From Candidatus Sungbacteria bacterium RIFCSPLOWO2_02_FULL_51_17 (GTDB lineage: Bacteria > Patescibacteriota > Minisyncoccia > Sungbacterales > GWA2-42-14): a stretch of 48,659 nucleotides of DNA. The stretch is from NCBI GenBank assembly GCA_001820785.1, contig MHQW01000006.1, positions 6,066 to 54,724 on the forward strand, written 5' to 3'. Position 1 is the stretch's first letter; each line of letters opens with the position of its first letter. A program made the translations under genes and the position numbers. Shown here piece by piece: positions 1 through 48,659 of this stretch. Under the pieces are notes generated by a model, which saw only the letters and a program-made list of their open reading frames with translations, did no database searches and had not been told where the DNA came from.

Positions 1-1249
1 GACGCAGGAGAACCAAAAAACCGAGGACCGCCAAAAGCGCATAGACAAGCCAAAGCGCACGCCCGAAAAGATTCAGCATGTATCCGCCGGACCAAGAAGA
101 AGTGCCGGAGCCCCCGCCAACCAGAGCCGAAATATCGGTCTTGTGAGCGCCAAGCGGAAGACCCGCGCGATCAATAAAAATATATGACATCGTATCATAC
201 GTGAAGTAGTTTACCAAAGAAATTGCCTCCAGTTTCAGAAACGGCACAGGGTTTTCCCGAATGATGTTTTTTGTCTCACTCCAAAAGTATGAGTTAAAGC
301 GGACGTTATAGAGATCATTCTCAACAAGCGGCCGCCCGAGCGCAAGTTCACTCCCATGCGTCCTATCAAAATCAGTGACAAAACGGCCAAGCACCTGCTT
401 CCACGGAACGCCGTCGCGAACGGTGATGACGGAAGCGCCAAGCCGCGTGTAGATGTTCACGGGGCCGATGGCGGAAAATGACGCAACGCCGAACACCTCT
501 CTGTTCCGCCAATACCACGGTGCCACCGATCCGGCAAATACCAGCACAAAAAGAACCGCCGCAACGAACGCCCGCCCGAAAAAAAACTCCTGCCGCATGC
601 GCACCAGAAAAAATAATCCGGCAAACACCGCGGCAATACATGCAACATATAAAAACACCGGCCGCGTGAGCGCCGCTACACCGAAAAGCGCTCCAGCTCC
701 AGCCGCGTACGCCACGCGCTGCGGAGACGAAAGCCATCGCACCATGAAAAACATTCCTCCCAAAAATACCGGCACGAATAATCCCTCAGTCCCGATGAGT
801 ACGGTGTAAAACCGAAGGTGCGGATCTATCGTCATAAGGACCGCCGCCACCCGCAACACGCCCTCGCCGATGTGGGGCCGTGCCAGAAGATATATCAAAA
901 GAGGAACGAACGCCATCGCAAGCGCCTGCGCGATCACCGCGGGAACGAACGAGCCGGAAAGTGCGTATGAAAACAACAGATAGAATGGGTACCCGGGAGT
1001 CCGCAAACTATCGGGAACAAACGGCGCGTTGGCATCCACCGAAAACCCGTTCCCCAAAAAAAGGTTCCTCGCAATGCCGGTATACTCCGAGGCATCGGTC
1101 TGCATAATGCCTTGCGACGTAAAAAAATAAAAATACGCCACCGTGGCAAGATTCAGTAGTATATTGATGGCGACAATGCGCGCCCAAAACGGGTGCCGGC
1201 GGCATGCCGCACCAACGGCGCGCACACAAGAAAAAAAATTCTCTGTCAT
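1..1249 (-). CDS. GT-C (GT39/ArnT-like) membrane glycosyltransferase, 3' end outside window
   Basis: Reading from the ATG at 1249, the frame stays open for 416 codons to the window edge, so the C-terminus is missing. A membrane segment lies at about residues 24-44. It is followed by an acidic luminal/extracytoplasmic loop with D52/E55 (QTDASEYTGIARNLF) and the RTPGYP motif at about 83-88, an arrangement typical of PMT/ArnT-like transferases that use polyprenyl-phosphate sugars. Several more hydrophobic stretches follow, then an APWYWRNREVFG-like segment also typical of the family. No Shine-Dalgarno sequence is visible. It lies 79 bp downstream of a GT4 gene on the same strand and probably shares its transcript. 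Acceptor and donor sugar cannot be read from sequence. Confidence 0.85.
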   Translation of the reverse strand, partial: MTENFFSCVRAVGAACRRHPFWARIVAINILLNLATVAYFYFFTSQGIMQTDASEYTGIARNLFLGNGFSVDANAPFVPDSLRTPGYPFYLLFSYALSGSFVPAVIAQALAMAFVPLLIYLLARPHIGEGVLRVAAVLMTIDPHLRFYTVLIGTEGLFVPVFLGGMFFMVRWLSSPQRVAYAAGAGALFGVAALTRPVFLYVACIAAVFAGLFFLVRMRQEFFFGRAFVAAVLFVLVFAGSVAPWYWRNREVFGVASFSAIGPVNIYTRLGASVITVRDGVPWKQVLGRFVTDFDRTHGSELALGRPLVENDLYNVRFNSYFWSETKNIIRENPVPFLKLEAISLVNYFTYDTMSYIFIDRAGLPLGAHKTDISALVGGGSGTSSWSGGYMLNLFGRALWLVYALLAVLGFLVLLR

Positions 1250-1328
1250 ATCAATAGCTTTTACCGGCGCTCTTGCGCACAAGCGAGCACCGGAACCCGG
1301 CTGGCACCCTAACGCACGAACGGCACCG

Positions 1329-2435
1329 CTAAAACATCTTGCGAAATATTTCTACGACCTCGCCGATATCAAACTTTCTTACCCACCGCTCCTCAAACTC
1401 TTTTATCCGCATGATCGTCTCGGGAGAAGCAAGTAGGATCTTTTTCATCGCGGCGATAAATGCCGGCACATCCCCCACCGGAATAACGTATTCGGAAAGT
1501 TCCGGCGGTACGATCCCCGCAACTCCTCCAGCGCCCGCGTTAAAAGCAACGAACGGAGTTTTCGTCGCCATCGCCTCAAGAAGCACCCGAGGAAATCCCT
1601 CCTCCTCTGACGGCATGATGAAAAGATCCGCCATGCCGTAATAACTCGGAAGCCCCGCATTTGGAACCTCGCCAAGAACGATGACGGCGTCCTCAAGATG
1701 TTTTTCCCGAAGCGCTATGTGGAGCGCGCTCCGTTCAGGCCCGTCGCCCACGACCAAAAATTTCACCGGGTCATCGCGAAACGCCTCGGCAATCGCCGGC
1801 AGAAGATCGGCGCCCTTCCGTTTTGACAGGCGGTGCACGAACAGCACCACCGCGTCATGTTCACGAATGCGTGCCGCCTGACGGACATTGCGAACGGCGG
1901 CGATGTTCACGTTGCTGAAACGCCCGCAGTCAATCCAGTTCGGCATCACCCGTATCTTCTCGGGGCGTATGTCATAAACGCGCGCGTATTCTTTTTTAAG
2001 CGCCTCGGTTCCGGTGACAAGAACGGTGACCGCGCGATACACTTTCCGCTCAAACATTTCACGAAACCATCCCTTCTTGTATTTCCACGGCTCGCCAGCA
2101 TTCCAGTAAAACACCTTCCCGCCAAAAAAACGGAACACGCATACGGCGGCATACGCCCCAACAAAAGAGTAGTGGACATACACATTTTTTTTCTCAACAA
2201 GCCGCCCAAAAAATATCCGCGCCATAAGCTCCAGAAACCGAAGCGGCGTAAACGAGAACGTAAGAAGCAGCACTTTTTTGCATCCCCAATCCTCCGCGGG
2301 CGCCTCACCTTTTTCTATGAGCAGTGTGACATCAAAATAGGCAGAGATCCGCCGAATGAAGTCGTGAATGTGGGCAAAGTGCGTCGCAGACGTCTTTGAG
2401 TATTCTGGCAGAATATAGGTCAGCTGGGGTTTCAT
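1329..2435 (-). CDS. GT4-family glycosyltransferase
   Basis: A 368-residue GT-B fold transferase. The frame is open further upstream, but the protein proper begins at the ATG at 2435 (MKPQLTYILPEYSK), which matches family N-termini; the extra 28 upstream residues look non-coding. The C-terminal nucleotide-sugar domain shows the usual VHRLSKRKGADLL start, a GDGPERS turn and the E-x7-E motif in EEGFPRVLLEAM, followed by an AGGVAG glycine cluster. It probably transfers a sugar from a nucleotide donor during surface glycan assembly. It is followed by the GT-C gene, suggesting a two-gene unit, and is divergent from the PLP enzyme gene. Confidence 0.9.
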   Translation of the reverse strand: MKPQLTYILPEYSKTSATHFAHIHDFIRRISAYFDVTLLIEKGEAPAEDWGCKKVLLLTFSFTPLRFLELMARIFFGRLVEKKNVYVHYSFVGAYAAVCVFRFFGGKVFYWNAGEPWKYKKGWFREMFERKVYRAVTVLVTGTEALKKEYARVYDIRPEKIRVMPNWIDCGRFSNVNIAAVRNVRQAARIREHDAVVLFVHRLSKRKGADLLPAIAEAFRDDPVKFLVVGDGPERSALHIALREKHLEDAVIVLGEVPNAGLPSYYGMADLFIMPSEEEGFPRVLLEAMATKTPFVAFNAGAGGVAGIVPPELSEYVIPVGDVPAFIAAMKKILLASPETIMRIKEFEERWVRKFDIGEVVEIFRKMF

Positions 2436-2535
2436 ACTGGAATGATACCGTATATACGGGCTTTTTTGAAGCGCCCTCAAGGATGCGCTGCCCGCGGGCC
2501 CATGCCCTTCAAAAAACATGCAAAAGGTGGTACGG

Positions 2536-2568
2536 ATGACACAGGAACCGATCCTTTACACCCCATGA
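2536..2568 (+). CDS. possible leader peptide (10 codons) overlapping the PLP-enzyme start
   Basis: ATG at 2536 is preceded by AAAGGTGG at good spacing and reads MTQEPILYTP before a TGA that overlaps the downstream ATG as ATGA (2565-2568). The next gene has no convincing ribosome site of its own, so translational coupling is plausible. The peptide has no run of Met or Cys, so classical attenuation is not evident. It could be chance. Confidence 0.3.
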   Translation: MTQEPILYTP

Positions 2569-3755
2569 GCAAAGAAAGAAAGTTCGCGACAAATCTTCAG
2601 CACGGCGGATACGACCCCGTGGAGCACCGGGGACATCGCGGAGAGCCCCTGTATCTTGACGTCGCGGTAGTACAACCCAACTGCACGACCGCGGCAGAGC
2701 GTTTTTCCGGCGTTCAGGAGGGTCAGATCTACTACCGCTTCGGCGGCGAGGATGACAAGATACTTGAGAAGCGCTTGGCACTTCTTGAGGGAGGCGACCG
2801 CGCCAAAGCGTTCGCGTCTGGCCTTGCGGCAATTCAGGTAACGCTTTTGGCGCTCACCGAACCCGGAGACCACATCGTCTCGGCAAGCGCCATCTACGGC
2901 GGCACCTATCATATCTTCACGGGAACCATGACGAAGGATTACGGACGAACCGTCACGTTTGTTCATGACATCAATAACATTGACGAGGTACGTGCGGCCC
3001 TACGGCCTAACACAAAAATGGTGTTTGCCGAAAGCATTTCAAATCCCACAAACAGCGTCCTTGATATTGAGCCGCTTGCGGCATTCGCGAAGGAAAAGCG
3101 CTTGCTCCTCGTTATAGATAATACATTTGCAACCCCGCATCTGTTCCGCCCCATTAAATACGGCGCGGACCTTTCCATCCACTCAACGACGAAATTCCTA
3201 ACGCTCGGCGGAACGAACGGCGGGGGCGCTGTTATCGGGTCAGAAGCGCTCATGGCGCGCGTCCGCGAACGCGCGAACAGCTTCGGCGCCGCCATGTCAG
3301 AATTTGACGCATGGTGCACCATCAAAGGCCTCCAGTTCCTCGCCGTGCGCGTAGACCGGCAGTCGGCAAGCGCGCTTACCGTCGCCCGATACCTCGCCAA
3401 GCACCCGCGGGTGCGCGCCGTTCATTACCCGGGCATACCGAATTCCAAGAATTATTTTCTTGCGAAAAAATATCTGCCAGCCGGATGCGGCGCCATCGTA
3501 GCGCTGGAACTTGAGGGCGCGAAGCAAGACACCGTGAGATTTATGGAGGCGCTGGAGCTCTTCTCACACGTCATCAATCTTGGCGACGTGCACTCGCTGG
3601 CAACACATCCGGCATCCACCACGCACTCAAAGGTTCCGGCGGAAGAACTTGCACGCTCCGGCATCTCCGAAACGTTCGTGCGCCTCTCCATCGGCCTTGA
3701 GGATGTGGACGATCTTCTTGAAGACCTTGAGCAGGCGCTTCGCAAAAATTGCTAG
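2565..3755 (+). CDS. Cys/Met-metabolism PLP enzyme (methionine gamma-lyase / O-acetylhomoserine sulfhydrylase-like)
   Basis: 396 residues from the ATG at 2565. The frame is open upstream, but MSKERKFATNLQHGGYDP is the natural start of this family. Fold-type I PLP features are clear: the SGLAAIQ phosphate-binding region near 85-90, the stacking tyrosine in SAIYGGTYHIF (about 111), D185 in IDNTFATP and the Schiff-base lysine in STTKF (K210). C-terminally VHSLATHPASTTH and ISETFVRLSIGLED are diagnostic for the cystathionine gamma-synthase superfamily. One oddity is that the usual YSR-x-x-NPT segment reads YYRFGGEDD, so the exact reaction (gamma-elimination or sulfhydrylation) is uncertain. The enzyme would act in the cytoplasm on methionine, homocysteine or homoserine esters. 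It is unusual for a genome type generally poor in amino-acid metabolism. Confidence 0.9.
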   Translation: MSKERKFATNLQHGGYDPVEHRGHRGEPLYLDVAVVQPNCTTAAERFSGVQEGQIYYRFGGEDDKILEKRLALLEGGDRAKAFASGLAAIQVTLLALTEPGDHIVSASAIYGGTYHIFTGTMTKDYGRTVTFVHDINNIDEVRAALRPNTKMVFAESISNPTNSVLDIEPLAAFAKEKRLLLVIDNTFATPHLFRPIKYGADLSIHSTTKFLTLGGTNGGGAVIGSEALMARVRERANSFGAAMSEFDAWCTIKGLQFLAVRVDRQSASALTVARYLAKHPRVRAVHYPGIPNSKNYFLAKKYLPAGCGAIVALELEGAKQDTVRFMEALELFSHVINLGDVHSLATHPASTTHSKVPAEELARSGISETFVRLSIGLEDVDDLLEDLEQALRKNC

Positions 3756-3761
3756 CATCAT

Positions 3762-3789
3762 CGGCCCGATACGGGCCGCTTTTTTTATT
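3762..3789 (+). terminator. Rho-independent terminator after the PLP enzyme
   Basis: Perfect 7-bp stem CGGCCCG/CGGGCCG with an ATA loop, followed by a run of seven T. It starts 7 bp after the stop codon. Confidence 0.9.
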
Positions 3790-3833
3790 GGTCATGCGCA
3801 TTAAAAATACACGCTCATAACGCGCGCGTCTCT

Positions 3834-3861
3834 ATATAAAAAGCCCGCACACCGTGCGAGC
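3834..3861 (-). terminator. terminator after the small membrane protein
   Basis: On the minus strand GCTCGCAC pairs with GTGCGGGC (one G-T pair), followed by TTTTTATA. It begins directly after the stop of the 3864-4307 gene. Confidence 0.75.
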
Positions 3862-3863
3862 GC

Positions 3864-4307
3864 TTATGAAATGGGTTTTTTGGCATTGATATTCGCCCAC
3901 TCCTCTACCGCATATGTTGCAACGAGCGTCAACAGTAACGCGCTGTATTTCCGCAAAGACATGAGCAGCCGCCACTCCGCGATTACGAGTCGTAGGATCC
4001 ACGGCCAGCCGAATATAAAAACAATGGCTATACAGGTCGTTATCAATTCACGGGGTATCACGATGACGCGTGGATCGCGTGATAGTTCCATGAAACGCTC
4101 AGCGTCAAAACCGAGATCGCTGACATCGGTCACCACCCGCGTATCAATGGGCCTGCCAAGCTTGAACGCCGCCCTGCGCAACACGTCTATGTCTTCCACG
4201 ATGCGACGGCGCTCTTTTGCGATGTAAAAGTTTGCCCAGGCGACTATCATGCCGCAAAGGAGATACAACGCCAGAAACCCCATGAGAACGACAAATGGCA
4301 AGGGCAT
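3864..4307 (-). CDS. small membrane protein of unknown function
   Basis: 147 residues from the ATG at 4307, chosen because GGAGG lies just upstream; an in-frame ATG at 4319 is the alternative. There is an N-terminal membrane segment (PFVVLMGFLALYLLCGMIVAWANFYIA) and then a charged soluble stretch of about 60 residues rich in Arg and Asp. Two further hydrophobic segments follow (ITTCIAIVFIFGWPWIL and YSALLLTLVATYAV). No catalytic motif or family is recognised. It has its own terminator. A membrane-anchored regulatory or structural role is possible but not shown. Confidence 0.65.
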   Translation of the reverse strand: MPLPFVVLMGFLALYLLCGMIVAWANFYIAKERRRIVEDIDVLRRAAFKLGRPIDTRVVTDVSDLGFDAERFMELSRDPRVIVIPRELITTCIAIVFIFGWPWILRLVIAEWRLLMSLRKYSALLLTLVATYAVEEWANINAKKPIS

Positions 4308-4362
4308 AACGCCTCCCATACCGACAAAAAAGAACGTGGAAAAACAGTATCACATTTCTCCC

Positions 4363-4389
4363 CAAAACAAAAGCCGACACACGTCGGCT
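4363..4389 (-). terminator. terminator after the NADAR gene
   Basis: On the minus strand AGCCGAC/GTCGGCT with a GTGT loop is followed by TTTGTTTT. It overlaps the NADAR stop codon. Confidence 0.85.
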
Positions 4390-4831
4390 ATCGCTTCATT
4401 CGGGAGCGCATCTCTTCGCGCAATTTCATCCATATCTTACCGAGATGATTTTCACCCTTCCAGTCGGGCCCCCTGCCCCAAAACGAGTCCGTCGGCGAGT
4501 CCTCTATAATTTCCCTGTCGCCCGTCTCAAGAAGTTTTTTCTGGATGTACGGATGCTGGGAGAGTTTTGCGTGAACAATCTCCTCCATGATCGCCAACTT
4601 TTTTTCGCCCCAATCGGCAACAATATGCTCGGCATGCGTTTGCGCCAATTTCTTCGCCTCATATCCGGACCGGGCACATCGTATCGCATCCGTAATACAC
4701 AGGTCATCAAACTTTGCGGCCATGTAGGCGTGTTCGCTCGTCATCCAATCAACGCCCCGCCAGCGCACCCTGAACGCCGCCATGTTGGAAAAACACCCCC
4801 ATCGTCCGCCAAAGAAAAGAACTTTCTCCAT
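4388..4831 (-). CDS. NADAR-domain protein (YbiA-like N-glycosidase family)
   Basis: 147 residues, about the normal size of a stand-alone NADAR domain. Motifs in order: FSNMAAFRVRWRGVDWMTSEH near residues 14-34, the helical AAKF segment, and the C-terminal DSFWGRGPDWKGENHLGKIWMKLRE signature. E. coli YbiA hydrolyses the N-glycosidic bond of early riboflavin intermediates, and other NADAR proteins have been linked to NAD/ADP-ribose metabolism and removal of ADP-ribose from guanosine. Which applies here cannot be told from sequence; no riboflavin or DarT-like gene is in the window. GAGGGG precedes the ATG at good spacing. It looks monocistronic, with its own terminator. Confidence 0.9.
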   Translation of the reverse strand: MEKVLFFGGRWGCFSNMAAFRVRWRGVDWMTSEHAYMAAKFDDLCITDAIRCARSGYEAKKLAQTHAEHIVADWGEKKLAIMEEIVHAKLSQHPYIQKKLLETGDREIIEDSPTDSFWGRGPDWKGENHLGKIWMKLREEMRSRMKR

Positions 4832-4892
4832 CGGAGCCCCTCATTACCAAAGAACTGGTAAAAGAGTGATAACATATCTATACACGTGATAT

Positions 4893-4920
4893 AAAGAAAA
4901 ACCGCCCACGCAAGGGCGGC
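4893..4920 (-). terminator. terminator after the VanZ-like gene
   Basis: Minus-strand stem CCGCCC/GGGCGG with a six-base loop, followed by TTTTTCTTTA, 4 bp past the stop codon. Confidence 0.88.
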
Positions 4921-4923
4921 GTA

Positions 4924-5259
4924 TCAAATGTGCGGGGCTATCCAGCGCCAGTAGAGCGTGAACCCCGCCATATCGGCTAGCATGTCAAAGAGCGGGTCTC
5001 CGAGAATGTACCACAGCGTTATGCGAGGGCTCCACTCCATATACAACTGAAATACCTCCCACGCGCATCCGATGCCAAGCACGATGCCGCCGACAAGAAA
5101 GGCGCCCCGCAAAAAGGTGGAAAAGAAAAGCGCGAGAAACACGCCCATGGCGATGTGGAATATCTTGTCTATCCCGAACCGCTCAATGGTGTGCCCCAAT
5201 ATATAGGTCGCAAAAAAAAGAAAAACCGTCCCCGACACGGCAACACCGATGCGCGCCAC
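4924..5259 (-). CDS. VanZ-like small membrane protein
   Basis: 111 residues starting at a GTG (5259), chosen because GGAGGG lies five to seven bases upstream. About four hydrophobic segments are present. The pattern D-K-x-x-H (IDKIFHIAMG, about residue 32), a mid-protein WEVFQL and a final D-x-x-ADMAG-x-x-L is the VanZ/YoaF arrangement of small integral membrane proteins. Biochemical function is not established for most of this family. It has its own promoter (5290-5318) and terminator, so it is a single-gene unit. Confidence 0.75.
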   Translation of the reverse strand: MARIGVAVSGTVFLFFATYILGHTIERFGIDKIFHIAMGVFLALFFSTFLRGAFLVGGIVLGIGCAWEVFQLYMEWSPRITLWYILGDPLFDMLADMAGFTLYWRWIAPHI

Positions 5260-5289
5260 CGCCCCCTCCGCTTGAGAGCTCGTACTAAT

Positions 5290-5318
5290 GCTATACTATA
5301 TAGTAGGGTAGTTGTCAA
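5290..5318 (-). promoter_or_regulatory. sigma-70-type promoter of the VanZ-like gene
   Basis: Perfect -35 TTGACA (5313-5318, minus strand), 17-bp spacer and -10 TATAGC (5290-5295), about 30 bp before the GTG start. Confidence 0.7.
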
Positions 5319-5362
5319 CTGCTCCTTCGGCACGCACAACCCCAAAGGCCCCAAAACCCTCT

Positions 5363-6712
5363 CTACAACCGCTCAAGAATACGATCAAGATTTCGTAGTG
5401 CATCAAAAATGGCATTAAGCGAAAGAACTCCGAACGACAGGAGAAGCGGCCGCTCAAAGAATGTGCCATATCTCAAAAGATACGCCGCATAGTATCCCGC
5501 GAAAAGCGCAAAGAACGGATACACGGGGTAGCGATAGCGGGTCTCAACAATAAGGAACACGATGGCAAGCGGCGTGAGCACCAGCATTGCTACAACCGAT
5601 ATCACCCGTTTTTTTGTCTCGCCCGTCGCGTCACGTAGCGCCTGCCAAATACCTGCGATGCCAAGCGTCAGCACGACGACCGAATAGAGCCCTGACAACA
5701 CCACAACGACAAAGCGGTCATACGGCAGGTCCTGAAGATATATCCACCACCCGGTCGGCCGCGCGAAACTGAAATATATTGATGTGCGATAGAGCGTAAG
5801 TTTTATGAAATGAAGGGGGTGCGCGGCATTGTACCGAAGAGCCGCCTTAAAGACCCGCTCATTCGCCACCACCGGCCCGTAGGTGCGGTAATCAGATGAC
5901 GGAAAAAATTCATACCGTGTCTCATCAAGTTCACCCGACGCCTTCGGGTGATTTCCCGCCGAAAAATTGTCCTGATAGGTAAGATTTGACGGAATGAATG
6001 CGTGATACACGTTCCAATTTCTCCATGCCCAGGGAAATATAACGGCGGCCGAGAGAACCACAAAAAGAAGTGCGTGAACTAATTTCTTTTTTTGATAAAA
6101 AACAGCGACCATCGGAAGAAGCAGTACGCCAATGGGCGTTCGCACAAGTAATGCGACGCCGAACACCGCGCCCGACCAAAGGACCGTCCACAACGACGTG
6201 CGCTCCATGTAACGAAAGAAACCATAGAGAAACCACAGCATCAGAAAAATTGCGATCGTCTCGGTAAGAAGCATGGAACTGCCAATAATAAGATCAGGAG
6301 AAAAGGCGATGAGTGCCGCCCCGATAAGTCCTGCCGCCGGGTACCACATCTCGCGAAATACCATGCGCGAAATATGGAACATGAAAAGAACCGAGAGTGC
6401 GTGCGCCACCGCCTGAATGAACCATATCAGCGTGATGTGATGCCCGAAGACGCCGTACACCGCGGCAAGGAACAACTGGTACCCGGGCACAACACGCCCC
6501 ACGGCGCGATCCATGCCAAGAGGGATCTCGGGGCCGTCCAAACGAAACCCGCGCCCTTCTACGACATTCATCGCGATCTCGTCATAGGTTGCAGCATCTA
6601 CCGTTGGAGGAATGCGGTAATAGAACGAGTGCAAAAGCGATATAATGAAGGCGCCCGAGACGATCGCCCACAACAATCGTTTTTGATATATGCTGAAAAA
6701 TTCCATGATCAT
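5363..6712 (-). CDS. GT39/PMT-like membrane glycosyltransferase
   Basis: 449 residues with about ten hydrophobic segments. The first is at about 13-31 and is followed by the extracytoplasmic acidic motif DAATYDEIAMNVVEGRGF (about 38-55) and VVPGYQLFLAAVYG, both typical of GT-C enzymes that move a sugar from a polyprenyl-phosphate carrier. A PWAWRNWNVY segment near the middle resembles the conserved PW-x-x-RN element. The ATG at 6712 lies only about seven bases from a very good -10 box, so the mRNA may be leaderless; the ATG at 6706 is the alternative. It is divergent from the cupin/methyltransferase/SDR operon and probably belongs to the same glycan pathway. Confidence 0.85.
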   Translation of the reverse strand: MIMEFFSIYQKRLLWAIVSGAFIISLLHSFYYRIPPTVDAATYDEIAMNVVEGRGFRLDGPEIPLGMDRAVGRVVPGYQLFLAAVYGVFGHHITLIWFIQAVAHALSVLFMFHISRMVFREMWYPAAGLIGAALIAFSPDLIIGSSMLLTETIAIFLMLWFLYGFFRYMERTSLWTVLWSGAVFGVALLVRTPIGVLLLPMVAVFYQKKKLVHALLFVVLSAAVIFPWAWRNWNVYHAFIPSNLTYQDNFSAGNHPKASGELDETRYEFFPSSDYRTYGPVVANERVFKAALRYNAAHPLHFIKLTLYRTSIYFSFARPTGWWIYLQDLPYDRFVVVVLSGLYSVVVLTLGIAGIWQALRDATGETKKRVISVVAMLVLTPLAIVFLIVETRYRYPVYPFFALFAGYYAAYLLRYGTFFERPLLLSFGVLSLNAIFDALRNLDRILERL

Positions 6713-6718
6713 GCGCCA

Positions 6719-6747
6719 AGTATATCAGCCGTGAAAGTAAAATTCAA
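6719..6747 (-). promoter_or_regulatory. promoter of the GT39-like gene
   Basis: -35 TTGAAT (6742-6747), 17-bp spacer, -10 TATACT (6719-6724). Only six bases separate the -10 box from the ATG at 6712. Confidence 0.65.
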
Positions 6748-6821
6748 TAACGTTTTTGTCAAATTGCGCCCTGCAGTACCCGCATGGTACGGTCAAGAAA
6801 GTTCACTTGAAAAATAAAAAC

Positions 6822-7208
6822 ATGAAGCTGATCAAAGGCATCGCTCCGGAGTTCATTGACGCGCGAGGCGCTATCACGATGGTGCTTGATGAGAACGATA
6901 TGCCCGTCAAAAGCGTGCTTCTCATCACCTGCACAAAGGGTGCTGTTCGCGCCAACCACTTTCACAAAGAGGATTCTCACTGGGCGTTCATGCTTACGGG
7001 AAAAATGAGATACACCGAGGCGCCGGTTGGCGCCGGGGACGACAAAAAGGAAGTTGCCATCGTTGAGGCCGGAGACATGGTGTACTCCCCGCCGATGGTC
7101 ATGCACGCGATGGAATTCCTTGAGGACTCGGTCTTTCTGGCGTTCGCGACAAAATCACGAAAGGATGGGGCGTATGAGGACGACACGGTCAGAGTCAACC
7201 TTGTGTAA
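6822..7208 (+). CDS. cupin-fold sugar-nucleotide enzyme or sensor (RmlC/FdtA-like)
   Basis: 128 residues from the ATG at 6822; the frame is open further upstream but MKLIKGIAPEFIDARGAI is a typical start. It is a single RmlC-like cupin with metal/substrate histidines in NHFHKEDSHWAFMLTGKM (about 47-64) and a second half-motif YSPPMVMHAMEFL. Small cupins of this type are dTDP-sugar ketoisomerases, epimerases, or domains in polysaccharide loci whose reaction is unassigned. Its last 35 bases overlap the following methyltransferase gene, indicating one transcript and coupled translation. The ribosome site is weak. Confidence 0.8.
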   Translation: MKLIKGIAPEFIDARGAITMVLDENDMPVKSVLLITCTKGAVRANHFHKEDSHWAFMLTGKMRYTEAPVGAGDDKKEVAIVEAGDMVYSPPMVMHAMEFLEDSVFLAFATKSRKDGAYEDDTVRVNLV

Positions 7209-8436
7209 GAACAAGACATTCTGCCGCGTCTGTGGCGGCCGGCGCCTTGAAACCGTCATCTCGCTTGGCGCGATGCCGCCAGCTAACGCCTTCACCAAAA
7301 AAGAGAAGCAAAACGTACCGGAGCTCCTCTTTCCTTTAGCATGCACGTTCTGCCACGCCTGCGGGTTTGTGGGCCTCTTGGATATCGTATCGCCGGAACT
7401 TCTTTTCGGAAATTACGTTTACGTCTCATCAACATCCCCGACATTCGTCGCTCACTTTGAAGAGTTCGCAGGATCGGTATCACAGCGCTTCGCATTCCCC
7501 GCGGGCTCCCTCATTCTTGATATCGGCTCAAATGACGGCATCCTTCTTCGCCCGTTCAAGGGGCGCGGATGGCGCGTTCTCGGAGTTGATCCCGCAACGG
7601 CGATCGCCGCACAGGCGAACGAAAACGGCATCACGACCATTCCGGCATTTTTCACGCCGGGACTTGCGCACACCGTCCGGGTTACAAGCGGAAAAGCTCA
7701 TGTCATAAGCGCTACCAGCGTCTTCCCGCATATTGACGATCTGGATTCGGTCATCGCGGGCGTGAAAGACCTGTTGCATGACAATGGCGTCTTTATCATT
7801 GAGGCGTATTACCTTCCCGACATCGTGGAAAAACGCCTCTTTGATACGATCTATCATGAGCACCTTTCGTATTTCACGGTGAAAACGCTAGCGACGCTTC
7901 TTGCGCGTCTCGGCATGGAAATGTTTGATGCTGAAAAGACCGATACGCACGGCGGCTCGCTTCGCGCCTTCATCCAGAAAAAGAATGGGCCGCATACCAT
8001 ATGCGCCGCCGTTGCTCAATTCATCGCGAATGAAAATCGCGCGCGCATGGGCGACATTGAAACGTTCCGTGCGTTTGCGCGAACCATTGAGGAGAACAAG
8101 CGGAATCTGACCGGACTGTTGTCAGACCTGAAGCGCCAAGAAAAACGCATCGCCGCGTACGGCGCGGCCGCAAAAGGCAACACGCTATTAAACTACTTCG
8201 GCATTGGAGCCGACGTCATTTCCTACGTGGTAGACGATAGTCCCTGGAAGCAAGGGCTTTACACCCCGGGCATGAAGATCCCGGTGGTCGCAGCCGAAGC
8301 GCTTGAAAGCATGCCTCCCGACTATCTCCTTATCCTTGCATGGAACTTTGCCGAACCAATTATGAGGAAATGTTCGGCATTCAGAGAACGCGGCGGAAAA
8401 TTCATCATACCAGTACCGGAACCGCGGATCGCATAA
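7174..8436 (+). CDS. class I SAM C-methyltransferase of the three-domain Methyltransf_13/14 type
   Basis: 420 residues from the ATG at 7174, inside the end of the cupin gene; the exact start is uncertain. Domain order is classic for sugar C-methyltransferases (TylCIII/NovU-like). First comes a zinc knuckle (C-x-x-C in FCRVCGG, then CTFCHACGF). Next is a Rossmann SAM domain with motif I LDIGSNDGILLRPF near 120-135 and the YHEHLSYFT loop. Last is a C-terminal Methyltransf_14 domain with AAYGAAAKGNTLLNYFG. It probably acts on a nucleotide-bound deoxysugar keto intermediate, consistent with the cupin upstream and the SDR 25 bp downstream. Confidence 0.9.
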   Translation: MRTTRSESTLCKNKTFCRVCGGRRLETVISLGAMPPANAFTKKEKQNVPELLFPLACTFCHACGFVGLLDIVSPELLFGNYVYVSSTSPTFVAHFEEFAGSVSQRFAFPAGSLILDIGSNDGILLRPFKGRGWRVLGVDPATAIAAQANENGITTIPAFFTPGLAHTVRVTSGKAHVISATSVFPHIDDLDSVIAGVKDLLHDNGVFIIEAYYLPDIVEKRLFDTIYHEHLSYFTVKTLATLLARLGMEMFDAEKTDTHGGSLRAFIQKKNGPHTICAAVAQFIANENRARMGDIETFRAFARTIEENKRNLTGLLSDLKRQEKRIAAYGAAAKGNTLLNYFGIGADVISYVVDDSPWKQGLYTPGMKIPVVAAEALESMPPDYLLILAWNFAEPIMRKCSAFRERGGKFIIPVPEPRIA

Positions 8437-8461
8437 CACCGCCAGAAAGGAGGCAATCCAC

Positions 8462-9574
8462 ATGAAAGAAAAAGGCGCACATACCGATCCGCACGCCGAT
8501 ATCATTCAGGATGATATTCTCACCATAGCGAACGCCTTGTACGAAGAAGCGGGGGCGCTGGAAGGGTCATCAGTCCTCATCACGGGAGGTGCCGGGTTTC
8601 TCGGCAGTTACATGGTTGCGACACTCCTTCATCTCAACACAACGCGCCTGCGGCGGCCATGCACAGTGACCGTAGTTGATAACTTCATCACCGGCTCCAA
8701 GAAAAACGTCATCACCGACGTTGACAAGAAACAGTTCCGGTTCGTTGAACACGACATCCGAAAACCCCTGCCGAAAGACATCACGGCTGACTACATTATT
8801 CATGCCGCAGGACTTGCCTCACCGTTTTACTACCGGAAGTATCCGCTTGAGACAATTGAGGTTGCGGTGCAGGGAACGAAACATTGCCTGGAACTTGCTC
8901 GTGAAAACAAGGTCAAAGGATTGCTGTATTTCAGCTCAAGCGAGATCTACGGCGATCCGCATCCCGATTTCATTCCCACGCCGGAAGAATACTGGGGCAA
9001 CGTTTCCCCCATCGGGCCGCGTGCCTGCTACGACGAATCAAAGCGCCTCGGGGAAACATTGTGCATGACCTACTTCCAGCTCTACGACCTTGCGGTAAAG
9101 ATCGTGCGGCCCTTTAACGTCTACGGACCAGGGATGAAAACGAATGACTACCGCGTGGTGCCGACCTTCATGACGAAGGCGCTCAAAGGCGAGGCCCTGC
9201 CCGTGCATGACACGGGAATGCAGACGCGGACGTTTTGCTACATTACGGACGCCGTCACGGGCTTTCTCAAAGTGCTTATCGCGGGAAGCCGTGGCGGAGT
9301 GTACAACGTCGGAACGTGCGATGAGGAGATCAGCATGACCGACCTTGCACGCCTGATCGCGCGGATCTCTCCGGCATCGGTGCCGGTAGAATGTATTGCG
9401 TATCCCGAGTCGTATCCTGCGGGCGAGCCGCGACGCCGCTGTCCCGATATTTCAAAAATATGCCGCGAGCTCACCTACCGCCCACGAGTGGATCTGGAAA
9501 CCGGCATGAAGCGAACGCTTGCGTGGTTCCAGGGCATTCTTGAAGAAGAGGCGCGCGAAACACGCACGCGATAG
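8462..9574 (+). CDS. extended SDR NAD(P)-sugar epimerase/dehydratase (UDP-glucuronate decarboxylase-like)
   Basis: 370 residues, with AAAGGAGG eight bases before the ATG, the strongest ribosome site in this operon. It has a Rossmann TGGAGFLGS motif (about 42-50), an acidic VVDNF strand end, NAD-loop HAAGLASP, a catalytic serine in SSSEIYG, and Y-x-x-x-K in YDESKR. VRPFNVYGPGM is typical of UDP-xylose synthase/RmlB-like enzymes. The most similar class known to me is UDP-glucuronate decarboxylase, but a 4,6-dehydratase or epimerase cannot be excluded. It is the last gene of the cupin-methyltransferase-SDR operon, which ends at a strong terminator. Confidence 0.9.
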   Translation: MKEKGAHTDPHADIIQDDILTIANALYEEAGALEGSSVLITGGAGFLGSYMVATLLHLNTTRLRRPCTVTVVDNFITGSKKNVITDVDKKQFRFVEHDIRKPLPKDITADYIIHAAGLASPFYYRKYPLETIEVAVQGTKHCLELARENKVKGLLYFSSSEIYGDPHPDFIPTPEEYWGNVSPIGPRACYDESKRLGETLCMTYFQLYDLAVKIVRPFNVYGPGMKTNDYRVVPTFMTKALKGEALPVHDTGMQTRTFCYITDAVTGFLKVLIAGSRGGVYNVGTCDEEISMTDLARLIARISPASVPVECIAYPESYPAGEPRRRCPDISKICRELTYRPRVDLETGMKRTLAWFQGILEEEARETRTR

Positions 9575-9610
9575 AGCAGGTCCGTCGCCACATGCGCGAA
9601 CCCAAACACA

Positions 9611-9637
9611 AAAACTCCCACACCGGGAGTTTTTTAT
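9611..9637 (+). terminator. terminator after the sugar operon
   Basis: AAAACTCCC/GGGAGTTTT stem with a five-base loop and a T run. The symmetry of A and T tracts would let it work in both directions. Confidence 0.88.
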
Positions 9638-9690
9638 ATTGCCGCACGCAGGGGCGGTACGAAAATATCATTTTGCATTTCCGAAAAAAA

Positions 9691-10501
9691 GGTACCTGAC
9701 ACCTATCTCCCTCTTTTCTATTCTTGACTTTGGTCTCTAAAAGATTTTCTTTCAACATAATAATGAAATGCTTCTTGAATCGTTTGGGGATATAACGATT
9801 TATATTCTCCGCGATCTGTTATGCTCGGTTTCTTTTCCGATTCGTAATAATCGTCAATAAGATCTTGTTCTTTTTCTAAATCAATAAGATTCCTTTCAAA
9901 TATACGCACAAAATCGATAATCTTTTTCCAAATCAACTCGCCATTAGGAAGCTCCTTTAATTTCTCCAATATATATTTCCGATAATCTATAATGCTGCCA
10001 ACTGAGATACCAGTAAATGGCCGGGCCAAACTGAGCCATTCAAACTCTGACATTTCAGAAACACTACTTTTATCTTGCGCCGCTTTATTGATAAGCTTAT
10101 CAAGAATCTCACGACTTATTGGAAAAACTCCAATATTTGAAAATGGCACATTCAATCTGCTATCGGTTAGCCAGTTAAAATCCGCCTCAATTCCAAGCCA
10201 TCTTTCATCGTTTTGATTCCTATCTTCTACAAAAAGCGTTATATCAATATCGCTTAAAGGCGTCGCGTAACCTTTTGTCATTGAACCGTATACATGCGCA
10301 GAAAGAACTTCCGGATATTTTTCCTTTAAAGTTTCGAACACCCCCCGAAAAGCATTTAACCGCTCTTTGGAAAACTTTTCGGGAGACAAGATAAATCGCC
10401 TGGTTTCAAGCAAACTCTTCACTTCTGCTGGAATTTCTCTCTTCTTTTCCATAATTATTACTTCCTAATGTTACCTAGTGTGGCTAAGGGTGTCAGATAC
10501 C
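9691..10501. mobile_element. AT-rich gene cassette bounded by 13-bp inverted repeats
   Basis: GGTACCTGACACC at 9691-9703 and GGTGTCAGATACC at 10489-10501 are inverted copies matching at 12 of 13 positions. They enclose one gene whose base composition is visibly AT-richer than both flanks. There is no transposase inside and no obvious target duplication. It could be a non-autonomous element or a gene picked up between REP-like repeats; the boundaries are inferred. Confidence 0.45.
9718..10452 (-). CDS. NTP_transf_2-type nucleotidyltransferase
   Basis: 244 residues; AGGAAG lies about nine bases before the ATG. The nucleotidyltransferase core is at about residues 45-80: YGSMTKGYATPLSDIDITLF carries the G-S motif and the D-x-D metal ligands. 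The C-terminal two thirds is helical and charged, as in aminoglycoside nucleotidyltransferase or toxin-antitoxin-type MNT proteins, but no partner HEPN gene is adjacent. The substrate is unknown. Codon use and base composition are much more AT-rich than all neighbours, and inverted repeats flank it, so recent acquisition is likely. Confidence 0.8.
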   Translation of the reverse strand: MEKKREIPAEVKSLLETRRFILSPEKFSKERLNAFRGVFETLKEKYPEVLSAHVYGSMTKGYATPLSDIDITLFVEDRNQNDERWLGIEADFNWLTDSRLNVPFSNIGVFPISREILDKLINKAAQDKSSVSEMSEFEWLSLARPFTGISVGSIIDYRKYILEKLKELPNGELIWKKIIDFVRIFERNLIDLEKEQDLIDDYYESEKKPSITDRGEYKSLYPQTIQEAFHYYVERKSFRDQSQE

Positions 10502-10556
10502 TCTTCCGTCGCTTCACACACCGCATGTGCTACCGGCCCTCTCCCCCGGCGGTCTT

Positions 10557-11258
10557 TCATTTTCGCATCGTAAAGCGGCATCGGATAACCGTCCATAAAA
10601 TAAGAAAACCGTGCCGCCAGTTTATTTTCTTCCCTTCATTATAATTCCGTGGGTGATAACGGATGGGCACATCCACCGTGGCGTACCCGGCCTTAAGCAC
10701 CTTACACATGAGTTCGTTATCAAAATCAAAGTTATTCGTCTCAATATCTATCGCGTCAATGACTTTTTTTGAGAACGCCTTATAGCACGCCTCGTACTCG
10801 CGGATATCAGCCCAAAAAAGAATGTTCGTCGTCCAGGTGATGAGGTGATTGCCGAACCAGCTTAACCAATAGAGCGATTTATGGCGCCGCCCGTCGGAAT
10901 CCGGCTGAATGCGAAAACCGACCGCAACATCCGCCGCACCCGAAAGAATAGGCGCGATCATGGCCGGATAATCCTTTGGGTCATACTCAAGATCGGCATC
11001 CTGAATAATGACAATATCCCCCGTCACTTTTCTAAACCCCGTTTTCACCGCACCCCCTTTACCGAGATTTTTTTCGTGAAATACGTAGGTGATATCGGGA
11101 ATTTTTTTGAGTATTTCGCGCGTGCGGTCCCGCGAGCCGTCATCCACCACGATGATCTCGCGGGTAACGGCGCCAAGATCAACCGCCCTAATGCGGCGGA
11201 TAATCTCCTCAATGGTCTTTTCTTCATTGTATGCGGGAATGACAATAGAAAGTTTCAT
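10557..11258 (-). CDS. GT2 glycosyltransferase, DPM1-like
   Basis: 233 residues with the canonical GT-A start MKLSIVIPAYNEEKTI, VVDDGSRD (about 38-45), GKGGAVKTG and the metal-binding DADLEYDP (about 87-94). The soluble C-terminus has the conserved R-x-N-Y-x-E-G-K-K-I segment of dolichyl/polyprenyl-phosphate sugar synthases. It probably loads mannose, glucose or a related sugar onto polyprenyl phosphate at the cytoplasmic face. The ATG is one base from the stop of the GT39-like gene, so translation is coupled and the two products are likely functional partners. It is the last gene of the operon; no strong terminator was found. Confidence 0.9.
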   Translation of the reverse strand: MKLSIVIPAYNEEKTIEEIIRRIRAVDLGAVTREIIVVDDGSRDRTREILKKIPDITYVFHEKNLGKGGAVKTGFRKVTGDIVIIQDADLEYDPKDYPAMIAPILSGAADVAVGFRIQPDSDGRRHKSLYWLSWFGNHLITWTTNILFWADIREYEACYKAFSKKVIDAIDIETNNFDFDNELMCKVLKAGYATVDVPIRYHPRNYNEGKKINWRHGFLILWTVIRCRFTMRK

Positions 11259-11259
11259 G

Positions 11260-12957
11260 CTACTCGCTTGTTATCTGATATATCTCAACATACGGCCCGG
11301 GGCGCCGAACAACACGGAGCATCTCTTCCGGGTCGGTGGGGTTATTAACCAGATCGCGAATATCGCGCACATCGGAGGCGGGCCAGAACGACACCACAAG
11401 GGTTTTGGGCACGCGAGCAAAACGCTCTTCTTTTTCCATTCGCTGTGCGCTGTGCCAGTACGAATACACTATGAACCCTTCGTGAATTTGCGCAACATCA
11501 AAATCGGTTCCGAGAAGTCGGTTCATTTCATACACCCGCCATCCAGAGCCTGACACGCCTCGCTCCGGATGCGCCAGGATCTCTTTTCGCCGTGTATCCA
11601 TCCCGCCAGCATTGTATCGCGCAAGATCACGAACGCTCTCGGCACTCATGGACACATACACCGAGTAGTCATCAAGCACAATCGTGGAACCAGGAGCTGC
11701 GTGTTCTTCTATCCACCGGACAGCAAGCGTTCTCGTATCTGATCGCTGAAGAAGCGCTGTGTACGAAAGCGTCGGCCATACCGCATACACCAAAAGTCCT
11801 GTCGCGTAACAGGCGTACAAAGCCATTCGTGATATGGTGCCACTCCACCTGTCACGCACAATAAAAAATGCGTGCGCGGCGCCAAGCGCCAAAAACGGCA
11901 CGACCGGAAGAACAAACCGCCAGTCAATCCGATGAAATCCGAACACAATACCAAGGCCATAGAGTGCGGGAAGCGCCAGAAAGAGTGATGAGATGAGGCG
12001 TTTTCTGCGGTACACACGCGCATAACCGATGAGTCCTGCAATGCCTGCAATAAGCAGGAGCGGGCTTTCGGACCAAAGATTATAGATGAACAGGCCTGCG
12101 TTTTGCAGAACATCGGTCCCCACCGCTTTTTGGGTCAGACGCGAAAGTTCAATGCCGAAGACACTTGCCGCCCCTGCCGTAAGCCATCCAAATTGGCGCG
12201 CGAACGCATAGGGGTTTGCAAAAGAGAACACGGCGACAAGAAACACAATAATGCCTGCACCGTACAGGAATTTTCTATCGCCGAAAAACCGCACCATGCT
12301 TTTTGCGTCCCGCGGAACACCTCCGCACACCCCCGCATGCGAAAGGAAAAACCATGGCAGGAGAATAAGCGGCACGTACCCGATGCCGAACCCAAGCCCG
12401 ATGGCAAGTGCCGAAAGAATATACCACTTGAAAGACCGCTCTTCGCGCATGCGAATAAGCGCGTACGCGCCGGCCACGATAAAAAACGTCGCCGGAACCC
12501 AAAATCGGCCGATCTGCGACTCGTGCACGTGCATGAACGAAAATGCGAGAAAAAGTGCCGCAAAAAAGCCGACCCGCTCCGATATCACGCGCTGCCCGAT
12601 GAGATACACGAACGCCACGGTACCCGCACCGAACAGGGCCGAAATGACGCGCACCACCCAAAGAAAATTCTCATAGTGAAAAATGACATACTCCCGAAAT
12701 CCGGCGATACCGGAAAACATGCCGAATATCATTCCAAAAACACCGAACGCCCCAAAGAATGGCGTGAGTATGTATGAAAACAGTGGCGGAAGGTAGACGA
12801 GATCAGTGCCAAACAAATGCCCCCGCTCAAGTATCGTGAAAGCGCCAAGCACCGAGACAAGTTCGTCTGCGCCGAAACTTTGCGGAAGTCCGTACATAAC
12901 GGCGCCAAGACGCAGAAGAAATGCTATGGCGATAATAGCGATGACCGGTCTTTTCAT
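11260..12957 (-). CDS. GT39/PMT-like membrane glycosyltransferase
   Basis: 565 residues from the ATG at 12957 (a TTG at 12966 would add three residues). About 12 hydrophobic segments. The first extracytoplasmic loop carries GADELVSVLGAF with the acidic pair expected for catalysis, and LPPLFSYILTPFFGAFG follows. A large soluble C-terminal part (about residues 400-565) contains DDYSVYVSMSAES and is probably outside the membrane. It presumably uses the lipid-linked sugar made by the GT2 encoded directly downstream. It is one base from the GtrA-like gene upstream. The acceptor (glycan, lipid or protein) is unknown. Confidence 0.85.
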   Translation of the reverse strand: MKRPVIAIIAIAFLLRLGAVMYGLPQSFGADELVSVLGAFTILERGHLFGTDLVYLPPLFSYILTPFFGAFGVFGMIFGMFSGIAGFREYVIFHYENFLWVVRVISALFGAGTVAFVYLIGQRVISERVGFFAALFLAFSFMHVHESQIGRFWVPATFFIVAGAYALIRMREERSFKWYILSALAIGLGFGIGYVPLILLPWFFLSHAGVCGGVPRDAKSMVRFFGDRKFLYGAGIIVFLVAVFSFANPYAFARQFGWLTAGAASVFGIELSRLTQKAVGTDVLQNAGLFIYNLWSESPLLLIAGIAGLIGYARVYRRKRLISSLFLALPALYGLGIVFGFHRIDWRFVLPVVPFLALGAAHAFFIVRDRWSGTISRMALYACYATGLLVYAVWPTLSYTALLQRSDTRTLAVRWIEEHAAPGSTIVLDDYSVYVSMSAESVRDLARYNAGGMDTRRKEILAHPERGVSGSGWRVYEMNRLLGTDFDVAQIHEGFIVYSYWHSAQRMEKEERFARVPKTLVVSFWPASDVRDIRDLVNNPTDPEEMLRVVRRPGPYVEIYQITSE

Positions 12958-12958
12958 A

Positions 12959-13216
12959 TTAGGCAATGACCTTTAAGAGGCGCAAAAGGGTATACCGCAC
13001 GATGAGCAAGCCGCCGACCACCACAACGCTTGAAATAACGGTCGGTATGCGAAGAACGTCAATGAACACCCAAAGGAAAAAAACTTGCGCCACCATGAGC
13101 GTGCCGCCCGTCCACAGATAATGAAAAAAAGAGCGGTCAAAAAAATAGCGGACGAGCGCGGAGGTCTTCGCTAAAGGTTCTTCAGGATATGATGATGTTC
13201 CGTCTGTCATGGTCAT
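12959..13216 (-). CDS. half-size GtrA-like membrane protein
   Basis: 85 residues; the ATG at 13216 overlaps the upstream stop as ATGA. There are two predicted membrane helices (LWTGGTLMVAQVFFLWVFIDVL and VISSVVVVGGLLIVRY). F-x-x-YLWTGG and the end RYTLLRLLKV match the beginning and end of GtrA family proteins, which normally have four helices in about 130 residues. GtrA proteins help polyprenyl-phosphate sugars reach the outer face. The position between a GT39-like/GT2 pair and other envelope genes supports that role. The missing half means it either dimerises or is a degenerate copy. Confidence 0.65.
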   Translation of the reverse strand: MTMTDGTSSYPEEPLAKTSALVRYFFDRSFFHYLWTGGTLMVAQVFFLWVFIDVLRIPTVISSVVVVGGLLIVRYTLLRLLKVIA

Positions 13217-14841
13217 ATGCGTATCTCGCGGGTATAGACGACCTCGTTCTCTTTTTTTTCTATGATCTCCTGATGCCGGATCCGAAGCGGCGACCCCTCC
13301 TGCCGCTGATAATAGCGGGAACTCGGGATAAACGAGTACGATGATTTCTCCCCATAAAAAATTTCTGCATCCTCCGGCCGCACGCCAATGCGATCCCGTA
13401 CAATAACGCCATCGTCCATGATGCGAAATGACCGTTCAAACGGCACCCGCGTGCGGGGCGGCGCGGTGATAAGATATTTCCTAAGAATTTTTTTCAGCAA
13501 TGCCCGCACTCCGTCGAAGCGGCCGACGAGCATCTGAAATCCTTTGAAAGCGATCATCGTCCATGTCTTCATGAGGGGTTCCGACACCGATTTCAAAAAG
13601 CCCCTGCATGAAAAATTCTTTTCAAGCGCATTGGAACACATCACTGTGTTGGCGAGATCAAGCGCGTTTGATGTCATGGCGCTCCCCTTCACGATAGCAT
13701 CAACCCCCGAATCAAGATAGGCGCGTCCGCCCGTATACAGGCGAAAGGGCCCGCCTTTGTAAAGATTTGTCACGAAGTAGAAGCGCCCGGTATCAATAAC
13801 GCGAATACCGCATCGCGGAAAATAGCGGTCAATTCTCCGCTCACGCAAAAAATCCTCTATCGTTTTTCCCGGCAATTCTTTATACGCGAGACCGGCCTGC
13901 AGCCAATTATATAAAATATATGACAGATACCGGTCATCAAGATTCTGCGGCGTAATGCCGGAACCCCTCTCAAGAGATACGCGGCAAAATTCGCCGATAA
14001 GACGCGCCCGGTCGTGATGCGCGGCAAAAAGAGTGAACCCAGACGGGATCAGATATTCGGTGTTGCGAGAACCGTATTCCCCGCCCGCCGTGTAATTCGG
14101 GTGAAGAAAGTTCATTATGAAGTCGGTCGCGCGCGTGATGGCGCCGACCACCGCTTCATCCCCGCTTTTTGCGTGATACTTTACAAGATAATCCACGGTT
14201 AACGAAAGATAGCCGATGTCAGGCCCGCCGTATTCGCTCCACCACCCCTCGCTATCCTCTGCGCCAACAAGATCGCGGGCCTTCTTGTGCGCTCCATCTT
14301 TATATCGCGCATCCCCAGTTAGCATCCACATATTGATAAGCGCCAGAAGGCACCCGGCCTCCTGGTTCCGCACAAGCGACTCATTGTGCGACAATAACCA
14401 GTCGGCGGCGCGGGAAAGAGCATGCACGGCTTGCTCATACGAACGCACCACATCCTTCCCCAAGAGCAGAAGCGCTTCGGAAAGTGCGGCGGTAACGAAC
14501 GCCGTTGCGACAAACGACCCTTCGTACGGATACCATTCGGAAAACGAGCCATCGGTATCCTGGATTGAAAGAGAGAAGGCGAGCGAGGCATCGCACCAGG
14601 CGCGTATCCGCTTGTCGCCCGCATACGGGTTCCCCTCAACATCGGACGCATAGAGAAGCGCTAGCGTCAGCGCGGCCTCCTGGTGCCGGGCACAACTGAT
14701 ATCGGACGTGCGATAATGCCAATAGGCGCGATCAAACGATCCGTACGAACGCGACATGCGGTAGCGATCCAGCTGTCCTAAAAGACGCGGAACTTCGGCA
14801 ATCGCGGACCGGAGGAATATATTGTTTTTTATTTTTTGCAT
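13213..14841 (-). CDS. alpha/alpha-toroid-like protein of a surface glycan operon
   Basis: 542 residues from the ATG at 14841, which lies inside the end of the preceding gene. The N-terminal about 330 residues are helical with repeated motifs (RHQEAALTLALLY, QDTDGSFSEWYPYEGSFVATAFVTAAL, DSEGWWSEYGGPDIGYLSLTVDYL), as in alpha/alpha-toroids of glycan lyases, glycoside hydrolases or terpene cyclases. The C-terminal part is probably beta-rich (RYFPRCGIRVIDTGRFYFVTN). This resembles the overall plan of heparinase II/III-type proteins, but I see no diagnostic catalytic motif. No signal peptide is visible. The role is inferred only from context: glycan modification or trimming. Confidence 0.6.
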   Translation of the reverse strand: MQKIKNNIFLRSAIAEVPRLLGQLDRYRMSRSYGSFDRAYWHYRTSDISCARHQEAALTLALLYASDVEGNPYAGDKRIRAWCDASLAFSLSIQDTDGSFSEWYPYEGSFVATAFVTAALSEALLLLGKDVVRSYEQAVHALSRAADWLLSHNESLVRNQEAGCLLALINMWMLTGDARYKDGAHKKARDLVGAEDSEGWWSEYGGPDIGYLSLTVDYLVKYHAKSGDEAVVGAITRATDFIMNFLHPNYTAGGEYGSRNTEYLIPSGFTLFAAHHDRARLIGEFCRVSLERGSGITPQNLDDRYLSYILYNWLQAGLAYKELPGKTIEDFLRERRIDRYFPRCGIRVIDTGRFYFVTNLYKGGPFRLYTGGRAYLDSGVDAIVKGSAMTSNALDLANTVMCSNALEKNFSCRGFLKSVSEPLMKTWTMIAFKGFQMLVGRFDGVRALLKKILRKYLITAPPRTRVPFERSFRIMDDGVIVRDRIGVRPEDAEIFYGEKSSYSFIPSSRYYQRQEGSPLRIRHQEIIEKKENEVVYTREIRI

Positions 14842-16196
14842 CGGATGACAACGACCGAGCCGCACACGCCCGCGCGAAGAAACCCTTGAAACGCAAGCAG
14901 TCGCGAAAGAAGGCGGCTTATGACCGTTGAACGGATCTCACGGTGAAGATAACTTGACCCCTCGCTTTTACGATACTGAAGGAACATCTGGCACACCTGC
15001 TCGTAAAAAGTCGGTATGGGGAAATATCCGGACCACGCAATGGTTGAAAATCCCGCCCGCCGCAACTCGCCGACCGTTTGGAAAATGCGTATGGGCCGAT
15101 AGGGTCCAAAAAACGCATAGATGCCGGTGGTGCGGACATCGGGACCGAAATACCACTTCACGGCCGTGAAGAAAATTTTGAGAAACACGTTCGCATGCCG
15201 CGCAATAATGATAAGCTCGCCTCCCCGCTCAAGTGTCGCGTATGTTTTCGTAAAAAGCGCTTTTCGCACATCCGATGGCAAACGTTCAAGCCGGTAGATC
15301 ATCGTAACCGTTTGTACCGCACCCGGAAACAGCCGCGGCGCATGCTCATCGTAGACGGTATTCGTCAGAAGCGGTAGTGTATGGGGCGCCTGCTGTTCAA
15401 CGGCGGCCAGGGTGTATGCGGCCGTCTCCTCCGTCAGGTCAACGGTATGAAGGGGGCCGTGGGGAAATTCGCGGATAAAACTGCCGTCGTAGGAACATAG
15501 GTCAAGCGCGGGAAATCGCATTCCGGAAAGCTCGCGCTTCACCAGGACGCGTTCGTGTCCGCTCATAATGTCCATCTCCTTCCCGAGCGATGTTTTACGG
15601 CAATAGTATCGCTGGTGATACCGAAGTGTTTCCAACGTCCACCGATCGGGATCATACACAAACGGCGGCCGCCGCGAATGCCCGAACGCTCCCTCATGAA
15701 GCGCTTCCGCAAGCGGTTTTCTCGGAACCTTTGTCGCTTTTTCCGCGCGCGTATCCGGATACCCCAAAAGAACGAAACAGCATATCCGTTCGGTATCGGG
15801 AATTCCGAGGATGTATTTTACGCCGCTGTCCGCGCCGTAACTGTTCATCGGAAGCGCCCCCAGTCCGTAATATTCCGCGGCAAGAAGCATGTGCCCCACG
15901 GCAAGAGACGCCCCCTGGATCGCCTCCTTAAAATTCCATCCGTCATATGTGACGACAACGACGACCGGCGCCCTGCGAATATTCGTGTTTGAAGCCGCCT
16001 CGGTAACAAGGCGCTCTTTTGTCGCGGCATCGGTAACAACGATAAAATTCCACGCCTGCTGGTTGCAGTTCGTAGGCGCATTCGTCGCAAGTTCAAGGAT
16101 GCGCCGAACAACCGAAGGATCAACCCCGTCGGGCCCGAAACTTCGTATGCTTTTCCTGTTCCGCACAACATCAAGAAATGTTTTTTGAGGATCCAT
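14829..16196 (-). CDS. nitroreductase domain fused to a SAM-methyltransferase-like domain
   Basis: 455 residues. Residues 1 to about 175 are a flavin nitroreductase: RKSIRSF near the start (FMN phosphate), APTNCNQQAWNFIVVTD (about 40-56), LAAEYYGLGALPM and a C-terminal GYPDTRAEKATKVPRKPL. Residues about 205-440 look like a class I methyltransferase: FPALDLCSYDGSFIREF replaces the usual D-x-G-x-G motif I, followed by VDLTEE, a MIYRLERLP post-motif, and LERGGELIIIARH. The glycine-poor motif I suggests altered or lost SAM binding. It is the first gene of the operon ending with GT39-like and GT2 and overlaps the next gene by 13 bp. The reaction is unknown; reduction coupled to methyl transfer on a glycan precursor is a guess. 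Confidence 0.75.
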   Translation of the reverse strand: MDPQKTFLDVVRNRKSIRSFGPDGVDPSVVRRILELATNAPTNCNQQAWNFIVVTDAATKERLVTEAASNTNIRRAPVVVVVTYDGWNFKEAIQGASLAVGHMLLAAEYYGLGALPMNSYGADSGVKYILGIPDTERICCFVLLGYPDTRAEKATKVPRKPLAEALHEGAFGHSRRPPFVYDPDRWTLETLRYHQRYYCRKTSLGKEMDIMSGHERVLVKRELSGMRFPALDLCSYDGSFIREFPHGPLHTVDLTEETAAYTLAAVEQQAPHTLPLLTNTVYDEHAPRLFPGAVQTVTMIYRLERLPSDVRKALFTKTYATLERGGELIIIARHANVFLKIFFTAVKWYFGPDVRTTGIYAFFGPYRPIRIFQTVGELRRAGFSTIAWSGYFPIPTFYEQVCQMFLQYRKSEGSSYLHREIRSTVISRLLSRLLAFQGFLRAGVCGSVVVIRCKK

Positions 16197-16208
16197 GATA
16201 GAGCGAGA

Positions 16209-17132
16209 TCACTGAAGAATCGTCTTTTCGCGAATGATATAGCGGCCCATATGAGCGCCGTGCGTCCGGCTAATGATAAGATCGCCCAAAAGTCCAAGAG
16301 AAAAGAATTGCAGACCGACAAGCACCAAAAGAACGCCGAGCGTCAGCAAGGGTCGCGAGCCGATACTTATGCCATACGCGAGTCGAATAATGGCAAGATA
16401 GGCGAGAATACCGCCACCGATAAAAAAAGAGGTGATGCCGACAGACCCAAAAAGATGCATGGGCCGATCAAGAAAGCGCCTTAAAAAATACAGTGTCATA
16501 AAATCAAAGAAGCCGCTTGCAAGGCGCATGACGCCGTATTTTGACTCACCGTACAAGCGCTTGCGATGATTCACCTTGATCTCCCGCACGACATAGCCGT
16601 CGGAGGCCGCAAGCGCCGGAATGTAGCGGTAGAGATCTCCATGAAGCCGGAGATTTTTTGCGACAAGTGCCCGGTATCCCTTAAACCCGCAATTCATGTC
16701 GTGCACGGCAACTCCCGTTGCCAGGCGCGTCATAGTGTTGGCGATGCGCGAGAAAAAAACCTTAGAAGCAGGATCAAGACGGTTGTATTTCCACCCGCAT
16801 ACAAGGTCCGCTCCCCGGTCAAGCATCTCAACAAACCGCGGAATTTCGCGCGGGTCATCCTGCAGGTCGCCATCAAGCGTTATGACATACTCGCCGGATG
16901 CCTCCGCAAATCCTGCCTGAAGCGCCTGCGATTTCCCGAAGTTTCGCGAGAACGAAAGCACCGTTGCCGGCAGCAATTTTTTAAGTTCGGCAAGCGTGCC
17001 GTCACGCGAACCATCGTCAACGAAAATAATCTCATACGGACGGTTGAGAGCGTTCATCACAGCGAGAAGTTCCTGGTGCAGTATCGCTGCGTTCTTTTCT
17101 TCATTGAGCACTGGAATGACAATAGAGATCAT
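16209..17132 (-). CDS. GT2 glycosyltransferase with C-terminal membrane helices (GtrB/ArnC-like)
   Basis: 307 residues from the ATG at 17132 (MISIVIPVLNEEKN); an in-frame ATG at 17156 is possible. GT-A motifs VDDGSRDGT, GKSQALQAG and TLDGDLQDDP (about 88-97) are intact, as is the MNCGFKGYR region. Two to three membrane helices follow (FFIGGGILAYLAIIRL, LLTLGVLLVLVGLQFFSLGLLGDL), typical of bactoprenol-phosphate glucosyltransferase and ArnC-type enzymes. It should make a polyprenyl-phosphate sugar donor for the GT-C enzymes nearby. It lies 12 bp upstream of the nitroreductase fusion and is probably the first gene of the operon. Confidence 0.9.
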   Translation of the reverse strand: MISIVIPVLNEEKNAAILHQELLAVMNALNRPYEIIFVDDGSRDGTLAELKKLLPATVLSFSRNFGKSQALQAGFAEASGEYVITLDGDLQDDPREIPRFVEMLDRGADLVCGWKYNRLDPASKVFFSRIANTMTRLATGVAVHDMNCGFKGYRALVAKNLRLHGDLYRYIPALAASDGYVVREIKVNHRKRLYGESKYGVMRLASGFFDFMTLYFLRRFLDRPMHLFGSVGITSFFIGGGILAYLAIIRLAYGISIGSRPLLTLGVLLVLVGLQFFSLGLLGDLIISRTHGAHMGRYIIREKTILQ

Positions 17133-17220
17133 ATGATAGGAGATGCGGGCATTCATGCAGCGCGCCCCCCCCTCGCAGGGTCACAAGTGGCGACCGCCAG
17201 CGGGGAGCCGCATTGAAATT

Positions 17221-17248
17221 ATGCTACCATATTTCTGAAATTTTTCAA
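17221..17248 (-). promoter_or_regulatory. possible promoter of the GT2-nitroreductase operon
   Basis: -35 TTGAAA (17243-17248), 16-bp spacer, -10 TAGCAT (17221-17226). It overlaps the stop of the GT4 gene upstream. Confidence 0.35.
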
Positions 17249-18438
17249 TACCTCCCACATTTCGTGATGCCATCCTTAAATGTCGCAAGATACTCCTCTT
17301 TGGTCGGAAACACGGCGGTTTTCAAGGCATCGCTGATCTTTATTCGCATAAGCGCAAGCGTTTGACGCTCAAGTAGGACGCTCAAAAGTGCCGCCTTCAC
17401 CGCGCCCTCATCGCCGACAGGAACGATCCGGCCCGTCTCGCCATCTTGTATCACCTCGCGCGCGACCCCAACATCGGTGGCGCATATCGGAACTCCCGCG
17501 GCATGCGCCTCAACGAGCGTCCGTCCGTATCCCTCATAGTTTGAGGTGAGAAGAAAGAGATCCGCCGTTTTGTAATACGAGATAAGTTCCTCGCGAGATA
17601 CCGCCGGCTCAAACCGAATGGGAGGAGGCGCCACCTGCTTTTGATCAAATTCGGCAAACTGAAACTCCTTTCGCGCCTCATCGCTCGCGCCATGGGCGCG
17701 CACAAGTCCCGCCTTTTCCGGCCCGTCACCAATGATAAGTAAAAGCGTTCGCGGAAATTTCTCCGCGATGTCTCGCACGGCACGGCACGCACTACCGATG
17801 TTCTTCTCCTTCGTCACGCGTGACGCCATGAGAATGATAAAATCGTACTCCGAATATTTTTTATGAAGATCAGTCATGATGGGCGCGCGCCGCACGCATT
17901 CGGTATCAACAAATATCGGCAGTACTGTGATCTTCCGCTCCGGCATGCGGTAACGCGCCATAAGTGCATCCTTCAGGCGCCGCGAAACCACCCGAATGCC
18001 GTCGGCTCGTTTTACGGAATACGCGTACAAAAAATACCGCAGGCGATTCTTCAAGGACTCGCGCACAAATGCGGCGCTCATAAAATCGGTGTGTACCTGG
18101 ACTTGTAACGGAATGCCGAGTCGCCAGCGCGTTACAAAAGCTGCAATATTCGTGAACGCATCCTGCGATGTTATGACCATATCGCGTGCGCCCGCCGCAT
18201 TATTACGGATTATCTCGCAGGCAATGCGCGTGGCGCCGTAAAAATAGAACGGCCGAAAGGAGGTGTTCGTCGGATATAGAACAATGTTCGCGCCGATGGT
18301 CGTACGCGAAAACCCCGGGGGCGTGTACACAATAATGTGAAGCTCGTCAAAAAGCGCCCCGTACTCGCGCATGCGCCCAGAGGCCTCAGAATCGGGCTGC
18401 ATAAGCGACCCGTCAATTGAAAACATGAGCACCCTCAT
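17245..18438 (-). CDS. GT4-family glycosyltransferase
   Basis: 397 residues from the ATG at 18438 (MRVLMFSIDGSLMQPDSEASGRM); the open frame upstream lacks family similarity. A GT-B enzyme: the N-domain has QVQVHTDFMS, and the C-domain has LMASRVTKEKNIGSA, IIGDGPEKAGL and the E-x7-E motif in NYEGYGRTLVEAHAAG. It uses a nucleotide-sugar donor at the cytoplasmic face. It is separated by about 90 bp from the downstream GT2 gene and could be co-transcribed or read from its own promoter. No strong ribosome site is seen. Confidence 0.9.
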   Translation of the reverse strand: MRVLMFSIDGSLMQPDSEASGRMREYGALFDELHIIVYTPPGFSRTTIGANIVLYPTNTSFRPFYFYGATRIACEIIRNNAAGARDMVITSQDAFTNIAAFVTRWRLGIPLQVQVHTDFMSAAFVRESLKNRLRYFLYAYSVKRADGIRVVSRRLKDALMARYRMPERKITVLPIFVDTECVRRAPIMTDLHKKYSEYDFIILMASRVTKEKNIGSACRAVRDIAEKFPRTLLLIIGDGPEKAGLVRAHGASDEARKEFQFAEFDQKQVAPPPIRFEPAVSREELISYYKTADLFLLTSNYEGYGRTLVEAHAAGVPICATDVGVAREVIQDGETGRIVPVGDEGAVKAALLSVLLERQTLALMRIKISDALKTAVFPTKEEYLATFKDGITKCGRY

Positions 18439-18505
18439 AATATAACTATACCGTTTTCCCGGCGCCCCTGCCATGCCGGTACCGCGTGTGCGCGATGAGT
18501 GCTAT

Positions 18506-18535
18506 TTGACAAAATGACAATATCTATGGTATTTT
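18506..18535 (+). promoter_or_regulatory. promoter of the small zinc-ribbon gene
   Basis: -35 TTGACA (18506-18511), 18-bp spacer, -10 TATTTT (18530-18535). Confidence 0.6.
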
Positions 18536-18567
18536 GCATACAGGCCCCTAACACACATCGGAACGAC

Positions 18568-18768
18568 ATGGCCGAAGCAAAACTGGTCCTGCACCACGAC
18601 GATCCACCGTGCTCTACTCGCCTGAACAATGGGGTTTGCCCCGCATGCAAATTTGTCCCCGACATGCAAAGCACCTGCTTCTACTTCTACTGCCCATCAT
18701 GCGATTGTCTTCTGGAAAAGTTCGCATGTCCCAAGTGCGGCCAAACGTATAAACGCTTCGCCATATAG
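18568..18768 (+). CDS. small double zinc-ribbon protein
   Basis: 66 residues from the ATG at 18568 (MAEAKLVLHHDDPPC), placed after the promoter. Cysteines are arranged CPAC...C...CPSCDC...CPKC within residues 27-60, enough for two zinc-ribbon knuckles. No further domain. Such mini-proteins are often nucleic-acid or protein adaptors, but no specific function is recognised. The gene has its own promoter and terminator, so it is a compact one-gene unit in a region of similar units. Confidence 0.65.
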   Translation: MAEAKLVLHHDDPPCSTRLNNGVCPACKFVPDMQSTCFYFYCPSCDCLLEKFACPKCGQTYKRFAI

Positions 18769-18786
18769 CCCTCCGGGGCTTTTTCA
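18766..18786 (+). terminator. terminator after the zinc-ribbon gene
   Basis: AGCCC/GGGCT stem followed by TTTTT; it overlaps the stop codon. Confidence 0.75.
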
Positions 18787-18832
18787 TTATCAGCCCTTTC
18801 AATCACGGCGTTTCATACATTACCCACACACA

Positions 18833-18860
18833 TTGACTTTCTATTTGACTGTGCTACGAA
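18833..18860 (+). promoter_or_regulatory. possible promoter of the 72-residue gene
   Basis: -35 TTGACT (18833-18838), 16-bp spacer, -10 TACGAA (18855-18860). A second TTGAC copy lies within the spacer. Confidence 0.35.
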
Positions 18861-18881
18861 TACCACATCATTGACAACACA

Positions 18882-19100
18882 ATGATCATCATGTTCGTCG
18901 GCCTCCTGTGGGGTAAGAAGGCAGTTTTCTGGGATCAGGGCGAGGCCCCTACCCTAAAAGACGTGCGAGAGGCGGCAATGCAAGAATTTCCAGACATTCC
19001 GAGAGACCAATTGGATGACCAGATCATCATCACAGCCGACATCTATGATGATGGTCGGAGTTCCGGCGCCTCCATCGTTCTTCTTCGCAAAAGACCATAA
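18882..19100 (+). CDS. small acidic protein of unknown function
   Basis: 72 residues, ATG at 18882 (or 18891), without a Shine-Dalgarno sequence. The first ten residues are hydrophobic (MIIMFVGLLWG). The rest is soluble and acidic (DVREAAMQEFPDIPRDQLDDQIIITADIYDD) and ends in a beta-type strand SGASIVLLRKRP. No family recognised. The strong terminator starting inside the last codons supports it being a real transcript. Confidence 0.5.
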   Translation: MIIMFVGLLWGKKAVFWDQGEAPTLKDVREAAMQEFPDIPRDQLDDQIIITADIYDDGRSSGASIVLLRKRP

Positions 19101-19115
19101 AATGGTCTTTTTTGT
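19089..19115 (+). terminator. terminator after the 72-residue gene
   Basis: AAAAGACCAT/ATGGTCTTTT, a 10-bp stem with a three-base loop, followed by further T. Confidence 0.88.
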
Positions 19116-19186
19116 GTTACTTCAGATTAAAAGTCATGAAGTACACACTGATATCCAGCTACTATTTTGAACCCAAGGCAGCGAGC

Positions 19187-19215
19187 TTGACAAATAATTA
19201 CTAATTTGTTATAGT
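19187..19215 (+). promoter_or_regulatory. strong promoter of the small lipoprotein
   Basis: -35 TTGACA (19187-19192), exactly 17 bp, -10 TATAGT (19210-19215). Confidence 0.8.
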
Positions 19216-19248
19216 TGTAACTACTGACACTTCATCGAAGAGATAAAA

Positions 19249-19596
19249 ATGAGAATTGTTCTTTCCGTCCTTTGTGCGTGTTTGCTGCTAATTGCCTGTG
19301 ACTCTACATCCGTAAAACCTGGTAGAGAACGTCCAGAAAACCTGAGCTCCGAATCAGTGTCGGCCGGCGTCATTATACACGGATATACGTCCCCCGGGTG
19401 GATTCAGAACACAAATTCCTTTCCGGTGCGAATCAAACAGGTTTGGATTTTCCGTGGAGAAACCACGGACTGGCTAGATGTATTTCAGCCGGGAGAGAAA
19501 AGGCCGCAATATATCTCTCATCAACACGGTTTCCACATCTACTCACTTGAGGGCGCAGAAATTGGGTGGATCCGTCCCGAAAGGAACGGACGCTAG
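19249..19596 (+). CDS. small lipoprotein of unknown function
   Basis: 115 residues. A short signal peptide ends in the lipobox LIAC, with the lipidated Cys at residue 17. A Ser/Glu-rich linker is followed by a compact, probably all-beta domain (GVIIHGYTSPGWIQNTNSFPVRIKQVWIF, then YISHQHGFHIYSLEGAEIGWI). It is predicted to sit on the outer face of the cytoplasmic membrane. Composition is somewhat lower in GC than the glycan genes around it. It has its own strong promoter and terminator. No family is recognised. Confidence 0.75.
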   Translation: MRIVLSVLCACLLLIACDSTSVKPGRERPENLSSESVSAGVIIHGYTSPGWIQNTNSFPVRIKQVWIFRGETTDWLDVFQPGEKRPQYISHQHGFHIYSLEGAEIGWIRPERNGR

Positions 19597-19610
19597 GAGG
19601 CCGAGTGACT

Positions 19611-19641
19611 AACTAGCTCATGCTGGAGCTAGTTTTTTCTT
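19611..19641 (+). terminator. terminator after the lipoprotein
   Basis: AACTAGCTC/GAGCTAGTT, a 9-bp stem with a six-base loop, then a T run. Confidence 0.9.
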
Positions 19642-19717
19642 ACTCTTCTCCGCAACAATTGGCCATCTCCATCAACATATTTTTACAAGCTCGGTTCCCC
19701 CGGGCTTTTCTTATTCC

Positions 19718-20215
19718 TCATGCCCCATGACACCTTTTATACTTCTTCCCCGATCCGCACGGACATGGCATGTTCAGTGCCGCGTCCTTTACAAGCCACG
19801 AACTTGATTGCACCTTGCCGCCGCGGCCGACACCGTACGCCATGCCGCATCCGATCAAAGCGCACGCCTCTGCCTCGGGGGTGTTGTGTGCTTTTCTATC
19901 CCCACCATTTGCAAAGATGTGCGGACGAATTTTCAGAAGCTCGCGGGAGACGCTCATATCAGAGGGATCTGCCTTGTGAGACGTGAGCACGACGCGGCTA
20001 ACTCCCTCTATCGCCGAAAGAACCTCTCGGCGTTCGCGCTGTGGCATGAAGATAAATCCCTTCTTTTTTTTAAGCCAGTTGTCATTATTGACGATCACCA
20101 CCAGCTCATCTCCCAAGCGTGCGGCTTCCTGTATCAGGCGAACATGCCCGACATGAAGTGGGTCAAACCCCCCGCTTACCGCAACAACCGTCTTCTTCTG
20201 TGCTTTTTTTCTCAT
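19718..20215 (-). CDS. cytidylyltransferase-family nucleotidyltransferase with C-terminal SEC-C motif
   Basis: 165 residues from the ATG at 20215; upstream starts at 20221 and TTG 20242 are possible. Residues 8-140 form an HxGH-type nucleotidyltransferase: SGGFDPLHVGHVRLIQEA carries HVGH, followed by NNDNWLKKKKG, PQRERREVLSAI, FANGGDRK and SSSWLVKDA, closest to glycerol-3-phosphate cytidylyltransferase or the HldE adenylyltransferase domain. The last about 18 residues are CPCGSGKKYKRCHG, the zinc-binding SEC-C motif known from SecA. The tail may bind metal, ribosome or protein. It is the distal gene of the second glycan block, so it may activate a sugar or polyol phosphate. Confidence 0.85.
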   Translation of the reverse strand: MRKKAQKKTVVAVSGGFDPLHVGHVRLIQEAARLGDELVVIVNNDNWLKKKKGFIFMPQRERREVLSAIEGVSRVVLTSHKADPSDMSVSRELLKIRPHIFANGGDRKAHNTPEAEACALIGCGMAYGVGRGGKVQSSSWLVKDAALNMPCPCGSGKKYKRCHGA

Positions 20216-20285
20216 ATGCATATATCCGCATGCCGCACCCAAGGCGTACTATAATAACGCCCAACTGCAACCCACCGTTACACCA

Positions 20286-21431
20286 TTACCGTCCCCGCTG
20301 GCGTTTTGTGACCGCATCCTGCACAAGCCGAAGATGAACGTCCGTGACATGTTCCCATGTGTCGGCAAGAGGAAGGGTCCGAACGGTCTCAATCGCCTTT
20401 TTGTACTCTTCAGGTTGCAACAATACTTCCATCTTTTGTGAAATTTCCCGCTCATCCTCCGGATCAAACAGCCATTGGTCGGGCAACGGAACGGATAATC
20501 CATTACCCCTGCTCAATAATGCCGGCTTCCCGAATGAAAGTGCTTCCAAAATAAAGTTTGGATTGAATTCGGAGAGCGCCGGGCCGATAGCGACTGCGGC
20601 CGTTCGTATCTTTTCAAATAGTTTTTCCTGCGGCATCGGCGCCATAAAAAGAATGTGCTCGCGGGCCGCAAGCGTATCGGCATATCTGCGAAGCTCTTCT
20701 TCGTCCGGTCCCCGCCCGACAAGAAGTAGCGCCCCCTTGCCGATGGTCCTTCGCAGTGCGTCAAACGCGCGCATAACGCGCGGGAGATTTTTGTACGCCA
20801 CGAGGCGCCCCGCGAACATGATAATGGGATCATTGGAAAATTTCCCACTCGCGTTCTCGCGTCTGAAGACCGGGTTTTTGACGATGACAATGCGCCCTTC
20901 CGGCACCGAGTAGTGCCGCACATAAAAGTCCTTAAAGAATCGCGAGTAGACAACGATGACGGCAACATGCGCGAGCATTGTCCGTAGTGCCGAAAAAAGC
21001 CGAGGACGATCTTTCAGATGCAATTCCTTTTCGTAATATGCGGTAATCGGCATGAGCCGCCTTCCCATTTCCGCCTCCCGCTCCCAGATGGGATCGCCGC
21101 CTATCCGAAGAATGCAGGGCTTACGGAACACCCATGAGAAAAAGCATGCGGGCATGCCCGCGGCGGTAAGATCAAACGCATACACCGCATCCGCCCACAG
21201 TGACCACCTCATGCAATGCCACACGTACAATGCCCATTGCAGAATTTTGGGAAGTGCCCGCGATACGCGTATCACGCGGAACGGGAATGCTTTCCGGCTT
21301 GCGTCATCGCCATACGCCAGCACGACGCACGCCATTCCCTCACGCGAAAACCGCTCCGCGATCTTTTCCGCGTGCGTTGCCGGCCCTCCCACATCGGGAT
21401 AAAAAATTCCTGCGGCAAAAAATATGTTCAT
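20286..21431 (-). CDS. GT4-family glycosyltransferase
   Basis: 381 residues from the ATG at 21431 (MNIFFAAGIFYPDVGGPATHAEK). The glycine-rich N-terminal donor/acceptor loop is intact. The C-domain has FAGRLVAYKNLPRVMRAF, LVGRGPDEEEL and FNPNFILEALSFGKP in place of the common E-x7-E (only the second Glu is kept). It shares the IF-x-PD-x-GGPAT opening and the RVSRALPK segment with the C-terminal half of the tandem GT4 protein at 22586-24970, so the two are paralogues. It lies 23 bp from the upstream oxidoreductase gene and is part of the same transcript. Confidence 0.88.
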   Translation of the reverse strand: MNIFFAAGIFYPDVGGPATHAEKIAERFSREGMACVVLAYGDDASRKAFPFRVIRVSRALPKILQWALYVWHCMRWSLWADAVYAFDLTAAGMPACFFSWVFRKPCILRIGGDPIWEREAEMGRRLMPITAYYEKELHLKDRPRLFSALRTMLAHVAVIVVYSRFFKDFYVRHYSVPEGRIVIVKNPVFRRENASGKFSNDPIIMFAGRLVAYKNLPRVMRAFDALRRTIGKGALLLVGRGPDEEELRRYADTLAAREHILFMAPMPQEKLFEKIRTAAVAIGPALSEFNPNFILEALSFGKPALLSRGNGLSVPLPDQWLFDPEDEREISQKMEVLLQPEEYKKAIETVRTLPLADTWEHVTDVHLRLVQDAVTKRQRGR

Positions 21432-21454
21432 ATAAAAATAGCACGTAGCAAACA

Positions 21455-22552
21455 CTATGCCTCCCTCACATCCGCAAGAGCCGGATCGCTCACGATTCGC
21501 GCAACCTCTTCGGCCGCCTGAACGCTATTTCCAAGCTTCCCTGAAAATACATTGATAATATTTCCCCGCGTCCGCGACACGATGGTCGGCCGCGCATCCG
21601 TGCTGTCAACGTTCGGAAGCACGGTGCGGATGGTATACATGGAACCGACGTGTTCTGCGCGCCGAATATCGGGCATAAAATGCGCCGCCGCCTCAATGAA
21701 TTTGTTAATAGTGGTCACGCGCGGGTTTTTTACGATGCCCCGGTTGAGAACGCTGACGTACTCCTTCGGAATGATCGGGAAAAGACCGGTGTTGGAGGCG
21801 TGTATCGCGTGCACCACGTTTCCCATCACATGAAGGTCGGTATCCGCGTACGGATCAATGCAAAAAAACGGACCATCCATGACGACAATGCTTACACCGC
21901 GAAAGTGTTCTGGCAATTTCAATACGGGCTTTTCACACAATTCAAATTGATAGGCCCGCCGCGCCTCCGGATGATCCTCAAGAATGGCGTTCAGATTCGC
22001 GTAAGCGCAGTTCACCACTGCGTCATACCCGCGAATATCTTTTGCGCCAACCTCGCGCCCAAGCGCAAGGCGTACGCGCACATCCGTAAGCCGCCCGCGC
22101 ACGATGCTCCGAAGTTTTGCCGGGTCAACCAGAAACTCCCGCCCCTCTATCGCGACCTCTATCGCCTCGCCTCGCACATGGGGAAGATCGGCCGTTCTAT
22201 GCTCAAGCCCGCTTTCGCCGCAGAAGTTCAAAAAACGCTCGCCCGACACTCTGCTTTTCTCCCGCGCGATGCAGTAGTAGTGTTTATTTTTATCGCTCAC
22301 GGCATCACCATATTCGCGCAAAAACGTAGGCACCGCCCCGCGCGATGAACTGCCCGTCTCGGCACTTCTCGGATAATGATACCCGCGATGAAGCCGGTAT
22401 TGATTGATGCCGGATGCCGCCTGCAAAATATCGCGCTCCCGCTCAAACAGATCAACAGAAAAACCGCTCCGCGCAAGCGCTATCGCGGCGGTCGTTCCAT
22501 AAATACCGGCGCCAACCACGGCTATGTTCTTTACACGAGTGCCTGTCGCCAT
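21455..22552 (-). CDS. FAD-dependent oxidoreductase (DAO family)
   Basis: 365 residues. N-terminal dinucleotide fold VVGAGIYGTTAAIALARSG (about 12-30) with the acidic LFERE strand end, then the ASGINQYRLHRGYHYPRS loop, and a C-terminal FAD-contacting segment NIINVFSGKLGNSVQAAEEVA. This is a D-amino-acid-oxidase-type flavoprotein. Homologues within polysaccharide loci are usually unassigned. It may oxidise a nucleotide sugar or amino sugar. It lies 33 bp downstream of the tandem GT4 gene. Confidence 0.85.
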   Translation of the reverse strand: MATGTRVKNIAVVGAGIYGTTAAIALARSGFSVDLFERERDILQAASGINQYRLHRGYHYPRSAETGSSSRGAVPTFLREYGDAVSDKNKHYYCIAREKSRVSGERFLNFCGESGLEHRTADLPHVRGEAIEVAIEGREFLVDPAKLRSIVRGRLTDVRVRLALGREVGAKDIRGYDAVVNCAYANLNAILEDHPEARRAYQFELCEKPVLKLPEHFRGVSIVVMDGPFFCIDPYADTDLHVMGNVVHAIHASNTGLFPIIPKEYVSVLNRGIVKNPRVTTINKFIEAAAHFMPDIRRAEHVGSMYTIRTVLPNVDSTDARPTIVSRTRGNIINVFSGKLGNSVQAAEEVARIVSDPALADVREA

Positions 22553-22585
22553 ACTCGGATACCCTATACCATCTCATCCTGCCCC

Positions 22586-24970
22586 TCAAGAGTGCGCCCG
22601 GCGAACATCAATGACAGGAAGAAGTTTCTCCATCATAGCGTTCGGCGTCAATTTCAATACGCTCATCTGCCCTTGATAGGCGATCTTGTTCCGGAGGCGC
22701 GTGTCGGAAAGCAGAAGCCGCATCGCATCCTCAAGTTCCCCCACGTCGTTGTAGGAGACCAACAAACCAGTTTCGCGATCGGTGATGATCTCGCTGTTAC
22801 CTCCCGTAGACGTAGTAATGACCGGGGTGCCAAGCGCCATTGCCTCAAGAAGCTGATGCGAAAATCCTTCATATCCGGTATTCAGCACGAACGCATCGGC
22901 CGCCCGTATATATAAAAATAACGTTTCCCGCCCGACACTGCCGAGAAGCACCACCTTTCCGACAAGATTACGAGCGCCGATCTCTTCTTCCAATATATGG
23001 CGTTCCGGTCCGCTTCCGGCTATATACAAGCGGGCGGCGGAATGCGCCACGCGAGCATCGGCAAATGCACCTATCAGCGCGCGAAACCCCTTCCACGGAA
23101 CAAGGCGCCCGGCAGAAAGAAAAAGTTCCGCCTTATCATCAAGACCAAGTTCGCCTCGGGCCTCGCGCGCGTCGGGAAAACGCTCGGGAACACTGATGCT
23201 GTTATGTACGACCGTGATGCGCTCCGGCGGCACCCCCCACCCCACCACCAACGTTTTTAAATATTCGCATGGCGTTATAACGCTGTCCGCGCGGCGGGAC
23301 ACGAACGACCGGCATATGCGGAGCAACCCGACACGAACCCCATACGACCCTTTTTGAAAATCATCAAGAAGATCGCGCACGCCGAATCGCTGAACTCCCC
23401 GCTCCCACGCGTAATCCCCCGTTATCTTCACGATGAATGCCTTGCCAAGAAGCCGTGCAGCCAGCCACGCCGGAAAGCCCGCGGGAACGGCGTCCTGCGC
23501 GTATACGACATCGGCATGAAGCGTTGCAAAAAAAACATGAATACAATACCATGCGTGCCGCAATCCCTTCGGGAGCGCACGCGAAATTCGGAAAACATCG
23601 GCATGGCGCACTCGCTCCGTGATCTCGCCAAGCGTCCGCTCCCTGACATCTTCCGGATCGGCGTATGTAACAACAGAGACCTTAAAGGCGCGCCGTGACA
23701 ACTCCTCCTCAAGAAGGGCCGATGCGGTCGCGGGCCCGCCGATATCGGGCGGAAAGATGCCGGTCGCAAGGACCACTGCGGTCTTTGACGCTTTTTCCAA
23801 CTCCCGATCAAACACGCCGCCAAATTCTTCCGCGATGCGTCCCCAATCATAGCGCGTTGCGATAAAACGCTTGGCTCCCGCGATGATGCGCCGCCGAAGA
23901 TCATCGTCGGAAAGCACTAGGCGGATCTTCTCGGCGATATCGCCGACATCGTCAACACCGACCTCAAGACCGGTCTTTCTATCCTCAAGAAAATCCGGAA
24001 TGCCCCCCACCGGAGTTCCGATAATGGGAACTCCCGCCGCCATCGCCTCAAGAAAAGAATTTCCCAAACCTTCTGATCGCGAAGGGCGGACAAATACATC
24101 GGCTATAGCAAGGAACTTCGGCAACTCATCGTGTAACACGGTCCCAACAAAAAGCACATGATCGGAAATGGCAAGACCAGCGGCAAGCTCGCGCAAGCGC
24201 GGCGCCTCCGGCCCCGTACCGAGAACGAGAAGCCGCACCCGCCGTCCGTCATGCATACGTACGCGCTCAAGAGCGCGCACAATCATGTCAACGGCGTTCT
24301 TTTTTACGAGGCGCGATGTGGTAATGACCACGCGCTCGCCCGATATAAGTCCGAGGGAGCGACGAAGCGTTAAAAGTTCGTCCTCCGGGTACTGCTTCGT
24401 AAAATGCGCTATGTCTACGCCATTCGGTATGACGGTGCCCCATTTTCCGTATCCGAATTTCCAGGCGACATGAAGAAGATACCGCGAGATCGCCGTCACC
24501 TGATCGGCGCAAAAAAGATCAAAACGCATCGTAAGATTGATAAGTCCGAGCCGCGACGTGCGCAGGTGTTCTTCCGGGTCTCCCTCCTGAAGTGTGAGAA
24601 TAAGCGGAATGCGGCCGAATATAGTTCGTAGAGCGCTTGCGGCAAGCGAGCCATAGGAGGCCATGACCGCCCATAAAATTTTTTTCCGCCCGCGCGACCG
24701 AACTATGATGGCAAGACACGCAAAAAACGCGAAAAAAGGAAGAAAGAACTTGTCGTGGCGGTGCCCGATGCCAAGGCGTACGATGTGCATTCCCGCGCGC
24801 TCCTCGCGGAACGGAAGCCGGCGTTCAAAGCGGCTCGTAAGAATATAAAAATCAAAACGATCGGCAAGCCGCGATGCGATCTCGCGTATCGCGATCTCAG
24901 CGCCCCCGACAAAGGGGTCGTAGGCCGTTGTAAAAACAATGATGATCGGTTTTTGAGAATGTTTGTTCAC
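22586..24970 (-). CDS. tandem GT4-GT4 fusion glycosyltransferase
   Basis: 794 residues from a GTG at 24970 (VNKHSQKPIIIVFTTAYDPFVGGAE). The open frame continues upstream but is not protein-like. Domain 1 (about 1-390) is a complete GT4 with TTSRLVKKNAVDMIVRAL, LGTGPEAPRL and SRSEGLGNSFLEAMAAG. Domain 2 (about 400-794) starts ATGIFPPDIGGPATAS and has SAGRLVPWKGFRALIGAF, AGSGPERHIL and TGYEGFSHQLLEAMALG. Both retain the E-x7-E motif, so both may be active and add two sugars in succession. Domain 2 is a paralogue of the GT4 at 20286-21431. No Shine-Dalgarno sequence. First gene of the second glycan block. Confidence 0.88.
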   Translation of the reverse strand: MNKHSQKPIIIVFTTAYDPFVGGAEIAIREIASRLADRFDFYILTSRFERRLPFREERAGMHIVRLGIGHRHDKFFLPFFAFFACLAIIVRSRGRKKILWAVMASYGSLAASALRTIFGRIPLILTLQEGDPEEHLRTSRLGLINLTMRFDLFCADQVTAISRYLLHVAWKFGYGKWGTVIPNGVDIAHFTKQYPEDELLTLRRSLGLISGERVVITTSRLVKKNAVDMIVRALERVRMHDGRRVRLLVLGTGPEAPRLRELAAGLAISDHVLFVGTVLHDELPKFLAIADVFVRPSRSEGLGNSFLEAMAAGVPIIGTPVGGIPDFLEDRKTGLEVGVDDVGDIAEKIRLVLSDDDLRRRIIAGAKRFIATRYDWGRIAEEFGGVFDRELEKASKTAVVLATGIFPPDIGGPATASALLEEELSRRAFKVSVVTYADPEDVRERTLGEITERVRHADVFRISRALPKGLRHAWYCIHVFFATLHADVVYAQDAVPAGFPAWLAARLLGKAFIVKITGDYAWERGVQRFGVRDLLDDFQKGSYGVRVGLLRICRSFVSRRADSVITPCEYLKTLVVGWGVPPERITVVHNSISVPERFPDAREARGELGLDDKAELFLSAGRLVPWKGFRALIGAFADARVAHSAARLYIAGSGPERHILEEEIGARNLVGKVVLLGSVGRETLFLYIRAADAFVLNTGYEGFSHQLLEAMALGTPVITTSTGGNSEIITDRETGLLVSYNDVGELEDAMRLLLSDTRLRNKIAYQGQMSVLKLTPNAMMEKLLPVIDVRRAHS

Positions 24971-25004
24971 TGGCAAAAAATATATAGCGCATGCACACCA
25001 CGCA

Positions 25005-25033
25005 ATTATATCATGGCGTATCGCGTATTTAAA
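25005..25033 (-). promoter_or_regulatory. promoter of the second glycan block
   Basis: Perfect -10 TATAAT (25005-25010), 17-bp spacer, weaker -35 TTTAAA (25028-25033). It lies about 35 bp before the GTG start. Confidence 0.5.
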
Positions 25034-25102
25034 GCGCGTGACCGACCACCGAACATGAGGGTATGTGCATAAATCAAGCGGCCGAATGTTCTTTCTCTCT
25101 TG

Positions 25103-25131
25103 GTAAGAAAAAACCCGGAAGATCCGGGTTT
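25103..25131 (-). terminator. terminator after the AAA-CYTH operon
   Basis: AAACCCGGA/TCCGGGTTT, a 9-bp stem followed by a T run on the minus strand. It abuts the stop codon of the 25131-25382 gene. Confidence 0.85.
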
Positions 25132-25382
25132 TATGCGAGCTCAAATACGGCGACGACCTCGTTCTCTTTCTTCTCCCATATGCGGTAGATAAGGATATAT
25201 CGCCGTCCGGGAATAATGGCAGTAAGCGCCGCATGATGCTGAAAGATCCCCGAGAGACGCGCTCTCGCATAGGCGGTTTCTTCTTCTGCTGCAACGCGCC
25301 ACGTGCCATCACGGCACCGCGAACACTCGCGAATGACACCCGCAAGATACCACACCCTGCTTGCGTTCTTCTTTCTGCACAT
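25131..25382 (-). CDS. small protein of unknown function, co-transcribed with AAA-CYTH
   Basis: 83 residues from the ATG at 25382, preceded by AAAGGAGG eight bases away; that ribosome site sits in the end of the upstream gene. It has an N-terminal basic stretch with three Cys (MCRKKN, CSRC) and then an alternating pattern suggesting a small alpha/beta domain (GRRYILIYRIWEKKENEVVAVFELA). No family is recognised. The very good ribosome site, 5-bp spacing to the AAA-CYTH gene and strong terminator argue that it is real and works with that protein. Confidence 0.65.
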   Translation of the reverse strand: MCRKKNASRVWYLAGVIRECSRCRDGTWRVAAEEETAYARARLSGIFQHHAALTAIIPGRRYILIYRIWEKKENEVVAVFELA

Positions 25383-25387
25383 GATCA

Positions 25388-26506
25388 CTACCTCCTTTTG
25401 GCAAGCGCCCGGTTCGTAAACGCCGGGTCTTCCGTCACGTCAGTAACGGTCCCCATAAAGCCCGGAATATCTATCCGATCATTTTTGTCGGTAAGTTCTA
25501 TTTCCAGCAAGGTGAGTCCGCAAAGCCGCGCCGGCTCCAGGAATACATCAAGTTCAAAATATTGTGAGTTCCACAAAAAGCAGTACCGCTTTTTCCTGAT
25601 GGTTTCGCGCGAGACATCGCATTCGTCTCGAACAAAGTAGTAATACTGCAAAGGGGTGATCCCCCGCTCAAGCTCAATGCGAACGCTCGGCTCAACATCA
25701 TACTTTTTCGTAAGATAGTACACATCGCGCCCGTTCTGCCCCCGCTTCCGGACCCGCCGCCCAAACTTCCCGTCAGCGGTAAGATAGATCTGCTCAATAT
25801 CTATTTCGGCGATATGGATGTCGGAACGCACAAGAAGCTGGTCAAGCACGGGATTGTGGACCAAGAACTTGCGCTCTATCTCAAGAGGAACCGGGATGCC
25901 GACCACACGGCAAATGCTTGCAAGAAGCCGCTTCAGCTTTCCCTCAAAATCGGTGCTGTTATCAATGAGGCGCACATGCGGATGCCCTACCCACGCCGCG
26001 CGCGTTTTCATATCGGCGAGCGCCGCCTTTTCCAAGGTGTCCTCAACTCGGCACTTGTTGGTATCAAGCGTGTAGAATTTTTCAGCGCCTATGGCCGCAG
26101 TCACAAGATGGTTCACGGACGCGTAGCGGTCCCATAACTGCGGGACGCTATATCCTAGGGTCTCGGCCATGGCATTGAACTCAGCGGGATCCATATACGC
26201 CCTGCCGTCCATCGTTCCGCGGTCGCAGAAAAGCACCAGCTTGCCGCCGTGCATGTGCTTGATGATCTTTCTGAAACGGTCTTCCTTCTCTATTTGCGCA
26301 AGAAATATCTGCTTCTGGAATTGCTTTGCGGAAAGTCCGTTCCCGCCTATCGTAACTCCGGCGGAAAAGAGCTCCGTCGGCGTCTCCGGAACCACGAGGC
26401 ACGACACCCCGTATTCAGAAAGTTTTTCCGGGATACGCTGAAGAGCCGTTGTTTTTCCTCCGCACGGCCCCCCGGTAAGCACGATGACCGGAATATCGCG
26501 CGCCAT
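25388..26506 (-). CDS. AAA_28 P-loop NTPase fused to a CYTH domain (TTD14-like)
   Basis: 372 residues; AAGGGG lies about eight bases before the ATG. Residues 1 to about 190 are a P-loop kinase/ATPase with Walker A GGPCGGKT (about 12-19), VPETPTELF, and the Walker B-like LVLFCDRGTMDG. Residues about 205-360 are a CYTH triphosphate tunnel domain opening with the EIERKFLV signature and continuing with RRVRKRG, YYLTKKY and ELDVF. This order matches the animal TTD14 type, reported to bind phosphoinositide and GTP, and uncharacterised bacterial relatives. CYTH domains bind or hydrolyse triphosphates. The bacterial role is unknown. Two-gene operon with the small downstream protein. Confidence 0.88.
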   Translation of the reverse strand: MARDIPVIVLTGGPCGGKTTALQRIPEKLSEYGVSCLVVPETPTELFSAGVTIGGNGLSAKQFQKQIFLAQIEKEDRFRKIIKHMHGGKLVLFCDRGTMDGRAYMDPAEFNAMAETLGYSVPQLWDRYASVNHLVTAAIGAEKFYTLDTNKCRVEDTLEKAALADMKTRAAWVGHPHVRLIDNSTDFEGKLKRLLASICRVVGIPVPLEIERKFLVHNPVLDQLLVRSDIHIAEIDIEQIYLTADGKFGRRVRKRGQNGRDVYYLTKKYDVEPSVRIELERGITPLQYYYFVRDECDVSRETIRKKRYCFLWNSQYFELDVFLEPARLCGLTLLEIELTDKNDRIDIPGFMGTVTDVTEDPAFTNRALAKRR

Positions 26507-26639
26507 ATCATTCCCCTTGTTGGCAAAGAAGCTATGATAAAACTATCACGCAAAGACGGCGGGCACAATACGCGCCGCGTGCTCGCGTCGGCGGGAACGC
26601 CGTGTTTTGCAAATGAAAAAGTCCGCCGCGCGGCGAACC

Positions 26640-26948
26640 TTATTTTTTCTTCATGCTATCAGGATGCCTGAAGGTGAGGAGAAATCCTGTTTTTCTCCGT
26701 ACCCACGCGCGACCCTTCCCGAACCACCGCCGGCATCGTGGAAATTTCATGAAAAATTTCGCCATCATCATACGGAAAAACATGAATTCACGGAGAATAA
26801 TGATAAGACCAGGGCCGAGAAACAACAGGCCGGGAAGAAGCGGCAGTACCAACCCGACGAGACCCACGACGATCATAACGATTCCCGTGACAAGACGGAC
26901 AGGCCTCCACGCCCACAATGTTTTTATATATCCTCCGTGCATCCGCAT
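26640..26948 (-). CDS. small DUF454/PGPGW-like membrane protein
   Basis: 102 residues if started at the ATG at 26948 (26942 is the alternative); neither has a clear ribosome site. The central hydrophobic region VTGIVMIVVGLVGLVLPLLPGLLFLGPGLIIIL forms two helices around an LP-x-LPG turn. A basic amphipathic tail follows (RCRRWFGKGRAWVRRKTGF). The LPLLPG pattern is that of YbaN/DUF454 and PGPGW small membrane proteins, whose function is not known. Convergent or divergent neighbours give no hint. Confidence 0.6.
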   Translation of the reverse strand: MRMHGGYIKTLWAWRPVRLVTGIVMIVVGLVGLVLPLLPGLLFLGPGLIIILREFMFFRMMMAKFFMKFPRCRRWFGKGRAWVRRKTGFLLTFRHPDSMKKK

Positions 26949-27033
26949 ACCATTGCAAGATCTACCATATAGGTTGCATGATACACTACTGACGTCAAAG
27001 CGGCAAAACATGGGAATGAATATCGGCATGGGC

Positions 27034-27062
27034 TTGACAGAATAAATAAAATTATTTAAAAT
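27034..27062 (+). promoter_or_regulatory. strong promoter of the 27113 gene
   Basis: -35 TTGACA (27034-27039), 17-bp AT-rich spacer, -10 TAAAAT (27057-27062). Confidence 0.8.
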
Positions 27063-27112
27063 ATACCAGCACTGCCGTACCTTTACATATACATACGCGG
27101 AAGGAGAGGGCT

Positions 27113-28042
27113 TTGAATATCCGGCTTCTGATGAGGCCGCACACACCCCCAATTTTATGGGAAGAATTCTGTAGAGTGACGGGTCCATATGCCATCGCAA
27201 TAGACGGAAGTGTCTCCGCGGGTCCGCGGTTTGATCCGTCAGGGCCGCGGCTCAACCTTAATCACCACGAAGAGGTGGACCGGCTCGCAACGCGCGCCAC
27301 ATGCGGACAGGCGCTTGTCGCCATTCGGCAGGGATTGTTTGAACTTTTCAGAGACGTGGAGGGGCCGCGTGCCGATGTATACGCAAATGACTGCGATGAG
27401 GATGTGTGCATGACCTGGTACCTTCTTAAAAATCCGCACCTTTCGGAGCACGCGCTGAATCCCATATTAAACCGTCTCGTCTGGACGGTTGATATATTGG
27501 ATACGACCGCCGGCACCTATCCGTTCCCCGCCGACATTGACCTTCTTCAAGAACTCGCCTGGATATTTGAACCGTACCGGCGCTTCCGCATCTCGGGAGG
27601 GCTTGGGAAAAAAGATCCCGATGCATATGCCAGCGTCGTAACCGATGTAACGCACCGTATTGAAAAATATGTTGCCGGCAGAGGAAAGACACTGCCGCTT
27701 GATACGCGCTACACGCGGATCGGCGGCGGTACGCGCTGGGCGCTGATAGAAGAGGTCGGACGAGAAGCACGAACGGGAGCATTCGCGGACGGCATTCGTG
27801 CGTTCGTATCGGTGCGGCCGCGATCTGCGAATCGCTACGACTATACGATCGGAAGAATGTCTCTCTTCATCCCGTTTGATATACCGGCGATTATTGCCCG
27901 CCTCAACGAGATAGAGCGAACCACGAACGACCGTTGGGGAGGAGGAGACACCATTGGCGGCTCACCACGCGTCGGCGGAAGCGCCATCACGCCGGCAGAA
28001 CTTGAACGCATCATCAATGAGATCATGGCAAGATCGGCATAA
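27113..28042 (+). CDS. 309-residue protein, possibly DHH-phosphoesterase-like
   Basis: Starts at TTG (27113), supported by AAGGAG six bases upstream and the promoter. Features: AIAIDGSVSAGPRF near 28-41, LNLNHHEEVDRLATRATCGQ near 47-66, the acidic YANDCDEDVCMTWYLL near 90-105, and a C-terminal GGGDTIGGSPRVGGSAIT before a final helix. HH plus clustered Asp and the glycine-rich C-terminal segment recall DHH/DHHA1 phosphoesterases (GGHPxAAG), but motif order and spacing differ, so this is only a hypothesis. Single-gene unit with its own terminator. No signal peptide, so cytoplasmic. Confidence 0.6.
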   Translation: MNIRLLMRPHTPPILWEEFCRVTGPYAIAIDGSVSAGPRFDPSGPRLNLNHHEEVDRLATRATCGQALVAIRQGLFELFRDVEGPRADVYANDCDEDVCMTWYLLKNPHLSEHALNPILNRLVWTVDILDTTAGTYPFPADIDLLQELAWIFEPYRRFRISGGLGKKDPDAYASVVTDVTHRIEKYVAGRGKTLPLDTRYTRIGGGTRWALIEEVGREARTGAFADGIRAFVSVRPRSANRYDYTIGRMSLFIPFDIPAIIARLNEIERTTNDRWGGGDTIGGSPRVGGSAITPAELERIINEIMARSA

Positions 28043-28047
28043 CAACT

Positions 28048-28071
28048 CCCGGGCATCCCTCGGGTTTTTTT
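28048..28071 (+). terminator. terminator after the 27113 gene
   Basis: CCCG-GG/CC-T-CGGG stem with one bulged T and a CATC loop, followed by seven T. Confidence 0.65.
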
Positions 28072-28127
28072 ATATGGCGATGTACGCCAAAACGTGCCAC
28101 ACGATATATGCATGGCGCCTACGCGCA

Positions 28128-28155
28128 AAAACAAAAAGCACGATTGTACGTGCTT
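28128..28155 (-). terminator. terminator after the 82-residue gene
   Basis: Minus-strand AAGCACG/CGTGCTT with a six-base loop, then TTTGTTTTTG. Confidence 0.8.
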
Positions 28156-28168
28156 ACAAGCGCATACC

Positions 28169-28417
28169 TTACACCATGGAAAGGCGGCTCCTAAATTCGG
28201 CAATTGAATATCCCGTCGGTGTTGAGGCGAGAAGCAGATGCCCACAAAGATCGGGGGGGAGCGAATCAAAATCAGGCGTGTCAACAAAGACCTCAATGGG
28301 AACACCGTCCCAGACAGAAGCACTCCCCACTACTTCATACATGCCGCACAAAAGCTCGCGCCGCTCAGTCACCGTAAGAAGGAACCATGCGTTACCGCAT
28401 GCACCGCAGATACTCAT
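28169..28417 (-). CDS. small protein with N-terminal CxxC knuckle
   Basis: 82 residues. It opens MSICGACGNAWFLLTV, a CGACG knuckle that could bind zinc with C23 or a partner protein. An acidic body (VFVDTPDFDSLPPDLCGH) follows. A GAGGG-type ribosome site lies a few bases upstream and a good terminator 14 bp downstream. No family recognised and no operon partner. Confidence 0.5.
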   Translation of the reverse strand: MSICGACGNAWFLLTVTERRELLCGMYEVVGSASVWDGVPIEVFVDTPDFDSLPPDLCGHLLLASTPTGYSIAEFRSRLSMV

Positions 28418-28534
28418 GCCGCCCTCTAAAATTGCTTCGCTGGTTCAGTGCAATAATTAGCATGCAAATATATATATGTCAAATTCCCGTACCCCCGCCG
28501 ATCATACGCGAAGAAAAAAATCCAATGAACACGC

Positions 28535-28564
28535 TCAAACAAAACGCCCCCTGCGTAGGGGGCG
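28535..28564 (-). terminator. terminator after the lipoprotein/TM-protein operon
   Basis: CGCCCCC/GGGGGCG, a 7-bp GC stem with a six-base loop, then TTTTGTTTG on the minus strand. Confidence 0.88.
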
Positions 28565-28583
28565 GACCATCAACTGCTACTCT

Positions 28584-29018
28584 TCAGGCCGGGCGCGGAC
28601 AGTATGCTTTCTTTGACTCCTCAAGTGTGGGTGCCTTATCGGGCACATCCGAAGGCGCTACAAGCCCCGCCTCAAAGTTGTTCTTGAGGCGCGCGTTGTA
28701 ATCGGCCCACATCCTAGCATAGTTCTGCTCGTAGGCCATCAACTGCGAACGCCGCTGAGCGGCCTCATTGTCGGTCGTTGCCGCAGCAACCGCCTTCTCG
28801 GCAATACAGACCTGCACGGCCCCCATCTTCAACTTCTCTGAATACTCATAGGCGAATGCCCACTGCTTGCGAACATTCTCGGGCGAATACACCTCGGTCG
28901 GCACCAGCGCCCATCGGACAAGAAAGATGCCGATAGCAAAGACTAGCACAATACCAAGGGCCCAAAAGCCCCAACCGATCACCGACTTCGTGTCTTCCTT
29001 ATCCGGATAGTTCGCCAC
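28584..29018 (-). CDS. single-pass membrane protein of unknown function
   Basis: 144 residues starting at GTG (29018) with AAGGAGG eight bases upstream. One membrane helix (VIGWGFWALGIVLVFAIGIFLVRW, about 13-36) after a short charged N-terminus, then an outside or inside soluble helical region rich in Ala and Glu (EKLKMGAVQVCIAEKAVAAATTDNEAAQRRSQ). Two Cys are present (about 71 and 140). No family recognised. It is 36 bp downstream of the lipoprotein gene, and the two share one promoter and one terminator, so they are probably partners. Confidence 0.7.
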   Translation of the reverse strand: MANYPDKEDTKSVIGWGFWALGIVLVFAIGIFLVRWALVPTEVYSPENVRKQWAFAYEYSEKLKMGAVQVCIAEKAVAAATTDNEAAQRRSQLMAYEQNYARMWADYNARLKNNFEAGLVAPSDVPDKAPTLEESKKAYCPRPA

Positions 29019-29054
29019 GGCTTGCTCCTCCTTGTCGTTGTGTGTGTGGGGGGG

Positions 29055-29654
29055 TTACTTGCGTAACTTTCCGATCGCGTCGGAAAGGATCTTATCGGCT
29101 ACAGCCGGATCATTCTTAGCAAGCGCTTCGCGTGCGCGCTTATGCGCCTCAAGAAGTGCCGGATCCCTTTCCATCACAATAACCGTTGACTCCCTCTGCC
29201 ATACCGTCGGCTCATCCGTACAAAACGTCGGCATCCCGTAGTAATCAACATACACATCGGCGGGAGTAAAACCGTAGCGATACTCACCCGACGACCCATA
29301 CATCGCGTCATTTCCCGGAAGCTCCGGTGAGTAGTAGTTCACATTCGCCACGTGCTGGGAGGTCGGGTATGGCCTCTTATTTCCGGACGTGAGCTTCCCC
29401 ACCACCGGGACGGTAAAGATGGGACTTGAGGGAATGGGAAACGCGGTTGTGCACCAGATGATCGCCGTAGGATCATCAGCCCGCTGCTGACGCTTGTTAT
29501 AGTTCTTGCCTTCAACATCGTTCCTCGGAACATAATTGTCGCGTGTATACGACCGTTCAACGGCCTTTTTCTGTGCACTCGGGGGCTCTCCCACACACCC
29601 GCCAAGCATAACTGAGGCAATAAGAAGAGTCGGCACGACACGAAAGCGCATCAT
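29055..29654 (-). CDS. lipoprotein of unknown function
   Basis: 199 residues; AAAGGAG lies about ten bases before the ATG. The signal peptide ends in the lipobox LGGC (Cys about 20). The mature part has a charged linker, then ADDPTAIIWCTTAFPIPSSPIFTVPVVGKLTSGNKRPYP and YGSSGEYRYGFTPADVYVDYYGMPTFCTDEPT, and a C-terminal helical stretch (ALLEAHKRAREALAKNDPAVADKILSDAIGKL) that looks TPR-like. Membrane-anchored on the outer face. First gene of a two-gene operon with the single-pass protein. No family recognised. Confidence 0.75.
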   Translation of the reverse strand: MMRFRVVPTLLIASVMLGGCVGEPPSAQKKAVERSYTRDNYVPRNDVEGKNYNKRQQRADDPTAIIWCTTAFPIPSSPIFTVPVVGKLTSGNKRPYPTSQHVANVNYYSPELPGNDAMYGSSGEYRYGFTPADVYVDYYGMPTFCTDEPTVWQRESTVIVMERDPALLEAHKRAREALAKNDPAVADKILSDAIGKLRK

Positions 29655-29720
29655 GGTCTCATTTCTCCTTTCAAGGAACGGCTCGCCACCGCATTCTGCG
29701 GGGCACGTATCTGCTGAATT

Positions 29721-29749
29721 AGCGTACTATATAGAAAATTTTTTGTCAA
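29721..29749 (-). promoter_or_regulatory. promoter of the lipoprotein operon
   Basis: Perfect -35 TTGACA (29744-29749), 17 bp, -10 TACGCT (29721-29726). The -35 box lies within 7 bp of the stop of the preceding gene. Confidence 0.6.
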
Positions 29750-29750
29750 G

Positions 29751-31382
29751 CTAGGCCCGGAGAAGTAAAAACCCGGCAGAACCGATAAAACCAAGCAGGA
29801 TGCTTGCCGCCAGAAAAAGTTTTTCCGGCGGAAACGGCGAAGAAAACCCTCCAATGCGAAACCCTCCCGCATCGGCATCCAGAGCATACTCTTCGCCGAT
29901 ATCGTTCTTCTCACCCGCAACCAATGAGTTAGGCGCGGCATTCTGTGGTTCACTGTTTACTGTTTCTTTTCCCTGAAGGGCCCTGGCATGATCTTCCGTT
30001 CCGGCTCCAAGTACCGTCGGTTTTGCGGCAACCGCCAAAAGCGGCACCAACGGGGCCTGCGCTTTACTACCAGCACTCGCACCGCTATCTGCAACGGCAA
30101 GACCTGATGCAAGTTTTCCACGCTCAACACTCCCCGGCGTTGGCACTTCGGCATATACTAATACCTCCCCAATGCGAACGAAACTACCATGAGAGATCGT
30201 GCCCGCAGGAAGCGTGACCAAATCAACTTGCGCGCCGTTTTTGGTAGATACCATGAGTGAGTCCCCGTCGCCTAAAAGCGCCGTCACCTTATTTGAAAAC
30301 GCGATAGCCACTCCCGCTCCAATAAACGTTCCTTTGGGAATAACAAATATTTTTGCTCCTTCCGTTATCAACAAACTTCCAAGATCAACGCGCTCGGACC
30401 CTTTATTATAGATCTCAATAAATCCCCCCATCCCTTTTTGCACCTCGGTTACCACTATCTGCGGGGCAAGAACGGTTACCATAAGATAGTCCGTCACACT
30501 GTCTTCGTCTGAAACAACATTCACCTGCGCTGAATAAGTTCCCGGGAAAAAATAGGTGTGCGAAATTGCGCGACCCTTGCCGGTTGAACCATCGCCGAAG
30601 TTCCATGAAAAATTCAAACCATTCGCGGACTTGCCGCTGACAGTAGCGCTTCCGAGAAATTCCACCACGGCTCCAGCAAGAACGGTCCGATCATCTCCGG
30701 CAAATGCTCTAATGCGCGTTTCGGAAAGATCACTGGTCGTTGAGCGAGCAGACGTAGCCGGCGCCGAAGATACTGGAGAGGCGGGTGCGGGAGCCGGGGA
30801 TACCGTTGCCTTATTGTACGCGCTGTTCTCTGATCTTGGAGTACCGTGCACCGAATTTCCTGCGGCATCTTTACCGTTCATTATTACACCATCATTTGAA
30901 AGCCAGTTGGTCGCACTTGAACCGGATACGGCGGGGTCTATCCGTTCCATTGAGAAGTAGTCGGGACCCGCGGTTCCTGCAGGCCAACCGGGTGCAAAAT
31001 GCACACTATCAACCACCGCGCCACCGTCATCAATGAGATCAATATCCTCGCCGGAATTTGAAACGCTTCCATACTGCCCGAAAGATCCGACATAATCACC
31101 GGCAACATCAGAAATAACCGTATCGGCGGTTCGTTCAACCAAATAAAAACCACCGGCAGGTATAGAGCCGGAAAGTGAGATCATGGGTTTTGCATCCAGC
31201 GCCTTAAGTGCCCATCCGTCCAGTGATATCGTGGCACCCGTAGTATTCTTAAGCTCAACCCACTCATCCGTGTCATCCGCCGCAGTGCCCGCCCACGCAA
31301 CCTCATTTATAACGACCGCAGGACTTGCGTATGCAAAAAATGGAAGAAATATTACTACTGCCACACACAAAAAATAAAACAT
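29751..31382 (-). CDS. secreted, membrane-anchored protein with two lamin-tail domains and a PKD domain
   Basis: 543 residues. Signal peptide 1-19 (ending AYAS). Lamin-tail domain 1 at about 21-190 (VVINEVAWAGTAADDTDEWVELKN ... SMERIDP ... HGTPRSEN). Then a Pro/Ala/Ser linker, a PKD/Ig-like domain at about 222-305 (FSWNFGDGSTGKGRAISHTYFFPGTYSAQV), and a second, shorter lamin-tail-like domain at about 308-420 (IVVTEVQKGMGGFIEIYNKG). A low-complexity stretch ends in one C-terminal membrane helix (FLAASILLGFIGSAGFLLL) with almost no tail. This is a cell-surface adhesin-type layout common in CPR genomes. No ribosome site; a perfect palindrome overlaps the start codon. Confidence 0.85.
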   Translation of the reverse strand: MFYFLCVAVVIFLPFFAYASPAVVINEVAWAGTAADDTDEWVELKNTTGATISLDGWALKALDAKPMISLSGSIPAGGFYLVERTADTVISDVAGDYVGSFGQYGSVSNSGEDIDLIDDGGAVVDSVHFAPGWPAGTAGPDYFSMERIDPAVSGSSATNWLSNDGVIMNGKDAAGNSVHGTPRSENSAYNKATVSPAPAPASPVSSAPATSARSTTSDLSETRIRAFAGDDRTVLAGAVVEFLGSATVSGKSANGLNFSWNFGDGSTGKGRAISHTYFFPGTYSAQVNVVSDEDSVTDYLMVTVLAPQIVVTEVQKGMGGFIEIYNKGSERVDLGSLLITEGAKIFVIPKGTFIGAGVAIAFSNKVTALLGDGDSLMVSTKNGAQVDLVTLPAGTISHGSFVRIGEVLVYAEVPTPGSVERGKLASGLAVADSGASAGSKAQAPLVPLLAVAAKPTVLGAGTEDHARALQGKETVNSEPQNAAPNSLVAGEKNDIGEEYALDADAGGFRIGGFSSPFPPEKLFLAASILLGFIGSAGFLLLRA

Positions 31383-31398
31383 GCCACACTTGTGGCAT
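31381..31398. promoter_or_regulatory. 18-bp palindrome over the start codon of the lamin-tail/PKD gene
   Basis: ATGCCACA and TGTGGCAT are perfect inverse copies separated by two bases. The start codon of the 29751-31382 gene overlaps one end by two bases. As RNA it would fold the start into a hairpin; as DNA it could be an operator. Confidence 0.55.
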
Positions 31399-31651
31399 AT
31401 CTACCGACGAATTTCAAGACATGGCGCGGATATCCCCACCGGCAATTCCGCGGGCTATTCGGCCCGCCAGGAAACTCTTACCACGCACACCTGCCAGTAG
31501 CACACCATTACATACCCGCCCTCTTTCCTCCTCTCATACGCCAGAATAGGTCATTTCCTCACATACGCGCGACCGCTGGTATATGAGGAATTGGTTTTTG
31601 TATCATCATGATGCAGCGGTAAAATACGGAACCACTCTTACAACATGTATT
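31399..31651. other. non-coding leader upstream of the lamin-tail/PKD gene
   Basis: No convincing gene. On the minus strand it would form several hairpins: GCGGGC/GCCCGC near 31453-31472, and CGCGGA/TCCGCG enclosing it on the start-codon side. A 17-codon reading frame with an upstream GGAGG-like stretch exists, but nothing else supports it. Together with the palindrome this looks like a structured 5' leader. Confidence 0.35.
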
Positions 31652-31681
31652 AAAAAACCGGAGGGGGTGTTCTCCCTCCGG
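31652..31681 (-). terminator. terminator after the 463-residue zinc-finger gene
   Basis: CCGGAGGG/CCCTCCGG, an 8-bp stem with an eight-base loop, then TTTTTTAAT on the minus strand. It lies about 63 bp past the stop. Confidence 0.88.
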
Positions 31682-31744
31682 CCCGTGCGTTCCGGCGATC
31701 TCACGCCCTGGAGCACGGCTCTCCTTTGTGCTTCCGACCAAGCA

Positions 31745-33136
31745 CTACTCCGAATCTGGACGCGCCGGATACGCCACCCGGTGCTCCACAAGGAACCGCA
31801 CCGGATCGGTGATTTTTACGAGATAACAGCTCCCGGGCGTCAACTCCTTAATCGCCTCAAGCCGAACCTCGCCATCTCCGTCACGATAATTGCCGAACAT
31901 CTCGCGGGCAAGAATGTACTTCTTCCCACCCCGGTAGCACACCCATTGTGCCTCGTTTGTCTTCGGGTGGTAGGCGCGCTTGAGCGTTGCCTTGAAGTAC
32001 TGATGAGGATGCCGCCGCGCGCGCTCGTCAAACGCGACAACGCCAGCATCCACTCGGCCAAGCTCCCACAACTCCAACTGGCGCGTGCGCTCTTCCTTGC
32101 GCTCGCCGGGCGTTTTCACGCCAAGCCTGCGCGCAACGTCTGCCAGCCACAGATCCATGTCGGCATCCGCCAGCACAAGCGCCCCGTCGTCGGTAACGGA
32201 GAACCGCGCTTGCGCCGGAATCGTCTTCTGAAGCGCCTCGGCCACCCGAGCGTTCCAGCGCTTCACCCCGAGTAGCTCCTTGATCTGCTCGCGAGGAAGC
32301 ATGATCCTAACGCGCGCGGAGACCGGAAACGTAAACACAAGCACGAGAGACGGGCGCCGGGTATATCCGAATCCCGGCTCGTAACACCCGCTGTCGTTCG
32401 TGACGGAAGGATCGGTCAGGGGGACCGCAATGTCCCCCAGCGCGCGCTCCTTTAGAACCTCAAGGGCGAGCCGCTCCTCTTCCCTGCGCCGCCCCTTCTC
32501 ACGATTCATTTCCTTATACCACTCGCCGATCGCGCGCTCTATCTCCTGGATATCGGCGATAGTCGCCTCTCGCGGAAGTTCCGCCCGCCGCGGATACTCA
32601 TCCAAAATGACTAGATACGCCACCGCAAGCCGATCCTTCAGCCGATACTTCTTATTCGCCTTGTAGTAGGCGACCAATGCCTCTGCCGCCTCCACGGACG
32701 ACGCATATCCTACGGCCTCCACCATGGAAAGCTCGGGCTGCAACTCCGCGGGCAAGTCCTTCGCGGCCTTGAGCCAGGCCGCGACCGAACTCGTGATGTT
32801 CCGCTTCACATACTGCTTCATCCGCTTGATGTGCGGACGAAGCTCCCGCAGTTTCGCCGAATCAATCTCCTTCGTCACGACCGCCTGCTGCACTATCTCA
32901 TAGCAGTCGTGACCGATGTCGCGATGCGGCACGCCTTTCGGTGAAGAACAGCGAATCCGAACATAGTACCTAATCGGCGTGTGACAAAAATCACAGTGCT
33001 TCTCCTCATTCGCAACGCCAAGCCGCTCCATGCTCCAGAGCGGAGCCGCCTCCGCAAGTGTCGTTACTGCGGAGGCAAGGATCAACTCCTTCTCAAGCTT
33101 CACGTGCTTCGGTGCCTTCTTCTCGCGCGTCGTCAT
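31745..33136 (-). CDS. 463-residue protein with an N-terminal phage-style Cys zinc finger
   Basis: AAGGAGGGCAC precedes the ATG directly. Residues about 45-85 contain CDFCHTPIRYYVRIRCSSPKG ending in IGHDCYE; this C-x2-C ... I-G-x-D-C pattern recurs in phage and plasmid proteins as a small zinc domain. Residues about 90-240 are strongly helical and charged (VKRNITSSVAAWLKAAKDL, EWYKEMNREKGRRREEERLALEVLKERAL). The C-terminal part has LELWELGRVDAGVVAFDERARRHPHQYFKATLKRAY and ends in SCYLVKITDPVRFLVEH. No enzymatic motif. Transcribed from a consensus promoter shared back-to-back with the 33378 gene. A nucleic-acid role is inferred. Confidence 0.75.
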   Translation of the reverse strand: MTTREKKAPKHVKLEKELILASAVTTLAEAAPLWSMERLGVANEEKHCDFCHTPIRYYVRIRCSSPKGVPHRDIGHDCYEIVQQAVVTKEIDSAKLRELRPHIKRMKQYVKRNITSSVAAWLKAAKDLPAELQPELSMVEAVGYASSVEAAEALVAYYKANKKYRLKDRLAVAYLVILDEYPRRAELPREATIADIQEIERAIGEWYKEMNREKGRRREEERLALEVLKERALGDIAVPLTDPSVTNDSGCYEPGFGYTRRPSLVLVFTFPVSARVRIMLPREQIKELLGVKRWNARVAEALQKTIPAQARFSVTDDGALVLADADMDLWLADVARRLGVKTPGERKEERTRQLELWELGRVDAGVVAFDERARRHPHQYFKATLKRAYHPKTNEAQWVCYRGGKKYILAREMFGNYRDGDGEVRLEAIKELTPGSCYLVKITDPVRFLVEHRVAYPARPDSE

Positions 33137-33231
33137 GTGCCCTCCTTAGGCAAGTGGGTGAGGGGTGGAATATATACACTAGCGTGTAAATGAACAGACC
33201 CCGTGCGGGGCATATTGTCTTATATGATAGC

Positions 33232-33260
33232 ATTATATCATATCACAAGCATTATGTCAA
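33232..33260 (-). promoter_or_regulatory. full-consensus promoter of the zinc-finger gene
   Basis: -35 TTGACA (33255-33260), 17-bp spacer, -10 TATAAT (33232-33237): a perfect match to the sigma-70 consensus. The resulting leader of about 90 bases contains a small TACAC/GTGTA repeat near 33177-33190. Confidence 0.88.
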
Positions 33261-33267
33261 TCTATAT

Positions 33268-33304
33268 ATCATAAAAGGCAAGTAAATCCAATGTTTTTTA
33301 TGAT
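33268..33304. repeat. 9-bp inverted repeat between divergent promoters
   Basis: ATCATAAAA (33268-33276) and TTTTATGAT (33296-33304) are perfect inverse copies. They lie between the two -35 boxes and touch the plus-strand one. Candidate operator for coordinated control. Confidence 0.55.
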
Positions 33305-33332
33305 TGACTTTTTATTAAATATATGCTATAAT
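33304..33332 (+). promoter_or_regulatory. near-consensus promoter of the 33378 gene
   Basis: -35 TTGACT (33304-33309), 17-bp AT-rich spacer, -10 TATAAT (33327-33332). Confidence 0.85.
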
Positions 33333-33377
33333 TAAAGAACAGCGCAGTAAACATATCACACAACCAGGAGGTGCCTT

Positions 33378-33752
33378 TTGCTCGCACGAGTAGTATTCGT
33401 GTACGGCCCGTGGATCTACTTCGGGTTCTGTACATTTCTATGGCTCCTCGGCTGGGCGCTCGGATTCAGGGGCAGCGGCCCCGAGATGCTGTGGAAGACG
33501 CTTGAGGCGTTATGGATGTCATCGGGGGACGCAACACTTATCTTCGTATGGGACGGCATCCTTCTTGTCCTCTGGGCGTTCTTCGCCATCGGAGTCGCGA
33601 TAGTCGGCGTCTGCATGATCGGCGTTCTTCTGCCGCTCATAGCGGTCGCGGGAATCGGCGGCACGGGTCCGTTCGGACTTCTGGTGGCGATCGCCATCGT
33701 TGTCCTTGCCGGATGGCTCGGGTACCGAAAACTCCAGAAAATGCCCTGGTAG
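33378..33752 (+). CDS. small polytopic membrane protein of unknown function
   Basis: 124 residues starting at TTG (33378), fixed by AGGAGGT seven bases upstream. Three to four hydrophobic helices (IYFGFCTFLWLLGWALGF, FVWDGILLVLWAFFAIGVAIVGVCMIGVLLPLIAVAGI, FGLLVAIAIVVLAGWLGY) with a short charged end. No family recognised. It has its own promoter and a very strong terminator and is divergent from the zinc-finger gene, which suggests common regulation. Confidence 0.75.
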   Translation: MLARVVFVYGPWIYFGFCTFLWLLGWALGFRGSGPEMLWKTLEALWMSSGDATLIFVWDGILLVLWAFFAIGVAIVGVCMIGVLLPLIAVAGIGGTGPFGLLVAIAIVVLAGWLGYRKLQKMPW

Positions 33753-33757
33753 AAAAA

Positions 33758-33798
33758 ACCGGATAGCGGGAGAGCCCGCCGTCCGGTGTTGTTTTTTA
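33758..33798 (+). terminator. strong terminator after the 33378 gene
   Basis: ACCGGA/TCCGGT outer stem and GCGGG/CCCGC inner stem separated by two-base internal loops, an AGAG loop, then GTTGTTTTTT. Confidence 0.92.
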
Positions 33799-33867
33799 TA
33801 AAGAGTAGCCGCTCCCCCAACTGTGCGCATGATGCCGTGCATCATCACGGTGTAACGTACACATATG

Positions 33868-36800
33868 TCATAGCCCTTCAACCACGGACGTGTCATCGGT
33901 CACCACATTTCTCCCATTTTCATCAAACACCACCGCATCAAGCGTTGCCGTTGTGTGATCGGCGGCAAGAAGCGCTATGGCGTTTTCCGGCACGATATGA
34001 TGTCTGAATGTTGTCCGCGAAATAGCGGCATCGGAAGAGATAAGCCATAGACCGATACCTTTGTTATATTCAAAAATTGAATCCTCAACGGTTATAGGAA
34101 CGCCGGAAATTTTAAGCGCAAACGGCGAAAAACGGAGTCCCCCGCCATATCGTATGAGAGCCCCCGAAATAACAGAGTCGCCGCTCGTCGGCCCAAACGC
34201 CATAGCATTCCAAAGGCCGGAAGAACCCGCGGTCACGCCGTCCCCGCTCGTATCACCCCCATACTCATCATCGGCAAGGGCTGTGAACACCACGGGAGCT
34301 TCAGGCGTTCCAGCGACATGAAATTCTCCATCCACCACAAGACCCGACGCCCGCGTACCGAACTTTATCACAACCCCCGCCTCGGCGCGAAATACATGTC
34401 CATCCGCAAGGCGCAATGTTCCATCTTGTACAACATATGGAATGCCGCCGTCAGAAAATACATAATCCCCGTTGAGGATTCCAGAAAGCAGAATGCCGTT
34501 CACACCGGCGCCGGAGGACTGGTTGCCGGAAAACGCGGCGAATGATTCGTGTGAGTCAATTGCCTGGGTATTTTCAGTGAATGTATTTCCCCGCACCTCG
34601 CCCGCCTCCGTACCGGAAAGCATCAGTCCTGTCGCGTTATGATCAAATAGAGAGTCGCGGATTATTGGAGTTCCGTGCGCCACAAGAAGCGCATCGGCAC
34701 CCGCCGCATTGTTATATCTGAACGTGGAATTACTGACCTCAAGGTCCGTATCAATGCTGTACAACCCATGGTTAAATGAATATTCAAACATGCCGTGATC
34801 AAAAACCGCCGGCGCCTCCTCTACCGCGATCATGGTCCGAAAGTCCTGACCGCTAAACCAGCGCCCGCCATAACGAAATGCCGTATGGGTAAACGCTGCG
34901 CCGGGCGATTCCGCATGTACATGGATACGCTTCCACTCGCCGGGTAAAGGGCACTGGGCCGCGGCATCAGTTCCGCACGCGCCATCACCGTTCGTATCAC
35001 CCCCATAGGTGTCGTCAAATATGGATGTAAATGCTACCGACTCCTCGGCCGTTCCGTTCGCCGTTATCTTTCCATACACGTCAAACGAGGGCTCATTCGT
35101 TGAGACAAATTTTATGACCACCCCGGGATCAATGGTAAGCACGGCACCGAATTCAAGTTTCAGACCATCGGCCGAAATAATATACGGTGAGCGATTTTTT
35201 ACAAGCGTCATCTCCCCCGTTATCCGACCCGATGGCGTCACAAGATAATTGACGCTGTTTCGCGCGCGCGGAGTACCGTTGATACCACCCCCCTCGCGGT
35301 TATGGGCCTGTGCCATCTCCAAAAATTGCCATGTTTCCCAATTCGCCTGACCGTCCCCGCTTGCTTCTTTACGTATCCGCTCCATCGTGTATCTCCCGGC
35401 AATTGCGCCTTCGCACCACCCATTACGACACAGCGCCGGAGTGACATCAACTAGGGCGCTATGCGCATCGCGAAGCACAAGGGTCATGCCGCCATCCGAC
35501 AATCCTTCGCCGAATGACGAGATGAGATCCGCCGAAACAGATGCTATGGCACCATCATCGCTTTCAATCAAAAAGTATCCTTCGGGCGCAAGCGCACCCG
35601 CAAGAGGCAGTGTGTGTATGGGCGTTGTGGTGCCGAGAGGGACAAATTCAAGTTTCCATCCGTCTAAAGAAATGATGTGAGACGATGTGTTCGCAAGTTC
35701 CAGCCACTCGTCTCCCGCCAAAGCGCCCGCGCCCGTTCCCGCCCAGGCGATCTCGTTAATAACAACCGGGCGCGAAACGACGGTAACGCTTTTTTTAACT
35801 GCCTCCGACCGATTTCCCGCAGTATCGGCCGCAAGAACAGAAAAGGTGAGCGTAGTATCACCGGCGACACTCATGAAAAGCGTGGTACTTGCCGTCGTTG
35901 TACCGAGTTGCGCGCACTCCTCATTTGCCGCTTCCGATTCGCATGCGACCGTAAACGATGCAATATCATCCGCCGATAAATGCCACGACACGTGAAGCGT
36001 GCCGGGCATTACCGCGCAAAGTTCCAGAGAGATGCTTTCGCCGCACTCCTGAATAACCAACTCCACATCGGGTGCGGTTGTGTCGGGTGCCAGAGGGGGT
36101 GGAGTCGGCTCTGACGGAGTTGGAGCGGCACTTGCCGCCTGCTCCCCGCCTGATGCGGGAGAAGGGGCCGGAGAATCGCTACCGGCGCCAAAAACGCCCC
36201 CCACGCCACTGCTTTGAGTATCTGCTGGTGCTACGACAATGGGGACTTGCTGTGTCCCCCCTTCGGCGCTTGCGCCAAGAACAATCCCCGGAGGAGGTAG
36301 AGCGGGCATTTCGACGGGCCGTGGATCGGTGGAAAGGGGCGGAGCGGAAGGAGTTTGTTCATGAGCGCCGGCAGTGTTGTTAGATGCCTGTTCATCGCTC
36401 ACTGCGGCAAGAAGTGAGGCGTACTGCGGCCCCGTATTGGCAACGTCTATGGGCCCCGCAAACGGTGAGAGTTCCGAAAACCAGTCCCAGGCGCGCTGTC
36501 CCCAAGAACGGTTCTTTTTCCATAATACTTTCGTCTCTTTTTCCTTTTCCACCTCTTTGAAAAAAAGATCAATAACTCCAGCGCCATTCAGTACCGCTTC
36601 TCGCGAAAGAAGATTCCAGTAGTCGGCAACGATCAGGTGATTTTCGTCATCCAACTTGTACTCATTTCTATAAACCTCCCCCAGAAGCTTCCACTCTGGC
36701 AAATTTGGCATTTTTACTAATTTGTATTCCTGATTTTTAATTTTACCGAATCCGTATTTAGTCGGGAGACCAGCATCATCCCACTCTATCCTAGAAAAAG

Positions 36801-37545
36801 AAACGGTGGGCCCAGTGTACTCACTGGTTAAAATAGAATCTTTACTAAAAAAATTACTGTTTGAATACACTGCCATAAAATCAAAATATGCACCCAAATC
36901 GGTGAATGATCTCATTGGTTCCGTTGTGCCAATCGCGTCAGCAATGTGAACATTGTCCGGAGTGAACCTCTTCGTCCAGCTCTCGTACGGACTTCCGAAA
37001 TGAAAAATATCGGGATGCGCGTCATTCCGGGTATGATCGGGCACTCCCGCGTCCTCTAAAAGATGCAGAACGTGCCCAAGCGCCTCAAGCCCCCGCTCCT
37101 TATCACTCCACGCGTAGCCGTATACCGCCCGATCCCACGAGTAGTCGTGGTCGGAGGAAAACAAAGAAAATAGCGAGCCATACGCCCTGCTTTTGAACGC
37201 TCCGCCGGATTGTGCCTGCGCAAGAGTATCTTGTGCCCACGCCCTTGAGTCCTGCCATTCGCGCCCCGCGGCCGTAGTAAAGCCACGACCGTATACCGGG
37301 TCGTAAAAATGCTTCATCCAGCGCGTTCCCCCATCTTCGTCCATAGCCCCTTTTTTGAGCAACTCACTATCGCCATCACTCAACGCTGTTGCGGGATGCA
37401 GGGCGTTAAATACTTTTGCCATTTCCTGCGTGAGTGCGGCGTGCGCAGTAGTCGGATCGTAAGCATAAACAAAAAGAGGGATGCTCAAAAGCGCCCCTCC
37501 TATATACAAGCAGAAAAGAATTTTTATAAGTCGGTCATTTTCCAT
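33868..37545 (-). CDS. giant secreted protein: phospholipase C-like domain, lamin-tail domain, right-handed beta-helix
   Basis: 1225 residues. Signal peptide about 1-28. Residues about 30-330 resemble zinc-dependent phospholipase C/S1-P1-type domains: H35 in AHAALTQEM, H79 in WMKHFYDP, and the key helix GHVLHLLEDAGVPDHT (about 157-172), which has the H-x3-L-x2-D-x3-P-x-H metal pattern, plus further His at 177 and 182. A Pro/Ser/Thr-rich linker (about 395-490) and an Ig-like segment follow. A lamin-tail domain is at about 593-765 (VVINEIAWAGTGAG ... MERIRKE ... NGTPRARN). From about 770 to the end is a right-handed parallel beta-helix (TANGTAEESVAFTSIFDDTYGGDTNGDG and a second FTALADDEYGGDTSGDG copy). 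No C-terminal anchor is seen. The start overlaps the upstream gene by 22 bp. Confidence 0.82.
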   Translation of the reverse strand: MENDRLIKILFCLYIGGALLSIPLFVYAYDPTTAHAALTQEMAKVFNALHPATALSDGDSELLKKGAMDEDGGTRWMKHFYDPVYGRGFTTAAGREWQDSRAWAQDTLAQAQSGGAFKSRAYGSLFSLFSSDHDYSWDRAVYGYAWSDKERGLEALGHVLHLLEDAGVPDHTRNDAHPDIFHFGSPYESWTKRFTPDNVHIADAIGTTEPMRSFTDLGAYFDFMAVYSNSNFFSKDSILTSEYTGPTVSFSRIEWDDAGLPTKYGFGKIKNQEYKLVKMPNLPEWKLLGEVYRNEYKLDDENHLIVADYWNLLSREAVLNGAGVIDLFFKEVEKEKETKVLWKKNRSWGQRAWDWFSELSPFAGPIDVANTGPQYASLLAAVSDEQASNNTAGAHEQTPSAPPLSTDPRPVEMPALPPPGIVLGASAEGGTQQVPIVVAPADTQSSGVGGVFGAGSDSPAPSPASGGEQAASAAPTPSEPTPPPLAPDTTAPDVELVIQECGESISLELCAVMPGTLHVSWHLSADDIASFTVACESEAANEECAQLGTTTASTTLFMSVAGDTTLTFSVLAADTAGNRSEAVKKSVTVVSRPVVINEIAWAGTGAGALAGDEWLELANTSSHIISLDGWKLEFVPLGTTTPIHTLPLAGALAPEGYFLIESDDGAIASVSADLISSFGEGLSDGGMTLVLRDAHSALVDVTPALCRNGWCEGAIAGRYTMERIRKEASGDGQANWETWQFLEMAQAHNREGGGINGTPRARNSVNYLVTPSGRITGEMTLVKNRSPYIISADGLKLEFGAVLTIDPGVVIKFVSTNEPSFDVYGKITANGTAEESVAFTSIFDDTYGGDTNGDGACGTDAAAQCPLPGEWKRIHVHAESPGAAFTHTAFRYGGRWFSGQDFRTMIAVEEAPAVFDHGMFEYSFNHGLYSIDTDLEVSNSTFRYNNAAGADALLVAHGTPIIRDSLFDHNATGLMLSGTEAGEVRGNTFTENTQAIDSHESFAAFSGNQSSGAGVNGILLSGILNGDYVFSDGGIPYVVQDGTLRLADGHVFRAEAGVVIKFGTRASGLVVDGEFHVAGTPEAPVVFTALADDEYGGDTSGDGVTAGSSGLWNAMAFGPTSGDSVISGALIRYGGGLRFSPFALKISGVPITVEDSIFEYNKGIGLWLISSDAAISRTTFRHHIVPENAIALLAADHTTATLDAVVFDENGRNVVTDDTSVVEGL

Positions 37546-38000
37546 AACTTGTTTGGGAGCTGTCCAAAAGATATAGTTAAGATAAGCTCTTTCTTATCAT
37601 TTCTTACATCAAAAGAAACGTAGTCATCGAAGGTAGTATATTTTCTCTTTTCACGAGAAAGGTCGCCCACCATAAGATTAATTTGCCGACCCTCCTTTAT
37701 CTTTTGTAATTTATCCCGCCACTCCTCCTGTTTATCAAAAACAAAATACTTCACAGCAAGATCAATGTCCTCTTTTTTGAGCGCGGCAATAAAAAGCTCA
37801 AGCGTCTCCTCGGGTGTTTTCCCGCCATAGGTGTCTTCGGCATAGCGTTTTTGGAGCGCCTTCAGGTCCTGTTCGGCGCGATACTCCGGACTTTTTGCAT
37901 ACTGATAGACGGACACGGCATAACTTGCGGCAACGCCAACAATGGCAATACCTACGATCCCAAAAAAATATTTTACTACCGCCGTGTTAAAAAAACTCAT
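37524..38000 (-). CDS. membrane-anchored small protein (NTF2-like domain possible)
   Basis: 158 residues. An N-terminal anchor helix (YFFGIVGIAIVGVAASYAVSVY, about 11-32), then a soluble domain with a helical PEETLELFIAALKKEDIDLAVKYF segment and strands to the end (YVSFDVRNDKKELILTISFGQL). The helix-helix-then-sheet order and size recall NTF2-like DUF4878-type domains, but there is no diagnostic motif. It is coupled by overlap to the giant phospholipase-like gene downstream, so the two are likely made together and may act together at the cell surface. Confidence 0.65.
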   Translation of the reverse strand: MSFFNTAVVKYFFGIVGIAIVGVAASYAVSVYQYAKSPEYRAEQDLKALQKRYAEDTYGGKTPEETLELFIAALKKEDIDLAVKYFVFDKQEEWRDKLQKIKEGRQINLMVGDLSREKRKYTTFDDYVSFDVRNDKKELILTISFGQLPNKLWKMTDL

Positions 38001-38043
38001 AGTAGCAGGTGAAATGCATTTACACAGCTATCCCATTAAAATC

Positions 38044-38064
38044 TTACGCGGTTCAACCTCGTAA
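38044..38064. repeat. REP-like hairpin, copy 1 (imperfect)
   Basis: TTACG-C-GG stem arm, loop TTCAA, and CC-T-CGTAA arm: 8 bp with one mismatch. It has the same GGTTCAACC core as the copy at 38164-38190, but the outer stem sequence differs and still pairs. Confidence 0.5.
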
Positions 38065-38163
38065 ACTTCATATATGCTGAATCAATCTCATATTCACGGC
38101 AGATGTTTTCACACAATAACCAATGCCGGGCAAAAAGTCAATCATTCTGCACTCATTAACCAC

Positions 38164-38190
38164 ATTATAGGAGGTTCAACCTCCTATAAT
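38164..38190. repeat. REP-like hairpin, copy 2 (perfect 11-bp stem)
   Basis: ATTATAGGAGG and CCTCCTATAAT flank the loop TTCAA with no mismatch. It lies 17 bp beyond the stop of the TPR gene. There is no T run, so a classical terminator is less likely than a stabilising or repeat element. Confidence 0.6.
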
Positions 38191-38206
38191 TTATGTGACA
38201 TCTAAC

Positions 38207-39007
38207 CTAACGCGCCTTCAGACGCGAAATCTCCGCTTGTATCGGCTTATTGTCGGGGTCTAGTTTTAGGGCTTTTTCATAATTCTCAATGGCCTTTGCC
38301 GTATCGCCTTTTTCCGTCCAGTAGCCACCGAGGTAAATGGTGAAGTTCAGATCATCGTCGCTTGCCGTCATCCCCTCCTCCATAAGCGGCACGATGTTCC
38401 CCTCTTTTTCTTTGTAGGAATACCGGTATAACGAGGCAAGTTCTAAATACCCGGACGAGTCGGCAGGATTGTTTATTATCGCCTGACGGTAATTTTTTTC
38501 GGCGCGCGGATAGTCCTTAAGATACGACCCGTACAACCCTCCGAGATTCAAAAATGAAACAACATTTGCCGGACGAATAATGCTTGCGTATTCCCAGGCA
38601 TCACGTGCCCCTTCATAATCGCCAAAAAACTTCTTTATGACGCCGATACGAAGCCATGCGTCAAGCGTAGTTGGATCTTTCTCAACGCGCGCCGCAAGCG
38701 TTGCGAGCTCCTCTCTCATTTTCTTCTTTACGTCTTCGGGATATGCCTTTATCAGGGAGGAGTTCTCTCGCGCAACGCTGGCATCAGCTCCCGTGTATAA
38801 CGGCACCTGCAAAGCCCCGGAGCCGGCTTTCGGCGCCTCGGCCGAAGAACCCTCGTCGCTTACAGGAACTACCGCCGATGGCGCCGGTTGTGTTGGTACA
38901 GGTGAGACCCGCGGAGAAAATGTCATGATGTTGACATACATGACCCAGGCAAGAAGCCCGATCCCAATGGCCACCCCAGTGACGAGAAAAAATTTCTTTA
39001 GGTCCAT
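38207..39007 (-). CDS. membrane-anchored TPR protein
   Basis: 266 residues from the ATG at 39007 (MDLKKFFLVTGVAIGIGLLAWVMYVNIM); the frame is open ten codons further but that part is not protein-like. One N-terminal helix (about 8-28), a Pro/Ser/Ala-rich linker to about 60, and then TPR repeats: DAWLRIGVIKKFFGDYEGARDAWEYASIIRP, SFLNLGGLYGSYLKDYPRAEKNYRQAIINNP, SGYLELASLYRYSYKEKEG, YLGGYWTEKGDTAKAIENYEKALKLDP. TPRs are protein-interaction scaffolds; here extracytoplasmic by topology inference. It precedes the phospholipase-like block and follows the S-layer gene. Three hairpins separate it from the latter. Confidence 0.82.
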   Translation of the reverse strand: MDLKKFFLVTGVAIGIGLLAWVMYVNIMTFSPRVSPVPTQPAPSAVVPVSDEGSSAEAPKAGSGALQVPLYTGADASVARENSSLIKAYPEDVKKKMREELATLAARVEKDPTTLDAWLRIGVIKKFFGDYEGARDAWEYASIIRPANVVSFLNLGGLYGSYLKDYPRAEKNYRQAIINNPADSSGYLELASLYRYSYKEKEGNIVPLMEEGMTASDDDLNFTIYLGGYWTEKGDTAKAIENYEKALKLDPDNKPIQAEISRLKAR

Positions 39008-39068
39008 AAAATAGCTATTAGCGCAACTATGTTGCATTATTGCTCATTTTCGGCAAAAAATCAAGAAA

Positions 39069-39090
39069 CGCAGACGGGTGCTCGTCTGCG
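39069..39090 (-). terminator. third of three tandem terminators after the S-layer gene
   Basis: CGCAGACG/CGTCTGCG, an 8-bp stem with a six-base loop, then TTTCTTGATTTTTT on the minus strand. Confidence 0.7.
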
Positions 39091-39113
39091 CCCTCAATAT
39101 AAGATAGTCCGGC

Positions 39114-39152
39114 ACACAAAAACCACCGACCATAAGGCCGATGGTTTTTGTG
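39114..39152 (-). terminator. second of three tandem terminators after the S-layer gene
   Basis: Long stem of about 17 pairs (arm starting CACAAAAACCA on the minus strand) with one or two mismatches, loop TTAT, and a T stretch within the distal arm. Confidence 0.8.
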
Positions 39153-39155
39153 TAA

Positions 39156-39185
39156 CACAAAGTCCCCCTTTCGGGGGACTGTGTT
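39156..39185 (-). terminator. first of three tandem terminators after the S-layer gene
   Basis: AGTCCCCC/GGGGGACT, an 8-bp core with a GAAA tetraloop on the minus strand, extended by ACACA/TGTGT pairing. Confidence 0.8.
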
Positions 39186-39225
39186 TTACCTGACCCAGGT
39201 CCACAAGCCCTAGATCAAAGCGAGG

Positions 39226-42200
39226 TTACTTCGTCAACACTTCAGCGGAGATGTTCGTTGATGGGAGCCCGGGCACACGGGTGCCGTTCGTCCAATCAAC
39301 ATGACCCACCAAAGCAGTTGTCGTCGCGTTCGCAGACCAGATGAAGTCATCTTCCTGCCATGCATCAACTCCGCTTGCACTAGATGTGGCGATAAATGCC
39401 GCATCACCCAAGAGTGAGGTTGATACCGATGACCCGGCGACAGCGCTTGCTACGGTTCCTACTACATCAAAGTAGCGGGTCTGACCGGCAGGCACTTGAA
39501 TACCTGCGTTCGTGCTATCTTGTGTGGCCGGATCAAAGTACATGTCCATTGCTGTGCTTCCATCCTGTCCCGCGTTCCAAAGCTTGCCACCGTTATCGTA
39601 GGCGGGCAGCGAGAATGCTGAATCGCTGTAGCCATAGATTGCGATAGCAGTGACTGTCGCGGTTGAGGTCGCAATGTTCAGCGTGAACTTGTAGAGTCCC
39701 ACATCACCTTTCGGATCAGCAGTGACTTTAAAGCGAAGGAGAGACATTGAGCCGTTGTTCAAGCTGTTCGTCGGGAGCGCCACTTTGGCAACCGTCGGAA
39801 TGGACTTGAACATGCGATGCACCGCAGCTGTTGGGTCGGCCGATCCCACGGTCTGATTGACGGTTGCACCTGACGAGGCGCCAGTTCCCTGGGTTCCCGT
39901 GGTGTCGTTCGTGTCAATAAGAATGGAGAAGAGCGCACCCTGACCGCCGGTCTGTGCTGTTCCAACCGCGGCAAGATCAACCTTTACGGTGAGATCTTTG
40001 TCAGCATCTTTCGGAATCAACACTGGGGTGGAAAGGGTCGTAGATGCGATCTTAAGACCAGCCGCAGTGGTTGTTGAGAACACACCGGAGCCAACCTGTG
40101 TTGCACCATCCCAAATCGTGAACTGCACGATGTCCTGAGCGGTGTTCGTTCCATTGCCCATCTGAATCGAGATCTTATCAAGATTGACCGCCTCATTTGT
40201 TGCATGGAACCGGAAGATTCCAGCGACAACATCCGTTGTATCAGCCACGACAAGTTTTGCCGCAGGAGATGACGGAGCAACTGCTGTGGTAAGCGAACCG
40301 CTTGTCGCAATCGTCATCAAAGGACCTGCCTGTGAGGGCGTGTACGAGATGGTCGCCGACTGTCCTGATGTAACACCGGTTCCTGTGATGTCGCCGGCCG
40401 CATCAGGAGTATCTATGCGAATCGTGCTTCCGCTCGTAAGTCCGCCCGGAAGATCACACGCAAAGTTGATGACCTTGATGGATGATTTCGTGATGATCAA
40501 GTGTTGATCAAGCGTGAACGTCTTATCGCCATCGGTGGTCGGGGTTACCGTGTTACCACCCGTGTTCAGCGCGGTCGCGCCATCCCACAATTGGCAGTTC
40601 GTCGGGTAATCGGCGTTTGTCGGGGTGTTGACGTCAAACTGCAATGTGGAGAAGCGAACATCTTCACCGGAATTTGACGCGTCAAAGGTAATCTTGGCGA
40701 AGACAAAGTCCTGAACTCCCGCGACAATGCTTTGCGCCGTCGGGTTGTTCGCGTTCGTAGAAATCGCCACGGTTGCCGCTTTGGCGGTCATCGTGTTTGC
40801 CGTGATGATGGATGCCGAAGGCGTGATGGTCGTTCCGGTCGTCTGACCAGTGACCGTTGTCCAATCGGCTGACGGGGTTGTTGAAGCAACGACAGTATCG
40901 TTGTTCTCAAAGTTCGTGGAAAGCTTGCCCTTCAGGGTGTAGATGCTCTTTCCTACGGGGAAGGTGATGCTATCAGTGAATGTTACCTTTCCGCCGAGGG
41001 TCGTAACGTTGGCACCATCCTTGGGACCCGCTACCACTTTGCCCGTGGAGTCAATGAGTGAAAGCGCTGTGATATCGTCACCGGACGCTTCCGCTCCTGC
41101 ATCGCTATCGGTCAATTGGTACCAGAAGACAGATTGGGAAACCGATACCGGCTCACCCTTTACCTCAACCTCAAACCCACCCAAAACCTGGCTGGAAAGG
41201 TTGATAGCAACATTCTGTGCCGCAGGCGTTGTCGCCTTTGAAACAGTCAAGGAGCCAGCATTTACGGTTACCTGGAAGGCATCATAGTTCGGGTTTGCCG
41301 CATGGAAGTTTCCATCATCGGCCGATGCCGCAACCTGGGTTGCCGTCGGGGTTACGCCGTAGCTATAGGTAGAACCAACAAGATACAGGTCGGTATAGCG
41401 GTAGAGATCAAAGTCAGCCGTTCGGCCGGATCCTCCAGTTACATCTCCCTTGATATATACCTCTTTGTTGTTTCCTTTTCCGATCAAGATACCTGCCGGG
41501 CCAAAATTTGACGTGTAGTATTTTCCGTCAGAGCTGACGACAACATCGTATGATGTTCCATCAACCACGGTCTTCATGTTTGCAAGGTCAGAGGTAGCAA
41601 CGGAGCCGGATTGGTTCCAGCTGATTGACTTGACCCATATATCTTCAGCTGAACCCGCGGTGACGCGAATAGAGGAGAAGGTGTAGCCAGTCGTTCCAAC
41701 TTCTTTGGAGTTTGATGCTCCCGGATCCATCGGACCGCGAGTCAATGTTGCGGTTCCGATAGTAAGCGAGGTGTTCATCGTCTGTCCTGTTCCCGTGATC
41801 GGGAGACCGGTAACAGATGCTGTTCCCGCATCAACTGCGACGACGGCCAATTTAATGACCTGTCCTGCCGTTGATGTGGTCTCGGTTGTCGGCCTGTTTC
41901 CTGCAACAGTGATCTTCTTTGAGGTTCCCGCTTTTACGGTGAATGCCTCACTCATAAGCGCCCGATGGTCAGAATTGAGGGTCTTTGAAAGACCGATCTG
42001 CAATCCCATTTCATCAAGAAGCACAATGCCGGAAAGCGCCGCATCGGCGCCGAGGCTTTGCCGCTCAATGGTGACACCGTTTACCTTCACATCGCCGTCA
42101 AGACCCGCCGTAAAGACGAGTTCTGTGAACGGAACGCGTGCGGCTCCCAAGGGGGCGAGCGTTTCAGCCGGCTGTACGCCCGCTGATACCATCAAGCCCG

Positions 42201-42747
42201 TTCCGGTCGCCGGAGGAGGTGTTCCTGGAGTCGGGGTTGGTGTCGGAGTCGGGGTTGGGGTCGGAGCGGGTGTTGCTGATGCAAGCGAGGAGTACTTTGC
42301 CTGTGAAAGAGAACCAAAGTATCCCGCCGCCGGCGCAACGCCGTTGGCCGCCTGCCATGCCGCAACTGCCGACTGGGTTACTGAACCAAAGTATCCGGTC
42401 GCGCCACCCGAAAAGGTGAAGTGTCCGGTTGATGTCAAATAATTCTGCAAGCACGTTACATCATCACCCCTTGCTCCCGATGTGAGAGCGCGGGTAAAGG
42501 CACATGCCGCAGATGATCCACCGGGGGCCGCTTGTCCGTGAAGCGTGGAGTTGACGTTCGCCACGGTTGCCTGATCAGCGCCAAAGGACTGAAGAAGCGA
42601 GATGATGGATGCGATCTGCGCTTCTGTGAGTGCCGCGCTTGCTACAAGCGGCATCGCGATAGATGCGCCCGAGAGCGACAACACGGTCGTCACAGAAAGA
42701 AGAGCGCTCGCTATTCTTCCTGTTGTTGATTTGCGAATCTTATTCAT
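39226..42747 (-). CDS. S-layer-like protein with N-terminal peptidoglycan-binding domain
   Basis: 1173 residues. Signal peptide about 1-38 (ending VASA). A short helical segment TEAQIASIISLLQSFGADQATVANV (41-65), then a PG_binding_1-type domain at about 83-155 (LTSGARGDDVTCLQNYLTSTGHF ... GYFGSVTQSAVAAWQAANGV). A Pro-Thr repeat linker at 160-178 leads to about 1000 residues of Thr/Ser/Gly/Asn-rich beta-type repeats without Cys clusters. This is the layout of the presumed surface-layer proteins of Patescibacteria. It should bind cell wall through the N-terminal domain and assemble outside. Long structured leader upstream and three terminators downstream suggest a very abundant, isolated transcript. 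Confidence 0.85.
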   Translation of the reverse strand: MNKIRKSTTGRIASALLSVTTVLSLSGASIAMPLVASAALTEAQIASIISLLQSFGADQATVANVNSTLHGQAAPGGSSAACAFTRALTSGARGDDVTCLQNYLTSTGHFTFSGGATGYFGSVTQSAVAAWQAANGVAPAAGYFGSLSQAKYSSLASATPAPTPTPTPTPTPTPGTPPPATGTGLMVSAGVQPAETLAPLGAARVPFTELVFTAGLDGDVKVNGVTIERQSLGADAALSGIVLLDEMGLQIGLSKTLNSDHRALMSEAFTVKAGTSKKITVAGNRPTTETTSTAGQVIKLAVVAVDAGTASVTGLPITGTGQTMNTSLTIGTATLTRGPMDPGASNSKEVGTTGYTFSSIRVTAGSAEDIWVKSISWNQSGSVATSDLANMKTVVDGTSYDVVVSSDGKYYTSNFGPAGILIGKGNNKEVYIKGDVTGGSGRTADFDLYRYTDLYLVGSTYSYGVTPTATQVAASADDGNFHAANPNYDAFQVTVNAGSLTVSKATTPAAQNVAINLSSQVLGGFEVEVKGEPVSVSQSVFWYQLTDSDAGAEASGDDITALSLIDSTGKVVAGPKDGANVTTLGGKVTFTDSITFPVGKSIYTLKGKLSTNFENNDTVVASTTPSADWTTVTGQTTGTTITPSASIITANTMTAKAATVAISTNANNPTAQSIVAGVQDFVFAKITFDASNSGEDVRFSTLQFDVNTPTNADYPTNCQLWDGATALNTGGNTVTPTTDGDKTFTLDQHLIITKSSIKVINFACDLPGGLTSGSTIRIDTPDAAGDITGTGVTSGQSATISYTPSQAGPLMTIATSGSLTTAVAPSSPAAKLVVADTTDVVAGIFRFHATNEAVNLDKISIQMGNGTNTAQDIVQFTIWDGATQVGSGVFSTTTAAGLKIASTTLSTPVLIPKDADKDLTVKVDLAAVGTAQTGGQGALFSILIDTNDTTGTQGTGASSGATVNQTVGSADPTAAVHRMFKSIPTVAKVALPTNSLNNGSMSLLRFKVTADPKGDVGLYKFTLNIATSTATVTAIAIYGYSDSAFSLPAYDNGGKLWNAGQDGSTAMDMYFDPATQDSTNAGIQVPAGQTRYFDVVGTVASAVAGSSVSTSLLGDAAFIATSSASGVDAWQEDDFIWSANATTTALVGHVDWTNGTRVPGLPSTNISAEVLTK
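42214..42270. repeat. Pro-Thr coding microsatellite in the S-layer gene
   Basis: Six-base units encode alternating Pro-Thr at residues 160-178. Runs of GGGGTTGG/GGAGTCGG-like units on the plus strand could slip and change linker length. The linker is a natural target for O-glycosylation. Confidence 0.7.
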
Positions 42748-42782
42748 AGTTTTAACGAATACGTTATTTTAATCACCGCAAC

Positions 42783-42869
42783 AGCAATGTGGATTGCTAT
42801 CGGGGCGACTTGCCGTTTGCGGCGGACCTTTTCGACACTAGCGTTGTTCGGAACATTCCGAAACGCTAG
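42783..42869 (-). promoter_or_regulatory. structured 5' leader of the S-layer gene
   Basis: Three hairpins in a row on the minus strand: CTAGCGTTTCGGAA paired with its complement across a TG loop and a two-base bulge (42838-42869, about 14 bp); GCCG/CGGC with loop CAAA (42812-42823); AGCAAT/ATTGCT with loop CCAC (42783-42798). The ATG follows 36 bases later with no Shine-Dalgarno sequence. A stabilising leader is inferred. Confidence 0.55.
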
Positions 42870-43557
42870 CAAGGTGCCTGACGCAAACTAATTTGTAACA
42901 CACGTAATGGTAATCAGATCGGAGTCAAGTCATGACAGAAGAGAGGGAAACGTATTTTTCAATCCGCCCCCAAAATTCTTCCATCGTCGACCGGACTTTG
43001 AAACTCCGGAACGATCAGAATGCACATGAAGGATGTCTGTTCTTATCTATCTCTTTCCTTGCTGTGTGGTTTTTAATTTTTCAATGTACTATCCTGGCAT
43101 TCGGACATACCGGGCTTCATCCGCATGGGAATGTCATTCGTACGGGATATTCTTTGCCCTCTCTTGCGCCGCAGAAGTCCGGGACAAGAGAGGATAAAAA
43201 ATAGTTTTCACCAGAACCAAGTTATTGTATCAATTTTTTTTTGGTTTGCAAATAGGCGCTATGTGGAAAAGTATAACTCACTTACTCCAAAAGCTGGCCA
43301 ATGCGTGGCTCGTATAGCGGTTGCACATTCGTGCGAAACACATAGGTATCACTACATCCATTATAATTTCGCAGGAAACTCCTTGCAAACAGGTATTGTG
43401 GATAAGTTTATGGCATATTTACTTGCTAATTTCAATCAAAAAGTAAGCAAAACGTGTGGTATTGGATTTTTGGCAATATACGGAGTGTAAGCAAAGGGCA
43501 AGGAATGTCAATAATCACACAGGCCCGAAACGTGTATTCAGCAGATTTCCTCACATT
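42870..43557. other. long AT-rich intergenic region, no confident gene
   Basis: No reading frame here is persuasive. Contents seen: a perfect 9-bp stem CCTCTCTTG/CAAGAGAGG with an 18-base loop (43158-43193); a perfect DnaA-box match TGTGGATAA (43397-43405) and a near match TGTGGAAAA (43262-43270); and two GTAAGCAAA copies near 43444 and 43488. It must also contain the promoter of the S-layer transcript, whose exact position I cannot fix. Confidence 0.4.
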
Positions 43558-43593
43558 AGTCAAATTTGACTACGTTCAAAGCTTCTATATATA
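43558..43593 (+). promoter_or_regulatory. promoter with overlapping palindromic operator
   Basis: Perfect 14-bp palindrome AGTCAAATTTGACT (43558-43571) whose right half is the -35 TTGACT; a 16-bp spacer; -10 TATATA (43588-43593). No plus-strand gene follows before galU, so a short RNA is possible. Confidence 0.5.
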
Positions 43594-43715
43594 AGGGTTA
43601 CTGGGAAACTACTGGGGCAGCATATCAACAGTGCCCATCCATGCCCCATTGTGTGACGAGCCCAATAAGGAAATCTTATAAAAACTCATGTTTTTTACTC
43701 ATCATTTCACTACTC

Positions 43716-44588
43716 CTACATTTTAACTGTTCGTAAATGCTTTCTTAGCCCCGAACCAAGCTCCGGGTGGCGCAATCCGTAATCAACCACCGCCTTCAGA
43801 AGACCGAGCTTATCACCGCAATCGTATCTGACACCGGAAAATTCAAACCCATGCACCCCCTCCCCCCGCGTGATAACCGACTGCAGGGCATCAGTAAGAT
43901 AGAGTTCCTGATTTTTTTGCGGCTTGATCCTTTTTAACGCCTCAAAGACGCTTGGCGTTAAGATGTATTTCCCAACGACAGAAAGATTGGATGGCGCGTC
44001 TGCGACAGAGGGTTTTTCTACGATCTTGCTTATGCTATACGTCTTATGAGCGACTTTCTTTCCGTCTATAACGCCGTATCGTGAAACAAGCTTTTTTGGA
44101 ACACGCTCAAGAGCGATGATCGGGTTACGATATTTTTCAAAGACATTCATGAGTTGTTTCAGGCATGGCGTTTTAGAATAAACGACGTCATCGCCAAAAA
44201 GGACAGCGACCGGCTCATTGCCGATAAGATGGAATGCCTGAAGAAGCGCATCGCCAACTCCATGGGGTTCTTTTTGGCGTACGAAAGCAAACCTGGCAAG
44301 GCCCGCGATATCACGAACGGTACGGGCAAGTTCGTGCTTTCCTCTGCGCTCCAGATAATATTCAAGTTCTCCGGCGTTATCAAAATGATCCTCAATCGCG
44401 CGCTTCCCCCGCCCCGTAACAAAAATAACCTCGGTAATGCCCGATGCCACCGCCTCCTCAACCAAATACTGAATAACCGGCTTATCAACAATGGGAAGCA
44501 TCTCCTTTGGTTGGGCCTTCGTCGCCGGAAGGAAGCGGGTACCAAACCCTGCGACGGGAATAATGACTTTTTTAATCTGGTGTTCCAT
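43716..44588 (-). CDS. galU: UTP-glucose-1-phosphate uridylyltransferase
   Basis: 290 residues, normal length for bacterial GalU. The signature IPVAGFGTRFLPATKAQPKEMLPIVDKPVIQYLVEEA covers the nucleotide-binding loop and catalytic region (about 10-46). Also present are FVTGRGKRAIEDHFD, the EPHGVGDALL loop (UTP contact), LFGDD with the metal-ligand Asp, and GVIDGKK ... IVEKP. It makes UDP-glucose from UTP and glucose-1-phosphate in the cytoplasm, feeding the glycosyltransferases and the SDR of this window. A weak AT-only hairpin (AAAAAC/GTTTTT) lies after the stop. The 200-bp upstream gap holds no other gene; no clear ribosome site. Confidence 0.95.
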   Translation of the reverse strand: MEHQIKKVIIPVAGFGTRFLPATKAQPKEMLPIVDKPVIQYLVEEAVASGITEVIFVTGRGKRAIEDHFDNAGELEYYLERRGKHELARTVRDIAGLARFAFVRQKEPHGVGDALLQAFHLIGNEPVAVLFGDDVVYSKTPCLKQLMNVFEKYRNPIIALERVPKKLVSRYGVIDGKKVAHKTYSISKIVEKPSVADAPSNLSVVGKYILTPSVFEALKRIKPQKNQELYLTDALQSVITRGEGVHGFEFSGVRYDCGDKLGLLKAVVDYGLRHPELGSGLRKHLRTVKM

Positions 44589-44790
44589 GCGTTGTCTTTG
44601 ATGCCAGCGCTAGAGATATGTTGAGAAAAAAGAATTGGTATGAAATGACGATATGAAATTCTTTCTTCTCGGAGATACTTGATAAAGCAAGATGATACAA
44701 TCACTTCAAAATATGATATGTGTCGTTTTCTAACAAGAGAAAATAGAATGTCTTTTATGTCGCTTAAAGAGCATAGTCAGTATACTTTTT

Positions 44791-45579
44791 CTAGACATGC
44801 AGCTTGTAGACGGCCCAGCGCTTATCACCTTCGCGGTGAATGATACGCCGCTCCATAAGAAAGGCAAGGTCGCGCTGTAACGTTTTGATGCTGAACCTGT
44901 TTGAAAAAATAGTAGAAAGATCAGTTGATTTCACACTTTGATTTGCTTTGATGTGGTTAATAATTGATCTTTGGCGTTCATTGTAAGCATCAATGCCTGC
45001 TTTCTGGATATTCTCAGGCACTTTCTCGCGCTCATGCTGGTGCTCCGCTTCATTACCATTGCCGTTGACCGATATGCGCTCGCTAAACGTGATACTTTTT
45101 TCCACAAATGCCTTTTTAGGACCGGGAACAGAATGGTCTTGCACAGGAGAAACCGCTTCAACCGTACCCTTGGTATCGGCAATAACGCATTGCTCCTCAT
45201 TCGCGGCATGTGACATGTCGCTTATAATCGGCATGTCTTTTTGAACTGTCGCTTTATTTTCACGGCTTTTATGCGACATTTCGCCCTCACGCTCAAAGTA
45301 CCCATAAAAGAAGCTGTACTCCCTATCAAGCACCTCAATATTGATCGCTTTTACGAAATCATTAAGTTTTGCAACCCCAAGAAGGGAGCGTAGGGTCTGA
45401 ATCTCCGCCTGAATAGTTCTAGTGCGGGCAATGTCTCCGGGAAAAAAATCATATTCTATCACACCGGCCATAATGTCATTCGCGGCCCTTCGCAACTGCT
45501 GTTTTATCGCCTCTTCCCGGGGGAAGTGGTCGGTAACGCGATACACGGCGACCGATAATTCAAATATTTTTCTTTTCAT
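44791..45579 (-). CDS. S23/Avd-like four-helix protein fused to a C-terminal winged helix
   Basis: 262 residues. Residues 1 to about 95 match the four-helix-bundle (S23/Avd) family: KIFELSVAVYRVTDHFPREEAIKQQLRRAANDIMAGVIEY, then RTIQAEIQTLRSLLGVAKL and FFYGYFER. Residues about 97-200 are a charged, probably disordered linker. Residues about 203-258 form a DeoR/HTH_11-type winged helix (NERQRSIINHIKANQSVKSTDLSTIFSNRFSIKTLQRDLAFLMERRIIHREG), so it probably binds DNA. Avd proteins bind reverse transcriptase in diversity-generating retroelements, but no RT is visible here. Own promoter at 45621-45649. Target genes unknown; galU next to it is a candidate. Confidence 0.75.
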   Translation of the reverse strand: MKRKIFELSVAVYRVTDHFPREEAIKQQLRRAANDIMAGVIEYDFFPGDIARTRTIQAEIQTLRSLLGVAKLNDFVKAINIEVLDREYSFFYGYFEREGEMSHKSRENKATVQKDMPIISDMSHAANEEQCVIADTKGTVEAVSPVQDHSVPGPKKAFVEKSITFSERISVNGNGNEAEHQHEREKVPENIQKAGIDAYNERQRSIINHIKANQSVKSTDLSTIFSNRFSIKTLQRDLAFLMERRIIHREGDKRWAVYKLHV

Positions 45580-45620
45580 GAAAAAGGCACTATTCTACTA
45601 CATTTGATACACACCATATC

Positions 45621-45649
45621 AATGTATAAGCAACGCGCATGAGTGTCAA
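45621..45649 (-). promoter_or_regulatory. promoter of the four-helix/winged-helix gene
   Basis: Perfect -35 TTGACA (45644-45649), 17 bp, -10 TACATT (45621-45626). Confidence 0.7.
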
Positions 45650-45673
45650 CCGAAAAATCGCTATCTACACTAT

Positions 45674-45704
45674 AAAACCGCTCCGCGTAATGCGGAGCGG
45701 TTTT
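45674..45704 (-). terminator. terminator after clpB
   Basis: AAAACCGCTCCGC/GCGGAGCGGTTTT, a perfect 13-bp stem with a five-base loop, 3 bp past the stop codon. Symmetric tracts could stop transcription from both sides. Confidence 0.93.
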
Positions 45705-45706
45705 CG

Positions 45707-48394
45707 TTATGTCGTTTTTATTGCCTCCCGTTTTTTCACTCGTTCACCGCCAAGGCCCTTGCCGTTCTTCAGAAACACAGCGGCGCCGTCTTTGATGTCG
45801 GCAAGCATATGATCGCCCGCCCTTATGCTCCCGCCGACAAGTTCCTGCGCTATTGGATTCAAGATAACGGTCTGTATCGTCCTTTTTATCGGACGCGCTC
45901 CATAGTGCTCGTCAAATCCAACCTTCATAATGTGTTCCCGAAGGGCAGTCGTAAACGAAACACCAATATGTTTTTCTTTCAGACGAGCGGTAAGGCGGGT
46001 AAGCTGCATATCAACTATCTTTTCTATCACGGGTCGCGTCAGCGTGTTAAAGATAACGATCTCATCAAGCCGGTTCAAAAACTCGGGCCGGAAACTCCGC
46101 TCAAGAGCCCGCCTGATCTTGTCTTTGAGCATATCCTCTTTTTTCGCGCTCGTGTCCTCAACATCGGACATAAACCCAAGATGCGCCATTTCTTTCACAT
46201 ACTCCCCGCCGGCATTGGACGTCATGATAATAATGCAGTTGCGAAAATTGACTGTTCTTCCCTTAGAATCAGTGAGACGCCCATTATCAAGGATTTGAAG
46301 CATGATGTTGAAGATCTCCGGGTGCGCTTTTTCTATCTCGTCAAAAAGAATAATAGAATACGGCCGATGTTTTACCTTCTCCGTAAGAATACCACCCTCT
46401 TCGTACCCGACATACCCTGCAGGAGACCCGATAAACTTCGCAACGGAGTGGCGCTCCATGAACTCCGACATATCAAACCGGATAAGGGCTTTTTCATCAT
46501 TAAAGAGAAAAGCGGCTAATGTTCTGGCAAGTTCGGTCTTCCCTACTCCCGTGGGGCCCAAGAACATAAACGATGCTGTCGGGCGGTCTTCATCCTGAAT
46601 ACCTGCACGAGAACGTCGCACCGCGTGCGCAACTTTTGAGATCGCCTCTTCTTGGCCGATAACCCGCTCGCGTAACACATCTTCCAGACGCAGAAGTTTT
46701 GCGGTTTCCGCCTCAAGCATGCGGGTGACGGGAATGCTCGTCCACCGCGCGACCACCTCGGCAACCTCCTCATTTCCAACCTCCTCTCTCAAAAGACGTC
46801 GTGATGACTGGATTTTTTTTAGCTTTGCCTCGGCATCCGCCAGCTTCTTCTCAAGTGCAGGTATCTTGCCGTAACGAATCTCCGCCACCCGCTCAAACGC
46901 CGAACCGCGTTCGGCGATATCCGACTCCTGGCGAAGCGTTTCAAGCTCTTTTTTTGCGCCCCCTATCTCCTTTATAAGCTGTCGCTCATCGTTCCAGACG
47001 GCAAACACCTTGTCGTTCTTCTTCTTTTTTTCCGCTAATGTCTTTTCTACCGCCTTGAGGCGGGTTTTCGCGGTTGCCGTCTTTTCCTTTTTCAGCGCCT
47101 CTTTTTCTATTTCAAGACGCGAAAGTTCACGACGGGCATCCTCAAGTTCGCCGGGCATTGATTCCATTTCAAGACGCAGAGATGACGCGGCTTCATCTAT
47201 AAGATCAACCGCCTTGTCCGGAAGGAACCGGTCAGTGATATAACGCGAGGAAAGTTCTACGGCAGAGACGATCGCGTCATCGGTGATGCGCACGCCATGA
47301 TGAACCGCATATTTTTGCTTGAGACCGCGTAAAATAGCAACGGCGTCTTCCGCGGACGGTTCGTCAACATAGATCGGCTGGAACCTTCGGGCAAGCGCCG
47401 GGTCTTTTTCTATGTGCTTGTGATATTCACGAGGGGTCGTAGCGCCCACCGCCCGAAGTTCACCCCGAGCAAGCGCCGGTTTTAACATGTTTGAAGCGTC
47501 TATCGCGCCCTCGGCGGCTCCGGCCCCAACAATAGTATGTAATTCATCAATAAATACGATGAATTTTCCTTTAGACCGGTCAAGCTCTTTTAAGATCGCT
47601 TTGATGCGGTCCTCAAACTCCCCGCGATATTTCGTCCCGGCAACAATAGAACCAAGGTCAAGAGAAATAAGCTCTTTGTCGCGCAAAAAATCGGGAACCT
47701 CGCCCGAAACAATGCGCTGGGCAAGCCCCTCCGCGATAGCCGTCTTTCCAACCCCCGCCTCACCGATAAGGACCGGGTTGTTCTTTGTGCGGCGCGATAA
47801 AATCTGAATGATGCGGCGAATCTCCGAATCACGCCCGATGACTGGATCAAGCTGTTCTTGGCGGGCCATATTCGTAAGGTTCCTGGCGTATTTTTCCAGC
47901 ACGTTGTACTTCCCCTCCGACTCCTGATCCACCACCCGTTGAGACCCGCGAAGTTCCGACACCACCTTTACGATCTGCTCGTGCGTAAGTCCGCTCTCCT
48001 GGACCATCTCACGTGCTTTTGAGGGAACAAGGGAAAGCGCCAAAAATAAGTGTTCAGTTGAGATGAACTCATCTTGAAGTTGCTTTGCCTCCTTCATCGC
48101 CTCCTCCATGATGCGCGCAAGATCCTGCGATAAATAAAGGGAAATAACCGGGTTTAGGGCGTTTACCCGCGACAATTTATCAAGAGACCCAAGCAGACGG
48201 TCAACCAGCGCCGGGGTATTTATCTCAAGCTTATCTAAAACCGCCTGCACAATACCCTCCTCCTGCAAAATGAGGGCGGTGAGAAGATGGAGGGGCTCAA
48301 TTTGCTGATGCGAGCGCTCAATGGCAAGATCATGGGCTCTTTTTAAGACCTCCTGGGCTTTTATGGTGAAATTGTTGAAAGGCGTCATGGACAT
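45707..48394 (-). CDS. clpB: ATP-dependent disaggregase ClpB
   Basis: 895 residues from the ATG at 48394 (48388 is the alternative); the longer open frame upstream is not family-like. Domains in order: Clp N-domain repeats (1-150, [30 protein letters not shown]); first AAA+ module with Walker A GEAGVGKT, Walker B VFIDELH and the [12 protein letters not shown] pore loop; a long coiled-coil middle domain (about 410-540), which distinguishes ClpB from ClpA/ClpC; second AAA+ module with [23 protein letters not shown], pore loop GYVGYEEGG and sensor-2 GARPIKRTI. It rescues aggregated proteins together with DnaK. Slightly longer than usual because of the Lys-rich coiled coil. No CIRCE element seen upstream. 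Confidence 0.95.
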
Positions 48395-48552
48395 GTTCTT
48401 ATGCCGTGCACAGTTCAGATGCGGGATGGACGCTCCTGGGGCCATCCTGCGAAACCGAAGCACCGTTTTTCATTAGTACTGAATGTATACGCGCTTTACG
48501 GAATATTGGATACGCTCCGTTCCTTGACTGCTTTCCTAGTGTGTGTGGTTAT

Positions 48553-48580
48553 AGTATATCAGTTTTCAGAGAAAATGCAA
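48553..48580 (-). promoter_or_regulatory. probable promoter of clpB
   Basis: -35 TTGCAT (48575-48580), 16 bp, -10 TATACT (48553-48558). It would give a leader of about 150 bases. Confidence 0.5.
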
Positions 48581-48659
48581 CTCTCTGTATAATGCAACCC
48601 AATTCTGGACTCCAGGGGCATTTTTACGACATTCGCCTCCGACCATTGTAACAGAAATT

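Follow-up and report, generated by a model that had tools for sequence, protein, structure and literature searches.

A nitroreductase-methyltransferase-fold fusion in a three-gene cassette of candidate-phyla bacteria and archaea, with a putative role in tailoring lipid-linked sugars

In the Arn pathway, which concerns undecaprenyl-phosphate-4-amino-4-deoxy-L-arabinose, the GT2 enzyme ArnC is accompanied by ArnD, a flippase and the GT-C transferase ArnT. The sugar methyltransferases and oxidoreductases known so far usually have nucleotide sugars as their substrates. The nitroreductase-like C-terminal domain of another enzyme, FbiB, is a C=C reductase. FbiB reduces dehydro-F420-0 in F420 biosynthesis (PMC6450877). 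GtrABC-type three-component systems of extracytoplasmic glycosylation bring together a polyprenyl-phosphate-sugar synthase, a small flippase-like protein and a GT-C enzyme, and DprE1/E2 provide a precedent for a redox change of a sugar bound to polyprenyl phosphate (PMC11127046). Polysaccharide lyases of family PL33 have their fold and catalytic residues in common with human dermatan sulfate epimerase 1 (PMC11848413, PMC8006597), and it was proposed that small active-site changes separate lyases from epimerases within this superfamily (PMC8006597).

The window analyzed here, i.e., the whole stretch of 48,659 nucleotides from a Candidatus Sungbacteria genome, contains a gene that an earlier note, based on the sequence alone, had described as a flavin nitroreductase fused to a methyltransferase-like domain. 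The gene and its neighbors are summarized in Table 1.

Table 1. Features of the fusion locus, with positions given in the window.
Feature	Coordinates	Strand	Description
Second GT2, not constant in the cassette	10557..11258	minus	233 aa; PF00535 E=1.7e-36
PMT/GT39-like GT-C glycosyltransferase	11260..12966	minus	568 aa; PF13231 E=8e-11, PF02366 E=3.5e-8
GtrA-like membrane protein, candidate flippase part	12959..13216	minus	85 aa; similarity to the L044 protein
Alpha/alpha-toroid and beta-sheet protein	13213..14841	minus	542 aa; PL33/PL8/PL12 lyase fold (AlphaFold2, Foldseek)
Nitroreductase-methyltransferase-fold fusion	14829..16196	minus	455 aa; one uninterrupted ORF (16196 -> 14829)
Class I methyltransferase-fold domain	14832..15560	minus	residues ~213-455; motif I LDLCSYDG at 231-238, acidic D253, GGELIII post-motif
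Junction segment	15552..15656	minus	residues 181-215, ..QRYYCRKTxLGKEMDIM..E; conserved by mean pairwise identity
FMN nitroreductase domain	15684..16184	minus	residues ~5-171; Pfam and Foldseek
ArnC/GtrB/DPM1-type GT2, polyprenyl-phosphate glycosyltransferase-like	16209..17156	minus	315 aa; directly upstream of the fusion

The fusion protein and its relatives

The flavin nitroreductase motifs pointed out in the earlier note (RKSIRSF from residue 14 and APTNCNQQAW from residue 40) lie within a well-supported domain, as the Pfam Nitroreductase model (PF00881) covers residues 11-167 with E=3.2e-24 and 86.4 bits (gathering score 23.5) and is matched in 11/11 full-length members. Solved nitroreductases were retrieved both in a sequence search and by fold (Foldseek E=6e-14), the AlphaFold2 model of the fusion having a pLDDT of 86.7 and a pTM of 0.83. 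The FMN-site residues R14, S16, R18, P41, N45 and Q47, forming the RxSxR and P-x-x-x-N-x-Q motifs, are invariant in all 11 members. The nitroreductase half matched the FbiB C-terminal model weakly and reached no equivalog cut-off; by analogy with described enzymes, it should perform a two-electron step.

Full-length fusions (442-461 aa, 41-56% identical to the window protein) were found in 11 genomes, the window's included, of candidate-phyla bacteria and Woesearchaeota-type archaea. The relatives come from a genome of the window's own class (G040), from Ca. Kaiserbacteria and from three archaeal records, two of which are named Woesearchaeota, while five additional genomes, one bacterial and four archaeal, carry full-length fusions near toroid matches. 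The fusion, which the earlier note suggested seeking next to GT39/GtrA genes of other CPR genomes, thus occurs in archaea as well. The mean pairwise identity of these 11 proteins amounts to 61% in the junction (residues 181-215), 52% in the nitroreductase domain and 42% in the methyltransferase domain. With the junction as the best conserved stretch, the two halves seem to work together.

Profiles of the toroid and of the methyltransferase domain were searched in the same set of 663 genomes (384 from the class of the window, 279 from the archaeal phylum). Strong methyltransferase-domain matches were obtained in nine genomes, in each case inside a fusion frame (450-472 aa), and all nine also encode the toroid (hypergeometric P=3e-15, a value that ignores relatedness). 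Among the strong matches in the 663 genomes there was no methyltransferase domain lacking a nitroreductase, and the stand-alone nitroreductases of G053 and G039 (L085 and L086) adjoin neither a methyltransferase nor a toroid, so that no split version was found. Methyltransferase-profile matches with E>1e-10 from the rest of the phylum, as well as that of G615, turned out to be ordinary methyltransferases. A scan of IMG/VR yielded no relative, and plasmids contained no relative of the C-terminal half; no earlier description of the fusion or of the three-gene cassette presented below was found in the open-access literature, to which the search was confined.

One further methyltransferase-profile match (G178, E=6e-13) was recognized as a divergent fusion, which together with that of G145 constitutes a second subfamily, about 28% identical to the main family over the full length. 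Both fusions overlap a gene for a divergent toroid (E=7e-6 and 5e-7 with the toroid profile; weak profile-profile support, E=0.012), and the pair adjoins a different GT-C.

In the fusion tree and the toroid tree alike, the four bacterial fusions create a single, fully supported clade placed inside the archaeal diversity or beside it. One transfer of the cassette between CPR bacteria and DPANN archaea, in either direction, could account for this placement. Branch lengths within the fusion-bearing group are large.

The C-terminal half

Residues ~180-455 of the window protein match nothing in Pfam or NCBIfam above cut-off, and the Methyltransf_25/23 matches of other members are sub-threshold (best E=0.0014). 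The profile of this half, built from the 11 members, aligns with canonical class I methyltransferases over 169 columns (hhalign 98.9%, E=1e-17); these references contain the textbook motifs and were themselves found with the same profile. The AlphaFold2 model shows the alternating order of strands and helices expected of a methyltransferase. Foldseek with the fusion model retrieved phosphoethanolamine methyltransferase (4kri, E=2.4e-11, the match not being localized to either half), and a profile search of the PDB with the C-terminal half gave weak methyltransferase matches (E 0.08-0.36). The earlier note had read this half as a class I methyltransferase with a degenerate SAM motif, to be checked by structure prediction, and both the profile alignment and the predicted fold agree with that assignment.

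The degeneracy of the motif is pronounced. In place of D/E-x-G-x-G-x-G, all 11 members have D-x-x-[ST]-Y-D-G, retaining the last Gly alone, and helix A is too short by about four residues. The loop reads D-L-F-S-Y-D-G in the main family, with C for F in the window protein, and D-F-L-P-S-T-G in the second subfamily. As the SAM loop lacks its first glycine, helix A is shortened and the surrounding Rossmann core is conserved least (37% mean identity), methyl transfer is uncertain; we slightly favor SAM-dependent methylation. The degeneracy of motif I in both subfamilies, along with the concentration of conservation in the junction and in segment 350-420 (56%) rather than in the core, would also be expected if the C-terminal half were catalytically dead and held the lipid-linked sugar or docked partners, leaving the chemistry to the nitroreductase half. 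We regard this as possible, but lean against it, because D232, Y236, D237 and G238 are invariant in the 11 members and the acidic residue ending beta-2 is D253 in 10 of them, which suggests a ligand at the nucleotide end.

The three-gene cassette and its proposed role

A homolog of the ArnC-like GT2 is present beside the fusion in 11/11 main-family loci. In eight of them GT2, fusion and toroid follow one another collinearly, as genes that overlap or abut, and G409, G595 and G565 are rearranged; in the window, the overlap with the toroid gene noticed earlier amounts to 13 nt. The archaeal locus L006 consists of just these three genes amid housekeeping genes, with that of prolyl-tRNA synthetase next to them, which indicates that GT2, fusion and toroid make up the minimal unit. 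The unit of interest is this cassette rather than the fusion alone. The glycan-gene setting proposed in the earlier note was borne out, although the upstream ArnC-like GT2, a partner as constant as the toroid, had been omitted from it. The solved structures nearest to the window GT2 are those of ArnC (phmmer E=6.5e-44), yet it scores 171 bits with the NCBIfam ArnC model, under the cut-off of 529 bits, and is thus assigned to the ArnC/GtrB/DPM class with its sugar left unspecified.

That the overlapping gene encodes an alpha/alpha-toroid, as previously supposed, is confirmed by the AlphaFold2 model (pLDDT 91.6, pTM 0.93) and by Foldseek, in which PL33 (E=7.6e-9) was found along with chondroitin AC lyase, alginate lyase and heparinase III. 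The model combines the (alpha/alpha)n toroid with the antiparallel beta-sheet, as do PL33/PL8-type enzymes. Weak matches to complement C4/TED in a PDB sequence search (best E=0.0098) were taken to reflect the shared toroid fold. N159 and Y211, invariant both in the aligned cassette toroids and in a wider set, are 52 residues apart, compared with 53 for N238 and Y291 of PL33 (a comparison by sequence spacing). Neither alignment contains an invariant His matching H444 of PL33, so the chemistry of the toroid may differ from that of PL33; considering the small active-site changes mentioned above, it may be either a lyase or an epimerase. Toroid homologs occur in about 20 genomes, including eight clear cases with no fusion in the locus (L018-L020, L041 and L045-L048), and the toroid family is therefore wider than the cassette.

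Downstream, the fusion leads, as described in the earlier note, into a short GtrA-like gene, a PMT/GT39-type GT-C gene and a GT2 gene. The GtrA-like protein has no Pfam match of its own, and shares 36% identity over 50 aa with its GtrA-like counterpart in L044, for which the match to PF04138 (E=0.0019) is under the cut-off. In the loci scanned, PMT-type GT-C and small flippase-like genes lie near most cassettes. The flippase-like proteins belong to three families, namely GtrA-like (the window and L044), LAB_N (L005, L016 and L040) and LPG_synthase_TM (L007), and L006 has neither a flippase nor a GT-C nearby, which shows that the parts for export and transfer are not fixed members.

With the GT2 and the toroid beside every main-family fusion, the lipid-linked-sugar setting put forward earlier is supported more strongly than by the window sequence alone, and a new tailoring reaction appears to be its most plausible explanation. 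More specifically, analogy, predicted folds and gene content suggest that the fusion may be one enzyme of a three-gene module tailoring a polyprenyl-phosphate sugar in the manner of Arn and Gtr systems, a proposal to which we give an even chance. The ArnC-like GT2 would charge polyprenyl phosphate with a sugar at the inner face of the membrane. The toroid would then, most likely, perform C5-proton chemistry (epimerization or elimination) on the lipid-linked sugar at the membrane, the nitroreductase half an FMN-dependent hydride step on it, in one redox direction or the other, and the C-terminal half O-methylation or substrate holding. The product would be flipped by the GtrA-, LAB_N- or LPG-synthase-like membrane protein and handed over by the PMT-type GT-C to a glycan or protein at the surface. 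Of all these steps, methylation is the least certain. A more detailed version, in which the toroid eliminates or enolizes at C4-C5, the flavin domain reduces or isomerizes the C=C/C=O thus formed and the methyltransferase domain methylates the product, giving an undescribed deoxy- or methyl-sugar spread by gene transfer between CPR and DPANN, is considered a long shot. The 5-O-methyl-4-deoxy-hexos-5-ulose of Methanococcus was considered as a chemical analog, and was set aside as an idea with no link at the gene level.

As to the sugar itself, the archaeal, fusion-less toroids of L046-L048 adjoin nucleotide-sugar dehydrogenases and epimerases, and in the L044 cassette a nucleotide-sugar dehydrogenase is encoded between the fusion and the GT2, which suggests uronic acids as the substrate. 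A universal uronic-acid substrate was not upheld, since in the bacterial clade (four genomes, the window's included) the nucleotide-sugar dehydrogenase domain was matched only partially. The dehydrogenase inside the L044 cassette, and the preference of known enzymes of this kind for nucleotide sugars, would also suit a module acting on a nucleotide sugar or another soluble intermediate ahead of the GT2, instead of on a lipid-linked sugar. This seems doubtful, because no nucleotide-sugar enzyme adjoins the isolated L006 cassette, the toroid fold acts on glycosidically linked uronates, and a hydrophobic stretch spans residues ~328-350 of the methyltransferase-fold domain.

Given that the folds nearest to the toroid are those of degradative polysaccharide lyases, the three genes could in principle serve to break down or remodel an acidic glycan taken up by the cell rather than to build one; we consider this highly improbable, as no secretion signal is apparent by eye on the toroid, a biosynthetic ArnC-like transferase constantly accompanies it and most of the loci are rich in glycosyltransferases. 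Finally, a plain nitroreductase that carries a C-terminal extension by chance, or an assembly or sequencing error such as the earlier note had named as a possible refutation, is conceivable insofar as nitroreductases are common (14/14 control genomes), but it can be dismissed, since the same architecture, with the junction as its best conserved part, recurs in 11 independent genomes from two domains of life and in two more of the divergent subfamily.

Comparison with described systems

From context and fold, we infer that the cassette is a new tailoring variant of polyprenyl-phosphate-sugar systems. Although many cells of CPR bacteria and DPANN archaea are believed to live attached to hosts, their surface glycans are, to our knowledge, almost uncharacterized. 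A compact cassette common to both domains may offer a testable entry to these glycans, as three genes could suffice to make its product in a laboratory host. If the tailoring reading is true, a flavin nitroreductase and a divergent methyltransferase would join the enzymes modifying lipid-linked sugars, for which DprE1/E2 are the main redox precedent, and a lyase/epimerase fold would enter the biosynthesis of monosaccharide donors.

Compared with the Arn pathway, the cassette likewise has a GT2 nearest to ArnC, candidate tailoring genes beside it and, in most cases, a PMT-type GT-C in the vicinity. However, where the Arn pathway uses a deformylase, the cassette contains the fusion and the lyase-fold toroid, and its GT2 is below the ArnC equivalog cut-off. 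Candidates for the three kinds of components of GtrABC-type systems (PMC11127046) can be recognized in the window and in several other loci, but those systems have other tailoring enzymes, whereas in the loci described here the flippase family varies and the GT-C is sometimes absent.

At the level of single proteins, the N-terminal half has the fold and the FMN-site motifs of the nitroreductase family (PF00881), and differs from it in being fused to a methyltransferase fold. The C-terminal half shares with class I SAM methyltransferases (Methyltransf_11/23/25) the fold, the strand order, the acidic residue after beta-2 and the post-motif GG, and departs from them in its degenerate glycine loop, short helix A, long conserved C-terminal part and N-terminal nitroreductase. 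The toroid has the toroid-plus-beta-sheet fold of PL33/PL8/PL12 lyases and dermatan sulfate epimerase 1, and the spacing of Asn159 and Tyr211 resembles that of PL33, but sequence identity is about 12%, no invariant His corresponds to H444, and its partner is a biosynthetic GT2.

Sugar-processing genes near the toroid genes

Asparagine-synthase-type amidotransferases lie near the toroid genes of four loci (L016, L018, L019 and L043), and sugar amides could be the product. In the three archaeal loci L046–L048, toroid genes lacking the fusion adjoin genes for NAD-dependent epimerases and nucleotide-sugar dehydrogenases, the latter of TuaD-like type at L047 and L048; this combination likely represents a uronic-acid pathway.

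Coordinates of the features discussed
Feature	Location	Strand
Amidotransferase	L016:465-2300	
Amidotransferase	L018:5119-6993	
Amidotransferase	L019:6335-8227	
Amidotransferase	L043:3932-5833	
Toroid, dehydrogenase, epimerase	L046:1762-5728	
Toroid, dehydrogenase, epimerase	L047:5166-9141	
Toroid, dehydrogenase, epimerase	L048:1993-9640	
Partial dehydrogenase N-domain match	G000 C47:19414-19704	
Partial dehydrogenase N-domain match	G000 C47:52007-52306	
Solo nitroreductase (187 aa)	L086:7176-7739	
Tandem glycosyltransferase (919 aa)	window 22586-25345	-
Cytidylyltransferase-like/SEC-C (174 aa)	window 19718-20242	-
AAA_28 protein	window 25388-26506	-

Partial dehydrogenase matches and a solo nitroreductase

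In the cassette-bearing genome G000, the UDP-glucose/GDP-mannose dehydrogenase N-domain was matched only partially (positions ~72-184, frames of 274-296 aa); similar short dehydrogenase-type frames occur in the remaining cassette-bearing bacteria, and these may constitute a truncated dehydrogenase family. The stand-alone nitroreductase of genome G039 is another case of such an enzyme in a glycan locus, whose surrounding sugar cluster looks, by eye, sialic/legionaminic-acid-type.

Multidomain proteins of the window

Two complete GT4-type glycosyltransferases are arranged in tandem within one ORF, where PF00534 and PF13439 (Pfam) were each matched in two stretches. Another protein joins a cytidylyltransferase-like domain (PF01467) to a C-terminal SEC-C zinc motif (PF02810). 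The protein with the AAA_28 P-loop domain carries C-terminally what looks like a putative CYTH-like domain (EIERKFLV), judged by eye.
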